Positions 1 through 64,000 of a stretch of 64,000 nt of DNA are shown here, piece after piece. Made by a program: the position numbers and the translations under genes. Every line of letters begins with the position of its first letter. The stretch's first letter is position 1. The stretch is from contig UCKU01000001.1 of the NCBI GenBank assembly GCA_900473185.1, forward strand, positions 62,001 to 126,000, given 5' to 3'. This DNA comes from Hyphomicrobiales bacterium. Its GTDB lineage: Bacteria > Pseudomonadota > Alphaproteobacteria > Rhizobiales > Rhizobiaceae. The notes beneath the pieces are model-generated. The model did not search any database and had not been told where the DNA came from. It saw nothing but the letters and a program-made list of their open reading frames with translations.

Positions 1-1
1 G

Positions 2-307
2 GCCGAATTCATGATGCTGATGGAAGAGCGCCGCCGCATCCGCATCCGTGATGGCGCCCGCAACTGGGCGCTTATGCGTGACCTTGAAAATCCCGGCTTC
101 TGGACAGAAACCTATCATACGCCGACCTGGGTCGAATATATCAGGCACAATCAGCGCCGCACACAGGCCGATGCCGAAAATACTGACCGGCTTCGCGCCC
201 TGCACCGCGGCGAGGGCCTGCCGAACGTTCATCGCATGATCGAACGACAGGCCATTCCGCCCGTCGATGACGTCTTCCACAAGGCACCGATCGATCTGCA
301 TCATTGA
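2..307 (+). CDS. C-terminal tail of an MFS exporter (MFS_3 type), partial
   Basis: The reading frame is open to the left edge, so this is the 3' end of a longer gene. The roughly 100 visible residues are soluble and charged and read like the cytoplasmic extension of MFS_3 (EntS-like) exporters: an arginine-rich start, then W-A-L-M-R-D-L-E-N-P, a T-E-T-Y strand and an H-N-Q-R-R-T-Q-A-D helix. This resembles an antibiotic-biosynthesis-monooxygenase-like fold that many rhizobial MFS_3 proteins carry after their last membrane helix. No membrane helix lies inside the window, so transport function is inferred only from this tail. The TGA stop is 8 bases before the next gene's preferred ATG, which suggests co-transcription with the GNAT gene. 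Confidence 0.6.
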   Translation, partial: AEFMMLMEERRRIRIRDGARNWALMRDLENPGFWTETYHTPTWVEYIRHNQRRTQADAENTDRLRALHRGEGLPNVHRMIERQAIPPVDDVFHKAPIDLHH

Positions 308-315
308 GATCAGCC

Positions 316-771
316 ATGCTCATTTTCCGAAACGCACGACAATCCGATCTCGCAGACATCATCCGGCTGCTCGGCGATGATGATCTCGGCAGCACGCGGG
401 AGGTCGTCTCGGATCCCGTCGATATACGCTATCTCGCAGCCTTCGCCGCAATCGAGGCAGATCCCAACCAGTTGCTGGCTGTTGCAACCGACGAGACGGA
501 CCGGGTCGTCGGTTGCTTGCAGCTGAGCTTTCTTCCCGGCCTTTCTCGAACGGGCATGTGGCGGGGCCAGATCGAAAGCGTGCGGATTGCGAAGGGCCAT
601 CGCGGCTCCGGGTTCGGCTCGCAATTCATCGAATGGGCGATCGCCCGCTGCTCCGAACGCGGTTGCGGTCTCGTGCAGCTCACATCCGACAAGACGCGCG
701 CGGATTCGATCCGGTTCTATGAAAAGCTCGGCTTTGTGACGAGCCATGAGGGGCTGAAGCGCAACCTGTAA
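316..771 (+). CDS. GNAT family N-acetyltransferase
   Basis: A 151-residue single-domain acetyltransferase expected to move an acetyl group from acetyl-CoA to an amine; the substrate is unknown. The acetyl-CoA loop is visible as R-I-A-K-G-H-R-G-S-G-F-G-S (Q/R-x-x-G-x-G/A type) at about residues 91-103, followed by the alpha-3 helix and the late S-I-R-F-Y-E-K-L-G-F motif typical of GNATs. The ATG at 316 is preferred to a TTG at 304, because 304 would overlap the upstream stop and adds no domain. It probably shares a transcript with the upstream exporter, as acetyltransferases and MFS exporters often do in detoxification pairs, though that role is inference. Confidence 0.85.
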   Translation: MLIFRNARQSDLADIIRLLGDDDLGSTREVVSDPVDIRYLAAFAAIEADPNQLLAVATDETDRVVGCLQLSFLPGLSRTGMWRGQIESVRIAKGHRGSGFGSQFIEWAIARCSERGCGLVQLTSDKTRADSIRFYEKLGFVTSHEGLKRNL

Positions 772-792
772 AGCCCGCTTGGCGCGCGCCTC

Positions 793-2064
793 TCACTTGA
801 GCTTGCCCTTCATCGATGCCTCGGGAAAGCAAGTCGGTTTCATGCCGTTCTTTTCCTGCCACTGGCCGATCGCGCGGCGTGTCTTGTAGCCGGGCAATCC
901 ATCCGAACCACCGACATCGTAACCCTGCCGTTCCAGCGCGCGCTGCATGGCGGCGACATCCGAGCGCAGCATCTTGCCGACATCGCCCCATTGTCCCTGG
1001 AATGCGCCGGAACCGGAGGCGATACGGTCGGCAAGGTTGCCGATATAGAGGGCATAGAGGTCGGAGTTGTTGTATTCTTTGATGATATAGAAGTTCGGCG
1101 TGACGATGAATTCCGGCCCGTCACGCCCGGCCGGCACCAGCATCATGCCCTGCGCTTTTAACTCGCCGGATGGAAAACCCTTGCCGGAAATACGTTTGAT
1201 GCCGAGCGACGCCCAGTGGGAGAGCGGCTTGGCAAGATCAGGCCCTTCCTGCGCGCAGGAGACGGCGTCCGGGATCGTCACCTCGAAGCCCCAGTCGCGG
1301 TCGCGCTGCCAGCCCTTTTTCACGAGGAAATTGGCAATCGAAGCGAGCGTGTCGGGAACCGAGGTCCAGATATTGCGGTGTCCGTCGCCGTCGAAATCGA
1401 CGGCATATTTCAGGTAGCTCGTCGGCATGAACTGCGGCTGACCGAGCGCGCCTGCCGACGATCCCTTGAAATCGGCAGGTGTTACGTCGCCGCCGTCGAG
1501 AATATGCAGCGCAGCGATCAGCTCCATGCGGAACATCTCCTTGCGCGTCGACATGAAGGCTTTGGTCGCCAGAATCTCGACGGCGGAGTTCGGGATCTTC
1601 GCCGCGCCGAAACCCGTCTCGCGTCCCCAGATTGCCAGCACGATCGAGCCCGGCACGCCATAGGTCTTTTCAATGCGGCTGAGCGTCGAGGCATATTGCG
1701 AGGCAAAGCCGCGTCCGGTCATCGCTAGCCGCTTCAGTCGATCCTCGTTGAAATAGGGGCCTGGGGAGGAAAATTCGGCTTGGGTCTGTGCCTGCTCCTT
1801 CGGCGGCGGAAAGCCAGGAGGAGCAAGATCGGTCAGGGTCCAATCCAGTTCGACACTGGAAAAGGCGGCGCGGAAGGTCTTCTCTGAAATGCCGTTCTTT
1901 TTCGCATCCGGCCAGAGATCGGCCTGAACCCATTTTTCGAATTGGGCTTCGACATCGGCTTTCGAAGGTGCGGCGTAAGAGGGCAAGGGAAAAAGTGCGG
2001 GCACCAACATGAGCGTCAATATCCGCAGCCGCCGTAAAATACCCCCCTCTGCCCTGCCGTGCAT
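793..2064 (-). CDS. Lytic murein transglycosylase (MltB family) with peptidoglycan-binding domain
   Basis: A periplasmic enzyme that cleaves the MurNAc-GlcNAc bond of peptidoglycan with formation of a 1,6-anhydro product. An N-terminal hydrophobic signal segment ends near P-S-Y-A-A, followed by the SLT_2/MltB catalytic domain; the catalytic Glu lies in W-G-R-E-T-G-F-G, and G-A-L-G-Q-P-Q-F-M-P-T-S-Y is a family signature. The last 60 residues form a PG_binding_1 domain (M-Q-R-A-L-E-R-Q-G-Y-D-V-G-G-S-D-G). The start is uncertain. The frame stays open back to 2241, but everything before about 2042 is translated repeat element. The ATG at 2064 lies within the element, while a TTG (2019) or ATG (2010) would start within the signal peptide. 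None has a well-spaced ribosome site. Confidence 0.85.
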   Translation of the reverse strand: MHGRAEGGILRRLRILTLMLVPALFPLPSYAAPSKADVEAQFEKWVQADLWPDAKKNGISEKTFRAAFSSVELDWTLTDLAPPGFPPPKEQAQTQAEFSSPGPYFNEDRLKRLAMTGRGFASQYASTLSRIEKTYGVPGSIVLAIWGRETGFGAAKIPNSAVEILATKAFMSTRKEMFRMELIAALHILDGGDVTPADFKGSSAGALGQPQFMPTSYLKYAVDFDGDGHRNIWTSVPDTLASIANFLVKKGWQRDRDWGFEVTIPDAVSCAQEGPDLAKPLSHWASLGIKRISGKGFPSGELKAQGMMLVPAGRDGPEFIVTPNFYIIKEYNNSDLYALYIGNLADRIASGSGAFQGQWGDVGKMLRSDVAAMQRALERQGYDVGGSDGLPGYKTRRAIGQWQEKNGMKPTCFPEASMKGKLK

Positions 2065-2213
2065 CTCCCCCACAGGTGGGGAGATTGGCTGGGCGCGCTG
2101 TTTTTCGCCAGCTATCGACGTCTCAACCGGGCAAACCGTTTGTGAGGCGGGAAACCAGAGCCGCTTGCGATCTCCCTCCTTGTGGGGGAGATGCCCGGCA
2201 GGGCAGAGGGGGG
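2042..2213. repeat. 172-bp intergenic element with palindromic ends (RIME-like)
   Basis: The two ends are inverted copies of each other: the left end reads CCCCCCTCTGCCCTGCC, and the right end its complement GGCAGGGCAGAGGGGGG. Each end also contains its own hairpin built on CTCCCCCAC/GTGGGGGAG. Such composite palindromic units between genes are typical of rhizobial intergenic mosaic elements. It fills the whole gap between recR and the transglycosylase gene and supplies in-frame codons to the front of the latter. Confidence 0.75.
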
Positions 2214-2237
2214 TGGTTCGCCGCATCCTCAATTCCC

Positions 2238-2843
2238 TCATATTGCTGTGCGCGCTCGAAGCGCAGCCGTCAGCGTACCCTCGTCGAGATAGTCGAGCTC
2301 GCCCCCCACGGGTACGCCATGCGCCAGCCGCGTGATCTTCACATTGAGATCCGCAAGCTGATCGGTGATGTAATGCGCCGTCGTCTGGCCCTCGACGGTC
2401 GCGTTCACGGCGATGATGATTTCTTTGATGCCGCCTTCGCCGACACGGTTGATCAGCCCGCGGATATTGAGATCGTCAGGGCCGACTCCGTCCAGCGGCG
2501 AGAGCGTGCCGCCAAGCACATGATAGGCGGCGTTCAGCGCGCCGGCGCGTTCCAGCGCCCAGAGATCCGAGACATCCTCGACGACGATGATGACGGATTG
2601 GTCACGCTGCGCATCGGTGCAGACCGTGCAGGGATCAACCGTATCGACATTGCCGCAGCGCGAGCAGATCTTCACCTTGTCATAGGCCTCGCCCATTGCA
2701 TGTGAGAGAGGACCAAGCAGCTGGTCCTTCTTCTTGATGAGATGCAGTGCCGCCCGCCGCGCTGAGCGCGGCCCGAGGCCTGGCACTTTCGCCAGAAGCT
2801 GGATCAGTTTTTCAATTTCGGGGCCGGTGACTCGCTTTGCCAT
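2238..2843 (-). CDS. recR: Recombination mediator RecR
   Basis: RecR acts with RecF and RecO to load RecA onto single-stranded DNA at gaps. The 201 residues carry the full family layout: an N-terminal helix-hairpin-helix region ([14 protein letters not shown]), a C4 zinc finger (C-S-R-C-G ... C-T-V-C at about residues 57-72), and a Toprim domain (V-V-E-D-V-S-D near 87-93; [10 protein letters not shown] near 111-120). Length matches the family. In many alpha-proteobacteria recR directly follows dnaX and ybaB. Here a LysE exporter and a divergently placed MOSC gene separate them, although dnaX, ybaB and recR still share the minus strand. Confidence 0.97.
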
Positions 2844-2900
2844 GCGCCGTTCTTAGCTGATATGGAACGAAAACGGAATCACGGAAGAATCGCTGAAACC

Positions 2901-3518
2901 ATGAAAATCCTCGCCGTCTGCCGCGGCTCTGCCGAAAGGCTGCCGGGCAAGAGCTACAAGACCGGTATCTTCAAACATGCCGTCACCGGCGGCGTCGTGA
3001 TCGATGCCGAAGGCCTCGTCGGCGATGCGATCTGCAACAGGAAACATCACGGTGGCGTCGATCAGGCCGTCTATCTGGAAGGTTCTGTCAGCCTCGACTG
3101 GTGGGCGAGCGAACTCGGCCACCCCGTCGAGCCCGGCACCTTCGGCGAGAATCTCGTCATCGAAGGGCTTGATAACCGCGATGTCGCTGTCGGCGACCGC
3201 TTCATCGCCGGCGAACTGATCCTCGAAGTCACATCCTGCCGCATCCCTTGCGCCACGTTCGCCGCCAGGATGAATGATCCGAAATTCGTCAAGCGCTACA
3301 CCAGGGCAGCACGCCCCGGCATCTATTGCCGCGTGATATCAAATGGAATCGTGGAAGCTGGAATGCCGGTCGAGTATAAGCCATTTCCGGGCGTTGCAGT
3401 CACAATGCCGGAAATGATGGAAACCTTCGGACGCCGGCTTTCAGCAACAGACCGCGAGCGCTATCTGGCGGCGCCTGTTCACTACAAGCTGCGAGCCGAA
3501 CTGGAAGCACAGCCATAG
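2901..3518 (+). CDS. MOSC domain-containing protein (YiiM-like)
   Basis: A 205-residue protein of the MOSC family, related to E. coli YiiM, which is linked to molybdenum-cofactor-dependent reduction of N-hydroxylated bases. Family features are the start M-K-I-L-A-V-C-R-G, the central G-G-V-D-Q-A-V-Y segment, F-G-E-N-L-V-I-E-G-L, and the conserved Cys in C-R-I-P-C-A-T-F, the presumed cofactor or sulfur-binding cysteine. A start 39 bases upstream is open but adds a non-conserved head; the ATG at 2901 fits homologues. The gene is divergent from recR and convergent with the LysE gene, almost touching it. Confidence 0.85.
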   Translation: MKILAVCRGSAERLPGKSYKTGIFKHAVTGGVVIDAEGLVGDAICNRKHHGGVDQAVYLEGSVSLDWWASELGHPVEPGTFGENLVIEGLDNRDVAVGDRFIAGELILEVTSCRIPCATFAARMNDPKFVKRYTRAARPGIYCRVISNGIVEAGMPVEYKPFPGVAVTMPEMMETFGRRLSATDRERYLAAPVHYKLRAELEAQP

Positions 3519-3519
3519 C

Positions 3520-4134
3520 TCAGCGCATCGCGATGGTGACGGCAGCCCCCGCCATCGTTCCCGCGCTCACCCGGTTGGCGATCCGCACAGCACGCCGGCT
3601 CTTCAGGAAACCGCGCGCTTTTGCTGCGAGGAACATCCAGCTGAAGTCGACGACAGCCAGAACGACGAACAGCGTGACGACGAGTTCGGCCCAGCCGGCA
3701 AGCGACACCGAGGGAATGTCGATAATCGACGGCAGAAGGGCCACGTAGAACATCATGATCTTCGGATTGCCGAGCGCGATCGCCAGGCCGGTGAAAAACA
3801 ACCGGCCGCGCGAACGCTCCTGCGGCAGATCCTCTTCCTCGACCTCAGCTTTGGCGAACCACATCCGCCAGGCGAGATAAAGAAGATAGAGCACGCCCAA
3901 CCATTTGATGACGACGAAGACGTGGTAGAATCTTTCGGCGATCGCCGAGAGGCCGGCAATGGCGCAGGTGAGCCAGATGGCATCCCCGGCCCACATGCCG
4001 AACAGGAAAGGCAGCACGTCGCGTGCACCTTTCGAGATGACCCGGGCAACAAGCGCCGCAACGCTCGGTCCAGGTGTCCCGGCGGCAATGAAAAGAGCGC
4101 CGGCGAAAACCAGCAGCGTCGTCAGGGTCATCAT
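3520..4134 (-). CDS. LysE family amino-acid/homoserine exporter
   Basis: A 204-residue inner-membrane protein with the LysE/RhtB pattern: an N-terminal helix followed by G-T-P-G-P-S-V-A (the G-P-G/P-G-P signature at about residues 19-26), then five further hydrophobic segments. It is expected to export small amino acids or homoserine-lactone-type compounds; the actual substrate cannot be read from sequence. The ATG at 4134 has a GGAG-type ribosome site just upstream. Its 3' end meets the MOSC gene head-on with one base between the two stops. It sits between ybaB and recR on the same strand but is functionally unrelated. Confidence 0.88.
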   Translation of the reverse strand: MMTLTTLLVFAGALFIAAGTPGPSVAALVARVISKGARDVLPFLFGMWAGDAIWLTCAIAGLSAIAERFYHVFVVIKWLGVLYLLYLAWRMWFAKAEVEEEDLPQERSRGRLFFTGLAIALGNPKIMMFYVALLPSIIDIPSVSLAGWAELVVTLFVVLAVVDFSWMFLAAKARGFLKSRRAVRIANRVSAGTMAGAAVTIAMR

Positions 4135-4183
4135 CTCCCGTCTCCTCTTCCGGGACCAGTCTTTACCGGACCAGTCGACGAAA

Positions 4184-4507
4184 TCAGAAAGGCAGCTTGA
4201 AGCCGGGCGGGATCGGCAGGCCGGCCGTCAGCGCCTTGGTCTTTTCCGCAGCGATGGCTTCGGCCTTGTCCTTGGCATCCTTGTGGGCGGCAACGATAAG
4301 GTCTTCGAGGATTTCGACATCGTCTTCCTTGAAGAGGGAAGGATCGATCTTCAGGCTCTTCAATTCGCCCTTGCCGGAGATAATGACGGTGACGAGCCCG
4401 CCGCCTGCCTTGCCTTCGGCGGTCAGCTCGGCGATTTCCGCCTGCATCTGCTCCATCTTGGCCTGCATTTCCTTGACTTTGCCCATCATGCCCATGATGT
4501 CGCGCAT
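4184..4507 (-). CDS. YbaB/EbfC family nucleoid-associated protein
   Basis: A 107-residue DNA-binding protein of the YbaB/EbfC family. It shows the methionine-rich N-terminal helix ([17 protein letters not shown]), the central beta strands with [17 protein letters not shown], and a C-terminal helix. Proteins of this family form dimers that bind DNA and shape the nucleoid. A strong AAGGAG precedes the ATG. It follows dnaX with a 19-base gap on the same strand, the classical dnaX-ybaB arrangement, so it is almost certainly translated from the dnaX transcript. Confidence 0.93.
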
Positions 4508-4526
4508 CGTCTTCTCCTTCTTGAAA

Positions 4527-6395
4527 CTAGAATTCTATGTCGTCGCCGGGCAGGATATCGCCTTCTTCGGATTCGGCGGCAGCAGGCGGGTTGACCTCCT
4601 CCGCCTCTTCCTCCGGCGTCGGCGCCCTCACGCGCACGTCGATGATCTTGGCACCTGGAAACTGGGCGAGGATTGCCGCAACGTCAGGGTCCTGACGTGC
4701 ATCGCTGACGCGCTGCTCCTGCGCCTTGGCTTCCGCCTCCACCATCGTCGGCCCGCCTTCTTCGCGGCTGGTGCTGACGATCCAGTGGATGCCTGTCCAT
4801 TCCTTGAGCTTGACGGCAAGCTCGTTGAGCAATGTGCCAGGAGCGCCCTCGGTGAGATTCACGTCCAGACGGCCGGGCTCGATCCGTACGGGCCGCACGA
4901 AATTGCGCACCAATGCCTTGAGTTTGACGTCGCGTTTTTCGGCAGCGAGATCAACGATATCGCCGATCGAATTGACCGGCACGAGCGGCTTCGGCGCTTC
5001 CGCCGGCCTCGTCTCGACGCGGCCGATACTCTGCGGCTCCGGATTGGGCACGGCGCGCAGCATGGCGGTTGGCCCCGAGGGCTGCGGCCGCGGGGCGGGC
5101 TCGGGAGCCCGTGCCGTCACATTCGTCTGGTAGGGCACACGCGTGCCGCCGCCATTGCCCGAAGGCATAGGAGAAGACTGGCGTGGCGCACCGTTTTCGT
5201 TGGAAAATTCCGCAAGCCGCCGCGCCGCATCCTCAGGTGCCGGCAGATGTGCCGCGTGCGCGAGCCGGATAAGCACCATCTCGGCCGCACCCGCCGTGCG
5301 CGAAGAGTTTTCCGTCTCCGGAATGCCCTTCAGCAGCATCTGCCAGATGCGCGAGAGCGTGGTAACCGCGACACCTTGCGCAAATTCCGCAGCCTTGGTG
5401 CGCTCCACTTCACTGAGCGAAGGGTCGTTTGCGGCATCGGGTACATATTTCAGCCGCGTCACCAGATGCGTGAAATCGGCGAGATCCGTCAGCACCACGA
5501 CCGGGTTGGCGCCTGCTTCGTACTGGCTCTGGAATTCATTGAGGGCGCTTGCAACATCACCGCGCACGATATGCTGGAAGAGATCGACGATGCGGGCGCG
5601 ATCGGCAAGGCCGAGCATGCCGCGTACGGCTTCCGCCTGCACCACGCCACCGCCATGGGCGATCGCCTGGTCCATCAGCGACAGGCCGTCGCGGGCAGAA
5701 CCTTCCGCAGCGCGCGCGATCATCGCCAGCGCATCGGGTTCCGCCTCGATGCCTTCCTTGGCAGCGATGGTCGAAAACAGGCCCACGAGATCGGAAGCGC
5801 TGATGCGGCGCAGGTCGAAGCGCTGGCAGCGCGAGAGAACGGTGATCGGAACCTTGCGGATTTCCGTCGTCGCAAAGATGAATTTCACATGCTCCGGCGG
5901 CTCTTCCAGTGTCTTCAACAACCCGTTGAAGGCTTGCGTCGAGAGCATGTGCACTTCGTCGATGATATAGACCTTGTAACGCGCCGAAACCGGCCTGTAG
6001 CGCACCTGCTCGATGATCTCTCTGATATCGTCGATGCCGGTATGTGAGGCGGCGTCCATCTCGATCACGTCGACATGGCGGCCTTCCATGATTGCCTGGC
6101 AATGTTCGCCCGGCACACGCAGGTCGATCGTGGGCTTGTCGATCTCAGCCGTCTTGTAGTTTAAGGCGCGGGCCAGAATGCGCGCCGTCGTCGTCTTGCC
6201 CACCCCGCGAACGCCGGTCAGCATATAGGCCTGCGCGATACGGCCGGTCTCGAAGGCGTTGGTGAGCGTGCGGACCATCGGCTCCTGGCCGACCATCAGG
6301 TCCGTGAAATCCTTGGGGCGGTATTTGCGTGCCAGCACCCGGTATCCGGTGCCCGTCGAGGCGGCATCTTGTGATTGTCGCTCGGTGTCGCTCAT
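4527..6395 (-). CDS. dnaX: DNA polymerase III subunits gamma and tau
   Basis: The clamp-loader ATPase of the replisome. The 622 residues begin with the AAA+ module: the conserved head [10 protein letters not shown], Walker [10 protein letters not shown], Walker [10 protein letters not shown], and a sensor-1 region [10 protein letters not shown]. Domain III and a proline/alanine-rich linker follow (about residues 380-500), then the tau-like C-terminal part. The zinc knuckle of E. coli DnaX is mostly missing: only one Cys (G-E-H-C-Q-A-I) remains in the region that should hold four. The start is set at the ATG (6395) just before the conserved head; the open frame beyond it runs through the SRP RNA gene and is not coding. 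Confidence 0.96.
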
Positions 6396-6440
6396 CGCCC
6401 TGCTTGCGCCCGGAAGGCCGGGCTTCTTGGAAGAGAAGGT

Positions 6441-6537
6441 GGGAGGCTGGCACGATGACCCGTGCCGGGGCTCGTTAGGGCTGCTTCCTTCCGGACCTGA
6501 CCCGGTTGGCGAGTGGCTCGTCCACCACCAACCTCCC
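6441..6537 (-). ncRNA. ffs: Signal recognition particle RNA (4.5S, small bacterial type)
   Basis: On the minus strand the segment folds as a single long hairpin closed by GGGAGG (6532-6537 side) and CCTCCC (6441-6446 side). The apical part contains the invariant SRP domain IV: GGTCAGGTCCGGAAGGAAGC, with the asymmetric and symmetric internal loops that bind Ffh. The terminal stem is rich in GC as expected. It is about 97 nt long, the size of bacterial 4.5S RNA, and lies just upstream of dnaX, its usual place in rhizobia. The RNA pairs with Ffh to target nascent membrane proteins. Confidence 0.95.
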
Positions 6538-6610
6538 GGATGCACATATCGGCAAAAACATCATCAAAAGCAAGCCAAGCTCCAAAAAAACTGCTAGTCC
6601 ATTGGAAAAC

Positions 6611-7036
6611 ATGAGGAGAATGCCTTTGAGCGATTTCGTGATCGACGCCAGGCTGGAAAACGACAGCACCAGTATCATGGTGGCTGGCCTGTGCGACGTG
6701 AGGCTATCGAAGGACGCTCGCTGGCCCTGGCTGATCCTGGTGCCGCGCCGGGCTGATATCACGGAGATCTTCGAATTGACGCCGCTCGATCAGGTGTTGT
6801 TGACCTTCGAGATCGAGCTCGTCTCCGCAGCACTCAAGAAGGTCACCGGTGCCACGAAAATCAATGTCGGGGCTCTTGGCAATATCGTCCGCCAGCTTCA
6901 TGTTCATGTCATTGCGCGTTCCGAAGGTGACGCGAACTGGCCGGGTCCCGTCTGGGGTTTCGGCAAGGCCGAGCCTTACAAGGACGCAGCAAGAGACGAA
7001 TTCATAGCAAAGCTGCGGGAAGCCCTTTCACCATGA
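6611..7036 (+). CDS. HIT domain protein (histidine triad-like nucleotide hydrolase)
   Basis: About 141 residues forming one HIT domain. The triad region reads Q-L-H-V-H-V-I-A-R near residues 97-105, so it has the H-x-H of the family but Ala-Arg where canonical members have the third His. W-P-W-L-I-L-V-P-R-R is the matching first strand. HIT proteins hydrolyse or transfer nucleotide alpha-phosphates; the substrate here is unknown. Two start codons compete: ATG at 6611 and ATG at 6620. An AGGAG sits only one base before the second, too close, so 6611 is chosen with reserve. Its TGA overlaps the nudC ATG (ATGA), indicating coupling of two nucleotide-handling enzymes. Confidence 0.82.
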   Translation: MRRMPLSDFVIDARLENDSTSIMVAGLCDVRLSKDARWPWLILVPRRADITEIFELTPLDQVLLTFEIELVSAALKKVTGATKINVGALGNIVRQLHVHVIARSEGDANWPGPVWGFGKAEPYKDAARDEFIAKLREALSP

Positions 7037-7992
7037 GTTATTCGCTTTTCGATTCGGACGTGCCGCATCCGGAACCCAGCAATCTCACCGCCTTTGCCGC
7101 CAACGACCTGAGCCGCGACAGCGAACATCGCGATGAAGGCTCTGTCGAAAAGGCGCTCGCCCGCGAAGGCACGCATATTTTCGCCTTCGCCAGGGACAAG
7201 CTGGTGCTCAAGCACGACGGCCAGGTGCTCGATCCGCTCTTTGCGCGCTATGAACTGCAGGAGCTGAAACCGAATTGGGACGAAACCGTGCTGCTCGGCT
7301 ATCGCAAAACCGGCGAGCCGCGCCTGGCCGTGCCCGTCGGCATCGATGTCGAGGATATGGCGAGCCAGTACAAGCCGGTCGACGGACGCTCGCTCTTCCG
7401 TGACGAGCTCGTCGACGAGATGCTGCTCGGCGAGTTCTCCCAGGCAGCAAGCCTTATCCGATGGAACGGTGACAACCAGTTTTGCGGCCGCTGCGGCTCC
7501 GTCATGGAAATCCGCATCGGCGGTTACAAGCGGGTCTGCACCGCCTGCGAGCACATGATCTTCCCGCGTACCGATCCCGTCGTCATAATGCTGACGATCG
7601 ATGAGGAGCGTGATCTCTGCCTGCTCGGCCGCAGCCCGCATTTCGCGCCCGGTATGTATTCCTGTCTGGCGGGCTTCCTGGAGCCCGGCGAGACGATCGA
7701 AAATGCCGTTCGCCGTGAAACGCTGGAAGAATCCGGCATCAAGACCGGTCGTATCCGCTATCATGCCTCCCAGCCTTGGCCGATGCCGCATTCGCTGATG
7801 ATCGGCTGTTATGCCGAGGCGAAGTCGCGAGATATCCACCGCGATGAGGCTGAGCTCGAGGATTGCCGCTGGTTCACCCGCGAGGAAACCATCGAAATGC
7901 TGGAGCGTCCTGGCGCCAACGGCAAGGCGTCGCCGCCGAAGGGCGCGATCGCCCATCGCTTGATGCGCGATTGGGTCGAGTGGAAACGCTGA
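7033..7992 (+). CDS. nudC: NAD+/NADH diphosphatase, NudC family
   Basis: A 319-residue Nudix hydrolase that cleaves NAD(H) to NMN(H) and AMP and can remove NAD caps from RNA. The family order is complete: an N-terminal NUDIX-like domain, a zinc ribbon (C-G-R-C-G ... V-C-T-A-C at about residues 155-175), and the Nudix box G-F-L-E-P-G-E-T-I-E ... R-E-T-L-E-E-S-G matching G-x5-E-x7-R-E-U-x-E-E-x-G-U. After the box, S-Q-P-W-P-M-P-H-S-L is the SQPWPFPxS signature that separates NudC from other Nudix enzymes. It overlaps the upstream HIT gene by four bases. Confidence 0.95.
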   Translation: MSYSLFDSDVPHPEPSNLTAFAANDLSRDSEHRDEGSVEKALAREGTHIFAFARDKLVLKHDGQVLDPLFARYELQELKPNWDETVLLGYRKTGEPRLAVPVGIDVEDMASQYKPVDGRSLFRDELVDEMLLGEFSQAASLIRWNGDNQFCGRCGSVMEIRIGGYKRVCTACEHMIFPRTDPVVIMLTIDEERDLCLLGRSPHFAPGMYSCLAGFLEPGETIENAVRRETLEESGIKTGRIRYHASQPWPMPHSLMIGCYAEAKSRDIHRDEAELEDCRWFTREETIEMLERPGANGKASPPKGAIAHRLMRDWVEWKR

Positions 7993-8056
7993 ACAAAGGG
8001 TCGGAGAGCACGGATGATCGTCAGCCGGCCCGGCCTGTCTGCATGAGGGCATAATC

Positions 8057-8749
8057 ATGGTCGCTCGCTCAGAACGGCTGCTGACCCTGCTTCAGACGCT
8101 CCGGCGCTATCGGCGGCCGGTCACTGGCATCGTGTTGGCCGAAGAAACGGGTGTCAGCCTTCGCACGCTCTACCGCGATATTGCGAGCCTTCAGGCGCAA
8201 GGCGCCATGATCGAGGGTGAAGCCGGCATAGGCTATGTGCTGAAACCCGGCTTCATGCTGCCGCCGATGATGTTTTCCGAGGAAGAGCTGGAAGCTCTGG
8301 TGCTTGGCTCGCGTTGGGTGGCACGCGCCGCCGAGCCGCGCCTGGCCAATGCCGGCGCTGATGCGCTGGCAAAGATCGCCGCCGTGCTGCCGCCCGACAT
8401 GCGCGATATGGTTGATTCGGCCACACTTTTTGTCGGCCGCAAACGGCAGGATGAGGACAAGGCAGATGTTTCGGCCATCCGCAAGGCGATCCGCTTGGAG
8501 CGTATCCTTGAACTGCATTATGGCGACGAAAAGGGGCGTATCTCCCGCCGCCGTGTCTGGCCTTTCGCGCTCGGCTATTTCGAGCATGTGCGCATCATCA
8601 TGGCCTGGTGCGAACTGCGCCAGGATTTCCGTCATTTTCGCACCGATCGCATCATCGATATGACGATCCATGATGCGCGGTATCCGCGTCGTCGCACCAT
8701 TCTTCTGAAGGAATGGCGGGAAACGCAGGATACTCCGATCGAGCACTAA
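8057..8749 (+). CDS. YafY-type transcriptional regulator (HTH + WYL)
   Basis: A 230-residue regulator with an N-terminal winged helix-turn-helix of the HTH_11 type (residues 1-60; V-S-L-R-T-L-Y-R-D-I-A-S-L-Q is the recognition region), and a C-terminal WYL domain from about residue 135 (I-R-L-E-R-I-L-E-L-H-Y-G-D ... R-R-V-W-P-F-A-L-G-Y). WYL domains usually sense nucleotides or small ligands. The gene is directly followed by a DUF1127 gene and a VOC gene. Two near-identical palindromes lie before those two genes, the first starting two bases after this stop codon. They are the natural candidates for its binding sites. Confidence 0.9.
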   Translation: MVARSERLLTLLQTLRRYRRPVTGIVLAEETGVSLRTLYRDIASLQAQGAMIEGEAGIGYVLKPGFMLPPMMFSEEELEALVLGSRWVARAAEPRLANAGADALAKIAAVLPPDMRDMVDSATLFVGRKRQDEDKADVSAIRKAIRLERILELHYGDEKGRISRRRVWPFALGYFEHVRIIMAWCELRQDFRHFRTDRIIDMTIHDARYPRRRTILLKEWRETQDTPIEH

Positions 8750-8750
8750 C

Positions 8751-8774
8751 GCTACTGCCATAAACTGTCAGCAG
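8751..8774. promoter_or_regulatory. Candidate operator of the WYL regulator, copy 1
   Basis: The sequence GCTACTGCCATAAA is followed by CTGTCAGCAG, an imperfect inverted repeat (TACTGCCA/TGTCAGCA arms). It lies between the regulator gene and the DUF1127 gene. The same 14-base left half recurs exactly at 9115, where the palindrome is perfect. A further half-site-like stretch (TATTGTCAGTA) occurs at about 8782-8792. Confidence 0.55.
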
Positions 8775-8819
8775 GAAGCGCTATTGTCAGTACCAGTCCA
8801 GCAGGAAGGAGTACTGATC

Positions 8820-9041
8820 ATGGGAATGCCTCAAGTCGTTCAATATGCCGGCCGTCGTACTTCAGTCGAAGCCGGAAAAAACCTTCGTTCGCGTCTGGTG
8901 CGCCTGTTTGCCGACAGGTTCACAGGAGCGTCATCACGCCGTCCGCGCCTCGATCTCGAGACGATGCCGCAATGGCACAAGCGCGATCTCGGCATCATGG
9001 ACGGACAGGATTGGCGCGTCGGCGACGATCTCTTCCGTTAA
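8820..9041 (+). CDS. DUF1127 (YjiS-like) small basic protein
   Basis: A 73-residue protein. The C-terminal half shows the DUF1127 pattern: L-E-T-M-P-Q-W-H-K-R-D-L-G-I-M-D-G, close to the usual L-x-x-L-s-D-r-x-L-x-D-I-G-l form. Proteins of this kind are abundant in rhizobia and some affect RNA turnover and phosphate or carbon metabolism, but no function can be assigned here. The ATG at 8820 is chosen because AGGAAGGA ends nine bases before it; an upstream GTG-type extension to 8784 would run through the operator region. It is the first gene after the copy 1 palindrome and so likely belongs to the WYL regulator's control. Confidence 0.75.
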   Translation: MGMPQVVQYAGRRTSVEAGKNLRSRLVRLFADRFTGASSRRPRLDLETMPQWHKRDLGIMDGQDWRVGDDLFR

Positions 9042-9114
9042 GGCCGCACGCCGGCCTCATTGATATTCCTCCCGGTAACGAGGCGGCTGCTGTCTGCAGC
9101 GCCGCAATCGGAAA

Positions 9115-9139
9115 GCTACTGCCATAAAATGGCAGTAGC
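9115..9139. promoter_or_regulatory. Candidate operator of the WYL regulator, copy 2 (perfect palindrome)
   Basis: GCTACTGCCATAAAATGGCAGTAGC is read here as two arms: GCTACTGCCAT (9115-9125) and its complement ATGGCAGTAGC (9129-9139) around AAA. It is 40 bases upstream of the VOC gene's ATG, where a repressor or activator would sit. The left half is identical to the site at 8751. Confidence 0.6.
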
Positions 9140-9178
9140 TTTCCGGCCGGGCATCTTTCAACCCAGTGGAGAACTGAA

Positions 9179-9547
9179 ATGGCCAGCCCCAATCTTATTA
9201 TCCTCTATGTCAAGGATCCCGCCGAAAGCGCCGCCTTCTATCGCAATATTCTGAGCCGCGAGCCGGCGGTGGAGGCGCCGAATTTCGTCGCCTTTCCGCT
9301 CGATGGCGGCTTCACCCTCGGCCTCTGGCGCCGCAGCAACGTCGAACCGCAGCCCTCTGCCATCGGCAACCGCGGTGAGGTCGCCTTTATGGTCGATGGA
9401 GAAAATGCCGTCGCCAGGCACTACGAAGACTGGCGCGGCCGCGGCCTGCCCTTCGCTCAGGATCTGACCGAGCTCGACTTCGGTCCGACCTTCGTCGTGC
9501 TGGATCCGGACGGGCATCGCTTGCGTGTTTGTGAGCCGGATAAATAA
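9179..9547 (+). CDS. VOC (glyoxalase/bleomycin-resistance fold) protein
   Basis: A 122-residue single VOC domain built from two beta-alpha-beta-beta-beta modules: L-I-I-L-Y-V-K-D-P-A-E-S-A-A-F-Y at the front, F-V-V-L-D-P-D-G-H-R-L-R-V-C-E-P at the end. The last strand has the Glu position that often binds metal; the first module lacks a clear metal His. Such proteins act as metal-dependent isomerases, dioxygenases or drug-binding proteins; the specific role is unknown. GGAG precedes the ATG by eight bases. It is likely controlled by the neighbouring WYL regulator through the palindrome upstream. Confidence 0.85.
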   Translation: MASPNLIILYVKDPAESAAFYRNILSREPAVEAPNFVAFPLDGGFTLGLWRRSNVEPQPSAIGNRGEVAFMVDGENAVARHYEDWRGRGLPFAQDLTELDFGPTFVVLDPDGHRLRVCEPDK

Positions 9548-9564
9548 ATTAGAATATGTATAAA

Positions 9565-9592
9565 GCCTCTCCGGTCAGCTGCCGGAGAGGCC
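9565..9592 (-). terminator. Hairpin between the VOC gene and pheA
   Basis: GCCTCTCCGG pairs with CCGGAGAGGC around a seven-base loop. On the minus strand it is followed by TTTAT, so it fits as the pheA/kdsB terminator; on the plus strand the U-tract is weak. Confidence 0.6.
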
Positions 9593-9603
9593 TTGGGTGG
9601 TCC

Positions 9604-10458
9604 TTACAGAAGTCCCCGCATTGGATGGCCCTTGTAGACGCCGAGGATGCGCACCTTCTCGGAGAAGAAACGCAGCTCCTCCAGCGCCCGCCGCACATGT
9701 GCGTCGTTCGGGTGGCCTTCGATATCGGCATAGAACTGCGTCGCCACGAACTTGCCGCCGAGCTGGTAGCTTTCGAGCTTCGTCATGTTGATGTTATTAG
9801 TCGCAAAACCGCCGAGCGCCTTGTAGAGCGCTGCCGGAATATTGCGGACGTTGAAGACGAAGGTGGTGACGATCTTCTCGTCACTGGCAGCGCGTTCTGC
9901 CCATTCCTCATCACGTGACAGCACAACGAAGCGCGTCACATTGTTTTCGGTATCTTCGACATTCTCGGCGATGATATCGAGGCCGTAGAGGTCGGCGGCA
10001 AGGCGCGGCGCGAGTGCTGCCATCGAGCGGTCGCCGGTTTCCTTAACGAGCTTGGCGGCCCCTGCCGTGTCGCCGGCGATCACAGGCTTCCAGCCATTGG
10101 CGCGCACGATCTTGCGGCACTGGCCGAGCGCATGGATATGGCTGTGCACGGTGCGGATCTCGTCCTTCGTCACCCCCGGCAGCACCATGAGCTGAAAGCG
10201 GATCGGCATGAAATATTCGCCGATAATGTGCAGCCGCGATTCCGGCAGCAGGTGGTGGATGTCAGCCACGCGGCCCGCGATCGTGTTTTCGATCGGGATC
10301 ATGCCGATATCTGCGTCACCATTGTCGACCGCCGTGAAGGCATCCTCGAAGGTCTGGCAGGGCAACGGTTCCATGGTCGGAAACATGTCGCGGCTCGCCA
10401 TGTCGGAATTGGCGCCGAAATCGCCCTGGAAGGCGATCCTGTTGGTCTTGATGTTCAT
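9604..10458 (-). CDS. pheA: Prephenate dehydratase
   Basis: Converts prephenate to phenylpyruvate in phenylalanine synthesis. The 284 residues hold the periplasmic-binding-like catalytic domain (R-I-A-F-Q-G-D-F-G-A-N-S ... P-I-E-N-T-I-A-G-R-V), including the essential T-R-F motif as N-N-V-T-R-F near residue 175. A C-terminal ACT domain follows (V-R-N-I-P-A-A-L-Y-K-A-L), with L-E-S-Y in place of the usual E-S-R-P phenylalanine-binding motif, so allosteric control may differ in detail. There is no chorismate mutase domain, so it is the monofunctional type. It starts 12 bases after kdsB and is probably co-transcribed. Confidence 0.95.
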   Translation of the reverse strand: MNIKTNRIAFQGDFGANSDMASRDMFPTMEPLPCQTFEDAFTAVDNGDADIGMIPIENTIAGRVADIHHLLPESRLHIIGEYFMPIRFQLMVLPGVTKDEIRTVHSHIHALGQCRKIVRANGWKPVIAGDTAGAAKLVKETGDRSMAALAPRLAADLYGLDIIAENVEDTENNVTRFVVLSRDEEWAERAASDEKIVTTFVFNVRNIPAALYKALGGFATNNINMTKLESYQLGGKFVATQFYADIEGHPNDAHVRRALEELRFFSEKVRILGVYKGHPMRGLL

Positions 10459-10470
10459 GAGGAAAATCCG

Positions 10471-11226
10471 TCAGTTGGCCTTTGCGGAGAGAATGCGCCG
10501 CGCCTTTTCGAGGTCGGCCGGAGTATCGACACCAAGCGGAACCGTGTCAACGATCTCGACATCGATGCGCATCCCCGCTTCGAGCGCCCGCAATTGCTCC
10601 AGTGATTCGCGCTTTTCGAGCGTACCGCGTTCGAGCGAAACAAAGCGCTCGAGTGCTGCGCGCCGATAGGCGTAAAGGCCGATATGGTGGTAGAGTGGGC
10701 CTTCGCCATGGGGGGCGGTCGTGCGGGTGAAGTACAGCGCGCGCAGGCGGCTTTCAGAAACAGGCGTGCCCACAACCTTGACGATGTGCGGCGCAGTCTT
10801 GTCCTCCTCGTTGTCGATCTCGGTCGTCAACGTACCGATATCAACATCAGGATTCTCGAGGGGCCGCAATGCCGCGCGCACGGTTTCCGGATCGATCGTC
10901 GGAAGATCGCCCTGGACGTTCACGACGATTTTCGCCTTTTTGTTCGGATCGACGATCGTCAGCGCCTCGAAGATACGGTCCGAGCCGACCTGATGATCCT
11001 TGCTTGTCATGATGACTTCGAAGCCGGCTGCAGCCACGACGTCGTAAACTTCCTGCTCGTCGACCGCCACGATGACGCGCCCGATAGCCGCTTCCTGCGC
11101 TCGTTTCGCTACCTGCACGATCATCGGCAAACCGCAAATATCGGCCAGCGGCTTGCCGGGAAGGCGGGTGGAGGCCATGCGTGCGGGGATCAGCACCAGC
11201 ACGTCATCCAATTTTGAATCAGTCAT
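10471..11226 (-). CDS. kdsB: 3-deoxy-manno-octulosonate cytidylyltransferase (CMP-Kdo synthetase)
   Basis: Activates Kdo with CTP for attachment to lipid A in outer-membrane lipopolysaccharide synthesis. All 251 residues fit KdsB: the nucleotide-binding [14 protein letters not shown] at residues 15-28, the metal and substrate segment V-V-N-V-Q-G-D-L-P near 103-111, and [10 protein letters not shown] in the second half. Together with pheA it forms a two-gene minus-strand unit, a pairing common in rhizobia. The upstream region of about 150 bases is shared with the divergently transcribed cytochrome gene. Confidence 0.95.
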
Positions 11227-11380
11227 TGTTCGGGCCTTCTAATCCGGGCTGAAAAGTGGCAAAAAGTCTCACGCACAAGACCATTTAGACAGTTGCAACG
11301 AATAGCCAAAAGACATAGGTTCCGCGCAATTTCAAGATGGTCCGGTTTCTGGTCTGCCGGCTGCAAGGGGAGCATTGCAG

Positions 11381-11953
11381 ATGAATTCATACGTCAATAC
11401 GGCCGTGGGGGCGCTGCTAGGAACGATCTTCGTTCTGATGTCTGTCTCCATCGCGTCCGAGGGGATCTTCCATTCCGAGGCGCCGGAGAAGGAAGGTTTT
11501 GCCATCGTCGCCGAGGAGGCACCCGCCGCCGGCGGTGAAGGCGCACCTGCTGCCGTTGCTGTTCCGATCGCGCAGCTTCTTGCCAGCGCCGACGCCAAGG
11601 CCGGCGAGACCGTATTCAAGAAGTGTCAGGCCTGTCATGACGGCACCAAAGGCGGACCGAACAAAGTCGGCCCGAATCTCTTTGGTGTCGTAGATCGCCC
11701 GATCGCCTCGCATGAAGGCTTTGCCTATTCCGCTGCCATGAAGGACTTCTCTAAGGGCAGCAGCGAACATTGGACCTTCGAAAACCTCAACAAGTTCCTG
11801 ACGGCGCCGAAGAAAGATGTCCCGGGCACCGCCATGGGCTTTGCCGGTCTGCCGAAGGATCAGGACCGCGCCAACGTCATTCTCTATCTGCACACGCTGG
11901 CAGATTCACCGGCTCCGCTGCCGGATCCGAATGCTCCGACTGCAACGCAGTAA
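11381..11953 (+). CDS. cycM: Membrane-anchored c-type cytochrome (CycM type)
   Basis: A 190-residue cytochrome c with an uncleaved N-terminal membrane anchor (hydrophobic residues about 8-27), an alanine/proline linker, and a class I haem domain. The haem site is C-Q-A-C-H at about residues 82-86. The axial Met is likely in the P-G-T-A-M-G-F segment (G-T-x-M-x-F motif). Proteins of this type carry electrons from the bc1 complex to the aa3 oxidase in alpha-proteobacteria. An AGGGGA ends nine bases before the ATG at 11381; a TTG six bases upstream is less likely. It is transcribed alone and ends in a clear terminator. Confidence 0.92.
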
Positions 11954-11977
11954 GAAGCGACGAATTTTTTCCAGAAG

Positions 11978-12006
11978 AAGCCCGGTCACAAGCCGGGCTT
12001 TTTTGT
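11978..12006 (+). terminator. Intrinsic terminator of the cytochrome gene
   Basis: AAGCCCGG pairs with CCGGGCTT around TCACAAG-type loop bases, followed directly by a run of six T. It lies 25 bases after the cytochrome stop codon. Confidence 0.9.
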
Positions 12007-12010
12007 TGCC

Positions 12011-12118
12011 TTAAAGCATGTCGAGCAAAAGTGGGCAGCGGTTTTGCGATAACGACATGCGGAAAACAAAGACTTAAAGCGTTGCAAGCGAATCTGAAGG
12101 ATCGCGACACGCTTTAAG
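12011..12118. repeat. RIME1-type intergenic repeat, copy 1
   Basis: About 108 bases containing two palindromic blocks. The first is built on GCATGTCG ... CGACATGC around the GCGGTTTTGCGATAA core; the second on AAAGCG ... CGCTTT. It matches the copy at 34605-34710 over its whole length with about 15-20 differences. Length, structure and position between convergent genes fit the Rhizobium-specific intergenic mosaic element. Confidence 0.85.
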
Positions 12119-13061
12119 CGCCGAGAATATAGGCCCAGAAGGAAACGGTGATCGCGCCGAGCGCCGTGGTCACTGTGATCGTCGAGGCGGCAAGGCTGTG
12201 ACCGACCCCGAAGCGGTTGGCGATCAGCCAGGCATTCACCCCCGTCGGCACCGATGCGGTCAGCACCAGAGCCGCTGCCCATTCGTTGCTGAGGCCGAAA
12301 AGATGGCTTGCAGCCCACACGCAGCCAGGCAGCAGCAGCAGCTTGAAGGCGGAGGTCACGCTGGCGATTCCGACATTGCCGGAGACGCCGTATTTCTGCA
12401 GCGCCATACCGAGTGAAATCAGCGCCGCCGGACCGGCCGTGCCGGCGATCTGCCCAACGACGGAGCTGACCGTTGCCGGCATGGTCAGGCCCGAGACGTG
12501 AAAGACCGCGCCGGCCGCGATGCCGATGACCAGCGGATTGTGTAGCAGGTTCAGGCCGATCTGCTTCAGGACCAAGGTCATGCTACGGTCGCTCTTGCCG
12601 GAAATCTTGCGTTCGGCATGTTCCATCATGATCGTGCCGGCCACCATCATGATCGGCAGATGCACGGCAAGCAGGATGGAAAGGGCAACAAGCCCTTCGC
12701 TGCCCACGGTACGCTCGACCAGCGGTAGGCCGATGAAGATGTTGTTGGCGAAAGCGGAGGACACGCCGGCAAGCACGCCGATCCGCTCATCGCGCCCGAA
12801 GAAACGCGTGGCAACGATGTGCCCGGCCGTCCATGTCACCGCGACACCGGCGAAATAGACGATCCAGAGCCGGAACGGCGACGCGCCATGGAAATCGGCC
12901 TCGGCGATGGTGCGGAAAAGCAGCAGTGGCACGGCGATCTTGAAGACGAACTCACTCAAGGCATCGCCGACCTCAGCCGTCAGCAACCCTATACGGACAA
13001 TCAGCCAGCCGATGAGAATGAGAAGGAAGATCGGAAGAACGTCGAAGATGATGGCTGACAT
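12114..13061 (-). CDS. AEC family transporter (auxin efflux carrier fold)
   Basis: A 315-residue inner-membrane protein with about ten hydrophobic helices, split into two similar halves around residue 155. The first half contains F-A-N-N-I-F-I-G-L-P-L, the unwound N-N-x-x-x-G-x-P crossover typical of AEC proteins; the second half carries S-V-P-T-G-V-N-A-W. Bacterial members move organic acids such as malonate or malate; the substrate here is not readable. The stop codon lies inside the right edge of the RIME1 copy. A possible sRNA gene and its terminator lie directly upstream on the same strand. Confidence 0.88.
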   Translation of the reverse strand: MSAIIFDVLPIFLLILIGWLIVRIGLLTAEVGDALSEFVFKIAVPLLLFRTIAEADFHGASPFRLWIVYFAGVAVTWTAGHIVATRFFGRDERIGVLAGVSSAFANNIFIGLPLVERTVGSEGLVALSILLAVHLPIMMVAGTIMMEHAERKISGKSDRSMTLVLKQIGLNLLHNPLVIGIAAGAVFHVSGLTMPATVSSVVGQIAGTAGPAALISLGMALQKYGVSGNVGIASVTSAFKLLLLPGCVWAASHLFGLSNEWAAALVLTASVPTGVNAWLIANRFGVGHSLAASTITVTTALGAITVSFWAYILGA

Positions 13062-13152
13062 AGACTGCTGCTCTGCGCGGGGATCGCCGAGGTCTAGCAG
13101 CTAATCGCCAGCCATGACAAATGCCTTGGATATAATATCTTTCGCGGCGCAA

Positions 13153-13177
13153 CAAAAAAAGCGGGCTAGGCCCGCTT
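13153..13177 (-). terminator. Intrinsic terminator upstream of the AEC gene
   Basis: A six-to-eight-base-pair GC stem with a three-base TAG/CTA loop, followed on the minus strand by seven T. On the plus strand it is followed by CTTTTCC, so it could work weakly both ways, but no plus-strand gene precedes it. Confidence 0.8.
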
Positions 13178-13340
13178 TTCCGCATCCGGTCCTGCCGGAT
13201 AGCCGGTTGCGATACTGCCAGTTCATCCGTGGTCAGCGTCGTCCGGTAAGGTTGAAGGGATCATCCCTCCCATACCCGGCCATACGAGATACCTGCATGC
13301 CGGTCTTCCTGATGCTGTTTTTAGGCAGGCACGGTGACAG
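13153..13340 (-). ncRNA. Candidate small RNA with intrinsic terminator (family copy 1)
   Basis: The 404 bases between the AEC gene and adenosine kinase hold no convincing protein gene. On the minus strand they end in a strong terminator (AAGCGGGC/GCCCGCTT stem at 13160-13177, then seven T). About 40 bases before it is TGACCACGGATGAACTGGCA (13216-13235), and 26684-26703 on the plus strand has the same 20 bases with one change, again shortly before a terminator. Between the two lie GC-rich inverted segments (ACCGG/CCGGT). The 5' end is not defined; about 13340 is a guess. It could instead be a long AEC leader. Confidence 0.4.
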
Positions 13341-13465
13341 CGACATGACGAATAAACGGCAGTTTTGCGAAGACTTGGAAGGCGATGTGCTGTTTATTCT
13401 TCCAATACCGGCAAATTTCGCTAAGACCCATTACCGGCTATCACAAATCCGGGACTTCCCATTTC

Positions 13466-14458
13466 ATGACCAAATTCGATGTTCTGACAGTCGGCAACGC
13501 AATCGTCGATATTATCGCCCGTTGCGACGACCAGTTCCTCATTGACAACAAGATCACCAAGGCAGCGATGAACCTCATCGATGCCGACCGCGCCGGACTG
13601 CTCTATTCTCGCATGGGGCCGGCACTCGAAGCTTCCGGCGGCAGCGCCGGCAATACGGCTGCAGGCGTTGCAAGCCTCGGCGGCAAGGCCGCCTATTTCG
13701 GCAAGGTCGCGGAAGACCAGCTCGGCGAGATCTTCGCGCATGATATCCGTGCTCAGGGCGTTCACTACCGGACCGAGGCCAAGGGCAAATTTCCGCCGAC
13801 CGCACGCTCGATGATTTTCGTCACCGATGACGGCGAACGCTCGATGAACACCTATCTCGGCGCCTGCGTCGAACTCGGGCCTGAGGATGTCGAAGCGGAT
13901 GTGGTGGCGCAAGCCAAGGTGACGTATTTCGAAGGTTATCTCTGGGATCCGCCGCGTGCCAAGGAAGCGATCCTCGATTGCGCCCGCATCGCCCACGAGA
14001 ACGGCCGCGAAATGTCGATGACGCTCTCCGACAGCTTCTGCGTCGATCGCTACCGCAGCGAATTCCTGGACCTGATGCGCTCGGGCAAGGTCGATATCGT
14101 CTTTGCCAACCGCCAGGAGATCCTGGCGCTTTACGAGACTGACGATTTTGAGGAAGCGCTGAACAAGATCGCCAAGGATTGCAAGATCGCCGCCGTGACC
14201 ATGAGCGAGGACGGTGCCGTGATCCTGAAGGGCAACGAGCGCCATTACGTCGATGCGATCAAGATCAATGAAGTGGTCGATACGACCGGCGCCGGCGACC
14301 TCTTCGCCTCAGGCTTCCTCTACGGCTATACGCAGGGCCGCACGCTGGAAGACTGCGGCAAGCTCGGCTGCCTTGCCGCCGGCATCGTCATCCAGCAGAT
14401 CGGCCCGCGGCCGATGAAGTCTCTGTCCGAAGCTGCAAAGGAGGCAGGCCTTATTTAA
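13466..14458 (+). CDS. Adenosine kinase (PfkB/ribokinase family)
   Basis: Phosphorylates adenosine (or a related nucleoside or sugar) with ATP. The 330 residues carry both PfkB signatures: the early G-G-S-A-G-N-T-A-A-G-V-A-S-L-G-G block (about residues 56-71) and the late D-T-T-G-A-G-D-L-F-A-S-G-F motif (about 271-283) with the catalytic Asp and anion-hole glycines. Homologues annotated as adenosine kinase begin at M-T-K-F-D-V-L-T-V-G-N-A, so the start is set at 13466 although the frame is open further upstream. Its last eight bases overlap the convergent SH3 gene. Confidence 0.9.
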   Translation: MTKFDVLTVGNAIVDIIARCDDQFLIDNKITKAAMNLIDADRAGLLYSRMGPALEASGGSAGNTAAGVASLGGKAAYFGKVAEDQLGEIFAHDIRAQGVHYRTEAKGKFPPTARSMIFVTDDGERSMNTYLGACVELGPEDVEADVVAQAKVTYFEGYLWDPPRAKEAILDCARIAHENGREMSMTLSDSFCVDRYRSEFLDLMRSGKVDIVFANRQEILALYETDDFEEALNKIAKDCKIAAVTMSEDGAVILKGNERHYVDAIKINEVVDTTGAGDLFASGFLYGYTQGRTLEDCGKLGCLAAGIVIQQIGPRPMKSLSEAAKEAGLI

Positions 14459-14990
14459 AGGCCTCGCCTGGATAGGCGCCCCAGATTTCCGACTGCGCCA
14501 CCCAGCCTTCGGCGCCGTCGGTTTTAGCGAAGCACCAGTCGCCGTTGCATTCACCGATCGAGATCATCACGCCAGGCTCCAGCTTGGCGACGATGCTGGC
14601 GGACGGCTGTGACTCACGGCGCAGGTTGACATAGACACCTTTGCCCTTGCCCTTCATCCACGGTGCCGCGATTGCGGCCCGCTGGCCTGACAGCAGCGAC
14701 TGATTGACCCAGCCCTCCGTGCCGTCGGCATCGCGGATACGGCGCCAGTTGTCGTATTCCTGGATGATCTCGACCGGCAAGCCCGTCTTCAGATACATCC
14801 ACGAAACCGCGTAATCCGTTCCCGGCCCGATGCGCAGGTTCACGCGTTTGGACTTCAGCGTCACGAAGCGCGGCAGCGGCAGGCCGCTCGGCCCCTTGGC
14901 CGCCTGTGCTTGCGCAAATTCGATGGTGCCCGCCGATACGGCAAAGGCAACCGCCAGGACGAGGCAGGACTTCATAACTGTGCGACGCAT
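14451..14990 (-). CDS. Secreted protein with two bacterial SH3 domains
   Basis: A 179-residue protein with a signal peptide (M-R-R-T-V-M-K then a hydrophobic stretch ending A-Q-A-Q-A at about residue 30). Two SH3b repeats follow: V-N-L-R-I-G-P-G-T-D-Y with G-W-V-N-Q-S at about 45-100, and V-N-L-R-R-E-S-Q-P with G-W-V-A-Q-S at about 115-170. Such proteins are periplasmic and often bind cell wall or modulate wall hydrolases; no catalytic domain is present. GGAAG eight bases before the ATG at 14990 supports this start over the longer open frame. It overlaps the adenosine kinase 3' end and is divergent from the next gene. Confidence 0.85.
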   Translation of the reverse strand: MRRTVMKSCLVLAVAFAVSAGTIEFAQAQAAKGPSGLPLPRFVTLKSKRVNLRIGPGTDYAVSWMYLKTGLPVEIIQEYDNWRRIRDADGTEGWVNQSLLSGQRAAIAAPWMKGKGKGVYVNLRRESQPSASIVAKLEPGVMISIGECNGDWCFAKTDGAEGWVAQSEIWGAYPGEAFK

Positions 14991-15167
14991 GGAAGCTTCC
15001 GTTGGCTCGAATTCGCAGCAGGCCGCGCCTGCTCGCTTTCCGGGATTCCCCGGCCGCCACACGAGTTTTGTTTGTCTTCGCGTGCGGGTCTGGTAGAAAA
15101 TGCCCGGAACGGGAAAATGATCGCCCATCTTGGTTAAAGACCTCTAAACAAGGCACTGCAAGCCGCT

Positions 15168-16169
15168 ATGACGACGAAGAAAAAACCGAAGGTCTACATA
15201 ACCCGCAAGCTGCCTGATGTCGTCGAAACCCGCATGCGCGAGCTTTTCGATGCCGAGTTGAATATCGACGATACGCCGCGATCTGTCCCCGAACTCGTCG
15301 AAGCCGTCAGGACCTGCGACGTGCTGGTTCCGACCGTGACCGACCGCATCGATGCGGCCCTCATCGAACAGGCCGGACCGCAGATGAAGCTGATCGCCAG
15401 CTTTTCCAACGGCACTGACCATATCGATGTCGAAGCCGCCGCCCGTAAAGGCATCACCGTCACCAACACGCCGAACGTACTGACCGATGACACTGCCGAC
15501 ATGACCATGGCGCTGATCCTCGCCGTGCCGCGACGGATCGGCGAAGGTGCGCGCGTGTTGACCGACAGGCCCGGCGAATGGGCAGGCTGGTCTCCGACAT
15601 GGATGCTCGGGCGACGCATCCATGGAAAGCGAATCGGCATCGTCGGCATGGGCCGTATCGGCACGGCCGTTGCGCGACGCGCCAAGGCCTTCGGCCTGTC
15701 GATCCATTATCACAACCGCAAGCGCGTCAATCCGGCGACCGAGGATGAGCTTGAGGCGACCTATTGGGAAAGCCTCGACCAGATGCTCGCCCGCGTCGAC
15801 ATCGTCTCGGTCAATTGCCCCTCGACGCCTGCAACCTTCCATCTCTTGTCGGCAAGGCGCCTGGCGCTGCTTCAGCCGACCGCCTATCTCGTCAACACCG
15901 CCCGCGGCGACGTGATCGACGAGGCTGCTCTCATCAAATGCCTGCGGGAAGGAAAGATCGCCGGCGCCGGGCTCGATGTTTTCGAGAACGAGCCTGTCGT
16001 CAATCCGAAGCTGGTGAAGCTCGCCAATGAGGGCAAGGTCGTGCTCTTGCCGCATATGAGCTCGGCAACGATCGAGGGACGTGCGGAGATGGGCGACAAG
16101 GTTATCATCAACATCCGCGCCTTCATCGATGGCCATCGCCCGCCGAATCGGGTGCTGCCGGGCCGGTGA
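15168..16169 (+). CDS. D-2-hydroxyacid dehydrogenase (glyoxylate/hydroxypyruvate reductase type)
   Basis: A 333-residue NAD(P)-dependent enzyme that reduces glyoxylate, hydroxypyruvate or a similar 2-oxoacid. The Rossmann motif is G-I-V-G-M-G-R-I-G-T-A-V (about residues 154-165). The catalytic set is complete: Arg in N-T-A-R-G-D-V-I-D, Glu in F-E-N-E-P, and His in L-L-P-H-M-S-S-A-T, at about residues 246, 275 and 294. F-S-N-G-T-D-H-I-D-V and T-D-D-T-A-D-M-T-M fit the glyoxylate reductase/glycerate dehydrogenase branch. No partner genes point to a pathway. Confidence 0.9.
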   Translation: MTTKKKPKVYITRKLPDVVETRMRELFDAELNIDDTPRSVPELVEAVRTCDVLVPTVTDRIDAALIEQAGPQMKLIASFSNGTDHIDVEAAARKGITVTNTPNVLTDDTADMTMALILAVPRRIGEGARVLTDRPGEWAGWSPTWMLGRRIHGKRIGIVGMGRIGTAVARRAKAFGLSIHYHNRKRVNPATEDELEATYWESLDQMLARVDIVSVNCPSTPATFHLLSARRLALLQPTAYLVNTARGDVIDEAALIKCLREGKIAGAGLDVFENEPVVNPKLVKLANEGKVVLLPHMSSATIEGRAEMGDKVIINIRAFIDGHRPPNRVLPGR

Positions 16170-16202
16170 CGGCCGGAGTGCTCCCATCTTTAGCCGGCCG
16201 GA

Positions 16203-16676
16203 TTAGCCGGCCAGCGCTTTCTTCATTTCGATAAACGTCACGCGCGTAAAACCCGGATGGGATTTCTCTGCGGTCTTTTCAAAGCCCCAGGCAGCAAAGG
16301 TCGAGTGATTGCCGACGAGCTCGATCCGTGTCTCGAGCCTCAATGCCGGAAGGCCGAGATCGAGCGCCGTCTCTTCGGCGATATCAAGCAGTCGCCGGCC
16401 GATGCCCTTGCCTTGCGCGGATGGCATAACCGCGAGTTTTCCGACATAGAGGCAATCTTTCTCCGGGCGCAGGAAAATGCAGCCGGCGAGCTGCCCCGCA
16501 TTCTCCACGAAATAGGCGATTTCCGCCTTTGCCTTTTCCACTAGCGATTCCACTGTCAGGCGGATTGCGGAGGAAGGCGGATCGATGCGGCCTTCCATAT
16601 AGGCGAAGGATGCTCGAATGAGATCGAGCAGCTCGCTCCAGCGGGCAAAGCTCTCATCGATGCGAAAAGGCGTCAT
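16203..16676 (-). CDS. GNAT family N-acetyltransferase
   Basis: A 157-residue acetyltransferase. Acetyl-CoA binding is shown by L-A-V-M-P-S-A-Q-G-K-G-I-G-R-R-L-L (motif A, about residues 82-98), with a following helix and the late N-H-S-T-F-A-A-W-G-F-E segment that replaces the usual F-Y-x-x-x-G-F. The substrate is unknown. The gene overlaps the upstream MoeB/ThiF-like gene by four bases (ATGA), and that gene in turn overlaps recF, so all three are read as one coupled unit on the minus strand. Confidence 0.85.
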   Translation of the reverse strand: MTPFRIDESFARWSELLDLIRASFAYMEGRIDPPSSAIRLTVESLVEKAKAEIAYFVENAGQLAGCIFLRPEKDCLYVGKLAVMPSAQGKGIGRRLLDIAEETALDLGLPALRLETRIELVGNHSTFAAWGFEKTAEKSHPGFTRVTFIEMKKALAG

Positions 16677-17497
16677 GCGGTCCTGCTCTGCCTCGCGCGC
16701 CGCCGCTTGTAGCGGATCGTATCGAAACGGGCAGATAGGGCGTCATAGAGCAGCAAGCGGCCGATCAACGGCTCTCCGGCACCGGTAATGAGCTTGATCG
16801 CCTCCATGGCCATCATCGTGCCGATTACGCCCGTCAATGCGCCAATGATACCGGCTTCCGCGCAGGCGGGGATCAATCCGGCCGGCGGCGCTTCGGGAAA
16901 GAGATCGCGATAGCCGGGGTTGAGCGTGCCGTCTTCGGCAGCCTCGTAAGGTTTCAGCACCGTCAGCGATCCGTCGAAGCGGCCGACGGCACCTGTCACA
17001 AGCGGGATACGCGCTTCTTCTGCTGCATCGGCGGCCATATAGCGCGTATCGAAATTGTCCGAGCCGTCGATCAGGAGATCGAAACCCGCGAGGTGCAAAC
17101 GCGCCGTATCGGCGGAAAGGCGCTCAGTGAAACGGATGACCTTGATATGCGGGTTCAGCCGAGCGATCGCAATGGCCGCGCTTTCCGTCTTCATTTCGCC
17201 GATCGTGCCGGAATCGTGGATCACTTGTCGCTGCAGGTTGGAGAGCGAAACACGGTCGTCATCGGCAATGCCGAGCGTGCCGACGCCTGCGGCCGCCAGA
17301 TATTGCAGGATCGGCGCCCCGAGCCCTCCGGCGCCGATGACAAGCACGCGCGCGGCCTTCAGCTTCTGCTGGCCCGCGCCGCCGATTTCCGGCAGCAGGA
17401 TATGGCGATGATAGCGTGCGATTTCGTCCGGGCTGAGGGGTTCCATGGGCGTGATGCTAACACGCCCCGAACCGCTGGGAGAAGCGCTATCGCTCAT
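16673..17497 (-). CDS. HesA/MoeB/ThiF family adenylyltransferase
   Basis: An E1-like enzyme that adenylates the C-terminus of a ubiquitin-like sulfur carrier (MoaD or ThiS type). The 274 residues carry the ATP-binding G-A-G-G-L-G-A-P-I-L-Q-Y-L at about residues 56-68, the D-D-D-R-V-S-L-S-N-L-Q-R-Q block, L-I-D-G-S-D-N-F-D-T-R-Y, and the catalytic Cys in P-A-C-A-E-A-G. The two C-x-x-C zinc pairs of E. coli MoeB are absent: C-Y-R-C is replaced by G-Y-R-D, and the C-terminal pair is missing. It is therefore assigned to the family rather than strictly to moeB. It overlaps recF and the GNAT gene by four bases each. Confidence 0.88.
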   Translation of the reverse strand: MSDSASPSGSGRVSITPMEPLSPDEIARYHRHILLPEIGGAGQQKLKAARVLVIGAGGLGAPILQYLAAAGVGTLGIADDDRVSLSNLQRQVIHDSGTIGEMKTESAAIAIARLNPHIKVIRFTERLSADTARLHLAGFDLLIDGSDNFDTRYMAADAAEEARIPLVTGAVGRFDGSLTVLKPYEAAEDGTLNPGYRDLFPEAPPAGLIPACAEAGIIGALTGVIGTMMAMEAIKLITGAGEPLIGRLLLYDALSARFDTIRYKRRRARQSRTA

Positions 17498-18618
17498 TCG
17501 AAAACCCTTCCATCGGCAACCGTGAAAAACTGTGCCCGCTCGGCAAGTGCGGCAAACATCTGATGGTCCGTTCCCGTCATGAAGGCCTGGCCGCCAAGCC
17601 CGTCTATGAGGTCGAACAGTGCGGCTCGTCGTCCCTCGTCGAGATGGGCGGCAATCTCGTCCAGGAGCAGAACCGGCGCATGGCCAGTAAGGTTGCCGAC
17701 GAGCCGCGCATGGGCAAGCACAAGGCCCACCAGCAGGGCTTTCTGCTCGCCGGTGGAGCAGCGCGCCGCTTCCATCTGCTTCTCACGATGATGCACGATG
17801 AGATCGGCGCGATGCGGCCCCTCCAGCGTGCGCCCGGCGCCGGCATCGCGGTAACGGTTGGCGGCGAGCGTTGCCGCATACTCATCTTCCAGATCCACCG
17901 AGGGGCGGGAGAACTGGCCATCCATGAAGCCCGAGAGCTGCAGCGATGCTGATGGGAAGGGGGAAGTCTCGCGACTTTCCTCGATGAGGCGTGTCAGCAG
18001 GCCGAGCATTTCCTGCCGGGCGAGCGCCATGGCAATACCGAGGCTTGCCATCTGCTCCTCGATGCCGGAAAGCCAGGACGGGTCGAAGCGGCTCTCATCG
18101 AGCAGCTTGTTGCGGCTGCGCATGGCGCGCTCGAAATCGCTCGCCCGCCTGCCATGCTCAGGGTCGAGCGATAGCACCAGCCTGTCGAGGAACCGTCTGC
18201 GATCGGACGAGCCGCCGGTAAAGAGCCCGTCCATTGCCGGTGTCAGCCAGAGCACGCGCAGATGGTCCGTCAGCTCGTCAACCGTCTTGGCCGTGGTTCC
18301 GTTGATGCGCAGCCGGCGCGCCATCGCCTCGTCGCCGGTATCGATCCCCGTGCCGATCTCGACATTGCCTTCCATGCCATCGAGCTCGGCAAAGATCGAA
18401 AATCCGCCCGCAGCACCGACGCGGGTAATATCGCCATAGGCGGCGCGGCGCAGCCCGCGTCCCGGCGACAGGAAGGAGACCGCCTCCATCAGGTTGGTCT
18501 TGCCGGCGCCGTTGTCCCCGGTCAGCACCACGTGCCGCCCGTCGAGCGCAAGCGAGGCCGACGCATAATTGCGAAAGTCGGTCAGTTTCAGACGGGCAAG
18601 GGCAACCTTATGCGGCAT
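17494..18618 (-). CDS. recF: DNA replication and repair protein RecF
   Basis: RecF is an SMC-like ATPase that recognises gapped DNA and, with RecO and RecR, loads RecA. The 374 residues show the typical start (R-L-K-L-T-D-F-R-N-Y), Walker A G-D-N-G-A-G-K-T-N-L-M-E at about residues 34-45, the G-R-G-L-R segment, a C-terminal signature E-Q-K-A-L-L-V-G and Walker B V-L-L-L-D-E-I-A-A-H-L-D. The gene is not next to dnaA/dnaN here, which is common in this order. It begins the coupled unit recF - MoeB/ThiF-like - GNAT. Confidence 0.95.
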   Translation of the reverse strand: MPHKVALARLKLTDFRNYASASLALDGRHVVLTGDNGAGKTNLMEAVSFLSPGRGLRRAAYGDITRVGAAGGFSIFAELDGMEGNVEIGTGIDTGDEAMARRLRINGTTAKTVDELTDHLRVLWLTPAMDGLFTGGSSDRRRFLDRLVLSLDPEHGRRASDFERAMRSRNKLLDESRFDPSWLSGIEEQMASLGIAMALARQEMLGLLTRLIEESRETSPFPSASLQLSGFMDGQFSRPSVDLEDEYAATLAANRYRDAGAGRTLEGPHRADLIVHHREKQMEAARCSTGEQKALLVGLVLAHARLVGNLTGHAPVLLLDEIAAHLDEGRRAALFDLIDGLGGQAFMTGTDHQMFAALAERAQFFTVADGRVFE

Positions 18619-18649
18619 CGGATATCCGGAAACATCAAGGCTGACAGTG

Positions 18650-18698
18650 AGAGCCTTTCCTGGTCAGAATGATTCAATCTGACCAGGAAAGGCTCTAA
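18650..18698. repeat. 19-bp perfect inverted repeat (palindromic repeat A, full copy)
   Basis: Arms AGAGCCTTTCCTGGTCAGA (18650-18668) and its exact complement (18678-18696) surround a nine-base loop. The right arm plus flanking bases recurs as a 20-base identity at 57128-57147. No T-run follows on either strand, so it is treated as an interspersed repeat rather than a terminator. Confidence 0.75.
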
Positions 18699-18741
18699 GC
18701 CGAAGCTATCGGGATATCAAGGCTGAGAGCCGTTTCGGCTG

Positions 18742-18942
18742 TCAATGCCTGCGAGGGGTGGGCGGCTCAAGCTGTGCCTCGGCCTCCGCAATCGCCTTTT
18801 CGATCCAATAGCGGAGATCCGGCCGGTCTTCGATCGAGCCGCGCAGCGATTTCAATGAATCGATCATCATCATCAGTTTCTGGCGGCGCATATCGATGAC
18901 GATACTGTCGGCATCAGATTTCCCGGTGGGAGCGGATGTCAT
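18742..18942 (-). CDS. Small conserved-looking protein of unknown function
   Basis: About 66 residues, acidic N-terminus, then a helical stretch I-D-M-R-R-Q-K-L-M-M-M-I-D-S-L-K-S-L with a likely amphipathic helix, and I-E-K-A-I-A-E-A-E-A-Q-L near the end. No membrane segment or signal is visible, and no family is recognised. The frame is open 108 bases further upstream, but that part contains a plausible promoter (TTGACT with a TAGTTA-like -10, 16 bases apart), so the start at 18942 is preferred. Codon use in the short region looks like that of the neighbouring genes. Confidence 0.6.
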   Translation of the reverse strand: MTSAPTGKSDADSIVIDMRRQKLMMMIDSLKSLRGSIEDRPDLRYWIEKAIAEAEAQLEPPTPRRH

Positions 18943-19219
18943 GCAGTATTCGAAGCCTCTTATCTGACCGGTACTATAGGGGTTCCGGCGCGAGTAACTA
19001 TCGTCCCATGCAATGAAGTCAACTACAGGGTGTTCAATTTTTCGCAACATCGCCGCAAAGTCATTAAGTGAGGATTAGAAGTTGTAAATCAGCGAAGCGA
19101 ATAGCTATTTTGGCGGCCTAATGCCCAAAAAAAGTCGGTTGAAAATTGCAACTTCCGGGTTGAGATATTCAGCTGACGCTATATGGTAAATGAAGGGTTT
19201 ACCGGGAGAGAGTGCAGCA

Positions 19220-19585
19220 GTGCCAGATCCGATTGATATCATTGTCGGCAGCAACGTGAGACAGCTTCGCGCCCGCCGACGTGTTTCTCAACTGGAGCTC
19301 GGCGAAGCGCTTGGCCTTACATTCCAGCAGATACAGAAATACGAGAAGGGGACGAACCGCGTCTCTGCCAGCAAGCTGCATCAGATAGCGGTCTTCCTGG
19401 GGGTCGATATTTCCGAGCTATTTGAAGGTACGGGAATTTCCCAGTTTACCAACCGCGTCGAGTTGAGCCCGGAGGCCTATGAACTGGCGGTCAGCTTTGA
19501 CAGGTTGAGCTCGATTGCGGGCAAGCAGGCGGTCAAGACCATCCTCAACCTCATGTGCGGTCAGGCAACCGAAAACGCCGCTTGA
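19220..19585 (+). CDS. XRE/Cro-CI family transcriptional regulator
   Basis: About 121 residues. The N-terminal helix-turn-helix spans residues 5-65: V-G-S-N-V-R-Q-L-R-A-R-R-R-V-S-Q-L-E-L-G-E-A-L-G-L-T-F-Q-Q-I-Q-K-Y-E-K-G in separate pieces is the standard HTH_3 fold with the Q-I-Q-K-Y-E recognition helix. The C-terminal half (about 70-121) is a helical dimerisation region. This combination is common in rhizobial SinR-like regulators. A GTG at 19220 preceded by GGGAGAGAG is favoured; an ATG at 19190 would add ten residues. A diverged inverted repeat (GAAGTTGTAA / TTGCAACTTC) frames the upstream region and may be regulatory. Confidence 0.85.
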   Translation: MPDPIDIIVGSNVRQLRARRRVSQLELGEALGLTFQQIQKYEKGTNRVSASKLHQIAVFLGVDISELFEGTGISQFTNRVELSPEAYELAVSFDRLSSIAGKQAVKTILNLMCGQATENAA

Positions 19586-19616
19586 TGCGTCGCACGTATC
19601 CTTAATCGACGGGATT

Positions 19617-19823
19617 TCAGTGAAGCTCGCGCTCATGCAGCGCGACGAGCAGGGCATCCTGCGTCTGATGGCCGGCGTGATAGAGGTCGATCGCGATGTT
19701 GGCGATCGAAAGGCCCTGCTGGCTGCGAAGCTTGATGTTGCGTTCGGCACACCACGAATAGAGCGCACCTGCCAACGCATCGACATCTTCGGACAGACAA
19801 TTTGAAAAACTCGTTGCCGACAT
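19617..19823 (-). CDS. Small hypothetical protein
   Basis: About 68 residues beginning M-S-A-T-S-F-S-N-C-L-S-E-D, with a helical middle (A-L-A-G-A-L-Y-S-W-C-A-E-R-N) and an H-A-G-H-Q-T-Q-D-A-L-L-V segment. It is soluble and has no recognised domain. GAGGG lies eight bases before the ATG at 19823, which supports this start over a longer open frame reaching 19976. It is convergent with the XRE regulator (32 bases apart). Confidence 0.6.
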   Translation of the reverse strand: MSATSFSNCLSEDVDALAGALYSWCAERNIKLRSQQGLSIANIAIDLYHAGHQTQDALLVALHERELH

Positions 19824-19976
19824 GGAGATACCCTCTGTTAGTCCCGGACTGCGGGCTAAAGACAGTATGGATTTCAGGAACTTGCAAGCGTCATCGGATC
19901 TGTGCGTTAACACAAGACATCTGCGTTTCGATCTGCGTCCCGGCTTGAAACAGATGTGTCGAATTGGAGCGCGCAT

Positions 19977-20008
19977 AAAAAAAGCCGGAGGCGGAACCTC
20001 CGGCTTTT
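19977..20008 (-). terminator. Intrinsic terminator downstream of dnaJ
   Basis: GCCGGAGG pairs with CCTCCGGC around a five-base loop; the minus strand then has seven T. It starts about 25 bases after the dnaJ stop codon. The plus strand has a shorter T-run (TTTT), so weak bidirectional action is possible. Confidence 0.9.
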
Positions 20009-20030
20009 GTAACCTTGAGGGATATCGAGC

Positions 20031-21173
20031 TTAGCCCTCGAAGAATTCCTTCATCCGGGCAAAGAAGCCCGTCGATTCCGGATTGTTCTCCTTGGAGGAG
20101 AGCTGCTCGAATTCCTGCAGAAGCTCGCGCTGGCGCTTGGAAAGCTTCTGCGGCGTCTCGATCTGGATCTGGATGTAGAGATCGCCGGTCTGGCTGGAAC
20201 GCAGCACCGGCATGCCCTTGCCCTTCAGGCGGAATTGCTTGCCGGCCTGCGTGCCTTCGGGAACGGTGACGCGCGACTTGGTGCCGTCGAGCGTCGCCAC
20301 ATCGAAGGTACCGCCGAGCGCTGCCGTCGTCATGGAGATCGGCACGGCGCAATAGAGATCGGCTCCGTCGCGCTGATAGAACTCATGAGGCTTCACCGAC
20401 AGGAAGATATAGAGATCGCCCGCCGGGCCGCCACGCGTACCGGCCTCGCCTTCGCCCTGCAGGCGAATGCGGGTGCCGTCCTCGATGCCGGCAGGGATGT
20501 TGACCGAGAGCGAACGCTCTTCGGTCACACGGCCCTGGCCGTGGCACTTCGGGCACGGATCGGGAATGATCTGGCCGCGGCCATGACAGGTCGGGCAGGT
20601 GCGCTCGATCGAAAAGAAGCCCTGTGCTGCGCGGACACGGCCCGAGCCCTGGCAGGTGCCGCAGGTCTTCGGCTGCGTGCCCGGCTTTGCGCCGGAGCCG
20701 GAACAGACGTCGCAGGTAATCGATGTCGGCACACGGATCTGCGCCGTCTTGCCGGAGAAGGCCTCTTCCAGCGAGATTTCCATATTGTAGCGAAGGTCGG
20801 CGCCGCGTTCGCGGCCACCCGAAGAGCGCTGCCGTCCGCGGCCGCCGCCCATCATCTCGCCGAAAATGTCCTCGAAAATGTCGGAGAAGCCGCCACCGGC
20901 AAATCCTGCGCCGCCACCGAAGCCGCCGGGGCCGCCCATGCCGCCATGTTCAAAGGCCGCATGGCCATAACGATCGTAGGCCGCGCGCTTCTGCGGGTCC
21001 TTCAGCGTTTCGTAGGCTTCGTTGATTTCCTTGAACTTGCGTTCGGCGTCTTTGTCATCCGGGTTCTTGTCCGGATGGAATTTCATCGCCAGCTTGCGGA
21101 AGGCGCTTTTCAGCTCTTTTTCATCCGCCGTCTTGGCTACACCCAGAGTTTCGTAGAAGTCCGCTTTTGCCAA
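20031..21173 (-). CDS. dnaJ: Chaperone DnaJ (Hsp40)
   Basis: Co-chaperone that binds unfolded proteins and stimulates DnaK ATPase. The 380 residues contain the J domain (residues 1-70, with H-P-D in F-H-P-D-K-N-P), a Gly/Phe-rich stretch (about 75-125), four zinc-centre repeats of C-x-x-C-x-G-x-G type between about 145 and 215 ([32 protein letters not shown]), and the two C-terminal substrate-binding domains. The conserved start [11 protein letters not shown] is preceded by a TTG at 21173 with GGGG upstream, so TTG is taken as the start rather than an ATG eleven codons earlier. It follows dnaK by about 80 bases. Confidence 0.95.
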
Positions 21174-21254
21174 TTTAAGCCCCGGAAATGGATTTCCGGC
21201 TGCCATGGTGAGCAGCCGGATGTCTATCGTCTAGCTAGGCCGCCAGCCCGCTGA

Positions 21255-23165
<1,911 letters not shown>

Positions 23166-23275
23166 GTCATTCTCTCCTTGAAGCAAGCTGTCGGAACCCC
23201 GGTAAGGCATTTCCCTGACAGCCCCTTACGGGATGGGTCTACTAAGATTACGCAATCGTGATTGCGGTGATGCGG

Positions 23276-23307
23276 CGTATATAAGGAGCGGTTTTCTGGA
23301 CTGCAAG
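23276..23307 (-). promoter_or_regulatory. Sigma-32 (RpoH) promoter of dnaK-dnaJ
   Basis: Read on the minus strand: CTTG (23307-23304), an 18-base spacer, then CTTATATACG (23285-23276). This matches the alpha-proteobacterial RpoH consensus CTTG-N17/18-CYTATNTNNG at every fixed position. Confidence 0.85.
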
Positions 23308-23479
23308 GCGAGAAATGGCCCGGAATCCAGCAAAACGAATGTGTTGCCTTCAATTTTTACAGTAGCCGGAAAAGGGTCTGCTTTGCACCTTCAAACCGTG
23401 CAAATCTTGCATGCCGAGCCTTGCGCGGGACGTGCTCCCGCAAGGCGTCTTATCCGGTCTCAATACTGTCTGCTATCCC

Positions 23480-25789
23480 CTATTGCCCCATGATGAGATC
23501 GAGCAGGGTCGTGCGACGTGGCTGCGCCCCTGATGTTGCCTGCGGTCCGCCGACATCACCGGGCGGTACCATGTCGTCGTAACCGCCGCCGGCGACATCG
23601 GCAGGCGGCACAGGTCCGCCATTCACCGGCACCGCCGCCTGCGGCTGTCCGGGCGCCGGCGGATAGCGGTTCAGGTCGGCATTGCCGCCGAAGACACCGG
23701 AAATGATGCTCCCGACCGTCGAAGGCTGCTCAGGTGCCGGCTGCGCCTGCGCCATCGGCTGGCCGTTGGCGGGATCGGCGCCAGGATCGGAGAATGTCTG
23801 GCCCATGCCGAAGAGCGGTGCCGGCGAAAGCCCCTTATGCGCGGCGACCATGAATTCCTTCCAGGCCTTGGCGGGGAGCCCGCCGCCCGTCACCTTCTTC
23901 ATCGGCGTGCCGTCGTCATTGCCGAACCACACGCCCGTCGTCAGATTGCTGGTGAAGCCGACGAACAGAGCGTCGCGCGAATTCTGTGTCGTGCCGGTCT
24001 TGCCCGCTGCCTGCCAGCCGGGAAGCTTGGCGCTCGAGCCTGTGCCGCCGTTGATGACGCCCATCATCATCATGTTCATTTCGGCGACGATCTGGTCGGA
24101 AAGCACGCGCGGCGGATTGTCGTAGGTATTCTCGTAAAGCACCTTGCCTTCGGTGGTGGTCACCCGGCGGATCACATGCGGGGTCGCCTTGTAGCCACCG
24201 TTCATGAAGGCTGCGTAGGAGGCCGTCAGCTCCATCAGCGACACTTCCGAGGTGCCGAGCGCGATCGAGGCATTGGGCTGCAGGTCGGATTCGATGCCGA
24301 GGCGGTGGGCGAGCTTGATCACCTGATCCGGCCCATCATACATCACAAGCTGGGCTGCCACCGTATTGAGCGACTTTGCGAGTGCCGTGCGGAGCGTCAC
24401 TTCGCCATTATATTTCTTTTCGTAATTCTCCGGCGTCCAGTTGCCGATGCGGATCGGCGCGTCGTTGAAAACGGAATCCGGTGTCAGGCCTTTTTCGAGC
24501 GCGGCAGCGTAAACGAATGGCTTGAAGGAAGAGCCCGGCTGGCGTTTGGCCTTGACGGCGCGGTTGAACTGGCTCGTCGCATAATCCCTGCCGCCGACCA
24601 GCGCCCGGATCGCACCGGTGCCGTCGATCGAGACGAGGGCGGCCTGCGAAGCATCGAATTTGCCGCCTTCCTTGTCGAGCACATCGACCAGCGACTGCTC
24701 GGCCTTCTTTTCGAGGTTCTTGTCGATGGTCGTATCGACGATGACGTCTTCCTTCACGTCGCCGACCAGCCCCTGCAGCTCGTCCATCACCATATCGGCG
24801 ACATATTGTCCGGCGCCGGACCAGTAGCTGCGGGCAGAAGCCGGCGTCTGCGACATTGCTGTCTTGATCTCGCCGTCGCTGATATAGCCCTGGTCGCGCA
24901 TAGCCTGCAGCACGATCTGCGCGCGGGCATTTGCTGCCTCCGGATCACGGGCCGGCGAAAGGCGCGACGGCGCTTTCACAAGGCCTGCAAGCAGCGCTGC
25001 TTCGCCGAGGTTCACATCGCGCGCCGACTTGTTGAAATAGCGCCGGGCGGCCGCTTCCACGCCATAGGCATTCGAGCCGAAATAGACGCGGTTCAGATAC
25101 ATCGCAAGGATCTGGTCCTTGGTGTATTTCTGTTCCAGCCAGAAGGAGAGCAGTACCTCCTGCACCTTGCGCTCGAGCGTGCGCTCGGGAGAGAGGAACA
25201 GGTTCTTTGCAAGCTGCTGCGTCAGCGTCGAGCCGCCCTGGATCGGCTGGCCGGTCGCATTGTTGACGAAGGCGCGCGCGAGCCCGAACGGATCGACGCC
25301 GAAATGCGAATAGAAGCGTCGGTCTTCGATGGCGATGATCGCTTCTGGAATATAGGGTGACATATTATCCAGCGACAACGCCTCGCCGCCGGTCGCACCG
25401 CGGTTGGCGATCGCGCTGCCGTCTACGGCGGTGATCTTGACGTTTGGCGGCCGTTCCGGGATTGCCCAGGTGCTGGCGCTCGGCATGCGCGAACCATAAT
25501 AGAAAACGAGGCCGGCAACACCGATGCCGGCCCAGATGCCAAGCACGATACACCAGTAGACGACCCTGCGCAGGAACGCGAACAGGCCACCGCCTTCACG
25601 CTCGCGCGGCTCGGGACGACGCTTTGCCGGTGCGCGGCGGGGAGCGGGCGATCGCGATGGACGCTTGGAGCCGTGCCGCCCGTCGATGCGGTCGTCGGCA
25701 TCGAGTGCGAATTCGTCATCCTCCTCACGGCTGCTGGGGCCGTTGAAGGACGGTTCGATCCTGTCGTCTGATCTGCGTCTGGCTACCAT
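23480..25789 (-). CDS. Bifunctional penicillin-binding protein 1A-type (transglycosylase/transpeptidase)
   Basis: Polymerises and cross-links peptidoglycan. About 769 residues: a charged cytoplasmic N-terminus, one membrane helix (about 77-99), a GT51 transglycosylase domain with E-D-R-R-F-Y-S-H-F-G-V-D and G-G-S-T-L-T-Q-Q-L-A-K-N, then a transpeptidase domain. The active-site motifs are S-S-F-K (about residue 420), S-L-N, and K-T-G-T (about 598). The last 100 residues are rich in Pro, Gly and Ala and are probably disordered. The start is set at the ATG (25789) beginning M-V-A-R-R-R-S-D-D; the frame continues to a TTG 45 bases upstream, and neither start has a strong ribosome site. Confidence 0.93.
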   Translation of the reverse strand: MVARRRSDDRIEPSFNGPSSREEDDEFALDADDRIDGRHGSKRPSRSPAPRRAPAKRRPEPREREGGGLFAFLRRVVYWCIVLGIWAGIGVAGLVFYYGSRMPSASTWAIPERPPNVKITAVDGSAIANRGATGGEALSLDNMSPYIPEAIIAIEDRRFYSHFGVDPFGLARAFVNNATGQPIQGGSTLTQQLAKNLFLSPERTLERKVQEVLLSFWLEQKYTKDQILAMYLNRVYFGSNAYGVEAAARRYFNKSARDVNLGEAALLAGLVKAPSRLSPARDPEAANARAQIVLQAMRDQGYISDGEIKTAMSQTPASARSYWSGAGQYVADMVMDELQGLVGDVKEDVIVDTTIDKNLEKKAEQSLVDVLDKEGGKFDASQAALVSIDGTGAIRALVGGRDYATSQFNRAVKAKRQPGSSFKPFVYAAALEKGLTPDSVFNDAPIRIGNWTPENYEKKYNGEVTLRTALAKSLNTVAAQLVMYDGPDQVIKLAHRLGIESDLQPNASIALGTSEVSLMELTASYAAFMNGGYKATPHVIRRVTTTEGKVLYENTYDNPPRVLSDQIVAEMNMMMMGVINGGTGSSAKLPGWQAAGKTGTTQNSRDALFVGFTSNLTTGVWFGNDDGTPMKKVTGGGLPAKAWKEFMVAAHKGLSPAPLFGMGQTFSDPGADPANGQPMAQAQPAPEQPSTVGSIISGVFGGNADLNRYPPAPGQPQAAVPVNGGPVPPADVAGGGYDDMVPPGDVGGPQATSGAQPRRTTLLDLIMGQ

Positions 25790-25974
25790 CGTGGAGCGGC
25801 TGAACCCTTGCTCTAAGACCGCGCCCCCAGGCAACGGTTTTATCCGATTGAATTGTAAATGCGGCGAATTAACGGGCTGTTAAGAACAATAGCAATACGG
25901 CCAAGTACTCCCCCTGCCTGCATTTTCTCCGTCAGCCAGCCGTGACTTCCCCGCATGGCTGCCATTCATTGTGG

Positions 25975-25992
25975 GCGTCACAAAACTGACAT
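25975..25992 (+). promoter_or_regulatory. Pho-box-like site upstream of a small gene
   Basis: GCGTCAC-AAAA-CTGACAT has the seven-four-seven layout of the PhoB box (CTGTCAT-N4-CTGTCAT), agreeing at 5 of 7 and 6 of 7 positions in the two repeats. Fourteen of these bases (CACAAAACTGACAT) recur exactly in the Pho-box-like site before phnC. It lies 55 bases before the ATG of the next plus-strand gene. Confidence 0.45.
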
Positions 25993-26046
25993 ATATCGCC
26001 GCGACTTCGCTTCTCCGAAGAAGCAGAGCGCAATATCAGGCAGAAA

Positions 26047-26229
26047 ATGACGATCGATCCCGACAAGATGGACGAAGCTCGCCTCCGCGAAGTCTGGAGC
26101 GTGCATGCCTTTGCGCAGCATTATCGCCTCGACAGGGTGGAGGAGAGCAGGTTGAAGATGCTGCTTGGCCCTTATGCAGAGATGCGCGACCTGCTGGCGA
26201 CCCAGCGTCGCACATCTTCCGGCTGGTGA
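26047..26229 (+). CDS. Small hypothetical protein, possibly phosphate-regulated
   Basis: Sixty residues, M-T-I-D-P-D-K-M-D-E-A-R-L at the start, then a helical R-L-D-R-V-E-E-S-R-L-K-M-L-L-G stretch. Charged, soluble, no recognised domain. An AGGCAG precedes the ATG, and codon use looks normal for the window. The opposite strand also has an open frame (to 26238), but it lacks a comparable start context. The Pho-box-like sequence 55 bases upstream would place it in the phosphate-starvation response; that role is inference. Confidence 0.55.
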   Translation: MTIDPDKMDEARLREVWSVHAFAQHYRLDRVEESRLKMLLGPYAEMRDLLATQRRTSSGW

Positions 26230-26368
26230 GGGAACCAATAGGCTTCGCAGCAGTTTTATCGAGAGCGGGACATACCCCTCACGTCCCGCTCAGATCGGCC
26301 GTCTCCCCTCAACACGTGCCGATCGATATCAGGCCCGGCGTATCATCAGATACGTCGGGTCCTTTTCT

Positions 26369-26480
26369 TTAGGGGCGATAAGGCCGGCGATCGCGATAAT
26401 AATAATCCGGCCCGCGGCGCCGGCGGTCGCGATCACTGTAGAAGTCGCGATTGCGGTAATAACGATCCCAATAGGGGTCG
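26369..26480 (-). pseudogene. Possible remnant of a Tyr/Arg-rich small protein
   Basis: On the minus strand the last 35 codons before a TAA at 26369 encode a repetitive tail, Y-W-D-R-Y-Y-R-N-R-D-F-Y then D-R-D-R-R-R-R and Y-Y-Y-R-D-R-R-P-Y. Small secreted rhizobial proteins often end like this, but the frame upstream carries no signal peptide and no suitable ATG; only a TTG begins a short L-I-A-V-T-F-S segment. It may be a decayed gene that lost its front by frameshift, or a chance repeat. Confidence 0.3.
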
Positions 26481-26599
26481 ACGCTGAAGGTGACGGCGAT
26501 CAAGGTTTTCCGCGGGGTCTTGAAATGTGAAAGGCGGCTTCCGATATGAGGTTTCAGAAATCGCGGCCCGGAAATGTTGTACGCGTTATCTGTTGTATC

Positions 26600-26756
26600 G
26601 TTTCCGCGATCTGGTTGAACTAGCCGTTTACCGGCAGTAAACCTTTCGGGATCACTCTGGCTGTGCACTATCCGCTTCTCCTTTGACCACGGATGTACTG
26701 GCACTGAGATGAGGCGGATAACGGAAGGCCGGTTTGCTCCGGCCTTTTTGTTTGCA
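26600..26756 (+). ncRNA. Candidate small RNA with intrinsic terminator (family copy 2)
   Basis: The 574 bases between the small gene and the M20 peptidase have no clear protein gene on the plus strand, yet end in two tandem plus-strand terminators (26725-26750 and 26767-26801). Twenty-two bases before the first terminator stem is TGACCACGGATGTACTGGCA (26684-26703), matching the copy 1 core at 13216-13235 (19/20), which also precedes a terminator. Outside this core the two loci differ, and the short flanking GC repeats are only structurally alike. The 5' end is unknown; 26600 is a guess. Confidence 0.4.
26725..26750 (+). terminator. Intrinsic terminator, candidate sRNA copy 2
   Basis: AAGGCCGG pairs with CCGGCCTT around TTTGCT, followed by five T and G-TTT. 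Confidence 0.8.
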
Positions 26757-26766
26757 GATTTCGGAT

Positions 26767-26801
26767 GGCGTGCCGCGCAGACCGCGGGCACGCCTTTTTT
26801 G
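26767..26801 (+). terminator. Second tandem plus-strand terminator
   Basis: GGCGTGCC pairs with GGCACGCC, followed by six T. On the minus strand no T-run follows the stem, so it is not the terminator of the M20 peptidase gene that ends three bases away. Confidence 0.7.
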
Positions 26802-26803
26802 TT

Positions 26804-28192
26804 TCAAGCCTTCAGTGCAGCAAGGATACGCACCCAGGAGCGGATGCCCTTGTGGTAGGAGGCGAGCTCGTACTTTTCGTTCGGCGAATGGATACGGTCG
26901 TCGGAAAGACCGAAGCCGACGAGCAGGGATTCCATGCCGAGCATTTTCTGAAAATCGCCGACGATCGGGATCGAGCCACCCATGCCGATGACAATGGCAG
27001 GCTTCGGCCATTCATCGGAAAGCGCGTTGCGCGCCTTGGTCAGAACAGGCGAGTCATAGGAAAGATGAATGGCCGGCGAGGCGCCATGCGGATGGAACTC
27101 GACCGAGCAATCGGCCGGGATCTTCGAGCGAACGTAGTTGCGGAAGCTTTCACGGATCGCCGCCGGATCCTGCGTGCCGACGAGGCGGAAGGAGACTTTC
27201 GCCGATGCCTTTGCGGCAATGACAGTCTTGAAGCCTTCACCGGTATAGCCGCCCCAGATGCCGTTGACCTCGGCCGTCGGGCGCGCCCAGGTGAGTTCCA
27301 GGACCGAGCGGCCCTTTTCGCCCGAGGGAATGGAGAGGCCAACTTCGCCAAGGAAGTTTTCCGCTGACTTGCCGAGCGCCTCCCAGGATGCCTTGATGTT
27401 GGCGGGCGTTTCCTCGACCCCGTTGTAGAAGCCCTCGAGTGTAATGCGGCCGGTCTCGTCATGCAGGCCGGCAAGCGCCTCCACGAGAATATGGATCGGG
27501 TTGGCAGCGGCACCGCCGAACAGGCCGGAATGCAGGTCGCGGTCGGCGGCCGTCACCACGATTTCTTCACCGACAAGGCCGCGAAGAGCGGCCGCGATTG
27601 CCGGCGTATCGCGATCCCACATGCTGGTGTCGCAGACGAGGGCATAATCGGCCTTGAGCTCAGTGGCATTGGCTTCGAGGAATGGCTTCAGCGACGGCGA
27701 GCCGGATTCTTCCTCGCCTTCGAAAAGAATGGTGACACGGCAGGGAAGCGCGCCGTTGATCTCCTTATAGGCGCGGCAGGCCTCGACGAAGGTCATCAGC
27801 TGGCCCTTGTCGTCGGCAGTGCCGCGGCCGGTCAGGATCTTGCGGCCGTTGCCGGCATCCTTGACGGCGGGATCGAAGGGGTCGTTTTCCCAGAGCTCGA
27901 TCGGATCGACCGGCTGCACGTCATAGTGACCGTAGAACAAGACGTGGGGCGCATCGGCCGAGGCGCCTTCGTGATGGGCGACCACCATCGGGTGGCCGGG
28001 CGTGTCGCGAACCGAGGCGTCAAAGCCAAGCGTCTTGAGATAGGCTACCAGCCACTCGGCTGCCTTGCGGCATTCGGCCTTATAGGCCGGATCGGTCGAG
28101 ATCGACTTGATGCGCAAGAGCTCGAACAGTTTTTCGAGGCTTGAATTGAGATTCTGGTCCGCACGCGCAAGGATAGGATTTAGTTCGGTCAT
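26804..28192 (-). CDS. M20 family metallopeptidase (dipeptidase/carboxypeptidase)
   Basis: A 462-residue cytosolic zinc peptidase of the M20/M25/M40 family. Metal-binding and catalytic residues sit in F-Y-G-H-Y-D-V-Q-P (His and Asp), G-R-G-T-A-D-D-K-G-Q (bridging Asp), F-E-G-E-E-E-S-G-S (catalytic and ligand Glu), and V-C-D-T-S-M-W-D. The lid/dimerisation domain is present between about residues 200 and 360. It probably acts on dipeptides or small amidated amino acids; specificity is unknown. The start at 28192 (M-T-E-L-N-P) is chosen over a longer open frame because it is where the family begins and GGAGT precedes it. Confidence 0.9.
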   Translation of the reverse strand: MTELNPILARADQNLNSSLEKLFELLRIKSISTDPAYKAECRKAAEWLVAYLKTLGFDASVRDTPGHPMVVAHHEGASADAPHVLFYGHYDVQPVDPIELWENDPFDPAVKDAGNGRKILTGRGTADDKGQLMTFVEACRAYKEINGALPCRVTILFEGEEESGSPSLKPFLEANATELKADYALVCDTSMWDRDTPAIAAALRGLVGEEIVVTAADRDLHSGLFGGAAANPIHILVEALAGLHDETGRITLEGFYNGVEETPANIKASWEALGKSAENFLGEVGLSIPSGEKGRSVLELTWARPTAEVNGIWGGYTGEGFKTVIAAKASAKVSFRLVGTQDPAAIRESFRNYVRSKIPADCSVEFHPHGASPAIHLSYDSPVLTKARNALSDEWPKPAIVIGMGGSIPIVGDFQKMLGMESLLVGFGLSDDRIHSPNEKYELASYHKGIRSWVRILAALKA

Positions 28193-28378
28193 TTCCGACT
28201 CCTTCTGAAATTCGGCCGGACGATAGACCCAATCGATTGCGGTTTCGAGCGTCAAATTTTCAAGATTTTTTGTTGGCGCTAAATGCCGCGAGACTGAAGT
28301 AGTAGTCGCTAATGCAATTTACAGTTATTTAGCATGTTCTAAATAATCTCGCCCCTGGGTCGATTTTCGAGGTGGCGA

Positions 28379-30763
28379 ATGTTCTCAGTTATTGCCTGCA
28401 TCAGGGACAACCACGACTGGCGGCTTGTCATTGCCGCCGCAATTGTCTGCCTCGTCGGCAGCCTGACGACAATGCTCCTTCTCTTCCGTGCCCAGGAATG
28501 CGATGCTGGCCAGCGAAAGCTCTGGATCGCTACGTCAGCCTTTGCCTGCGGCGTCGGCGTATGGGCAACACACTTCATCGCCATGCTCGCTTATGACGGC
28601 GGTATGCCAATCAGCTACGATCTGGGCCTCACGTTTCTCTCGGTATTCCTGTCGATTTTCGGCGCCTGGGTGGCCATCTTGATCGCGTCGGAGGGCCGGA
28701 CCGGCTATTCTTTCGCTTTCGGTGGCGTGCTGATGGCGTTTGGCATCATGGCCATGCATATGACTGGCATGCAGGCGATCGAGGCCCAGGCCGTCGTCGT
28801 CTATGATGCCTTTATGTCGGTCGTCGCTTTCTGCTCCTGTGCGGCTCTGGCAACCATAGCCTTCCTCGCCTTCTTCAAGCTGAAGGGCATGAAACGCTTT
28901 GCCGCATCCTCCGGCGCCTTCGTGCTGGCGATCTGCACGCTGCATTTCATCTCGATGAGCAGCATTACATTGGTGCCGGACGCGACGCGCGAGGTGCCGG
29001 CGATGACGCTTCAGCCGGAGGTGCTCGCCGTAATTGTCATGGCTGTCGCAACCGGTCTCATCCTCATGGCCTTCGGCGCGGTCTTCCTGGAAAGCCATCT
29101 GACTGATCTTCGCGGCCTCGCCAATGTTTCGCAGGAAGGGCTCGTCATCCTGCGAGAAGGCAAGATCATCGACACCAATGAACGCTTCCTGGCCCTCTCC
29201 GGCTGGAAGCTCTCGGAACTCACGGGCAACATTCCCTCGTCCGTGCTGGCTCTCCTTCACGCTGAGCGGGAGAGCGAGCATAAGGAAATGCTGTTGATCA
29301 CCAAAGACGAGAGGGAAATCCCCGTCGAGGTTGTCATGCGGCGGATCGTTTATCGCGGGCGCCATTGCGACGTTCTTGTCGTCCGCGACCTGACCGAGCG
29401 CAAGCGTGCCGAAGAGATGATCGAGCATCTCGCTCATCATGATGTTCTGACGGATCTACCGAACCGTTCGCTTTTCGACACCCGCATTCGCCAGGCTCTG
29501 CAGGTCGCTGAGTGCAAGCGGGCGCAGGTTGCCGTCTTCTATATCGACCTCGATCGCTTCAAGGCCGTCAACGATATTTTCGGTCACGCCGAAGGCGATC
29601 GCATCCTGCGCAAGGTCGCAGCGATCCTCAAGCGTTGTGTCGACCAGGATGATACGATCGCGCGTCTTGGCGGCGACGAATTCGCCGTCGTCCAGCCGAA
29701 CAAGCAGCAACCCGATGCTGCACGTCGCCTTGCAACACGCATCATCGACGAATTCGCTGCCGAGATGGATACCGCCCGCGATCCGACGGCCGTCGGCGCC
29801 AGCATCGGCATCGCGCTTTATCCTGCGGATGGAGACTCTGCCGAAGAGCTCTGCAACAATGCCGATACCGCTCTTTATCGCATCAAACATGCCGGGCGCG
29901 GTGCTGCCTGCTTCTTCGACGCGGAAATGGACGAGTCGGTGCGTGCCCGCCGCCAGATCGAACACGAGCTTCGCCACGCCATCACCCGCAATCAGCTCCA
30001 TGTGAGCTATCAGCCGATCCTCGATGCACGCAGCGGCGAGATCAACGGCTATGAAGCCCTGATGCGCTGGAACCGGCCGGGCCATGGCATGAGCGAGCCG
30101 GATATTTTCATTCCGATCGCCGAAGAAAGCGGCTCGATCGTCCAGCTCGGCGAATGGATCCTGCGCGAAGCCTGCATGGAGGCCGCCCGCTGGCCTCAGC
30201 CGCTGTCGATCGCCGTCAATGTCTCTCCGGTTCAGTTTCTCTTGCCCAATCTTTGCCAGCAGGTGGCCGGGATTCTCAAGGAGACAGGTCTTGCGCCGGA
30301 ACGGCTGGAACTGGAGATCACCGAAGCTGCGCTCATCCGCGATCGCAACCGGGTCATGAATACGCTTCAGCGCCTGCGCGGCCTCGGCGTGCGCATCGTC
30401 ATGGATGATTTCGGCACCGGCTTCTCCTCACTGTCCAACCTGCGCTCCTTCCCCTTCGACAAGATCAAGGTCGATCGTAGCTTCACCGGCATTCTGGAGC
30501 ATGATGCAGGCGCTCGCTCGATCGTGCGCGCCATCATCGGGTTGGGGCATAGTCTCGGTATGCCCGTCGTCACTGAAGGCGTCGAAACGGAGATGCAACG
30601 CCAGATCGTCGTGGAAGAAGGTTGTACCCAGTTGCAGGGGCTGCTGCTTGGAAAACCGGATATCGAGCCGAGCATCAAGATTGCCGCTCGCGAAAACTTC
30701 CTTTTGGCACATACCGAAACGGAGGGGACACAAACGAAGCGCAACCGCGCGGCGGCGGAGTGA
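28379..30763 (+). CDS. MHYT-PAS-GGDEF-EAL c-di-GMP signalling protein
   Basis: A 794-residue membrane protein. Residues 1-240 form the seven-helix MHYT sensor with three repeats (A-T-H-F-I-A-M, G-I-M-A-M-H-M-T-G-M, L-H-F-I-S-M), thought to bind copper and sense gas or redox. A PAS domain follows (about 250-340), then GGDEF (motif G-G-D-E-F at 431-435, intact) and EAL (E-A-L at about 559-561). The EAL domain has its metal and catalytic residues: N-V-S, E-I-T-E, D-D-F-G-T-G, K-V-D, E-G-V-E-T. Both cyclase and phosphodiesterase activity are therefore possible. The end Q-G-L-L-L-G-K-P departs slightly from the usual Q-G-Y-L-F-G. An AGGTGG precedes the ATG. Confidence 0.95.
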   Translation: MFSVIACIRDNHDWRLVIAAAIVCLVGSLTTMLLLFRAQECDAGQRKLWIATSAFACGVGVWATHFIAMLAYDGGMPISYDLGLTFLSVFLSIFGAWVAILIASEGRTGYSFAFGGVLMAFGIMAMHMTGMQAIEAQAVVVYDAFMSVVAFCSCAALATIAFLAFFKLKGMKRFAASSGAFVLAICTLHFISMSSITLVPDATREVPAMTLQPEVLAVIVMAVATGLILMAFGAVFLESHLTDLRGLANVSQEGLVILREGKIIDTNERFLALSGWKLSELTGNIPSSVLALLHAERESEHKEMLLITKDEREIPVEVVMRRIVYRGRHCDVLVVRDLTERKRAEEMIEHLAHHDVLTDLPNRSLFDTRIRQALQVAECKRAQVAVFYIDLDRFKAVNDIFGHAEGDRILRKVAAILKRCVDQDDTIARLGGDEFAVVQPNKQQPDAARRLATRIIDEFAAEMDTARDPTAVGASIGIALYPADGDSAEELCNNADTALYRIKHAGRGAACFFDAEMDESVRARRQIEHELRHAITRNQLHVSYQPILDARSGEINGYEALMRWNRPGHGMSEPDIFIPIAEESGSIVQLGEWILREACMEAARWPQPLSIAVNVSPVQFLLPNLCQQVAGILKETGLAPERLELEITEAALIRDRNRVMNTLQRLRGLGVRIVMDDFGTGFSSLSNLRSFPFDKIKVDRSFTGILEHDAGARSIVRAIIGLGHSLGMPVVTEGVETEMQRQIVVEEGCTQLQGLLLGKPDIEPSIKIAARENFLLAHTETEGTQTKRNRAAAE

Positions 30764-30766
30764 AAG

Positions 30767-31198
30767 TCAGAGCGCCTTGGCGTTCTGGATCAGTCGCCGG
30801 ATATATTCGAGCATCAGTTCCCGCTCGAAGACCCGGAAGCCCTTGAAGAGCGCAAGATCGGCCTCGCGCGCCGTGTCGATGGCCTCAGCCTCCATCGCCT
30901 TGGCTTTCTCGGAGAGGAAGATCAGTTGGGCGCGTTTGTCGGTTGGGTGCGGGCGCCGCTCGATCAGCCCGTCGCGCACCATGCGGGAGAGCGTGTTGGC
31001 CATCGTTGCCTGCTCGATATCGACACGCTCCAGAAGCTGCTTCTGGGTCAATCCGTCTTCGGCCCAAAGCTCCAGCAATATTGGGAACTGGCCGGGAGAA
31101 AAGCCGAGTCCTGCCGCGCGCTGATGCAGCGAGCGGGCAAAACCCTTGGCCAGCTGGCTGGCAAGGTAGGCACCGGAATCCATTCGATTAAATCCCAT
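30767..31198 (-). CDS. MarR family transcriptional regulator
   Basis: A 143-residue winged-helix regulator. Helices 3-4 and the wing are visible as L-T-Q-K-Q-L-L-E-R-V-D-I-E-Q-A-T-M-A-N-T-L-S-R-M-V-R-D-G-L-I-E-R-R in successive pieces (about residues 50-85), followed by the D-K-R-A-Q-L-I-F-L wing. The protein is expected to dimerise and bind short palindromes; its targets and ligand are unknown. It converges on the GGDEF-EAL gene with three bases between stop codons. Its upstream region also contains an sRNA gene on the same strand and, beyond it, the divergent polA. Confidence 0.9.
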   Translation of the reverse strand: MGFNRMDSGAYLASQLAKGFARSLHQRAAGLGFSPGQFPILLELWAEDGLTQKQLLERVDIEQATMANTLSRMVRDGLIERRPHPTDKRAQLIFLSEKAKAMEAEAIDTAREADLALFKGFRVFERELMLEYIRRLIQNAKAL

Positions 31199-31305
31199 GA
31201 TTGTAAGTTAGGCTCAAAATCGTGCAGTAGACAATGCAACAAATCGCATACGATCCATCAAACATAGGAACGAAGTTCTAAATTTTTGAGTGCTGCAGCG
31301 ATTGG

Positions 31306-31460
31306 CTGAAAAACAAAGCCGCCATGGCCTGGAGGATGGCCATGGCGGCTTGAAAATGGGGACAAAGGCCCGGAGAGGGGGATGAGGCCTTTGTCCAAGC
31401 CTGACGCGGCGGGGGACAAGCCGGCTATCAGACCCGCGGCGCGATCAAACGCCGGTAGGT
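31306..31460 (-). ncRNA. Alpha-r7 family trans-acting small RNA
   Basis: Between marR and polA the minus strand folds into stacked hairpins and ends in a strong terminator: GCCGCCATGGCC / GGCCATGGCGGC arms (31349-31338 and 31329-31318) followed by TTTGTTTTTC. The preceding hairpin, GGACAAAGGCC / GGCCTTTGTCC (31396-31386 and 31370-31360), exposes a loop with CCCCCTCTCC, an anti-Shine-Dalgarno-type sequence expected for an Hfq-dependent regulator of translation. Structure, loop motif and position next to polA fit the alpha-r7 (Smr7C) sRNAs of Rhizobiales. The 5' end is estimated. The family assignment is from memory and was not checked by a covariance search. Confidence 0.7.
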
Positions 31461-31605
31461 GTGATTTGTGATTGAGAATGTGGTTTTTCAAGGGAAAGAG
31501 AAAAAACCGCCTATTACAATTTGGTAACAGTTTGGTGAGGCGGAATGCTTTTGCGCAACCAAGTTTATATGGACCTCGCAAAGCCGCCGCGCTATCCATG
31601 CTGCC

Positions 31606-34605
31606 ATGAAAAAAGGCGATCATCTCTTCCTTATCGACGGTTCGGGGTTCATCTTCCGGGCCTTTCACGCATTGCCGCCCCTGACGCGCAAATCCGATGG
31701 TCTGCCGATCGGCGCCGTCTCGGGTTTCTGCAACATGCTATGGAAGCTCTTGAGAGACGCGCGCGCCACCGACGTGGGCGCGACGCCCAGCCATCTTGCC
31801 GTCATTTTCGATTACTCGTCGAAGACCTTCCGCAAGGATCTCTATGACGCCTATAAGGCGAACCGTTCGGCGCCGCCCGAAGAGCTGGTGCCGCAGTTCG
31901 GCCTGATCCGCGAAGCGACGCGCGCCTTCAATCTGCCCTGCATCGAGACGGAAGGTTTCGAGGCCGACGACATCATCGCGACCTATGCCCGTCAGGCTGA
32001 AGCCGTCGGCGCCGACGTGACGATCGTCTCATCCGACAAGGATCTGATGCAGCTCGTCACCACGAACGTCCACATGTATGACAGCATGAAGGACAAGCAG
32101 ATCAGCATCCCAGATGTCATCGAGAAATGGGGTGTGCCGCCGGAAAAGATGATCGACCTGCAGGCCATGACCGGCGATTCCGTCGACAACGTGCCCGGTA
32201 TCCCCGGCATCGGTCCGAAGACGGCGGCCCAGCTTCTCGCCGAATATGGTGATCTCGATACGCTTCTCGAACGCGCCCATGAGATCAAGCAGGAAAAGCG
32301 CCGCCAGACGATCCTCGACAATATCGACAAGGCAAAGCTGTCCCGCGAACTGGTGCGCCTGCGCACCGACGTACCGCTGGACCTCGATCTCGACGCTCTG
32401 GTGCTGGAGCCGCAGAACGGCCCCAAGCTGATCGGCTTCCTGAAAACCATGGAATTCACGACGCTGACGCGCCGTGTTGCCGAATTCTGCAATTGCGATG
32501 CCAGCGAGATCGAGCCGGCTTTCGTCAAGGTCGAATGGGGTTCGGACGCGCATGGCCCGGATCTCGACGAGGCTGAACCGCAGCCCGTGGCCGGCGCCGT
32601 CCCTGATGTCGGCGGCGAAGCCGTCGCGGTTCCGCCACGCGCCAAGCCGAAGGCTGCCGTCGAAGGCACTTTCGCGCCGGCCGATCTTGCCAAGGCGCGC
32701 GCCGCGACCTTTGCGACCCTGCCGTTCGACCATTCCACCTATGTGACGATCCGCGACCTTGCGACCCTCGATCGGTGGATCGCCGATGCACGTGACACCG
32801 GCCTCGTCGCCTTCGATACGGAAACAACCTCGCTAGATGCGATGCAGGCTGAGCTCGTCGGCTTCTCGCTGGCGATCGCCGATAATACGACCGACCCGAC
32901 CGGCACGCGCATCCGCGCTGCCTACGTGCCGATCAACCACAAGACCGGCGTTGGCGATCTGCTCGGCGGCGGCCTTGCGGAAAACCAGATCCCGATGGGC
33001 GATGCGCTGTCGCGGCTGAAGGCGCTGCTGGAGGATGAATCGATCCTCAAGGTGGCGCAGAACCTGAAATATGACTACCTGCTGATGAAGCGTTACGGTA
33101 TCGAGACGAAGAGCTTCGACGATACGATGCTAATATCCTACGTGCTCGATGCCGGCACCGGCGCGCATGGCATGGACCCGCTGTCGGAAAAGTTCCTCGG
33201 CCACACACCGATCGCCTACAAGGATGTCGCCGGCTCCGGCAAGTCGAATGTCACTTTCGACCTCGTCGATATCGGGCGCGCGACACACTATGCTGCCGAA
33301 GATGCCGACGTGACGCTGCGTCTCTGGATGGTGCTGAAGCCGCGCCTTGCCGCCACGCAGCTGACGCGCGTCTATGAGCGCCTGGAACGTCCGCTCGTGC
33401 CGGTTCTGGCGCGGATGGAGGCGCGCGGCATCACCGTCGACCGCCAGATCCTTTCGCGCCTGTCGGGCGAACTCGCCCAGGGTGCTGCGAGATACGAGGA
33501 TGAAATCTACCAGCTTGCCGGCGAGAGGTTCAATATCGGCTCTCCCAAGCAGCTCGGCGACATCCTGTTCGGCAAGATGGGCCTTGCCGGCGGCACCAAG
33601 ACCAAGACCGGCCAGTGGTCGACCTCGGCAAGCGTGCTGGAAGACCTGGCGGCAGCAGGCTTCGAGCTGCCCCGCAAGATCGTCGACTGGCGCCAGCTCA
33701 CCAAGCTGAAGTCTACCTATACGGATGCGCTTCCGGGTTACATCCATCCGGAAACGAAACGGGTGCACACCTCCTATTCGCTGGCATCGACGACAACAGG
33801 CCGTCTTTCCTCCTCGGAGCCGAACCTTCAGAACATTCCGGTCCGCACCGCCGAAGGCCGCAAGATTCGCACCGCCTTCATTTCATCGCCCGGCCACAAG
33901 CTGATCTCGGCCGACTACAGCCAGATCGAGCTGCGCGTGCTCGCCCATGTCGCCGAAATCCCGCAGCTCGTGCGCGCTTTCGAAGACGGCATCGACATCC
34001 ACGCCATGACCGCCTCCGAAATGTTCGGTGTGCCGGTCGAAGGCATGCCGGGCGAAGTGCGCCGCCGCGCCAAGGCCATCAACTTCGGCATCATCTACGG
34101 CATCTCCGCCTTCGGCCTCGCCAACCAGCTTTCCATCGAGCGTTCCGAAGCCGGAGACTACATCAAGAAATATTTCGAACGCTTCCCCGGCATCCGCGAT
34201 TACATGGAAAGCCGCAAGCAGATGGCCCGCGACAAGGGCTATGTCGAGACGATCTTCGGCCGCCGAATCAACTATCCGGAAATCCGCTCGTCAAATCCTT
34301 CCGTCCGCGCCTTCAACGAACGTGCGGCCATCAATGCGCCCATCCAGGGCTCGGCCGCCGATGTCATCCGCCGCGCCATGATCAAGATCGAGCCGGCGCT
34401 CGCTGAGGCCGGCCTTGCCGATCGGGTGCGCATGCTCTTGCAGGTGCACGATGAATTGATCTTCGAGGTCGAAGACGAGGATGTCGAAAAGGCGATGCCG
34501 ATCATCGTCTCGGTCATGGAAAACGCCACCTCGCCGGCGCTGGAAATGCGTGTGCCGCTTCGCGTCGACGCACGCGCCGCCACCAATTGGGACGAAGCGC
34601 ACTAA
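31606..34605 (+). CDS. polA: DNA polymerase I
   Basis: Repair polymerase that removes RNA primers and fills gaps. The 999 residues contain three domains: the 5'-3' exonuclease (about 1-300, with L-I-D-G-S-G-F-I-F-R-A at the front and the H3TH G-I-P-G-I-G-P-K-T-A-A), the 3'-5' proofreading exonuclease (F-D-T-E-T-T-S-L-D at about residue 403 with both catalytic acids, and Y-A-A-E-D-A-D-V-T), and the polymerase (S-A-D-Y-S-Q-I-E-L-R, R-R-A-K-A-I-N-F-G-I-I-Y-G, Q-V-H-D-E). All are intact. The TAA stop lies exactly at the left edge of a RIME1 repeat, which may have supplied it. Confidence 0.98.
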   Translation: MKKGDHLFLIDGSGFIFRAFHALPPLTRKSDGLPIGAVSGFCNMLWKLLRDARATDVGATPSHLAVIFDYSSKTFRKDLYDAYKANRSAPPEELVPQFGLIREATRAFNLPCIETEGFEADDIIATYARQAEAVGADVTIVSSDKDLMQLVTTNVHMYDSMKDKQISIPDVIEKWGVPPEKMIDLQAMTGDSVDNVPGIPGIGPKTAAQLLAEYGDLDTLLERAHEIKQEKRRQTILDNIDKAKLSRELVRLRTDVPLDLDLDALVLEPQNGPKLIGFLKTMEFTTLTRRVAEFCNCDASEIEPAFVKVEWGSDAHGPDLDEAEPQPVAGAVPDVGGEAVAVPPRAKPKAAVEGTFAPADLAKARAATFATLPFDHSTYVTIRDLATLDRWIADARDTGLVAFDTETTSLDAMQAELVGFSLAIADNTTDPTGTRIRAAYVPINHKTGVGDLLGGGLAENQIPMGDALSRLKALLEDESILKVAQNLKYDYLLMKRYGIETKSFDDTMLISYVLDAGTGAHGMDPLSEKFLGHTPIAYKDVAGSGKSNVTFDLVDIGRATHYAAEDADVTLRLWMVLKPRLAATQLTRVYERLERPLVPVLARMEARGITVDRQILSRLSGELAQGAARYEDEIYQLAGERFNIGSPKQLGDILFGKMGLAGGTKTKTGQWSTSASVLEDLAAAGFELPRKIVDWRQLTKLKSTYTDALPGYIHPETKRVHTSYSLASTTTGRLSSSEPNLQNIPVRTAEGRKIRTAFISSPGHKLISADYSQIELRVLAHVAEIPQLVRAFEDGIDIHAMTASEMFGVPVEGMPGEVRRRAKAINFGIIYGISAFGLANQLSIERSEAGDYIKKYFERFPGIRDYMESRKQMARDKGYVETIFGRRINYPEIRSSNPSVRAFNERAAINAPIQGSAADVIRRAMIKIEPALAEAGLADRVRMLLQVHDELIFEVEDEDVEKAMPIIVSVMENATSPALEMRVPLRVDARAATNWDEAH

Positions 34606-34710
34606 GGCATGTCGCGCAAAAGTGCGCAGCGGTTTTGCGATAACGACATGCGAAAACAAAGGCCTGAAGTGCCGCAAGCGAATCTGGAAGATCGCGACGT
34701 GATTTAGGCG
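34605..34710. repeat. RIME1-type intergenic repeat, copy 2
   Basis: Same 106-base layout as the copy at 12011-12118: a GGCATGTCG / CGACATGC palindrome around the GCGGTTTTGCGATAA core, a middle segment ending in GCAAGCGAATCTG, and a second palindrome near ATCGCGACG. Copy 2 is in the same orientation as copy 1. Confidence 0.85.
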
Positions 34711-34880
34711 CTTTGTCTCGTCAGGCCAAAGATTTTTCCTTTCTTACCAAGTCTCTGAAATTGATGATGTTTCATCTTTTTAGCCGTCCCGCGACGGGAC
34801 GGCTGGAAGGAACTTATTAACCTTCATTTTCTATCCGGAAGGATGTCAGAAATTACCAGGCGTGAGTGAGTAGCTGTCGC
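34711..34880. other. Spacer between the RIME1 repeat and ftsK
   Basis: About 170 bases, AT-richer than the surroundings. It contains a GC hairpin (AGCCGTCCCG / CGGGACGGCT at about 34782-34804) without a following T-run and no ORF of note. It probably carries the ftsK promoter, but no clear -35/-10 pair was identified. Confidence 0.4.
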
Positions 34881-37328
34881 ATGCGTTTTCCCAGAACCAA
34901 TTTGACGGACGCCGAAGAGTTTTCTTCGGGACTTGAAGCTGACCATCACGTGGAAAATGCCACTGTGGAATACGAGGGCGAAAAGCCGATTCCTCCGCTC
35001 TGGCAGAGCAATTTCTCGCTCGCACCGAATGTCCGCTTCACCCGCACGCCGGAAACGCTGATCAGCAAGCGCCGCGCCCCGGAAGAGCCTGTTCGCGAGG
35101 AGATCGTCGTTGCTCCCCCCGCGCCGGAGCCTGCGCCCGCACTGCAATCCCCGGCCGCACAGCAACCGATGCCTATGCGCGTTCCGATCACGGTCAACGT
35201 GCCCTTCGATATTTATCTTCCCGAAGTGGTCGAGCCGGTCATCGCCCAGCAGACGGAAGCGCAGGCGCAGCCGGTTACCGCCGCACCCGTGGAAACCACG
35301 CTGCGCGCCGCATCGGAGCTTTCCTCAATCTCGGATTTCGCCTTCTGGGAAGTCATGGCTTTTGAGGAGACGGACGCCGAGCCGTCGCGTGCGCCAATGA
35401 TCAACTTGCAGCAGGCCGAGCCCGAATCGATCACTTCGCGCTTCCGCATTATGGAATGGCGTCCCGGCCGGCATAATCCGGCACCGGTAACACCACGCGC
35501 CGCCCCGCCCGCCGCCGTGGCACTTGTCCGGGCGGCTCGTCCTCCGGCAGCCGCAGCGCCCCTGAGTCGGCCGCCGGCTGCCCGCCCTCCGCTTGCCCAC
35601 CCTCCGCTTGCTAGGACTCCAGTCGTCCAGCCACCCGTTGCTGAGCAGCCAGCCGCGCAATCGCCCGTTACCCAGGCCACGCCGGTCATCCAGCCGACAC
35701 AGCTGCAGGCCGAACTGCCGCCGGTGTCGCGCGTCGAAATCGCGGCCGCTGCCCCGTCGCCGCTTCGTCCGGCCCGCATGATCGTCGAGAAGGTCGATGC
35801 ATCCGGCTACGAATTTCCACCGCGCGCCCTGTTGCAGGAGCCGCCGGAACGGCTCGGCGAGATCATGTCGCAGGAAACGCTCGAGCAGAATGCCGGCCTT
35901 CTGGAAAGCGTTCTGGAGGATTTCGGCATCAAGGGCGAGATCATCCATGTTCGCCCCGGCCCGGTCGTCACACTCTATGAATTCGAACCGGCGCCCGGCG
36001 TAAAATCGTCCCGCGTCATCGGCCTCGCCGACGATATCGCCCGCTCCATGTCGGCGCTCTCGGCCCGTGTCGCCGTCGTTCCCGGCCGCAACGTCATCGG
36101 TATCGAACTGCCGAACGTGACGCGCGAAACCGTCTATTTCCGCGAGATGATCGAGAGCGACGATTTCGACAAGAGCGGCTACAAGCTGGCGCTCGGCCTC
36201 GGCAAGACGATCGGCGGCGAACCCGTGATCGCCGAACTCGCCAAGATGCCGCATCTGCTCGTCGCCGGCACCACCGGCTCGGGCAAATCCGTCGCCATCA
36301 ACACCATGATCCTGTCGCTGCTCTACCGCATGACGCCGGAGCAATGCCGCCTCATCATGGTCGATCCCAAGATGCTCGAACTCTCCGTCTATGACGGCAT
36401 TCCGCATCTGCTGACGCCAGTCGTCACCGATCCCAAGAAAGCCGTCATGGCGCTCAAATGGGCGGTGCGCGAGATGGAGGAGCGCTATCGCAAGATGTCG
36501 CGCCTCGGCGTGCGCAATATCGACGGCTATAACGGCCGCGTCTCCCTGGCCCGCGAAAAGGGCGAGACCATCCATATCATGGTCCAGGTCGGCTTCGACC
36601 GGCAGACGGGGGCGCCGATCGAGGAGCAGCAGGAGCTGGACCTCGCGCCGATGCCCTATATCGTCGTCATCGTCGACGAAATGGCCGACCTGATGATGGT
36701 CGCCGGCAAGGAGATCGAAGGCGCGATCCAGCGACTGGCACAGATGGCGCGTGCCGCCGGCATCCATCTCATCATGGCAACCCAGCGTCCATCGGTCGAT
36801 GTCATCACCGGCACGATCAAGGCGAACTTCCCGACCCGCATCTCCTTCCAGGTGACCTCGAAGATCGACAGCCGCACGATCCTCGGCGAACAGGGCGCCG
36901 AACAGCTGCTCGGCCAGGGCGACATGCTGCATATGCAGGGCGGCGGCCGCATTTCCCGTGTCCACGGCCCCTTCGTTTCCGACGCGGAAGTCGAGAAGGT
37001 CGTGGCACACCTGAAGACGCAGGGCCGGCCGGAATATCTCGATACGGTCACGGCCGGCGAGGAAGAGGAAGGCGAGGATGAAGAGGACGGCGCCGTCTTC
37101 GACAAGAGCGCCATGGGTGTTGAGGATGGCGACGAGCTCTACCAGCAGGCCGTCAAGGTCGTCATGCGCGACAAGAAGTGCTCGACCTCCTATATCCAGC
37201 GCCGCCTCGGCATCGGCTATAACCGCGCCGCCTCGCTCGTCGAGCGCATGGAGAAGGAAGGGCTCGTCGGCCCGGCAAACCATGTCGGCAAGCGTGAAAT
37301 TGTCTCCGGGCGCGGCGACGGCGAATAA
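34881..37328 (+). CDS. FtsK/SpoIIIE-type DNA translocase without membrane segments
   Basis: A DNA pump of the FtsK family. The motor has Walker A G-T-T-G-S-G-K-S at about residues 465-472, Walker [12 protein letters not shown], and the C-terminal gamma winged helix ([15 protein letters not shown]) that reads KOPS-type DNA signs. The first 300 residues are proline/alanine-rich and contain no transmembrane helix, whereas canonical FtsK has four. At 815 residues it is thus a soluble paralogue, or depends on another protein for septum placement. ATG 34881 is taken as the start; an upstream GTG at 34866 is possible. Confidence 0.88.
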
Positions 37329-37343
37329 TCGGATCGCGGCTGG

Positions 37344-37850
37344 TTATCCTTCCTCAGAGGCCAGCCGCAGCGTCTCGAGCACGAAGTCACGCTTGCCGCC
37401 GGTATAATAATCCCAATCGTCATTTGCCTCGCCCATGAGCTTCATCTTGAGGGCGGCATAGGCGTTCGCTCGTTCCGTGTGCGAGCGCAGGTAGTCGCGA
37501 AAAGCGATCCGGTCTCGCAGCACGGCGTTATACGTCGAGCATAGATAGAGCCGCGCGCCATACGAGCCCTTGCCGCTGGTGAAGGTCCAGGTCTGCTGCT
37601 GGTACTTGTCGCCATGGAAGGTGTAGGCGTCGAGCGATTGCACCCGTTCGATCGCCTCGGGAAGTACATCCGCATTTGCAAAGGCGGCGTGCAGGTCGAT
37701 CTTCGGCTTGGCCGCCAGTCCGGGAACGGATGTGCTGCCAACATGATGAAAGACGGGGGTGAGATCGGCGAGAAACGGCTCAAGCTCGCCGACGATCTGA
37801 CGGAAGAGAGACGGCCATTCCCGGTCATAGTCGACGACACGAATAGCCAT
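37344..37850 (-). CDS. GrpB/UPF0157 family protein (nucleotidyltransferase fold)
   Basis: A 168-residue single-domain protein of the GrpB family. Signature pieces are the start V-V-D-Y-D-R-E-W-P, the H-V-G-S-T-S-V-P-G-L-A-A-K-P-K-I-D segment (about residues 37-53), which is the G-S-x-A/S-V-P-G-L form of a nucleotidyltransferase active site with the following Asp, and a C-terminal F-R-D-Y-L-R-S-H. Cellular function is not established for this family; some members are fused to dephospho-CoA kinase. The gene converges on ftsK. Confidence 0.85.
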   Translation of the reverse strand: MAIRVVDYDREWPSLFRQIVGELEPFLADLTPVFHHVGSTSVPGLAAKPKIDLHAAFANADVLPEAIERVQSLDAYTFHGDKYQQQTWTFTSGKGSYGARLYLCSTYNAVLRDRIAFRDYLRSHTERANAYAALKMKLMGEANDDWDYYTGGKRDFVLETLRLASEEG

Positions 37851-37868
37851 TCCCGTTTCCTGTCTCGT

Positions 37869-38468
37869 TCAGACGATTTCCTTCAGGAAACCATCCAGGA
37901 TATCGATCATCTTGCGTTCGGCTTCTTCCAGCGAGTCGCTGTTGTCGAGCTCCACGACATCGTAATCGCCGCGCACCGTCAGCGGGCCGCGGGCGAGGCG
38001 GGCCATGATGTCCTCATGCGTCTCGCGGCCGCGCGCTTCCAGGCGGCTGGCGAGCACTTCCGGGCGAGCCGTCACATTGATGACCTTCAGCCGCGGAAAG
38101 GCGGCCTGGAAGCGGTGCAAGGCCGAACGCGAGCCGTTCGCAACGACAATGTGGCCCTTGGAAAGTGCGACGGAAACCTCCGCCGGAATGGCGTATTTGA
38201 GACCATGCGCCTCCCACCAGACGGCAAAGGCGCCGGCCTGCTCCATCGATGCGAATCCGGCATCCGAAACGGCGAGATGCTCTTCTCCGCCGGCATCGCC
38301 GTCACGAGTGATGACGCGGCGGGCAAAATGCACGTCTTCGCGGCGATCGAAATGCCGGGCCGCAAGGTTCATCAGCGTGTCCTTGCCAGCCCCGCTCGGA
38401 CCGACAACGACGACCATGATGCCGCGTTCGGCGCCGGCGCCCGGATGGGGTTCGTGTGACATTATCAT
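37869..38468 (-). CDS. phnN: Ribose 1,5-bisphosphate phosphokinase
   Basis: Last step of the C-P lyase pathway: phosphorylates ribose 1,5-bisphosphate to PRPP with ATP. The 199 residues have a P-loop V-V-G-P-S-G-A-G-K-D-T-L-M near residues 21-34 and guanylate-kinase-like V-A-N-G-S-R-S-A and V-I-N-V-T-A-R-P-E-V-L segments that mark PhnN. The ATG overlaps the phnM stop codon (ATGA), so it is translationally coupled as the last gene of the phosphonate block; an in-frame ATG two codons later is a possible alternative. Confidence 0.92.
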   Translation of the reverse strand: MIMSHEPHPGAGAERGIMVVVVGPSGAGKDTLMNLAARHFDRREDVHFARRVITRDGDAGGEEHLAVSDAGFASMEQAGAFAVWWEAHGLKYAIPAEVSVALSKGHIVVANGSRSALHRFQAAFPRLKVINVTARPEVLASRLEARGRETHEDIMARLARGPLTVRGDYDVVELDNSDSLEEAERKMIDILDGFLKEIV

Positions 38469-39604
38469 GCGACACGGCGTCCTTCACGCCAGACGGAACG
38501 GGTCACCGGCACGCCATGCGAGCGGTGGACGCGGACGAGATCGGCACGCAGGCCGGTTTCGATGCGGCCGCGATCGTTGAGGCTGACGGTGCGTGCTGGC
38601 GTTGCCGTCACCATTGCAATTGCTTTCGACAACGTAATGCCCTCAACCTCGTCGGCAAGAATGAAGGGCGCATGCAGCAGGCTGAGTGGCACATAGTCGG
38701 ACGAAAGCACGTCGAGAACGCCGAGCTGCGCCAGATCACGCGCGGCGATATTGCCGGAGTGCGATTTGCCGCGCACGATGTTCGGCGCGCCCATCAGAAC
38801 GCTCATGCCGTTTTCATGCGACAGCCGGGCTGCGTCGATGCTGGTCGGGAATTCGGCCAGGCGAACACCGTTTTCAATCGCCTCATCGACATGGGAAGAT
38901 GTGGCATCGTCATGGCTTGCGACGGTGATGCCGCGTTCGGCGCAGACCTTGGAGATCGCGTCGCGATTTGGCGTCGAATTGCGATCGGACTCGGCGATGC
39001 GTCTGGCGCAGAAGCGGGCAAACTCCTCATCGGAAAGACCGCGCTTCTTCTGATAGTAAAAGATGTACTGGTCCATTGTCTGGAACTGGCGCTGGCCGGG
39101 CGCATGGTCCATCAGCGAGACGAGACGAACATAAGGGTCGTTTTCGAAATCGGCGAAATGCTGCAGCACGTTGTCGGCCGAAACCTCGCAACGCAGATGG
39201 ATGAGATGCTCGGCGCGCAGGCGCCCTTCCTTTTCGGCGGACTGGATGGCGTCGGCCATCTCGCGCATTTCGCCGTGCTCGAAGCCGCCGTCTTCGTCAG
39301 CACCCATGCGCAGGCAGTCGAAGACTGTGGTGATGCCCGAGGTGACGATCTGCGCGTCATGGGCCTGGATGGCCGCCGTCTTGTTCCAGCGAATGCCCGG
39401 ACGCGGCGAATAGTGGCCTTCCAGATGGTCCGTGTGCAGCTCGACGAGGCCGGGAATGATGTAGTCGCCCTCAAAGTCTTCGCCGGCTACCGAATTACCT
39501 TCCGAAATATCGGCGATCTTGCCGTCGCGGATCAGGATAGAGCCCGAAAGGATATCGTCCTCGAGAACGATACGGGCGTTTGAAAGAACGGTTTCTTTGC
39601 TCAT
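38465..39604 (-). CDS. phnM: Phosphoribosyl triphosphonate/triphosphate hydrolase PhnM
   Basis: Removes diphosphate from the 5-triphosphoribosyl phosphonate intermediate. The 379 residues belong to the amidohydrolase superfamily: D-Y-I-I-P-G-L-V-E-L-H-T-D-H (metal His pair), a central lysine/Glu metal region, A-S-H-D-D-A-T, and the late G-A-P-N-I-V-R-G-K-S-H-S-G-N. The ATG at 39604 starts M-S-K-E-T-V-L-S-N-A-R-I, the usual PhnM beginning; an open frame 31 codons longer is ignored. It is 13 bases after the DUF1045 gene and overlaps phnN. Confidence 0.95.
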   Translation of the reverse strand: MSKETVLSNARIVLEDDILSGSILIRDGKIADISEGNSVAGEDFEGDYIIPGLVELHTDHLEGHYSPRPGIRWNKTAAIQAHDAQIVTSGITTVFDCLRMGADEDGGFEHGEMREMADAIQSAEKEGRLRAEHLIHLRCEVSADNVLQHFADFENDPYVRLVSLMDHAPGQRQFQTMDQYIFYYQKKRGLSDEEFARFCARRIAESDRNSTPNRDAISKVCAERGITVASHDDATSSHVDEAIENGVRLAEFPTSIDAARLSHENGMSVLMGAPNIVRGKSHSGNIAARDLAQLGVLDVLSSDYVPLSLLHAPFILADEVEGITLSKAIAMVTATPARTVSLNDRGRIETGLRADLVRVHRSHGVPVTRSVWREGRRVA

Positions 39605-39617
39605 GTCAGAAAATCTT

Positions 39618-40313
39618 TCAGCTTTTGGCGCCAGCAAGAGGCTGCCATGTGTGGACTTTGAAAGGCGCGCCGCGCGCCTCCTCGCTAAAGACGGCAAGGC
39701 CGGAAATGCGAAGCGGCCTGCCGGTAAAAGCTGCGAAACGCTCCGTCAGGATCGCCTTCATCACTTCCGCGCGCTCTTCCGGCACCTGGCCGGTCAGCGT
39801 CATGTGGAAGCCGAAGTCATCCATGACATATGGATAGCCCCAGCGCATGAGATTGTTGCGCTGGCTCTCGGAGAGCCTTTCCGGTTTGCGCCTGATAATA
39901 TCGGCCTCGGAGAGTGACGCCCGGAATGGCTCGAAAGACTTTACCACCTTTGCCGCGAAATCCTGAAGCGGTTGGTGCAGCGAACCCGGCACAAGAGCAA
40001 AGAAGCGACCAAGCTGGCCGAGCACCAGCTCCGGGATTTCAAAGGCCGGCGTGTTGGCGGCGAAATCTTCCACGACCGCCATCAGGTCCTTTTCGGTCAC
40101 GGAGGAGGCAAGCTCGAAGGGCGCCTTGATCGTCGCATGGAAGCCGTAGCGGCGCGGATCGGCCGTCAGTTCGAATTGTTCATGAGCCGGCAGCGTCTCG
40201 TACTCGGGCGCAGGATAGGTCTCGTCGGTAAAGGCATCACGGCCAAGCCAGACGGAGGCCGCATCCGTCAGGGGATCATCCTTGGACGGCGAAAAATAGA
40301 GAGCGTAGCGCAA
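39618..40313 (-). CDS. DUF1045 phosphonate-operon protein, 2H phosphoesterase-like
   Basis: About 231 residues. Two H-x-T/S-type motifs typical of the 2H phosphoesterase superfamily are visible, F-H-A-T-I-K-A-P-F (about residue 57) and F-H-M-T-L-T-G-Q-V (about 178). Members of this family accompany phn genes (TIGR03223-type). Because no phnP (the cyclic phosphodiesterase that opens 5-phosphoribosyl 1,2-cyclic phosphate) is in the cluster, this protein is a good candidate for that step; this is inference from context and fold. The start is a TTG at 40313 with AGGA eight bases upstream, giving M-R-Y-A-L-Y-F, as in homologues. Confidence 0.85.
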   Translation of the reverse strand: MRYALYFSPSKDDPLTDAASVWLGRDAFTDETYPAPEYETLPAHEQFELTADPRRYGFHATIKAPFELASSVTEKDLMAVVEDFAANTPAFEIPELVLGQLGRFFALVPGSLHQPLQDFAAKVVKSFEPFRASLSEADIIRRKPERLSESQRNNLMRWGYPYVMDDFGFHMTLTGQVPEERAEVMKAILTERFAAFTGRPLRISGLAVFSEEARGAPFKVHTWQPLAGAKS

Positions 40314-40457
40314 GGCTTTTATCCTGGAGATCGTCCGAACGGGGGAGCGCAATGTGCCGTGATTTGGCGGCAAACCGCAAGCACGCTCCGGCTAAAAGAT
40401 TTCCATGACAGAATGATGATGGAGACCGAAATGCCCACCATCATTCGACAAATCCGA

Positions 40458-41801
40458 TCAGTGCCTCTGCTTCGTTCCCATCAGCCGGTGACGCATTGCA
40501 TTGGAGGCTGCGTCGAAGAGAAAGACGACGATCAGGATGAGCATGACCATGTAGGCGACATTCTGCCAATTGGAATTGGTCCGCATCGCTTCCCACAGCT
40601 TCAACCCGATGCCTCCGGCGCCGACGGCACCGATAATGGTCGCACCGCGGACATTCGATTCCCACTGGTAGAGGGTTTGGCTGACGAAGACGGGAATGAT
40701 CTGTGGAATGATCCCGAAGCGATGGACGAGCAGGGTGGAGGCACCGGTCGATTTGATGCCTTCGCGCGGCTTGTTGTCGATGTTTTCGAGTCCTTCGGAA
40801 TAAAGCTTGCCGAGCGTGCCGGTTTCCGTGAGGAAAATAGCACCGGAACCGGCAAGCGGGCCGGGGCCGAAGGCGCGCGTCAGGAACAGCGCCCAGATCA
40901 GCATATCGACCGAGCGCAAGAAGTCGAAGAACCGTTTGAGGCCTTGGTTCAACGCGCGGTTTGGGGTGATGTTGCGCGCCGCCAGGAAGGCGAGCGGAAA
41001 TGCCGCGAGCGCACCGAGCAGCGTGCCGAGGAAGGCCATGACGATGGTCTGGAAAAGCTTGGTCCAGACGTCTCCGTGCTGCCACGCGCCGTTGTTCCAG
41101 ATATTGTCGAAGGCCAGCGACAGGTTGGATTGATCAGGCTCGATCCGTGGGCCGGAAATGATCATGCTGACGACTTCACCGGCAGGCTTATCGAAGAAGG
41201 GCGAATGCGTGTCGAAGATGAAGTTTGGCCAGCCGAGCAGGCGCTTGCGGACCTTGATGCGATGTGCGGCGATGCTGACGTCGCCCGAAAATCCCATATC
41301 GACGAGGATGTTGTCGTCATAGACGGACATCCAGTCGGGCACAGCACCGTCGACGCGCGGGTTCTCGCCGGTGATATCGACAGGCACCGTTACGCCATGA
41401 GCTGTCAGCAGAACCTGCGTCCTGGAGATTTCCACCTGGCGGTTCGTGCCGCTGAGGGAAACCACGACGTTGCCGTCCGGCTTGTTGACGATCCAGCTGG
41501 GGTTCGGATTATCGCCAAGGGGAGAGAAGCGCGGATAGCGTACGGTAATGCCGGCGTCGCCGATCCGGAATTCCGGTTGCGCGTCGTAGCTGACCCACTG
41601 CGACATATAGATGCCGAAACGCTCCCAATGCGCCTCGGAGATCAGCCGTGGCAGTTCGAAGAACCAGACGGCGTAAATGCAGTAGACAAGCGTGCCGATC
41701 GCGATCATCAGCGTCCCGAAGCGCTGCTTGAAGGAACGCTGGAAATATTCCGGATAGCGCGTTTCGATCTCATGCATGCGGTTGGCGTCGAGTACGGTCA
41801 T
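40458..41801 (-). CDS. phnE: Phosphonate ABC transporter permease PhnE, long form
   Basis: Inner-membrane permease of the PhnCDE importer. At 447 residues it is much longer than typical PhnE (260-300): a membrane helix at about 30-50 is followed by a soluble, probably periplasmic domain of some 180 residues before the five-to-six-helix BPD_transp_1 core. The EAA loop, which contacts the ATPase, is visible as E-G-I-K-S-T-G-A-S ... F-V-S-Q-T-L-Y-Q-W. It is the second permease, seven bases after the shorter phnE. The ATG at 41801 gives M-T-V-L-D-A-N-R. Confidence 0.92.
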   Translation of the reverse strand: MTVLDANRMHEIETRYPEYFQRSFKQRFGTLMIAIGTLVYCIYAVWFFELPRLISEAHWERFGIYMSQWVSYDAQPEFRIGDAGITVRYPRFSPLGDNPNPSWIVNKPDGNVVVSLSGTNRQVEISRTQVLLTAHGVTVPVDITGENPRVDGAVPDWMSVYDDNILVDMGFSGDVSIAAHRIKVRKRLLGWPNFIFDTHSPFFDKPAGEVVSMIISGPRIEPDQSNLSLAFDNIWNNGAWQHGDVWTKLFQTIVMAFLGTLLGALAAFPLAFLAARNITPNRALNQGLKRFFDFLRSVDMLIWALFLTRAFGPGPLAGSGAIFLTETGTLGKLYSEGLENIDNKPREGIKSTGASTLLVHRFGIIPQIIPVFVSQTLYQWESNVRGATIIGAVGAGGIGLKLWEAMRTNSNWQNVAYMVMLILIVVFLFDAASNAMRHRLMGTKQRH

Positions 41802-41808
41802 GGCGTCC

Positions 41809-42768
41809 TCAGTGCTGGAGAAGGAAGGCATGATCGCCAACAAGCTTGCGGCGGATCCAGGCCGAGAGCTGATCGACTGCGACGATCGTTATAAAGAGCA
41901 GAAGGACGAGCGCCACCGTCTTGGCGCCGAAACCGCGGGAGATAGAGAGCTTCAGCTCTTCGCCGATACCGCCGCCGCCGACAGCGCCGATGATGGTCGA
42001 AGCGCGAACGTTGATCTCAAGGCGGAGCAACATATAGGACATGAGGTTGGGCAATACCTGCGGCAGCGCGGCGAAGCGGACGCGCTCGAACCAGTTGGCC
42101 CCGACCGCCTTCATGCCGTCATCCGACTTCATGTCGGCATTTTCGATCACTTCGTAGAACAGTTTGCCGAGAGCGCCGATCGTATGAAGGGTGATGGCGA
42201 TGATGGCGGCTACCGGTCCGATCGACAGAATGGCGGAAAACAGCCCTGCGATGACGATTTCGGGAAAGGCGCGCAAGAATTCCATCAGACGCTTCACGCA
42301 CACGCGCAGCACACCCGAGGGGGCGAAGTTGCGTGCGGCCAGGAAACTGAGCGGCAGGGCGAAGACGAAGGCAACGATGGTCGAAAGGATCGCGATGTTG
42401 ATCGTCACGATCATCAGTTCGAAATATTCGGGGATATAGAAGTCGCCCCAGACATACACGCGACCTTTGGCGAAGTTATATTCTTCACCGCCGGTGTCAT
42501 TGACGCTGGGGATGTCGAACAGCGCGCGCCAGACGTCGTTCCAGTCTTTGGGAATGAGCCAGCTGAGGAAGTCGAAGAGATGCGGGAGGCGTTCGAAGAA
42601 GTGCCCGGCATTGCTCTCGTCGGCAAAGCGCACGGAGCTGACAAAAGCAAAAAGCAGGATTGCAAGCCCAATCAGCGTGTAGAAGCGCCGCTTGGCGACC
42701 ATCCGGTCCCATGCTGTGACTATTTCGCTAGAGCTCTGCGTATGTGGTTGAATATCGGCAACAGTCAT
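41809..42768 (-). CDS. phnE: Phosphonate ABC transporter permease PhnE, first copy
   Basis: A 319-residue membrane permease with about six helices and the ATPase-contact loop D-G-M-K-A-V-G-A-N-W. It forms a heterodimeric channel with the longer PhnE encoded next. Between phnD and this gene is a strong hairpin that may lower downstream expression relative to the binding protein. Family membership is clear from the C-terminal half (I-G-A-V-G-G-G-G-I-G-E-E-L), which is repeated in the second permease as I-G-A-V-G-A-G-G-I-G. Confidence 0.94.
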   Translation of the reverse strand: MTVADIQPHTQSSSEIVTAWDRMVAKRRFYTLIGLAILLFAFVSSVRFADESNAGHFFERLPHLFDFLSWLIPKDWNDVWRALFDIPSVNDTGGEEYNFAKGRVYVWGDFYIPEYFELMIVTINIAILSTIVAFVFALPLSFLAARNFAPSGVLRVCVKRLMEFLRAFPEIVIAGLFSAILSIGPVAAIIAITLHTIGALGKLFYEVIENADMKSDDGMKAVGANWFERVRFAALPQVLPNLMSYMLLRLEINVRASTIIGAVGGGGIGEELKLSISRGFGAKTVALVLLLFITIVAVDQLSAWIRRKLVGDHAFLLQH

Positions 42769-42795
42769 CAGCGCTCGAGCCCCTGTGCAAGAAAA

Positions 42796-42817
42796 GGGCG
42801 GCCGTCGCCGGCCGCCC
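42796..42817 (-). terminator. phnD-phnE intergenic hairpin (attenuator-like)
   Basis: GGGCGGCC pairs with GGCCGCCC around six bases in the 66-base gap between phnD and phnE. On the minus strand it is followed by TTTTC, so partial termination or mRNA protection of the phnD transcript is plausible; binding proteins are usually made in excess over permeases. Confidence 0.6.
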
Positions 42818-42834
42818 CAGACATGAATGGAGAA

Positions 42835-43743
42835 TTAGCCGCCGATGGCAGCTTTGCGGACGTCAACTACAGCGTTGTAGAAGTCGTGCTTGACCGGAAC
42901 GTAGCCAGTGAAATCGCCGCCTTCGATGGCGTTGAAGCACTTTTCGTCGGTCTTCGGCAGGGCCAGGTAGAAATCGGAGATCTTCTTGATCCACGCGTCG
43001 CCGAGGGCGTTGCGGACGACGACCGGACCGTTCGGGATCAGCGGCGAGCGCCAGACTTCAACGAGCTTGTTCGGATCGACGGAGCCCTTGGCAACGACCT
43101 TGTGGAAGGTGCCGGAGGTGTAGCCGTCCATGAAATCGCCGAGGCCCGAGCTATCGTCAACGGCAACGTCAACCTTGCCGTCGTAGGCAGCGAGCAGGTT
43201 GTTCTCGTGACCACCGTTGAACTGCGTGGAAGCGAAGAACTTGTCGTTCGGCGCGCCGGTGTCCTTCGGAATCTGCGTCAGCGGAACGAGGTAGCCCGAG
43301 GTGGAGTCCGGGTCGGCGTAGCCGAGCTTCTTGCCCTTGGCGTCCTTGATGGTCTTGATGCCGGAGGACTTCAGAGCCAGACCGATCGAGTAATAGCCCG
43401 TCGAACCGTCCTTCTGCTGCGTCGTCAGGATCGGCGTAACAGCCTTCGGGTCCTTGATATAGACGGCTGCGTAGCCGGAAGCGCCGAGGCCGGCAACGTC
43501 GAGCGTGCCACCGAGCAGACCCTGGATAACGCCGTCATAGTCGGCAGCCGGGAACAGCGAAACCTTCTCGAAGCCCAATTCCTTCTTCAGGTGGTCTGCG
43601 AGGCAGGCATAGTTGCGCAGACGGTCGGCTTCGTTTTCGCCGCCGAGGATGCCGATGCGCAGTTCCTTGAGGTCGGCAGCATTTGCAGCGCCGGTCGCGA
43701 GCGCCAGAAGCGCCGTTGCGGCAAAGAGTGCTTTCTTGAACAT
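42835..43743 (-). CDS. phnD: Phosphonate-binding protein PhnD
   Basis: Periplasmic substrate-binding protein. The 302 residues have a signal peptide (L-F-A-A-T-A-L-L-A-L-A-T-G-A-A-N-A in pieces, cut near A22-A23), and the family motif D-L-K-E-L-R-I-G-I-L-G-G-E-N. The phosphonate-anion pocket lies around D-S-T-S-G-Y-L-V-P and V-D-D-S-S-G-L, the S-x-S-G-x and D-x-S/T-G patterns of PhnD. It captures alkylphosphonates, and often phosphite or phosphate esters, for the importer; the real range needs binding data. Confidence 0.95.
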   Translation of the reverse strand: MFKKALFAATALLALATGAANAADLKELRIGILGGENEADRLRNYACLADHLKKELGFEKVSLFPAADYDGVIQGLLGGTLDVAGLGASGYAAVYIKDPKAVTPILTTQQKDGSTGYYSIGLALKSSGIKTIKDAKGKKLGYADPDSTSGYLVPLTQIPKDTGAPNDKFFASTQFNGGHENNLLAAYDGKVDVAVDDSSGLGDFMDGYTSGTFHKVVAKGSVDPNKLVEVWRSPLIPNGPVVVRNALGDAWIKKISDFYLALPKTDEKCFNAIEGGDFTGYVPVKHDFYNAVVDVRKAAIGG

Positions 43744-43830
43744 GGTTCTCTCCTGATTGACCGGAAACCCGGCCGTCTTGTTAAGAAGATGTGCGCCCTT
43801 GACGCGGGCATTCGATCGCGGCCGTCCCTC

Positions 43831-44679
43831 TCACAGACCGGCCAGCGCCAGCGGTTGGTTGCCGGCGGATTGGTTTTCCGCTCCTTCCGGAGCCATGTTG
43901 ATTGCCGTCGACGTCATCGTTTCGTCGATGCCCGCGCCATCCTTGTCCGTGCCGTAGATTTCCTTCACGGCCTCGGTGGTCAGTTCGGAGGGCTTGCCGT
44001 CGAATACGACACGACCGCCTGCCATGCCGACGATGCGTTCGCAGTAGTTACGGGCCGTATCCAGCGTATGCAGGTTGGTGACGACGGTGATGCCTTCGCG
44101 CTCGTTGATGTCGCGCAGCGCGTCCATGACGATCTTGGCATTCAGCGGGTCGAGCGAGGCGATCGGCTCGTCGGCCAGAACCATCTTCGGGTTCTGCATT
44201 AGCGCGCGGGCAATCGCCACGCGCTGCTGCTGACCGCCCGAAAGCGTGCCGGCGGCCTGCAGCGCCGTCTGCTCGATGCCGAGACGCTCGAGCGCGGCGA
44301 TAGCCTGTATGCGCTCTTCACGGCTGAAGACGTTGAGCAGGCTGAGGATTGTCGAGCGATGGTTCAGGCGGCCGAGCATGACGTTGGTGAGTACGTCGAG
44401 GCGCGCCACGAGGTTGAACTGCTGGAAGATCATCGCGCAGTCGCGCTGCCAGTTGCGCAACGCCTGGCCACGAAGGCCGGAAACCTCGACACCGCCGAAA
44501 TGGATAGTGCCGGAGGAGGGTTCCTGCAGGCGGTTGATCATGCGCAGAAGCGTGGACTTGCCCGCACCCGAACGGCCGATGATGCCGACCATCTGGCCTT
44601 GCGGAATGTCCAGCGTTACGGAATCAACAGCGAGCTTTTTTCCGAACCGGCGTGTGACATTCTTCAGTTCGAACATCAT
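43831..44679 (-). CDS. phnC: Phosphonate import ATP-binding protein PhnC
   Basis: ABC ATPase that powers import through PhnE. Of about 282 residues, Walker A is G-R-S-G-A-G-K-S-T (about 36-44), the ABC signature L-S-G-G-Q-Q-Q-R-V, and Walker [11 protein letters not shown], with the His switch in V-T-N-L-H-T. AAGGA lies six bases before the ATG at 44679; starts at 44685, 44676 and 44718 are also possible. It leads the phnCDEE-DUF1045-phnM-phnN block, and the 115 bases upstream carry a Pho-box-like site. Confidence 0.94.
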
Positions 44680-44741
44680 GCTCATCCTTCGCATTTCAGG
44701 CTTGTTATGCGATGGCATTAGTCCCGCTTCGTGAAGCTCGC

Positions 44742-44759
44742 ATGTCAGTTTTGTGTAAG
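44742..44759 (-). promoter_or_regulatory. Pho-box-like site upstream of phnC
   Basis: On the minus strand CTTACAC-AAAA-CTGACAT fits the seven-four-seven PhoB box at 13 of 18 positions and shares 14 bases with the site at 25975. It overlaps a nine-base inverted repeat, AGTTTTGTG (44747-44755) / CACAAAACT (44766-44774), whose right half contains CTGTCAC-AAAA-CT in the opposite orientation, so the region could be a double or divergent site. Confidence 0.5.
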
Positions 44760-44793
44760 TCCTGTCACAAAACTCTGCACCGCAGCATTGAGC

Positions 44794-45411
44794 TTAACCA
44801 CCGTAGCGCGAGAGGAAGTCTTCGGCCCCAAGCGCTCGGAAATCCGCCAGTGCGCCGCGCAGCCGGTCATGCTCCCAGTCCCACCAGGCAAGCCTGTCCA
44901 TGCGTTCGCCGACCTCTTTCGGGAAGCGTTCGCGGATGAGCTTGGCGGGTACGCCGCCGACGATCGTATAGGGAGCAACGTCCTTCGAGACGACCGCCCC
45001 CGCGCCGATCACGGCCCCGTTGCCGACAGTCACGCCGGGCAGGATCGTGGCGCCATGGCCGATCCAGACATCATTGCCGATGACGACGCGGTTGGAGCGG
45101 CGCCACTCGAAGAATTCGCTCTCCATGTCGGCATCCGGCCAGTAGTCGGCGGCGCGATAGGTGAAGTGGTGCAGCGTCGCGCGCCAGGTCGGATGATTGG
45201 TGGCATTGATGCGCACCGCGGCAGCGATGTTGACGAACTTGCCGATCGTCGCGCACCAGATGGAACCGTCCTGCATGATGTAGGAATAGTCGCCGAACTC
45301 CGCCTCGCTGATGCGGCAGCGCTCGGAAACTTCCGTATAGCGGCCGAAACTCGAGTTGGAGACGGAGGCGGTTTCATGGAAATAGGGCTCGATGCCCAGC
45401 TTGCGGCTCAT
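44794..45411 (-). CDS. Hexapeptide-repeat acetyltransferase of the phn operon
   Basis: A 205-residue left-handed beta-helix acyltransferase related to chloramphenicol/virginiamycin acetyltransferases. Hexapeptide repeats are visible as [18 protein letters not shown] in pieces, then [25 protein letters not shown]. Proteins of this type (TIGR03308-like) sit in phosphonate clusters and are thought to acetylate aminoalkylphosphonates or a pathway intermediate, perhaps standing in for PhnO. It overlaps the phnL stop codon by four bases, so it closes the phnGHIJKL unit. Confidence 0.88.
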
Positions 45412-46118
45412 GCTGCAATTGCCTTTCGCGGAGAGAATTGCTGAACGTCGAGAATGCGGTCGGCGGCTGCCTCGCGCACTTCCTCATCGTGGAAGATGCC
45501 GAGCAGGGCGACGCCCGCCTTCTTCTTCTCCTCGATCATGCCGACGACGACGGCCCGGTTCTTCGCGTCGAGCGAGGCAGTCGGCTCGTCGAGCAGCAGG
45601 ATCGTGTGATCGGTGATGAAGCCGCGGGCAATGTTGACGCGCTGCTGCTCGCCGCCGGAGAAGGTGGCGGGCGGCAGCTGCCAGAGCGCTTCCGGCAGGT
45701 TGAGTTTTTCCAGCAGCGCCGCGGCCTTTTCCTTGGCGCTGGCGGCATTTTCGCCACGTGCGAGCAGGGGTTCGGCGACCACATCGAGTGCCGCAACACG
45801 CGGCACGGTGCGCAGGAACTGGCTGACATAGCCGAGCGTCTGGCGCCGGACATCGAGAATGGTGCGCGGGTCGGCGGCGGCGAGATCGACGATCTTGCCC
45901 TTGTGATCGACGAGGATCTGTCCGGTATCGACGGCATAATTGCCGTAGATCATCTTGAGCAGCGAGCTTTTGCCGATGCCTGAGGGGCCACCGAGCACGA
46001 CGCATTCGCCCGATGCCACCGAGAAGGAGACATCGGAGACAACCGGCAGCTTGATGCCATCGCGCAGGTGCATGATGAAGCTCTTGGCGACTTCTGAAAC
46101 GACGAGGGGCGTTGCCAT
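45408..46118 (-). CDS. phnL: C-P lyase system protein PhnL (ABC-type ATPase)
   Basis: A 236-residue ABC ATPase that is part of the C-P lyase machinery rather than a transporter. Walker [10 protein letters not shown] (about residues 39-47), signature F-S-G-G-E-Q-Q-R-V, Walker [12 protein letters not shown]. Needed with PhnGHI to form the ribosyl-triphosphonate from ATP and phosphonate. It starts five bases after phnK and its end overlaps the acetyltransferase gene. Confidence 0.94.
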
Positions 46119-46123
46119 GGTTC

Positions 46124-46900
46124 TTAAACCTGCAGGATCGAGGAAACGAGGAGCTGGGTGTAGGGCTCGCGCGGGTCATCGAGCACACGGTCGGTCAGAC
46201 CCTGCTCGATGACGAAGCCGTCCTTCATCACCATCATACGATGGGACAGAAGGCGGGCGACGGCGAGGTCGTGCGTGACGATGATGGCCGACAGGCCAAG
46301 ATCGTTGACGAGACCGCGCACAAGATCGAGCAGACGTGCCTGCACGGATACGTCGAGACCGCCGGTCGGCTCGTCCATGAAGACGAGGCGCGGGCCGGTC
46401 ACGAGATTGCGGGCGATCTGCAAACGTTGGCGCATGCCGCCGGAAAAGGCGCGCGGCTGGTCGTCGATGCGGTCGGCGTCGATTTCGACACGCTCCAGCC
46501 AGTCGATGGCGGTGGAGCGGATCTTGCCGTAGTGGCGATCGCCGATCGCCATCAGGCGTTCGCCGACATTTGCCCCGGCAGACACCGTCATGCGCAGCCC
46601 GTCAGCCGGGTTCTGATGCACGAAGCCCCAGTCGGTACGCATCAGGAAGCGGCGCTCGGCCTCGTTCATGTGGTAGAGATCGCGGTAGCTGCCGTCACGC
46701 ATGTGGTATTCGACACTGCCTGTCGTCGGCATCAGCCGGGTGGAGATGCAATTCAGCAGCGTCGTCTTGCCTGAGCCGGATTCACCGACGATGGCGAGCA
46801 CTTCACCGGGCCAGAGCTCGAAGGAGACGTTCCGGCAGCCGATGCGATTGCCATAGAACTTCGAGAGGTCGTTGACTTTGAGAAGCGGTGTATCGGTCAT
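46124..46900 (-). CDS. phnK: C-P lyase system protein PhnK (ABC-type ATPase)
   Basis: A 258-residue ABC ATPase that binds the PhnGHIJ core. Walker A is G-E-S-G-S-G-K-T-T (about residues 39-47), the signature F-S-G-G-M-R-Q-R-L, and Walker B L-V-F-M-D-E-P-T-G-G-L-D. M-N-E-A-E-R-R-F-L-M-R-T-D-W-G-F-V-H-Q in pieces is a PhnK-specific insert. The ATG at 46900 overlaps the phnJ stop codon (ATGA); the frame upstream of it only translates phnJ's end in another frame. Confidence 0.95.
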   Translation of the reverse strand: MTDTPLLKVNDLSKFYGNRIGCRNVSFELWPGEVLAIVGESGSGKTTLLNCISTRLMPTTGSVEYHMRDGSYRDLYHMNEAERRFLMRTDWGFVHQNPADGLRMTVSAGANVGERLMAIGDRHYGKIRSTAIDWLERVEIDADRIDDQPRAFSGGMRQRLQIARNLVTGPRLVFMDEPTGGLDVSVQARLLDLVRGLVNDLGLSAIIVTHDLAVARLLSHRMMVMKDGFVIEQGLTDRVLDDPREPYTQLLVSSILQV

Positions 46901-47772
46901 TCTGCAGCCTCCCGGGCCAGCATTTCGCCGGCATGTCCGTGCGCCCGGCGGTCTTCGCAATGGTCGGTATCGGAGCAGACGAACATGCGCCCGCCCTTGT
47001 CGTCGAGGATCACCTCGTCGAGATAGACATCCTCCGCGCCGCAGAGCGCGCAGGGCTTGCCGAAGCGCTGGATTTCGAAGGGATGGTCTTCGAAATCAAG
47101 GCTGACGACGTCGGTGTAGGGCGGCACCGCATAGATGCGCTTCTCGCGGCCGGCGCCGAAGAGCTGCAGCGCGTCCGACATGTGCATTTTCGGATTGTCG
47201 AATTTCGGGGTCGGCGAGGGATCCATGACATAGCGGCCGTTGACCTTCACCGGATAGGCATAGGTCGTGGCGATGCGGCCGTTACGGGCAATGTCCTCGT
47301 AGAGCTTCACGTGCATGAGGCCGTATTCCTCAAGCGCATGCATCTTTCGTGTCTCCGTTTCGCGCGGTTCGAGGAAGCGCAGCGGTTCCGGGATCGGCAC
47401 TTGGTAGACGAGCACCTGGCCTTCGCCGAGCTTCTCTTCGGGGATACGGTGGCGCGTCTGGATGATCGTCGCATCCTTGGTGTGAGTCGTAACCGCGACA
47501 TTGGCGACCTTCTGGAAGAAGGCGCGGATGGAGACGGCATTCGTCGTGTCGTCGGCGCCCTGGTCGATGACCTTGAGAACGTCGTCAGGCCCGATGATGG
47601 CGGCCGTCACCTGCACGCCGCCCGTTCCCCAGCCGTAGGGCATCGGCATTTCTCTTGATGCAAAGGGTACCTGATAGCCGGGAATGGCGATCGCCTTCAG
47701 GATGGCGCGGCGGATCATCCGCTTGGTCTGTTCGTCGAGATAGGCGAAATTGTAGGTGGCGAGATCACTCAT
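46897..47772 (-). CDS. phnJ: Alpha-D-ribose 1-methylphosphonate 5-phosphate C-P lyase
   Basis: Radical-SAM enzyme that breaks the carbon-phosphorus bond and releases the hydrocarbon (methane from methylphosphonate). The 291 residues hold the unusual C-terminal cluster region, C-A-L-C-G at about 243-247 and V-C-S-D-T-D-H-C-E-D at about 266-275; these provide the three Fe-S ligands and the catalytic Cys, all present. The start M-S-D-L-A-T-Y-N-F-A-Y-L-D-E is standard, and the ATG overlaps the phnI stop codon. Confidence 0.97.
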   Translation of the reverse strand: MSDLATYNFAYLDEQTKRMIRRAILKAIAIPGYQVPFASREMPMPYGWGTGGVQVTAAIIGPDDVLKVIDQGADDTTNAVSIRAFFQKVANVAVTTHTKDATIIQTRHRIPEEKLGEGQVLVYQVPIPEPLRFLEPRETETRKMHALEEYGLMHVKLYEDIARNGRIATTYAYPVKVNGRYVMDPSPTPKFDNPKMHMSDALQLFGAGREKRIYAVPPYTDVVSLDFEDHPFEIQRFGKPCALCGAEDVYLDEVILDDKGGRMFVCSDTDHCEDRRAHGHAGEMLAREAAE

Positions 47773-48875
47773 TCGGCGGCCTCCTTTTGGGTCTCGCCGC
47801 TGTTGCGGGCGGCTTCAAATTCGCGGCGCATGCGGCGGACGAGGTCGAGTTCGGCCTGGAAGTCCACATAATGCGGAAGCTTCAGGTGCTCGACGAAACC
47901 GGTCGCCTGCACATTGTCGGAATGGGAAATGACGAATTCCTCGTCCTGCGCCGGCGCGGTAATGTCCTCGCCAAGCTCTTCGGCGCGCAGCGCGCGATCG
48001 ACCAGCGACATGGCCATCGCCTTGCGCTCGCTCTGGCCGAAGACGAGGCCGTAGCCGCGTGTGAACTGCGGTGGCGCCTTGGCCGAGCCCTTGAACTGAT
48101 TGACCATCTGGCATTCGGTGAGCTGGATCGTGCCAAGCGAAACGGCAAAGCCAAGCTCCGGCACGTCGAACTCCACCTCGACCTCGCCGATGCGGATTTC
48201 GCCGGTGAAGGGGTGGTTGCGGCCGTAGCCGCGCTGGGTGGAATAGCCGAGCGCCAGCAGGAAGCCTTCGTCACCGCGGGCAAGCGCCTGCAGGCGAAGA
48301 TCCCGCGTCATCGGAAATTCCATCGGCTCGCGCGTCAGGTCGCCCGTCTCGTGGTCCTCAGGGAGCTCGCCGTCATTTTCGATCAGGCCTTCCTGGCCGA
48401 GGATTTCGGAAACGCGCATGACGCGGCCGGTTTCGGCCTCGCGCTGCGCCGGCTCTTCAACGGCCTCGTCTGAAAGCAGCGAGGGATCGAGCAGGCGGTG
48501 CGTATAGTCGAAGGTGGGCCCAAGCAACTGGCCGCCCGGAAGATCCTTGTAGGTGGCGGAGATGCGGCGCTCGATCTGCATATTGGCGGTATCGAGCGGC
48601 TTCGAATAGCCGAAGCGCGGCAGCGTCGTGCGATAGGCGCGCAGCAGGAAGATCGCTTCGATCATGTCGCCGCGCGACTGGCGTACGGCAAGTGCGGCGA
48701 GCGTCCGGTCATAGAGCGAAGCTTCGGCCATGACGCGGTCGACGGCGAGTGCGAGCTGTTCGACGATCTGCTCTATGCCGATGGCGGGCACGGAGCGGTC
48801 GCCGCGCCGGCGGTCGGCGAGCAGGCGGTGAGCATTGGCGATGGCGGCCTCGCCACCCTTGACGGCAACATACAT
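47769..48875 (-). CDS. phnI: C-P lyase complex subunit PhnI (nucleosidase)
   Basis: A 368-residue core subunit. PhnI forms the purine-nucleoside-cleaving part of the complex that attaches phosphonate to ribose triphosphate. Recognisable segments are the start M-Y-V-A-V-K-G-G-E-A-A-I-A-N-A-H, L-L-R-A-Y-R-T-T-L-P-R-F-G, G-G-Q-L-L-G-P-T-F-D-Y-T-H-R-L-L-D in pieces, and H-L-K-L-P-H-Y-V-D-F-Q-A-E-L near the end. It lies four bases after phnH and overlaps phnJ by four. Confidence 0.96.
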   Translation of the reverse strand: MYVAVKGGEAAIANAHRLLADRRRGDRSVPAIGIEQIVEQLALAVDRVMAEASLYDRTLAALAVRQSRGDMIEAIFLLRAYRTTLPRFGYSKPLDTANMQIERRISATYKDLPGGQLLGPTFDYTHRLLDPSLLSDEAVEEPAQREAETGRVMRVSEILGQEGLIENDGELPEDHETGDLTREPMEFPMTRDLRLQALARGDEGFLLALGYSTQRGYGRNHPFTGEIRIGEVEVEFDVPELGFAVSLGTIQLTECQMVNQFKGSAKAPPQFTRGYGLVFGQSERKAMAMSLVDRALRAEELGEDITAPAQDEEFVISHSDNVQATGFVEHLKLPHYVDFQAELDLVRRMRREFEAARNSGETQKEAAE

Positions 48876-48879
48876 GAGC

Positions 48880-49488
48880 TCAGATCTCCGTTGCTGTGAT
48901 CTTGGTGGTGCGCGGCAGGCAGAGGAAACGCCTGCCAGCCGTCAGCACGATGTCGACGCCGCGCGGGAAGAGCGCACGGTTTTCGGTCCAGAGGCGCAGG
49001 AAGGTTTCCGGCAGGCCGACAGGCGCGATCTCGGCCACGCTTTGGATGCCCGGCCCCATGAGGGCGAGACGGCGTCCGCCTTCGAGGTCGGCAAGTTCGA
49101 TCACGACCGTCGTGGAACGATCGGGATATTCCTGAGTGCCCGCAGCAAAAAGGCCGAAGGTGGAAAGCATCGTGCCTGCCTCGATGAAGGCGAAACGGGC
49201 TTCGGCCTTTTCGGCAGTCAGCGGCGCGCCGGTGTGGAAGCCGAGCCACTCGGGAATTGCAGACTTCGCTAGCCCCGCGGAAAGCCAGACGGGGGTGTCG
49301 TGATCACAGAGCGTCAGGCCGATTGCGCCGGCGGCGATGCCGAGCGGCGCCGGCGGCGTAACATCGGCTGCGACGGTCTGGATCGTGCCGGGTCGGGCCA
49401 TGCCGTCCATCAGCATCTTGAACACGCTCTGCGCGTGGAAGACCGGTTCAGCGAAGCCACCGGTCAGAACGTCGGTCTTGAGGCTCAT
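48880..49488 (-). CDS. phnH: C-P lyase complex subunit PhnH
   Basis: A 202-residue subunit of the PhnGHIJ core, related in fold to PLP-dependent transferases but without a bound cofactor. Motifs are F-R-x-L-M-x-x-M-A-R-P-G-T-I-Q (here V-F-K-M-L-M-D-G-M-A-R-P-G), L-C-D-H-D-T-P-V-W-L, and the C-terminal F-P-R-G-V-D-I-V-L. Its ATG overlaps the phnG stop codon by one base (TGATG), indicating coupled translation. Confidence 0.95.
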   Translation of the reverse strand: MSLKTDVLTGGFAEPVFHAQSVFKMLMDGMARPGTIQTVAADVTPPAPLGIAAGAIGLTLCDHDTPVWLSAGLAKSAIPEWLGFHTGAPLTAEKAEARFAFIEAGTMLSTFGLFAAGTQEYPDRSTTVVIELADLEGGRRLALMGPGIQSVAEIAPVGLPETFLRLWTENRALFPRGVDIVLTAGRRFLCLPRTTKITATEI

Positions 49489-49964
49489 CAGTTGTCTCCC
49501 CGCACCATGGTGAAGAAGTCGACGCGGGTCGCGGCCGTTTCCTCAGCCTTGCGATTGGTGTCATCGGCAATCCGCTGGACGATTGGCGAAAGCAGCTTTT
49601 CCTCGACAAATCCTTTGGTCGCCTCTTCCTGCCAGAGCGCATCGAAGATCGCCGAAAGCCGTGCCTTCTCGCTGTTGGTGCCGAGTGCCTGAGCATGTCC
49701 GACGGAGCCGGAGGCGAGGCGCACCGTCGCGCGTGTCACCGTCACTTCGCCGAGATTGAAGGGCGCGCCGCCGCCGCCGATGCGGCCGCGGACCATGACG
49801 AGGCCTGTCTCCGGACCACGCACCGGCTGCACGACCGGCTTTTCGGCAAGCGCATCCCACGCCGCCAGCAATTCCTGTGTCTCGGCGCGGGCGAGCAGAT
49901 CGACAGTACGTTTACGCCCATCATCCGTTCGCGCCGCAGCTTCCGTCTTCTCTGCTACCGTCAT
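49488..49964 (-). CDS. phnG: C-P lyase complex subunit PhnG
   Basis: First gene of the minus-strand C-P lyase operon; 158 residues. It forms the PhnGHI part of the core complex. Typical features are the helical start with L-L-A-R-A-E-T-Q-E-L, R-G-P-E-T-G-L-V-M-V-R-G-R-I-G-G-G-G-A-P-F-N-L-G-E, then T-R-A-T-V-R and G-H-A-Q-A-L-G. GAGGA lies at a suitable distance from two adjacent ATGs (49967 and 49964); the second has the better spacing. The open frame beyond that runs through the promoter region and is not coding. Confidence 0.93.
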   Translation of the reverse strand: MTVAEKTEAAARTDDGRKRTVDLLARAETQELLAAWDALAEKPVVQPVRGPETGLVMVRGRIGGGGAPFNLGEVTVTRATVRLASGSVGHAQALGTNSEKARLSAIFDALWQEEATKGFVEEKLLSPIVQRIADDTNRKAEETAATRVDFFTMVRGDN

Positions 49965-49980
49965 CATCTTTTCCTCGAAA

Positions 49981-49998
49981 TGTCTATTGATATAGACA
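49981..49998. promoter_or_regulatory. Palindrome upstream of phnG, candidate PhnF operator
   Basis: TGTCTAT-TGAT-ATAGACA is a perfect seven-base inverted repeat (centre four bases), 17 bases before the phnG start. Its T-A-T-A-G-A-C-type arms fit the sites of PhnF/GntR-HutC regulators, and phnF is the divergent neighbour. Confidence 0.65.
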
Positions 49999-50033
49999 AC
50001 TATACAAGCTATACCTATCCCTAAATCGGCGAG

Positions 50034-50051
50034 GTGACAAGCGTGTGACAC
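50034..50051 (-). promoter_or_regulatory. Pho-box upstream of phnG
   Basis: On the minus strand GTGTCAC-ACGC-TTGTCAC has TGTCAC in both repeats at exact eleven-base spacing, matching the PhoB box core in both halves. A TATAGC at about 50013-50008 is a fitting -10 region. This places the phnG operon under phosphate-starvation control. Confidence 0.7.
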
Positions 50052-50116
50052 GACACGTCCAAATTTGGCCGGGCCTGAAGATGAATTCGGGCCGAAAATG
50101 ATCTGGCAGGGGTGTA

Positions 50117-50854
50117 ATGGCAGGCATGAAGCAGGTGCAGCGGCAGACCGGAGTGGCGCTCTGGCGGCAGATCGCGGACAGGATCCGCGAGGCAATCAGC
50201 AGCGGCGCCTATGACGAAACAGGCATGGTGCCGCCGGAAACCGTTCTGGCGCTGCAGTTCGGCGTCAACAGGCATACGGTCCGCAGCGCGCTCGCCGCGC
50301 TGGCGCAGGAAGGCATCGTGCGCGCGGTGCAGGGCCGCGGCACGCTGATCGAGCGCAAGGAGCGCCTGAATTTTCCGATCAGCCGCCGCACCCGCTTTAC
50401 CGATGGTCTGGGCGACCAAGCGCGCGAGACGCATTCGCTCCTGCTTGGCCATGCGGAAGAGGCGGCCAGTGCCGAGGTGGCCCGCTGGTTGCGCATCGAA
50501 CAGGGCACGCCGGTCATCCGGCTGGAAACGGTGCGCGATGCGGACAGGCGGCCTGTCGCGCGCGGCACGAGCTGGTTTCCGGCCGCGCGTTTTCCCGGCC
50601 TCGTCGAGATCTATCGCCAGACCGAGTCCGTCACCAAGACTTTCGCCGCACTCGGCCTCTCGGACTATGTGCGCGCCACGACCGAGATCACCGCCGCTCA
50701 CGCCGATTCCGGCGACATTGCCGATCTGGAGCTGACGCCCGGCGCCGTGCTCCTGATCACCAAGGCGATGAATACCGATCTGGAAGGTGTGCCGGTGCAA
50801 TATTCGATCAGCCGCTTTGCCGCCGATCGCGTCCAGTTCACCATCGAGAACTGA
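50117..50854 (+). CDS. phnF: Phosphonate operon regulator PhnF (GntR/HutC family)
   Basis: A 245-residue regulator, divergent from phnG. The N-terminal winged helix (residues 10-80) contains P-P-E-T-V-L-A-L-Q-F-G-V-N-R-H-T-V-R-S-A-L in pieces; the C-terminal part is a UTRA ligand-binding domain (about 100-240), the HutC subfamily mark. It is expected to repress phnG-L and perhaps itself until a phosphonate-derived ligand binds. The shared 150-base gap holds the palindrome at 49981 and the Pho-box at 50034. The gene ends just before the gpmA terminator. Confidence 0.92.
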   Translation: MAGMKQVQRQTGVALWRQIADRIREAISSGAYDETGMVPPETVLALQFGVNRHTVRSALAALAQEGIVRAVQGRGTLIERKERLNFPISRRTRFTDGLGDQARETHSLLLGHAEEAASAEVARWLRIEQGTPVIRLETVRDADRRPVARGTSWFPAARFPGLVEIYRQTESVTKTFAALGLSDYVRATTEITAAHADSGDIADLELTPGAVLLITKAMNTDLEGVPVQYSISRFAADRVQFTIEN

Positions 50855-50859
50855 AAACG

Positions 50860-50884
50860 AAAAAGGCCGGGCGCGAGCCCGGCC
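50860..50884 (-). terminator. Intrinsic terminator of gpmA
   Basis: GGCCGGGC pairs with GCCCGGCC around four bases; the minus strand continues with TTTTTCG. It starts 28 bases after the gpmA stop codon. Confidence 0.85.
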
Positions 50885-50911
50885 TCAAACCCTATCGATG
50901 TCGGATCACAC

Positions 50912-51547
50912 TCAGTGCGCGCCGGACATATCGCCGAGCACTTCCTTGGAAGCGACAGTCGAATCTGCCTTCAGCTTGTAGACCATCGGCACGCCGGTCG
51001 CCAGATTCAGCGAAAGAACCTGCTCGCGGGTGAGGCGGTCGAGAACCATGACGAGCGAACGCAGCGAGTTGCCGTGCGCGGCAACCAGCACCTTTTCGCC
51101 GCGCAGGACGCGTGGAAGGATTTCCGTCAGATAGTAAGGCCAGACACGGGCGCCGGTGTCGCGCAGGCTTTCGCCGCCCGGAGGCGGAACGTCATAGGAG
51201 CGGCGCCAGACATGCACCTGCTCTTCGCCCCACTTGGCACGGGCATCGTCCTTGTTGAGGCCGGAAAGATCGCCGTAGTCGCGTTCGTTGAGCGCCTGGT
51301 CGCGGATTGTCTCGAGATCAGGCTGGCCGACCTTGTCGAGGACAAGCTTCAGCGTGTGCTGGGCGCGCACCAGTGCGGAGGTGAAGGCGATATCGAACTT
51401 GATGCCGTAGTCGGCAAGCGCCTGGCCGCCGGTCGTGGCTTCCTGGATGCCGAGCTCGGTCAGGTCGGGGTCCTTCCAGCCGGTGAAGAGATTCTTGAGA
51501 TTCCAGTCGCTCTGGCCGTGGCGAACGAGGACGAGGGTACCGCTCAT
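50912..51547 (-). CDS. gpmA: 2,3-bisphosphoglycerate-dependent phosphoglycerate mutase
   Basis: Interconverts 3- and 2-phosphoglycerate in glycolysis and gluconeogenesis. The 211 residues have the phosphohistidine motif [10 protein letters not shown] at residues 6-15, the second active His in A-A-H-G-N-S-L-R-S (about 152), and [11 protein letters not shown] as the GpmA signature. It is shorter than the E. coli enzyme (250) in the middle but complete. AGGAGG lies at the proper distance from the ATG. It follows dapB by 22 bases. Confidence 0.95.
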
Positions 51548-51569
51548 GAAAAATGCCTCCTACAAATGA

Positions 51570-52394
51570 TCAATGGGAAGAAAGCCCGAGAACGTCGAGC
51601 ATGGAATAGTGCCCCGGTTTCTTGTCGCGCGCCCAAAGGGCTGCCTTGATGGCGCCGCGCGCGAAAATCGAACGGTCGGTTGCGCTATGCGAAAGCGTGA
51701 CGGTCTCGCCTTCGCCGGCGAAGAGCACGGAATGCTCGCCGATGACCGAGCCGCCGCGCAGCGTCGCAAAGCCGATCGTGCCGGCTTCCCGCGGCCCGGT
51801 ATGGCCGTCGCGCACGCGCACGGATTTCCCGGCAAGATCGATATCGCGGCCCCTTGCGGCTGCCTCGCCGAGCAGCAATGCGGTCCCAGAGGGCGCGTCG
51901 ACCTTGCGCTTGTGATGCATTTCGAGAATTTCGATATCCCAGTCGGCGGGATCGAGCGCCTGAGCCGCCTGCTGCACGAAAACGCTGAGCAGATTGACCC
52001 CGAGACTCATATTGCCCGACTGGACGATGCGGGCATGGCGCGAGGCGGCCGCAATCTTTGCGTTGTGCTCATCGGAGCAGCCGGTCGTGCCGACGACATG
52101 AACGATGCGCGCCTGCGCCGCCAGTCCGGCAAATTCCACGCTGGTGGCGGGCGACGTGAAGTCCAGCACGCCCTCGGCATGCAGGAACGCTGCCAGGGGA
52201 TCGTCGCCGATGATGACACCATTGGCGCCGAGACCGGCAACCTCACCGGCATCCTTGCCGACGAAGGGCGAGCCCGGCCGCGCGACCGCTGCATGCAGTG
52301 TCACGCCGTCGATGGAATGGATGAGCCGGATGAGCGTCTGCCCCATGCGCCCCGCTGCTCCGACCACAACCAGTTTCATCGCAGTGTCGCTCAT
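51570..52394 (-). CDS. dapB: 4-hydroxy-tetrahydrodipicolinate reductase
   Basis: Second committed enzyme of lysine and diaminopimelate synthesis, supplying peptidoglycan and protein. The 274 residues have an N-terminal [13 protein letters not shown](P) site (residues 12-21), the G-T-T-G-C-S segment, [10 protein letters not shown], and the C-terminal catalytic [15 protein letters not shown]. All expected catalytic residues are seen. It lies between the ABC exporter and gpmA on the same strand with short gaps. Confidence 0.96.
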
Positions 52395-52412
52395 GTCAGT
52401 CCGTCATCCTGA

Positions 52413-54200
52413 TCAGTATAAATCAGAAGCCGAAGGCCTCTGCAGATTGTTGAGGCGAGCGTAAAGTCCGTCGCTGACCTTCGCAAGCGTCTCGTGATTG
52501 CCTTCTTCGACGACACGGCCCTGCTGCATCACGACGATCTTGTCGGCGCGCACCACGGTCGAAAGCCGGTGGGCGATGACGACGACCGTGCGGCCGGTCA
52601 TGGCTTCGTCGAGCGCCTTCTGCACGGCTGCTTCCGATTCCGTATCGAGCGCCGAGGTTGCCTCGTCGAGAAGCAGGATCGGCGCGTTGCGCACCAGAGC
52701 GCGGGCGATCGACAGCCGCTGGCGCTGGCCGCCGGAGAGAGTCACGCCGTTTTCGCCGACGGGCGTATCGTAGCCCTGCGGCTGTGCGACGATGAAGTCA
52801 TGCGCATAGGCAAGCCGCGCCGCCTTCTCGATATCCTCGTCGGTGGCTTCCGGACGGCCGTAACGGATATTGTCGCGGATCGTGCCTTCGAAGAGGTAGG
52901 GTTGCTGCGAGACATAGGCGAGCTGCTGGCGCAGCGACCGCTTGGTGATATGGGCGATATCCTGTCCGTCGATCAGGATCTGGCCTTCCTTCGGATCGTA
53001 GAAGCGCGGAATGAGGCTGATGACGGTGGATTTGCCGGCGCCCGACGGGCCGACGAGCGCCGTCGTCTTGCCGCCTTCGGCCGTCAGCGTCACGCCGTCA
53101 AGCACGCTTTCATTGCCATAGGCAAAGGAAACGTTGCGGAACTCGATCTTCGCTTCGGTGACAACAAGCGGCTTAGCATCCGGCAGGTCGCGCTGGCGCG
53201 GTTCCATGTCGAGCAACTCGTAGATCATCCGGGCGTTGACGATGGCGCGCTCCATCTGCACCTGCAGGCGAGCAAGGCGCCGCGCCGGATCATAGGCAAG
53301 AAGGAGAGCCGTGACGAAGGAGAAGAAGGCGCCCGGCGGCACATTCTGGTAGATCGAGCGATAGGCGGCATAGGCAAGCACGCTCGCGACGGCAAAGCCG
53401 GCAAAGCTCTCCGTCAGGGGCGAGGTGCGCTCGGAAAGCCGTGCGATGCGGTTTGCCCGGCCTTCGGCAGCGCCGATCAGCTTGTTGACCTTGTTTTCCA
53501 GCGCCTCTTCCATCGTGAAGGCCTTCACGATGGAAATGCCCTGGATCGTCTCCTGCATGGCGCCGAGAACATGGCTGTTGAGATCGACCGCTTCGCGGGT
53601 GGCCGAGCGCAGCCGCTTGGAAACGTAACGCAGCGCATAAAGCAGCGGCGGCGCCAGAACGAAGACGGCAAGGCTCAACAGCGGATCCTGAACGACCATG
53701 ACGCCGATCAGCGAGACGAAGGTGAGGAGGTCACGCACGGTCGACGTTATCGTGAGGTTCAATACGTCGCGGATACCGGTAACGTTCTGGCTGACCTGAG
53801 CGGCGATATGAGCGGAGCGAGACTCGTTGAAATAGCCGACGGAGAGCGTCATCAGGTGCGAATAGATCCGTCGCTGATAGCGCGCGACGATATCGTTGCC
53901 GATCCTTGAAAGGGCAACGCCCTGTCCGTAGCTCGCAAAACCGCGCAGCATGAAAGCGATGAAGATCGAAAGACAGATGATCCAGACGACGTCGGCGCGG
54001 CGGTTGGCGAAGGCCTCGTCAATGATCGCCCGCATGATCCAGGCCGTGAACGCCGTCGAAAGCGCTATGATGACAAGGCAGGAGATTGCGAAGACGTAGC
54101 CCCAGAGATGGTCCCGGCCGTTTTCCGCAATGATGCGTTTCAGGATGCCCGTCACGGTATCGCTGTTGACGTGTGGCTTTCTGCTGTCGGCGGCTTCCAA
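52413..54200 (-). CDS. ABC exporter, MsbA/multidrug type (fused permease and ATPase)
   Basis: A 595-residue half-transporter: six membrane helices in the first 320 residues, then the nucleotide-binding domain with Walker A G-P-S-G-A-G-K-S-T, the signature L-S-G-G-Q-R-Q-R-L and Walker B I-L-L-L-D-E-A-T-S-A-L-D. The family exports lipids, drugs or lipid A; the substrate here is unknown. A TTG at 54200 with AGGAAG eight bases upstream gives M-E-A-A-D-S-R; the alternative ATG at 54248 has no ribosome site. The gene is separated from glk by palindromic repeat B and lies 18 bases before dapB. Confidence 0.88.
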   Translation of the reverse strand: MEAADSRKPHVNSDTVTGILKRIIAENGRDHLWGYVFAISCLVIIALSTAFTAWIMRAIIDEAFANRRADVVWIICLSIFIAFMLRGFASYGQGVALSRIGNDIVARYQRRIYSHLMTLSVGYFNESRSAHIAAQVSQNVTGIRDVLNLTITSTVRDLLTFVSLIGVMVVQDPLLSLAVFVLAPPLLYALRYVSKRLRSATREAVDLNSHVLGAMQETIQGISIVKAFTMEEALENKVNKLIGAAEGRANRIARLSERTSPLTESFAGFAVASVLAYAAYRSIYQNVPPGAFFSFVTALLLAYDPARRLARLQVQMERAIVNARMIYELLDMEPRQRDLPDAKPLVVTEAKIEFRNVSFAYGNESVLDGVTLTAEGGKTTALVGPSGAGKSTVISLIPRFYDPKEGQILIDGQDIAHITKRSLRQQLAYVSQQPYLFEGTIRDNIRYGRPEATDEDIEKAARLAYAHDFIVAQPQGYDTPVGENGVTLSGGQRQRLSIARALVRNAPILLLDEATSALDTESEAAVQKALDEAMTGRTVVVIAHRLSTVVRADKIVVMQQGRVVEEGNHETLAKVSDGLYARLNNLQRPSASDLY

Positions 54201-54285
54201 AAATAGGCTTCCTGTCTCAGGGCCGCATGCCGCAGGCGCGGCACGCATATGCGCGGGCTCTATAAAGAGTTGAGGGGGCTTTGGC

Positions 54286-54328
54286 TAGAGCGCCCTGCGT
54301 CCCATCGGGGCGCACAAAGGACGCTCTA
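54286..54328. repeat. Palindromic repeat B, copy 1
   Basis: TAGAGCG ... CGCTCTA arms enclose an inner GCGTCC / GGGGCGC pair. The right half is nearly the complement of 57024-57052, so the two copies are inverted relative to each other. It fills the gap between glk and the ABC exporter gene. Confidence 0.7.
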
Positions 54329-54352
54329 ACGCCTTGAAACTATGCTTCAGGC

Positions 54353-55369
54353 TCAGGCTCGCCAGCGCCGTCCATCCGTCGAAAGGCCGAAGTTTGCAGG
54401 CATGCGTGCATAGGAGGAAAGCCCGGCAAGAGCAGCCAGCGGATGCGTCACCACATAGGTCGGGATCGTGCGCAGCAGGGCCGAATGCGGCGCCTTGTCT
54501 TCGAATGCGGCCCGGAATTCCGGCTTTTTCAGTGCCGGAAGGATCTTCTGCGAGATGCCGCCCGAGAGATAGACGCCGCCGCGGGCCATGAACACCAGCG
54601 CCATGTCGCCCGCCACGCGGCCGAGATAGGTGGCAAACAGCGAAACGGTTTCGACCGCGACCTTGTCGCTGCCGACGAGCGCATGCGACGTGATGTCCGC
54701 CGGATCGCTCATTGTCGGCGCCACACCATCGGCCGCGCAGATGGCGCGGTAAAGGTTGACGATGCCGCGACCGCAGAGGATCTGTTCGGCCGAAATGCGG
54801 CCCTCGATGGTCTCGACATGCGGGAAGATTTCATAGTCGCGTTTGCTGCGCGGCCCGAGATCGACATGCCCGCCTTCGCCCGGAACCGGAATCCAGGTCG
54901 ACTGGGTATGGACCAGACCACCGACGCCGAGGCCGGTGCCGGGTCCGAGAACGACGCGGGACGCAACCATATCGCCTGCAGCATCGCCGATGCGCTCGCG
55001 ATTGTCGTCGGAAAGTGCCGCGATCGCCAGCGCTTGTGCTTCAAAATCGTTGACGACGAGCACGTCGACGAGGCCGAGGCCCTCGATCATCTTCTTCGGC
55101 CGTACCACCCAGGGGCAGTTGGTCAGCGGGATTTCATCCGCCTTGATCGGGCCGGCAACGGCAAGGATCGCGGCGCGCGGCTGTACGGAGGTCTTGTCGA
55201 GCACACCCTTCTGGATCGCCTCGTCGATCGTCTCGTAATCGGCGGTGCGCACATTGGGAAACTGCTTCGGCTCAGCATAGGCATCCGTCAGGATGGAAAA
55301 GCGAGCATTCGTGCCACCGATGTCGCCGATCAGGATCGGAAAGGGCAAGGGAGTAGAGGATGCAGTCAT
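54353..55369 (-). CDS. glk: Glucokinase
   Basis: Phosphorylates glucose with ATP at the entry of sugar metabolism. The 338 residues belong to the ROK-free glucokinase family of proteobacteria: [12 protein letters not shown] (phosphate binding, residues 13-24), V-N-D-F-E-A-Q-A (catalytic Asp, about 104), [11 protein letters not shown], and P-G-E-G-G-H-V-D-L in the second half. It lies 29 bases after mgsA. Confidence 0.94.
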
Positions 55370-55398
55370 GGCCGGTTCCGTGCTGTAGGCCCGAGGGA

Positions 55399-55779
55399 TC
55401 AGGCGTTAAGGGTAGGGAGAAGCTTTTCGGCTGTCGACTCGTTCAGTGCCATCGGAATGTCGTAGACGATCGCAAGCCGCATCAGCGCCTTGACGTCGAC
55501 ATCATGCGGCATAGGCGTCAGCGGGTCCACGAAGAAGATCAGGGCGCTGACCTCGCCGGTGGAAATCAGTGCGCCGATCTGCTGGTCGCCGCCGAGCGGG
55601 CCGCTTTTCAGCCGCGTCACGTGAAGGTCGGGAGCGGCATCGAGCACGCGCCCGCCCGTCGTGCCGGTAGCGACGATTTTCCATTGGGCGAGAAGATCCC
55701 TGTTGCGGCGGGCAAACGCCGCCATGTCGTCCTTCTTCTGGTCATGCGCAATCAATGCAAGGCATTTGCCGCCGGCCAT
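55399..55779 (-). CDS. mgsA: Methylglyoxal synthase
   Basis: Converts dihydroxyacetone phosphate to methylglyoxal and phosphate, a bypass that relieves sugar-phosphate stress. The 126 residues match Mgs[14 protein letters not shown] at the start (His and Asp), A-T-G-T-T-G-G (phosphate binding, about 43-49), [11 protein letters not shown] with the catalytic Asp, and [12 protein letters not shown]. The ATG at 55779 with GGAG nine bases ahead is preferred to a GTG five codons earlier. Pairing with glk makes sense as flux control. Confidence 0.93.
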
Positions 55780-55874
55780 GAACGGGTTCTCCACGCGCGT
55801 AATTCAATCGATTTGACCGCTTCTACACCAGGCGTTTGTGATTTGAAAGACAGCCGACCGCCCGCCTGTTCAGC

Positions 55875-56939
55875 CTATTGCACGACCGGCTTGTCGTTCG
55901 GAACCGGGCCGACTGAAGGAAGCGCACTGCCGGTATCGACAGGTGGTGCAGCCGCCGGGGCTGCCGTCAGCGCACTCGCCGCGGAAGGGCCGCCATAGGT
56001 CCCGGCTTCCACAGAGGCGATGGACGGGGCATCGACAACGGCAGAGCAGGCCTTCGGCAGGTCGGAGACCATGACCTCACGCGGCGGCTTCGGCGGCTTT
56101 GCGCTGGGCTTCGGCGCCGCCCACGGCTCCTTGGTGAACCACCAGGCAAGCGACTTGTCACAGCCGTCGCCGGCAGCCACCGGCGCCTGCCCTGTACAGC
56201 CCTTGGCGCCCGGCGGGCATTTGATGCGGATATGGAAATGCGAATCGTGCCCGTATTCCGGCCTGAGCTTGCCGAGATTGGTGCGATCGCCGGTCCAGGT
56301 GTCGCACATCTTCTTCTTGATTGCCGGGTTGACGAAGATGCGCTCGACCTGCGGATAGCTTGCCGCCAGCATCAGGAGTGCCGCCCGCTGCTCGCTCCAC
56401 ACTTTCGGGTCGACGGTCAGGAACTTGTCTTTCTGCAACATGGTGGTGAAGGGCAGGTCTTCCCGCTCTTCGTAGCTCAAGCGCTGCGAGGGCATGGGTG
56501 TCAGCCAGACATCGGCATCGAGGCCGATCTGGTGCGAGGCGTGACCGTTGGCCATCGGCCCGCCGCGCGGCTGGGCGATATCGCCGACGAGGATACCGGG
56601 CCAGCCAATCTTGGCACGCGCATCCTGCGAGAATTTTTCCAGAAGCGAGATCATCGCCGGATTGCCCCAGCGCCGGTTGCGCGAAAGGCGCATCGCCTGC
56701 CAGGTCGGCCCGTCAGCCGGTAGCGCCTCCGCACCGGTCATGCAGCCCTTGGCGTAGAAACCGATCGGCTGCGCCGGCCCCTGCGTCGGCAATTTCTCCG
56801 CGCCGAAAATCGCCTTGGCGCTGCCGGGGCTCGGCGTCTTCTGCTGTGCGCCGACATCGCCGGCGACAAGGCTTGCGCCCATTGCCCCGGCAAAGGCCAA
56901 TTTGCCGAGTGTCCTGAAAGTCCGGGCCTTGAAAGCCAT
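55875..56939 (-). CDS. mepA: Penicillin-insensitive murein endopeptidase (MepA)
   Basis: Periplasmic metallo-endopeptidase that cuts D-Ala-mDAP cross-links. The 354 residues have a signal peptide (positively charged, hydrophobic to about residue 32) and the M74 fold: H-A-S-H-Q-I-G-L-D-A-D-V-W with the zinc His and Asp, and H-D-S-H-F-H-I-R for the other His. Cysteines C-M-T-G, K-M-C-D-T-W, I-K-C-P-P-G-A-K-G-C and G-D-G-C-D probably form disulphides as in E. coli. A Pro/Ala-rich tail of about 70 residues is non-conserved. AAGGGA before the ATG at 56939 supports the start. Confidence 0.93.
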   Translation of the reverse strand: MAFKARTFRTLGKLAFAGAMGASLVAGDVGAQQKTPSPGSAKAIFGAEKLPTQGPAQPIGFYAKGCMTGAEALPADGPTWQAMRLSRNRRWGNPAMISLLEKFSQDARAKIGWPGILVGDIAQPRGGPMANGHASHQIGLDADVWLTPMPSQRLSYEEREDLPFTTMLQKDKFLTVDPKVWSEQRAALLMLAASYPQVERIFVNPAIKKKMCDTWTGDRTNLGKLRPEYGHDSHFHIRIKCPPGAKGCTGQAPVAAGDGCDKSLAWWFTKEPWAAPKPSAKPPKPPREVMVSDLPKACSAVVDAPSIASVEAGTYGGPSAASALTAAPAAAPPVDTGSALPSVGPVPNDKPVVQ

Positions 56940-57023
56940 GCCGTTCCCTTGCTGCATTTACCGGAGCATCGGCCCGAAGATCGAAATCGATTTTCGGAAA
57001 GCCTGATGCGTCGATCAAAAATA

Positions 57024-57067
57024 TTAGAGCGTCCTTTGTGCGTCCGAATGGACGCACGGCGCTCTAA
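57024..57067. repeat. Palindromic repeat B, copy 2
   Basis: TTAGAGCG / CGCTCTAA outer arms and GTGCGTCC / GGACGCAC inner arms around GAAT. It is similar to the copy at 54286-54328 in inverted orientation. It begins 85 bases upstream of mepA. Confidence 0.7.
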
Positions 57068-57127
57068 GGTGATTTGCGATCGAATCTATCGTGAAAAGCA
57101 ATTTTGGTGAATCGATGTTTTGGCAAG

Positions 57128-57147
57128 CTGACCAGGAAAGGCTCTAA
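57128..57147. repeat. Palindromic repeat A, single arm
   Basis: CTGACCAGGAAAGGCTCTAA is identical to 18679-18698, the right arm of the long inverted repeat near recF. Here the partner arm is missing, so it is a solo or decayed copy next to repeat B and a transposase remnant. Confidence 0.6.
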
Positions 57148-57237
57148 CGCAGGGTAGTTTTCAAGCTCTTGAGCGGACTCGAACCAGCGATCCTGAAGAA
57201 ACAAGTCGCTGCTCCCACGAAATCAATGAGTTGAGGC

Positions 57238-57396
57238 GACATCGACGCTGTCAGCAACGTCATCGAGCTGCCCTGGAGCGACGGGCAGGCCGAAGGCCAG
57301 ATCAACCGCCTCAAGACCCTCAAGCGCGCAATCTATGGTCGGGCAGGTCCCGAACTGCCGAGGGCACGAATGCTACCACCGCTCCACACAAAGTGA
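57238..57396 (+). pseudogene. C-terminal fragment of an ISL3-family transposase
   Basis: The frame from 57238 to the TGA at 57394-57396 encodes the end of a DDE transposase of the ISL3 family: V-I-E-L-P-W-S-D-G-Q-A-E-G-Q-I-N-R-L-K, then T-L-K-R-A-I-Y-G-R-A-G, which matches the usual L-P-W-S-x-G-x-x-E-G-x-I-N-R-L-K-x-x-K-R-x-M-Y-G-R. The frame is closed by a TGA just upstream (57232-57234), so only the last 52 codons survive. No terminal inverted repeat was found. It marks an old insertion between mepA and the EF-G paralogue. Confidence 0.8.
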
Positions 57397-57467
57397 GGAA
57401 GAACCCGGTTAACTGCCAAACGACATGAGCCCCATTCTGCGAACGAGCATGAAGTGGCGCGAACGTT

Positions 57468-59429
57468 TCAGTGTGCGGCGCGTGGTTCCTCGTGTGCCCT
57501 CACGATGGCGTCCGCTTCCTTGCCGTATAGCTCCTCGAAGTGATCGAAGGTCTTGGAAAAGTAACCGATGCCCTGCGTCGCCGAGCGCAGCGCCCGCGCC
57601 AGATCGTCAAGCGCGCTGCCCGGAATAAGTGCCCGGAAGATGTCCCATCCCTTAGCGGTTTCATCCCGGTCGAAGCCGAGAACCTGACCCTTGAGAGCGG
57701 AGACGATCTGGACGAGGCTGCCGGAATAGATCGACGGAATGTGAATTTCGCTGCGGAAGACCGGTTGCATCAAAACGGCCGACCCTTCGGAAAGCGCCTG
57801 TCGCACTCCCATTTTCGACGCAGTGCGGAAGGCGTGTTCCGAACTGTCGACGGCATGGTGCTGACCATCGAACAGCGTTACGCCGACATCGATGACCTGG
57901 AAGCCGAGCGGCCCTTTCTCCATCGCTTCGCGCGCGCCTGCTTCGACGGCAGGGATATAGTTGCGCGGAACGACGCCACCCTTGACGGTTTCGCTGAAGG
58001 TGAAGCCCCGGCCGCGCTCGTTGGGGCGAATGCTCAGCTTCACATCCGCGAATTGCCCGGCACCGCCGGTCTGTTTGCGATGCCGGTAGTGAACCTCGGA
58101 CGGTTTCGCGATTGTCTCGCGGTAGATCGGGCTGGGCGTTCGATCGGTTACGTCGATGTGGAAGACGTCGGACAGGGTTCGGCAGAGATCGCGCAGATGT
58201 ACCGGGCCCTGGGCGCGGACGAGCTGGGCGCCAGTGCCTTCCTCCTGCAAAACGACAAGACCGCGATCCGTCTCGGAAAGTTTTGCCAGCGTTTCGGAGA
58301 GCTTGTTTTCATCGCGTGCGCTGCCCGGGACCAGGATCCTTTCAAGCATCGGCGTAGGTGGCTCGGTCCATTCGGGTGGGGCGACCGTCGCGTCTGATGT
58401 CAACAGCGACGGGACGGGCAAGTGGTCGGACTTGACCGTCGCGAAGACATCCCCCAGTGCAGGCACGATCGCCGAGTTCGACCGTCCGTTTGCGGGATCC
58501 TGCACGGCGCCGAGGCTGGAGCCGCCCAGTAATGCGCCTTGCCGCAGTCCCTCACCAAACGCACGCACCAGCACCGTCTTGCCGATATTCTGACGATGAT
58601 AGGCATGGAAGCTCACGGCGGTCAGCTTGTTTTCATCGACATTGCCCGCACGAGCCAGGCGCTGTCGAAGAACCCCTGCCGGCGGCGCCTCGTGGCGCAG
58701 CGCCTTCATCAGCCTCATCATGCCGTTGCCGTGACTTGCGGCACCGATCAGGACTGGAATAATCCTGTTTTCGCTGAGAACCCGCGATGAAATGGCATAG
58801 AGCGCGTCGCTGGGTGGCTCGCGATCTTCGACCAGTTCCTCGAGAAGCCAGTCATCGAATTCGGACAGGTGTTCCAGGAGCTCGCTGCGCGCTTCGTGCT
58901 CGCGTTCGGCGGCGCTTTCGGGGATTGCGATCAGCGCCGAAGTCTGGCCTTCCCGGTAGCGCCACGCCCGCTCCGAAATCAGATCGCAACTGCCTATGAT
59001 CCTGTCTCCCTCGCGGATCGGGATCTGGCGAAGCAAAAGCGTGTGGTTGGCGTAGTCTTGAAGCGCGGCGATCACGTCCCTCAGCCGCCCTCTCGGTTCG
59101 TCCATTCGGTTGACGAAGAGGATGCACGGCGTCCCCGAGGCCTCGACTATCCGCAGATAGGGCGCGGCGAGCACAGCCTCCTCCGGTGCCGATGAAACGC
59201 ACAGGATGCAGGCGTCGCTGGCAAGAAGCGCGTGCTGTGCATGCGCCAACGCTTCGTTGGCTCCTGGCGCATCCAGCGCACACCACGCCTCGTTTCCAAA
59301 GGTGAATTCTGTGAGGTTCAATCCATAAGGGGACTTGGATTTTCTCGGCGCCCCCTCCAGGGAGCCGAGCTTTTCCACGACTGTTGATTTTCCGGTCTGC
59401 GAGGGTCCAAGCACGGTAAAGCAGCGCAT
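57468..59429 (-). CDS. EF-G-like translational GTPase (atypical paralogue)
   Basis: About 653 residues with the domain order of elongation factor G (700). G-domain motifs: G1 G-P-S-Q-T-G-K-S-T (residues 8-16), G3 L-D-A-P-G, G4 N-R-M-D in place of N-K-x-D; a clear switch-I R-G-I-T-I is not present. Domains III-V follow, with P-R-N-Y-I-P-A-V-E-A-G-A-R-E-A in domain IV and S-Y-K-x type final motifs replaced. It is probably not the housekeeping factor (which sits with rpsL/tufA) but a second EF-G-like GTPase of unknown role, perhaps ribosome recycling or stress. GGAGG seven bases before the ATG at 59429 decides the start. Confidence 0.85.
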   Translation of the reverse strand: MRCFTVLGPSQTGKSTVVEKLGSLEGAPRKSKSPYGLNLTEFTFGNEAWCALDAPGANEALAHAQHALLASDACILCVSSAPEEAVLAAPYLRIVEASGTPCILFVNRMDEPRGRLRDVIAALQDYANHTLLLRQIPIREGDRIIGSCDLISERAWRYREGQTSALIAIPESAAEREHEARSELLEHLSEFDDWLLEELVEDREPPSDALYAISSRVLSENRIIPVLIGAASHGNGMMRLMKALRHEAPPAGVLRQRLARAGNVDENKLTAVSFHAYHRQNIGKTVLVRAFGEGLRQGALLGGSSLGAVQDPANGRSNSAIVPALGDVFATVKSDHLPVPSLLTSDATVAPPEWTEPPTPMLERILVPGSARDENKLSETLAKLSETDRGLVVLQEEGTGAQLVRAQGPVHLRDLCRTLSDVFHIDVTDRTPSPIYRETIAKPSEVHYRHRKQTGGAGQFADVKLSIRPNERGRGFTFSETVKGGVVPRNYIPAVEAGAREAMEKGPLGFQVIDVGVTLFDGQHHAVDSSEHAFRTASKMGVRQALSEGSAVLMQPVFRSEIHIPSIYSGSLVQIVSALKGQVLGFDRDETAKGWDIFRALIPGSALDDLARALRSATQGIGYFSKTFDHFEELYGKEADAIVRAHEEPRAAH

Positions 59430-59623
59430 CGGCATTCCTCCAACTGCCATAAACACAATTTTCAGCCATCATAGGATGCCCTGAACCGCTGCAAGGCGCC
59501 AGAGGTGTTCAGTTTCACAACGCTTTGACCTGGAGACGTAGGAGCTGTTCTCGAATTGCCAGCGGGGCTGACCGCAGGGGCTGCAGACGCATCCAAACCG
59601 GTTTTCGCCCACTGGATTGTGAT

Positions 59624-59649
59624 CCTTCCTCGCTGTACAGCGAGGAAGG
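59624..59649. repeat. 26-bp perfect palindrome
   Basis: CCTTCCTCGCTGT and its exact complement ACAGCGAGGAAGG form an uninterrupted palindrome (59624-59649) in the 259-base gap between the EF-G-like gene and the deoxyribosyltransferase. It lies 40 bases before that gene's ATG and is followed by TATTTTGG; it may be an operator or a cruciform. The rest of the gap shows no gene. Confidence 0.65.
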
Positions 59650-59688
59650 TATTTTGGTTGTCGAGCCCATCCCTTTTAGGTGCAATTT

Positions 59689-60258
59689 ATGACAAGAAAA
59701 GTTTATCTGGCCGGTCCCGAGGTCTTCCTTCCCAACGCCCGTGAAATCCTCGACCGGAAAGCAGCACTTGCCCGTGAGGCGGGACTTCTCCCGCTTTCGC
59801 CCGGCGATCTGGAAATCCCGCACACGAACTCGAAGCGCGAGCGGGCCGCGGCGATAAACGCGGTGGACGAGAAGATGATGATCCAGGCTGACGCGATCAT
59901 CGCCAATCTGACGCCCTTTCGTGGCATTGCCGCCGATACAGGGACGGCCTTCGAACTCGGCTTTATGTGCGCAAGCGGTAAGCCTGTATTCGCCTACACG
60001 AATGTGGCCCGCGATCACAGCGGACGAGTGAGCGATCTCTATGGCGGGGCCGTCGCGTATGATGCTGAAGGTCGACTGCGAGACCCGAACGGAATCGCAG
60101 TCGAGGATTTTGGCCTGGCCGACAATCTCATGCTGCACGCCGGGATTGAGCGGCGCGGTGGCGTCCTCATCATCGGAGATGCACCGCAGGATGCGCTTTA
60201 TACGGACCTTGCCGCGTTCAAGACGTGTCTTGCCGTCGCCGTTGAGAAGCTGCGCTAG
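59689..60258 (+). CDS. Nucleoside 2-deoxyribosyltransferase family protein
   Basis: About 189 residues of the NDT/RCL family, which move deoxyribose between bases or hydrolyse deoxynucleotides. Active-site pieces: V-Y-L-A-G-P-E-V-F-L-P (Tyr and Gly-Pro), Q-A-D-A-I-I-A-N-L-T-P-F-R-G (Asp), D-T-G-T-A-F-E-L-G-F (catalytic Glu at about residue 87). AGGTG is seven bases before the ATG at 59689; a GTG three codons earlier is less likely. A perfect palindrome lies just upstream. The neighbours are unrelated, so the base it acts on is unknown. Confidence 0.88.
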   Translation: MTRKVYLAGPEVFLPNAREILDRKAALAREAGLLPLSPGDLEIPHTNSKRERAAAINAVDEKMMIQADAIIANLTPFRGIAADTGTAFELGFMCASGKPVFAYTNVARDHSGRVSDLYGGAVAYDAEGRLRDPNGIAVEDFGLADNLMLHAGIERRGGVLIIGDAPQDALYTDLAAFKTCLAVAVEKLR

Positions 60259-60340
60259 GGAGGTACCGCGCCCCTCACCCTTCCGGCCGTGCCAGGGATC
60301 GTGCAATGTCGACGATGTCATCACGCGAGGCGGTCGGGTC

Positions 60341-60913
60341 TTAGCCGTTGGCAAGAACCTCGGCCGTTTTGCGCACGCGCGACAGGCGCGGCAGGATGCG
60401 CTCGCAGGCAAGCGAATGCATTTCGGCGGTGAAGGTGCTCATCGCATCCTCGACGGCGATGACTGCGTAATTATGGGCAAATGCATCGCGGATCGTCGCC
60501 TCGACGCCGAAATTCGTGGCGATACCCGTGAGGATCACGGTCCTGATGCCGCGGCGGCGAAGCTGGAGATCGATCTCCGTGCCGTAGAAGGCGCTCCACT
60601 GATGCTTGACGATATGGACATCGACATCGAGCGCAGCGATTTCCACTGGTGCCGCAAGTGCCGCCGCCGGAAGACCGCCTTCAGGGAAAACTGCCGGCTC
60701 GTCCACCGGCTGGTTGACAGCATCGGCATAGTCCGGGGAGAATCCGACGGTAACGAGGATCACCGTCCCGCCTTCGGACTTCAGCCTGGTGGCGATTGCG
60801 GCAGTATTCTCGATCACCTGCTGGGCGGAATGGGGCGCAAGCTGCCGGCTGACGATGAAGCCTTGCAGGTCGATGGAAATGAGTGCGGTGGTCTTGGGAT
60901 CATAGAGGGACAT
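60341..60913 (-). CDS. Isochorismatase-family hydrolase
   Basis: A 190-residue alpha/beta hydrolase of the isochorismatase/YcaC type. The Asp of L-I-S-I-D-L-Q-G and the Lys of H-I-V-K-H-Q-W-S-A are in place, and G-I-A-T-N-F-G-V-E-A-T matches the late motif. The nucleophile Cys of most Cys-hydrolases in this family is replaced by Gly (N-F-G-V), as in true isochorismatases such as EntB/PhzD, so an isochorismatase-like mechanism is possible. It is divergent from a TetR regulator across 38 bases with two operator-like repeats. Confidence 0.88.
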   Translation of the reverse strand: MSLYDPKTTALISIDLQGFIVSRQLAPHSAQQVIENTAAIATRLKSEGGTVILVTVGFSPDYADAVNQPVDEPAVFPEGGLPAAALAAPVEIAALDVDVHIVKHQWSAFYGTEIDLQLRRRGIRTVILTGIATNFGVEATIRDAFAHNYAVIAVEDAMSTFTAEMHSLACERILPRLSRVRKTAEVLANG

Positions 60914-60935
60914 GGGAATCTCCGGGAAGAAAACA

Positions 60936-60949
60936 TGAGGGTATCCTCA
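60936..60949. promoter_or_regulatory. TetR operator candidate, site 1
   Basis: TGAGGGTATCCTCA: near-perfect inverted repeat (TGAGG/CCTCA arms) between the isochorismatase and tetR start codons. Confidence 0.65.
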
Positions 60950-60951
60950 CA

Positions 60952-61581
60952 ATGACAAATACGAGGATAGCCTCACAAAAATCAAGCCCGGAACCGCAAA
61001 CTCGTGTGCCGAAACGCCAACGCGGCCATGAGCGCGTCGCGATATTGTTGGAAGCGGCAGCCAGGGTCTTTCTCGAAAAAGGCTATGACGCCGCAACCAT
61101 GACGGAGATTGCCGCTGTCGCGAATTCTTCGATCGGTTCGCTCTATCAGTTCTTCCCGACCAAGCCTCTGCTTGCCGAGGCGCTGCATATCGATCGCCTG
61201 CAGCACCTGAACAGCGGGCTCGCCGAACTCGCCGAGAAGACCAGGGGGAAGAGTGCCGCCGAAATCGGCGATGCGATCTTCACGCGGCTCGGCCGGTTCA
61301 TCGAGGATCATCCGGAATTTCCGGTTCTCGCAGCGCGGCGCGATGTGCCCAAGGAGCGCAAGGCGAAATCGCGTGCGGAGCTTCGCGCCAGCATCACCGC
61401 ACTCCTGAGGAATGCTGAACCGTCGGTCGAGCGCGATGTCGATCTTCTCGGCGCCCTGGTTCTGGAGCTGCTGCGTATCGTCGTCGCGGCCGCCAATGAC
61501 CCCGATGGCTCGGGCGATCCGCGCCTGGTTGGGGAGCTGCGCCGCATGCTCCGCAAGCGTCTCGAGGAAGTGACGCCCTGA
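60952..61581 (+). CDS. TetR family transcriptional regulator
   Basis: About 209 residues. The N-terminal TetR_N domain (about residues 30-77) contains I-L-L-E-A-A-A-R-V-F-L-E-K-G-Y-D-A-A-T-M-T-E-I-A in pieces, then N-S-S-I-G-S-L-Y-Q-F-F-P-T-K as the recognition helix. The C-terminal ligand pocket domain is helical and unassigned. The ATG at 60952 (M-T-N-T-R-I-A-S) is in frame without a nearer alternative; the open frame before it runs through the divergent promoter. Two TGAGG-type repeats, at 60936 and 60962, make autorepression and control of the divergent hydrolase likely. Confidence 0.9.
   Translation: MTNTRIASQKSSPEPQTRVPKRQRGHERVAILLEAAARVFLEKGYDAATMTEIAAVANSSIGSLYQFFPTKPLLAEALHIDRLQHLNSGLAELAEKTRGKSAAEIGDAIFTRLGRFIEDHPEFPVLAARRDVPKERKAKSRAELRASITALLRNAEPSVERDVDLLGALVLELLRIVVAAANDPDGSGDPRLVGELRRMLRKRLEEVTP
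60962..60975. promoter_or_regulatory. TetR operator candidate, site 2
   Basis: CGAGGATAGCCTCA repeats site 1 (GAGG-TA-CCTCA) 26 bases downstream. It overlaps the first codons of the tetR gene. Confidence 0.55.
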
Positions 61582-61695
61582 CCTCCATTGGTAAGGTCAA
61601 AATTTCGCGAGCCCGGTAAAAAACAAACTCTTTCCTGTTTTTCGCCTGCATTTCTCGTATTGTCGGCGAAACTAATAACAGGGGAAGAATGAATA

Positions 61696-63525
61696 GTGGC
61701 TTCGTGGTTGAAAATCGGTGTGCTGGTAGCATTGGCGGGTGCGCTCGCACCTATGACTGTATTGGCTCAGGACCAGCAGTTTAAAATCGGCAGTTCGGTC
61801 ATCAGCGAGATGAAGTACAAGCCGGGCTTTACCCGCTTCGACTACGTCAATCCTGATGCCCCGAAAGGCGGCGACCTGCGCCTGTCTTCAAGCGGCACTT
61901 TCGACACTTTCAATCCTTTGCTGGCAAAAGGCCAGACAGCGGTCGGTTTGTCGCTCGTTTACGACACCCTGCTGAAGCCGGCTGATGACGAACTCCTCGT
62001 CTCCTATGGTCTGCTTGCCGAGGGCCTTTCCTATCCGCCCGACGTTTCGAGCGCCACTTTTCGCCTTCGCAAGGAAGCGAAATGGGCTGATGGCCAGCCG
62101 GTCACGCCCGAAGACGTCATCTTCAGCTTCGACAAGACCAAGGAGCTGAACCCGCTTGCCGGAAACTACTACCATCACGTGGTCAAGGCCGAGAAGACGG
62201 GCGAGCGGGACGTTACATTCACCTTCGATGAAAAGAACAATCGCGAGCTGCCGAACATTCTCGGCCAGTTGATGATCGTGCCGAAACACTGGTGGGAGGC
62301 ACCGGGACCGGATGGCAAGCCGCGAGACATTTCGAAGACGACGCTTGAGCCCGTCATGGGTTCAGGGCCGTACAGGATTGCCGCCTTCTCGGCTGGCGCG
62401 ACGATCCGCTACGAGCTGCGGGACGACTATTGGGGCAAGGATCTCAATGTGAACGTCGGTCAGAACAATTTCCGCAACATTCTCTACACCTATTATGGCG
62501 ATCGGGACGTCGAGTTCGAAGCGTTCCGTGCCGGCAACAGCGATTACTGGCAGGAGACTTTTGCTGCACGTTGGGCAACAGGATATGATTTCCCCGCAGT
62601 GAAGGAAGGGCGCATCAAGAAGGAAGAGGTCACCAATCCCCTGCGCTCCACCGGCATCATGCAGGCGCTGGTGCCGAATATGCGGCGCGACATCTTCAAG
62701 GACGAGCGGGTGCGCGAGGCATTGAACTACGGCTTCGATTTCGAGGAATTGAACCGCACGGTCGCCTTTAACAGCTACAAGCGTATCGACAGCTACTTCT
62801 GGAACACCGATCTTGCCTCATCCGGCCTTCCGCAAGGCAGGGAGCTGGAAATTCTCCAGGGCTTGAAGGATCAGGTTCCCGCGGACATCTTCACGACCCC
62901 ATACAGCAATCCCGTCGGCGGGGATCCGCAGAAGAGCCGTGACAACCTTCGCAAGGCGATCTCCCTTCTGAAAGATGCCGGCTGGGAGCTGAAGGGCAAT
63001 CGGATGGTCAATGCCAAGACCGGCCAGCCGATGAGTTTCGAGATATTGTTGTCGAGTCCCGTGCTTGAGCGCTGGGCGGTACCCTATGCCACGAATCTGA
63101 AGAAGATCGGCATCGATGCGCGGGTCCGCACAGTCGATGCCGCGCAATATACCAACCGTGCGCGCAGCTTCGATTTCGACATGATCTGGAATGTCTGGGC
63201 CGAAACCATGAACCCCGGAAACGAGCAGGCCGATTACTGGGGATCGGGTTCCGCCAACCAGCGAGGGTCGCGCAACTATGCCGGCATCGCCAATCCGGCC
63301 ATCGATGCGCTTGTTCGCATGATTATCTTTGCTCCGAACCGGGATGAACAGGTTGCGGCCATCAAGGCCATGGACCGCGTGCTGCTCGCCAATCACTATG
63401 TCATTCCGCTCTACTACCGGGACACATACTCGATTGCGTATTGGAACACGGTGACGCGTCCGGCAGCGTTTCCGGCATATAGCATTGGCTTCCCCGATGC
63501 CTGGTGGTCCACCTCGGCGAAATGA
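61696..63525 (+). CDS. yejA: Peptide/microcin-C ABC transporter substrate-binding protein (YejA type)
   Basis: A 609-residue SBP_bac_5 family periplasmic protein. A signal peptide (hydrophobic to about residue 20, cut near V-L-A-Q) is followed by F-T-R-F-D-Y-V-N-P-D-A-P-K-G-G, the YejA-type head, the Y-D-T-L-L-K-P motif, W-A-D-G-Q-P-V-T-P-E-D-V-I-F-S-F (SBP_5 signature), and a C-terminal Y-R-D-T-Y-S-I-A-Y-W. YejABEF imports oligopeptides and peptide antibiotics such as microcin C. The start is a GTG at 61696 preceded by AGGGGA. The stop is coupled to a 50-codon ORF, then yejB. Confidence 0.9.
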   Translation: MASWLKIGVLVALAGALAPMTVLAQDQQFKIGSSVISEMKYKPGFTRFDYVNPDAPKGGDLRLSSSGTFDTFNPLLAKGQTAVGLSLVYDTLLKPADDELLVSYGLLAEGLSYPPDVSSATFRLRKEAKWADGQPVTPEDVIFSFDKTKELNPLAGNYYHHVVKAEKTGERDVTFTFDEKNNRELPNILGQLMIVPKHWWEAPGPDGKPRDISKTTLEPVMGSGPYRIAAFSAGATIRYELRDDYWGKDLNVNVGQNNFRNILYTYYGDRDVEFEAFRAGNSDYWQETFAARWATGYDFPAVKEGRIKKEEVTNPLRSTGIMQALVPNMRRDIFKDERVREALNYGFDFEELNRTVAFNSYKRIDSYFWNTDLASSGLPQGRELEILQGLKDQVPADIFTTPYSNPVGGDPQKSRDNLRKAISLLKDAGWELKGNRMVNAKTGQPMSFEILLSSPVLERWAVPYATNLKKIGIDARVRTVDAAQYTNRARSFDFDMIWNVWAETMNPGNEQADYWGSGSANQRGSRNYAGIANPAIDALVRMIIFAPNRDEQVAAIKAMDRVLLANHYVIPLYYRDTYSIAYWNTVTRPAAFPAYSIGFPDAWWSTSAK

Positions 63526-63674
63526 GCAGACTTGCAATGCGAGGGGGCCTGCGCTCCAAATGGCATCGACGAATCATGAACGCTGGCACAAGCCGGCACA
63601 GGAAGGCTGTCAGATTGAACGGCAATAGACTGGACGGCATGCAGGCGAGGATATTCCCGGAGGCCCGAGACTGA
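63522..63674 (+). CDS. Short coupled ORF between yejA and yejB
   Basis: A 50-codon reading frame too short for usual gene calling. Its ATG overlaps the yejA stop (ATGA at 63522-63525), and its TGA overlaps the yejB ATG (TGATG at 63672-63676), so it could keep ribosomes moving between the two. The product would be basic (M-S-R-L-A-M-R-G-G ... W-H-R-R-I-M), without membrane segment or recognised domain. It may be a coupling peptide or a chance frame; the codon pattern alone does not decide. Confidence 0.3.
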   Translation: MSRLAMRGGLRSKWHRRIMNAGTSRHRKAVRLNGNRLDGMQARIFPEARD

Positions 63675-64000
63675 TGGGAGCCTATATTCTTCGCCGCCTG
63701 CTTCTGATGATCCCGACGATCGTCGGCATTATGGCGATTTCCTTCATCGTCGTTCAATTCGCGCCCGGCGGCCCCGTCGAGCAAGTGATCTCCCAGTTGA
63801 CTGGCCAGGCCGACAGTGCCGATCAACGCCTCTCCGGCGGCGGTGATCTCATGGTCGGTGGAGGAGACGATGCCGGCTCGAAATATCGCGGTGCGCAGGG
63901 CCTCGATCCGGAACTGATCGCCAAGCTCGAAAAGCAGTTCGGCTTCGACAAACCACCGCTGACCCGCTTCGGCGAGATGATGTGGAACTACATCCGCTTC
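63674..64000 (+). CDS. yejB: Peptide ABC transporter permease YejB, 5' part
   Basis: The gene continues past the window. The visible 109 codons start M-G-A-Y-I-L-R-R-L-L-L-M-I-P-T-I-V-G, the first membrane helix of DPP/YejB-type permeases, then A-P-G-G-P-V-E-Q, a periplasmic glycine/Asp-rich segment (G-G-G-D-L-M-V-G-G-G-D-D) and L-E-K-Q-F-G-F-D-K-P-P. The long loop between helices 1 and 2 is typical of YejB. It is directly downstream of yejA, so the operon order is yejA-yejB. Confidence 0.9.
   Translation, partial: MGAYILRRLLLMIPTIVGIMAISFIVVQFAPGGPVEQVISQLTGQADSADQRLSGGGDLMVGGGDDAGSKYRGAQGLDPELIAKLEKQFGFDKPPLTRFGEMMWNYIRF

Follow-up and report, generated by a model that had tools for sequence, protein, structure and literature searches.

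From its sequence, an intergenic gap of a Rhizobium genome probably encodes a small RNA with a hairpin that elsewhere sits at the end of cold-shock (csp) mRNAs, and the promoter of this RNA looks phosphate-starvation-activated, of the PhoB type. The gap lies in the window, by which we mean the whole stretch of 64,000 nucleotides that was analysed (contig UCKU01000001.1 of assembly GCA_900473185.1, positions 62,001 to 126,000). An earlier note on this DNA had proposed that two unrelated gaps share a 20-nt core, TGACCACGGATG(A/T)ACTGGCA. This core was confirmed at 13235–13216 on the minus strand (copy 1) and at 26684–26703 on the plus strand (copy 2), with 19 of 20 nucleotides identical, and the window contained no third core with up to three mismatches (expected mean 0.01; none of 100 shuffles had two). 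Two is the right number for the window; the genome as a whole carries eight exact cores. Both cores sit in gaps between recognisable genes and their flanks are unalike, as had been described; the frames that overlap them, e.g. 13114–13545 (plus strand) and 26369–26791 (minus strand), are mechanical and without family support. The predicted terminators were also present, each as a G+C-rich hairpin and a T run 3' of the core, approximately 40 nt away for copy 1 and approximately 21 nt for copy 2. The copy-1 terminator was missed by a simple pattern scanner, which reported none between 13050 and 13470, perhaps because A-U and G-U pairs extend the stem into the T run that follows it, an extension also present in the folds.

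The core was kept in relatives. With up to two mismatches it was present in 118 of 151 Rhizobiaceae genomes, compared to 2 with the reversed control, and the lack of conservation that the earlier note had named as counting against an RNA did not materialise. Order-wide, a pattern that left pairs 1–20 and 6–16 free and allowed at most one mismatch matched 101 of 297 genomes (17 with the reversed control). Among the matches listed, 108 sequences had no mismatch under this pattern, which let each side of the two pairs vary freely: pair 1–20 was CG in 58, TA in 46, TG in 3 and CA in 1, and pair 6–16 was AT in 86, GC in 20, GT in 1 and AC in 1. The 73 of these listed sequences that came from outside the own family were alike in pair behaviour. 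The bulged A was nearly invariant, and the variable position of the loop was T in 90, A in 13 and G in 5 of the same 108 listed sequences. Among 80 fetched Rhizobiaceae cores (17 distinct sequences), both sides had changed in four of the five pairs and 95.3% of the cells were pairing, compared to 87.9% in shuffles; owing to the relatedness of the sequences and to the Rhizobiaceae pattern, which tolerated up to two mismatches, these covariation counts overstate independence. Conserved and covarying in these alignments, the core behaves as a hairpin under selection, which bears out the idea of a selected core of an RNA family.

Six of the eight exact cores in the own genome start 13–23 nt 3' of the stop codon of a csp gene; no such gene precedes either of the two copies in the window. 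In correction of the earlier note, the six csp-linked cores are 3'-UTR elements of cold-shock genes. The genome has 11 CSD domain hits; the core was absent within 170 nt after the stop codon at four csp loci (five domain hits). A csp gene was located close upstream of 34 of 80 cores from 22 Rhizobiaceae genomes, which were hand-picked and non-random among the listed matches, and upstream in 15 of the 30 loci returned by the Rhizobiaceae core scan itself. For other families of the order the figure was likewise 15 of 30 fetched loci, made up of 13 of 21 zero-mismatch and 2 of 9 one-mismatch loci. Class-wide, 29 of 289 genomes were matched, compared to 6 with the reversed control. Among the 27 loci that were read class-wide, all seven zero-mismatch loci outside the order followed a csp gene, one of them frame-broken, so with no mismatch the hairpin belongs to csp 3'-UTRs outside Rhizobiales as well; none of the 20 one-mismatch loci followed a csp gene, and the far-off single-mismatch matches look like chance. 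Closely spaced cores were also observed: the starts of a csp-linked core and of a stand-alone core with a GAAC loop (L128 and L129, G105:C1:2804962–2805446) are separated by 465 nt in genome G105, the stand-alone one having a PhoB-like box that is weak, with 4 mismatches, and pairs with a wider spacing, of 1.0 and 1.4 kb, were present in G057 (L133, L134) and G097 (L152, L153). The paired cores look like stand-alone copies duplicated beside an older core.

The predicted copy-1 sRNA is approximately 160 nt long (13153..13312, minus strand), its 5' end being placed from the promoter box and the −10 element by means of the 22–25 nt distance between box and transcription start site (TSS) reported in PMC3616915. 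All of its parts are on the minus strand. Stem-loop 1 (13276..13303) has two pairs with compensatory changes and is followed by stem-loop 2 (AGGGAUGAUCCCU, 13254..13270, from the fold), the covarying core hairpin UG-A-CCA[CGGAUGAAC]UGGCA (13216..13235), which has a bulged A and a 9-nt loop (loop sequence CGGAUGNAC), stem-loop 4 (UCCGGcaggaCCGGA, 13185..13199, from the alignment fold) and the intrinsic terminator GCGGGCCUAGCCCGC-U7 (13154..13175; stem 13175–13161, T run 13160–13154). Folding of the copy-1 sequence from the window gave −64.7 kcal/mol (z −4.0 versus shuffles). RNAalifold, applied to 30 aligned loci of the genus, returned stem-loops 1, 2 and 4, the terminator, and the core hairpin within a longer helix; the two pairs of stem-loop 1 had changed on both sides in six sequences each. 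Against the Rfam family ar35, copy 1 reached 17.4 bits (cutoff 45) and aligned to model positions 56–99 only, and by this comparison it was filed as a divergent relative with an ar35 core and not as an ar35 member. Other Rfam matches on the copy-1 stretch (Bp1_162, STnc320, sR2 and cHP) were below cutoff, with E values from 0.092 to 6.7, and were discarded. Elsewhere in the window, we observed a strong match to ar7, another alphaproteobacterial sRNA (31313–31457, minus strand, 118.3 bits), a bacterial small SRP RNA (6439–6536, minus strand, 59.9 bits) and a gene for a long protein with GGDEF and EAL motifs recognised by eye (28379–30763, plus strand).

Copy 1 has a fixed genomic place. Its neighbours are a gene for an AEC-type membrane transport protein (PF03547; 12114..13061, minus strand) and, divergently oriented, a gene for a PfkB-family, adenosine-kinase-like kinase (13466..14458, plus strand), which we take to be adk. 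The gap was matched in all of 100 Rhizobium genomes, own included, the weakest match being 57 nt long (E 1.9e-4). The best 30 of these 100 loci were fetched and aligned from promoter to terminator: adk and/or the AEC gene adjoined copy 1 in all 30 (both in 24, AEC only in 5, adk only in 1), and the variable loop position was A in 27. One core (L069) has one loop base fewer and thus escaped the core pattern. Among 30 adk loci across the family, eight had the core, all eight with the AEC gene beside it and one of them (L203) with a variant helix; among the adk gaps of 60 further genomes, less close in adk, no core was found with a pattern that a loop change would escape. The occurrence of copy 1 beside adk is limited by lineage: the 8 positive loci among the 90 adk loci examined all belong to the 30 closest in adk. 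The variant L203, in the adk–AEC gap of G017, forms a straight helix with the same loop and without the bulged A, GUCAUCA[CGGAUGUAC]UGGUGAC, so the bulge may be dispensable. In G057, a core (L132) has the AEC gene beside it together with a PhoB-like box with 2 mismatches, and adk of that genome is without an upstream core (L201); the core and the AEC gene thus seem to travel together.

Upstream of copy 1, a PhoB-type box, TCGTCAT-GTCG-CTGTCAC (13334..13351, minus strand), occupies the −35 position with 3 of 14 mismatches to CTGTCATN4CTGTCAT, and a −10-like element, CTAAAA (13319..13324, minus strand), follows 9 nt 3' of it. Within the window alone the box has no significance (4 matches with up to 3 mismatches versus 3.5 expected), and the argument for PhoB therefore rests on relatives. 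All 30 genus loci have a box near the core, at a nearly constant place, with 2, 3 and 4 mismatches in 14, 14 and 2 loci, respectively; shuffles of these loci reached up to 4 mismatches in 3.8% and up to 3 in 0.5% of cases. Since the 30 loci are not independent, the box was examined in a wider set. Each of the eight core-bearing adk loci had a box with 0–4 mismatches, compared to a single box with 4 mismatches among the 22 core-less loci, the others having 5–7; the 60 further, core-less adk gaps had 3 mismatches in one case, 4 in seven and 5–7 in the rest. A scan of named genomes for the core with a GAAC loop returned at least 119 loci, comprising 60 linked to adk or AEC, 56 others and 3 short of upstream DNA. 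Among those listed, a box with up to 4 mismatches was present at 58 of the 60 linked loci, which span Rhizobium, Neorhizobium, Allorhizobium and Ciceribacter, among others, versus 4 of the 56 other cores. Two of these four belong to Aureimonas psammosilenae (exact box) and Ensifer sp. Root278 (3 mismatches).

The TA of the −10 element was found at one fixed spacing from the box in 43 of 43 aligned sequences, with a C before the TA in about half, and at a single spacing in 59 of the 60 linked loci of the full listed set; the box had been a selection criterion for the loci and the −10 element had not. The pstS-like gene of the own genome (PBP_like_2), which we take to be pstS, has a PhoB box with one mismatch and a CTAG at the box-to-−10 spacing of copy 1. 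When 46 csp-free cores were compared with 34 csp-linked ones, PhoB mismatches differed at a borderline level (rank test, p 0.051), and a box with up to 3 mismatches occurred at 7 of 46 versus 0 of 34 (p 0.019). The layout taken as the mark of PhoB regulation, a box at −35 with a −10 element at fixed spacing, was thus found across relatives, and is not significant in the window alone. A further PhoB-like box (L412, G000:C76:384–401) was seen directly 5' of a 75-codon frame, which resembles a gene for a small protein of the DUF1127 type.

Copy 2 is a known RNA: it belongs to ar35 (RF02346; 26651..26753, plus strand, 51.6 bits over the full model, gathering score 45), the SmrB35/SmelB053 family of Sinorhizobium. 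The proposal of an RNA family was supported, and the family is one already described rather than an unrecognised one. The core hairpin of copy 2 (26684..26703, plus strand, from sequence and fold) is followed by an intrinsic terminator (26725..26749, plus strand; stem 26725–26746, T run to 26749). This stretch was matched in all of 60 Rhizobium genomes, own included, and an M20 peptidase gene adjoins it in only 19 of 30 fetched loci. A TTAA-N7-TTAA motif, which resembles a CtrA site, was located 55–57 nt 5' of the core, exact in 15 and with one mismatch in 12 of the 30 loci; shuffles of these loci gave an exact motif in 0.1% and one with a single mismatch in 0.5%. The own genome has degenerate CtrA-like sites (TGAACTAGCCGTTTA, TTTACCGGCAGTAAA; 26616..26641, plus strand) with 2 mismatches to TTAAN7TTAA, a level attained by approximately 15% of shuffles and found also in its two nearest relatives among the copy-2 loci. 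Scored against the consensus reported for S. meliloti, TAA-N7-TTAAC (PMC3616915), 17 of the 30 loci were exact, 9 had one mismatch and 4, including the own genome, had two. A CtrA-like box with up to one mismatch was present at 9 of 46 csp-free versus 0 of 34 csp-linked cores (p 0.009). Exact TTAA-N7-TTAA motifs were also noted upstream of stand-alone cores of other genera (L118, L127, L152, L163, L172, L174, L184 and L191), hinting at CtrA control in several lineages.

We give an even chance to the reading that copy 1 is a PhoB-promoted sRNA and that the stand-alone copies are signal-driven decoys for a reader of the hairpin on csp mRNAs. Copy 1 would be transcribed leftward in this strain, from the PhoB-type promoter between the adk-like and AEC transporter genes, as an RNA of approximately 160 nt. 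A putative factor, for which a protein that binds RNA or takes part in its decay is the likeliest candidate, would read the hairpin where it follows csp genes. The stand-alone RNAs, whose loci are both conserved in the genus, would present the same hairpin and compete for this factor when their own regulator fires, namely PhoB upon phosphate starvation for copy 1 and probably CtrA, with the cell cycle, for the copy-2 orthologs; the PhoB-type layout of the one and the CtrA-like box of the other both recur in relatives, where many loci are related and the counts overstate independence. We infer that decoy action of this kind would shift Csp levels with PhoB and CtrA signals. Joining a csp hairpin to a phosphate-starvation-like promoter, copy 1 may serve to signal phosphate scarcity to the cold-shock genes. 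By assigning signals to the decoys, this extends the 'interceptor' suggestion made in 2011. The response of csp genes to phosphate reported in PMC8829014 and the link between CspA5 and ctrA reported in PMC5928217 fit the decoy reading and prove nothing. A wider version, in which one RNA-binding factor of Alphaproteobacteria recognises the bulged-A hairpin as an 'address tag' on csp mRNAs and on decoys under PhoB or CtrA, such that competition would feed the phosphate and cell-cycle state into the level of RNA chaperones, is possible and distinctly less probable.

The main rival is pairing with mRNAs outside the csp leaders, copy 1 being a trans-acting antisense sRNA with the loop GGAUGNA as the seed on its targets, perhaps together with Hfq. 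An exposed conserved loop, an own promoter and a terminator with a U tail would suit such an RNA, as would the precedent of GspR of S. meliloti, a base-pairing sRNA with three stem-loops that represses its targets through stem-loops (PMC5928217), and TCATCC occurred in 7 of 43 csp coding regions versus 2.0 expected. A covarying stem and a nearly invariant bulged A are, however, more than a seed requires, and the complement of the loop was not enriched near csp starts (GTNCATCCG in 0 of 43; CATCC in 3 of 43 versus 8.6 expected); we regard this rival as unlikely. Pairing of the loop in cis with the csp leader was rejected, as there was no enrichment of the loop complement. The hairpin could instead be an element of csp mRNA ends only, serving stability or processing, with the stand-alone copies as functionless leftover duplicates. 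This would agree with the cores that lie 13–23 nt after csp stop codons in the own genome and with the csp-linked and stand-alone cores of G105, which are 465 nt apart as duplication predicts; it is made more unlikely still by matches to copy 1 in all 100 and to copy 2 in all 60 of the Rhizobium genomes searched, the own one among them, by the compensatory changes in stem-loop 1 and by the conserved, dedicated promoter elements.

Two further readings of copy 1 have little in their favour. A small protein read from the conserved GGCATG of its transcript, a motif without change across the 30 aligned loci, is very improbable, since indels shift frames and ends and the resulting peptides range from 4 to 49 residues, with ends that fall in each of the three frames as counted from the core; the small ORF was rejected because its reading frame is not conserved. 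Among decoys of this kind the sponge for CsrA/RsmA is the best-known precedent, and here it is the least probable reading of all. The hairpin loop contains a GGA, and CACGGAUGU resembles what we take to be the CsrA site consensus, but CsrA (PF02599) was found in only 1 of 101 Rhizobiaceae genomes and is absent from the own one, compared to a core in 118 of 151; with the gene missing from the own genome, CsrA is excluded as the reader of the loop here. The sole CsrA gene among the 101 genomes searched is at L086 (G011). Should the decoy reading be true, phosphate starvation, the cell cycle and cold-shock chaperones would be linked in nitrogen-fixing and plant-associated bacteria. The PhoB-type promoter and the CtrA-like box give concrete conditions under which to seek the RNA, and the covarying hairpin is an exact bait for its factor.

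The link between this hairpin and csp 3'-UTRs in Rhizobiales is already on record: the family study of 2011 described the conserved loop GGAUGUA together with 33 related 3'-UTRs in Rhizobiales, 29 of these being from cold-shock genes, proposed an Hfq-linked regulation of mRNAs as well as 'interceptor' RNAs, and called the function of the SmelB053/ar35 RNAs unclear (PMC3927594). SmrB35 was reported as a 139-nt RNA with a mapped 5' end and a 3' end assigned to the terminator, and was approximately 4-fold up with luteolin (PMC2780559); a later review lists SmelB053 with RpoD and RpoH1/2 motifs and three copies, and its entry gives no function (PMC7143759). In the literature found, supplements aside, no PhoB- or CtrA-linked member of the family is named; table S1 of PMC3927594 may list the R. 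etli copy 1, and a term search of the main text of the Rhizobium etli tiling-array paper (PMC2881028) gave no mention. Judging from the literature searched, supplements aside, the following seem to be new: copy 1 and its PhoB-type promoter, the presence of a CtrA-like box at orthologs of copy 2, the covariation as measured here, and the occurrence of the hairpin outside Rhizobiales.

Both copies share with SmelB053/SmrB35 the hairpin with its GGAUGUA-type loop, an intrinsic terminator 3' of the core, the multi-copy nature and the related csp 3'-UTRs. The loop GGAUGUA is exact in copy 2, whereas copy 1 has GGAUGAA, differing at the position that varies in the family. Copy 1 further differs in its outer helices, in one extra stem-loop between core and terminator, in its fixed place beside adk and AEC and in its PhoB-type promoter. 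The csp 3'-UTR elements were likened by the authors of the 2011 study to the 3'-UTR of E. coli cspA, which is bound by Hfq (PMC3927594); cspA mRNA 3'-UTR elements likewise consist of a hairpin and a terminator just 3' of the csp stop codon, and were reported in that paper for Rhizobiales, whereas the csp-linked hairpin described here occurs also outside the order. With rhizobial PhoB promoters, whose box is CTGTCAT-N4-CTGTCAT (PMC2573895) and lies 22–25 nt upstream in 16 of 33 cases with a TSS (PMC3616915), copy 1 has the box at −35 in common, and it would be a non-coding gene. Phosphate stress under nitrogen deficiency is reported to elicit a response of cspA1, cspA3 and cspA7 of S. meliloti (PMC8829014), and CspA5 promotes the translation of ctrA in this organism (PMC5928217). 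The GspR–CspA5–CtrA feed-forward loop of S. meliloti also connects an sRNA with a cold-shock protein and CtrA, GspR coming from another locus.
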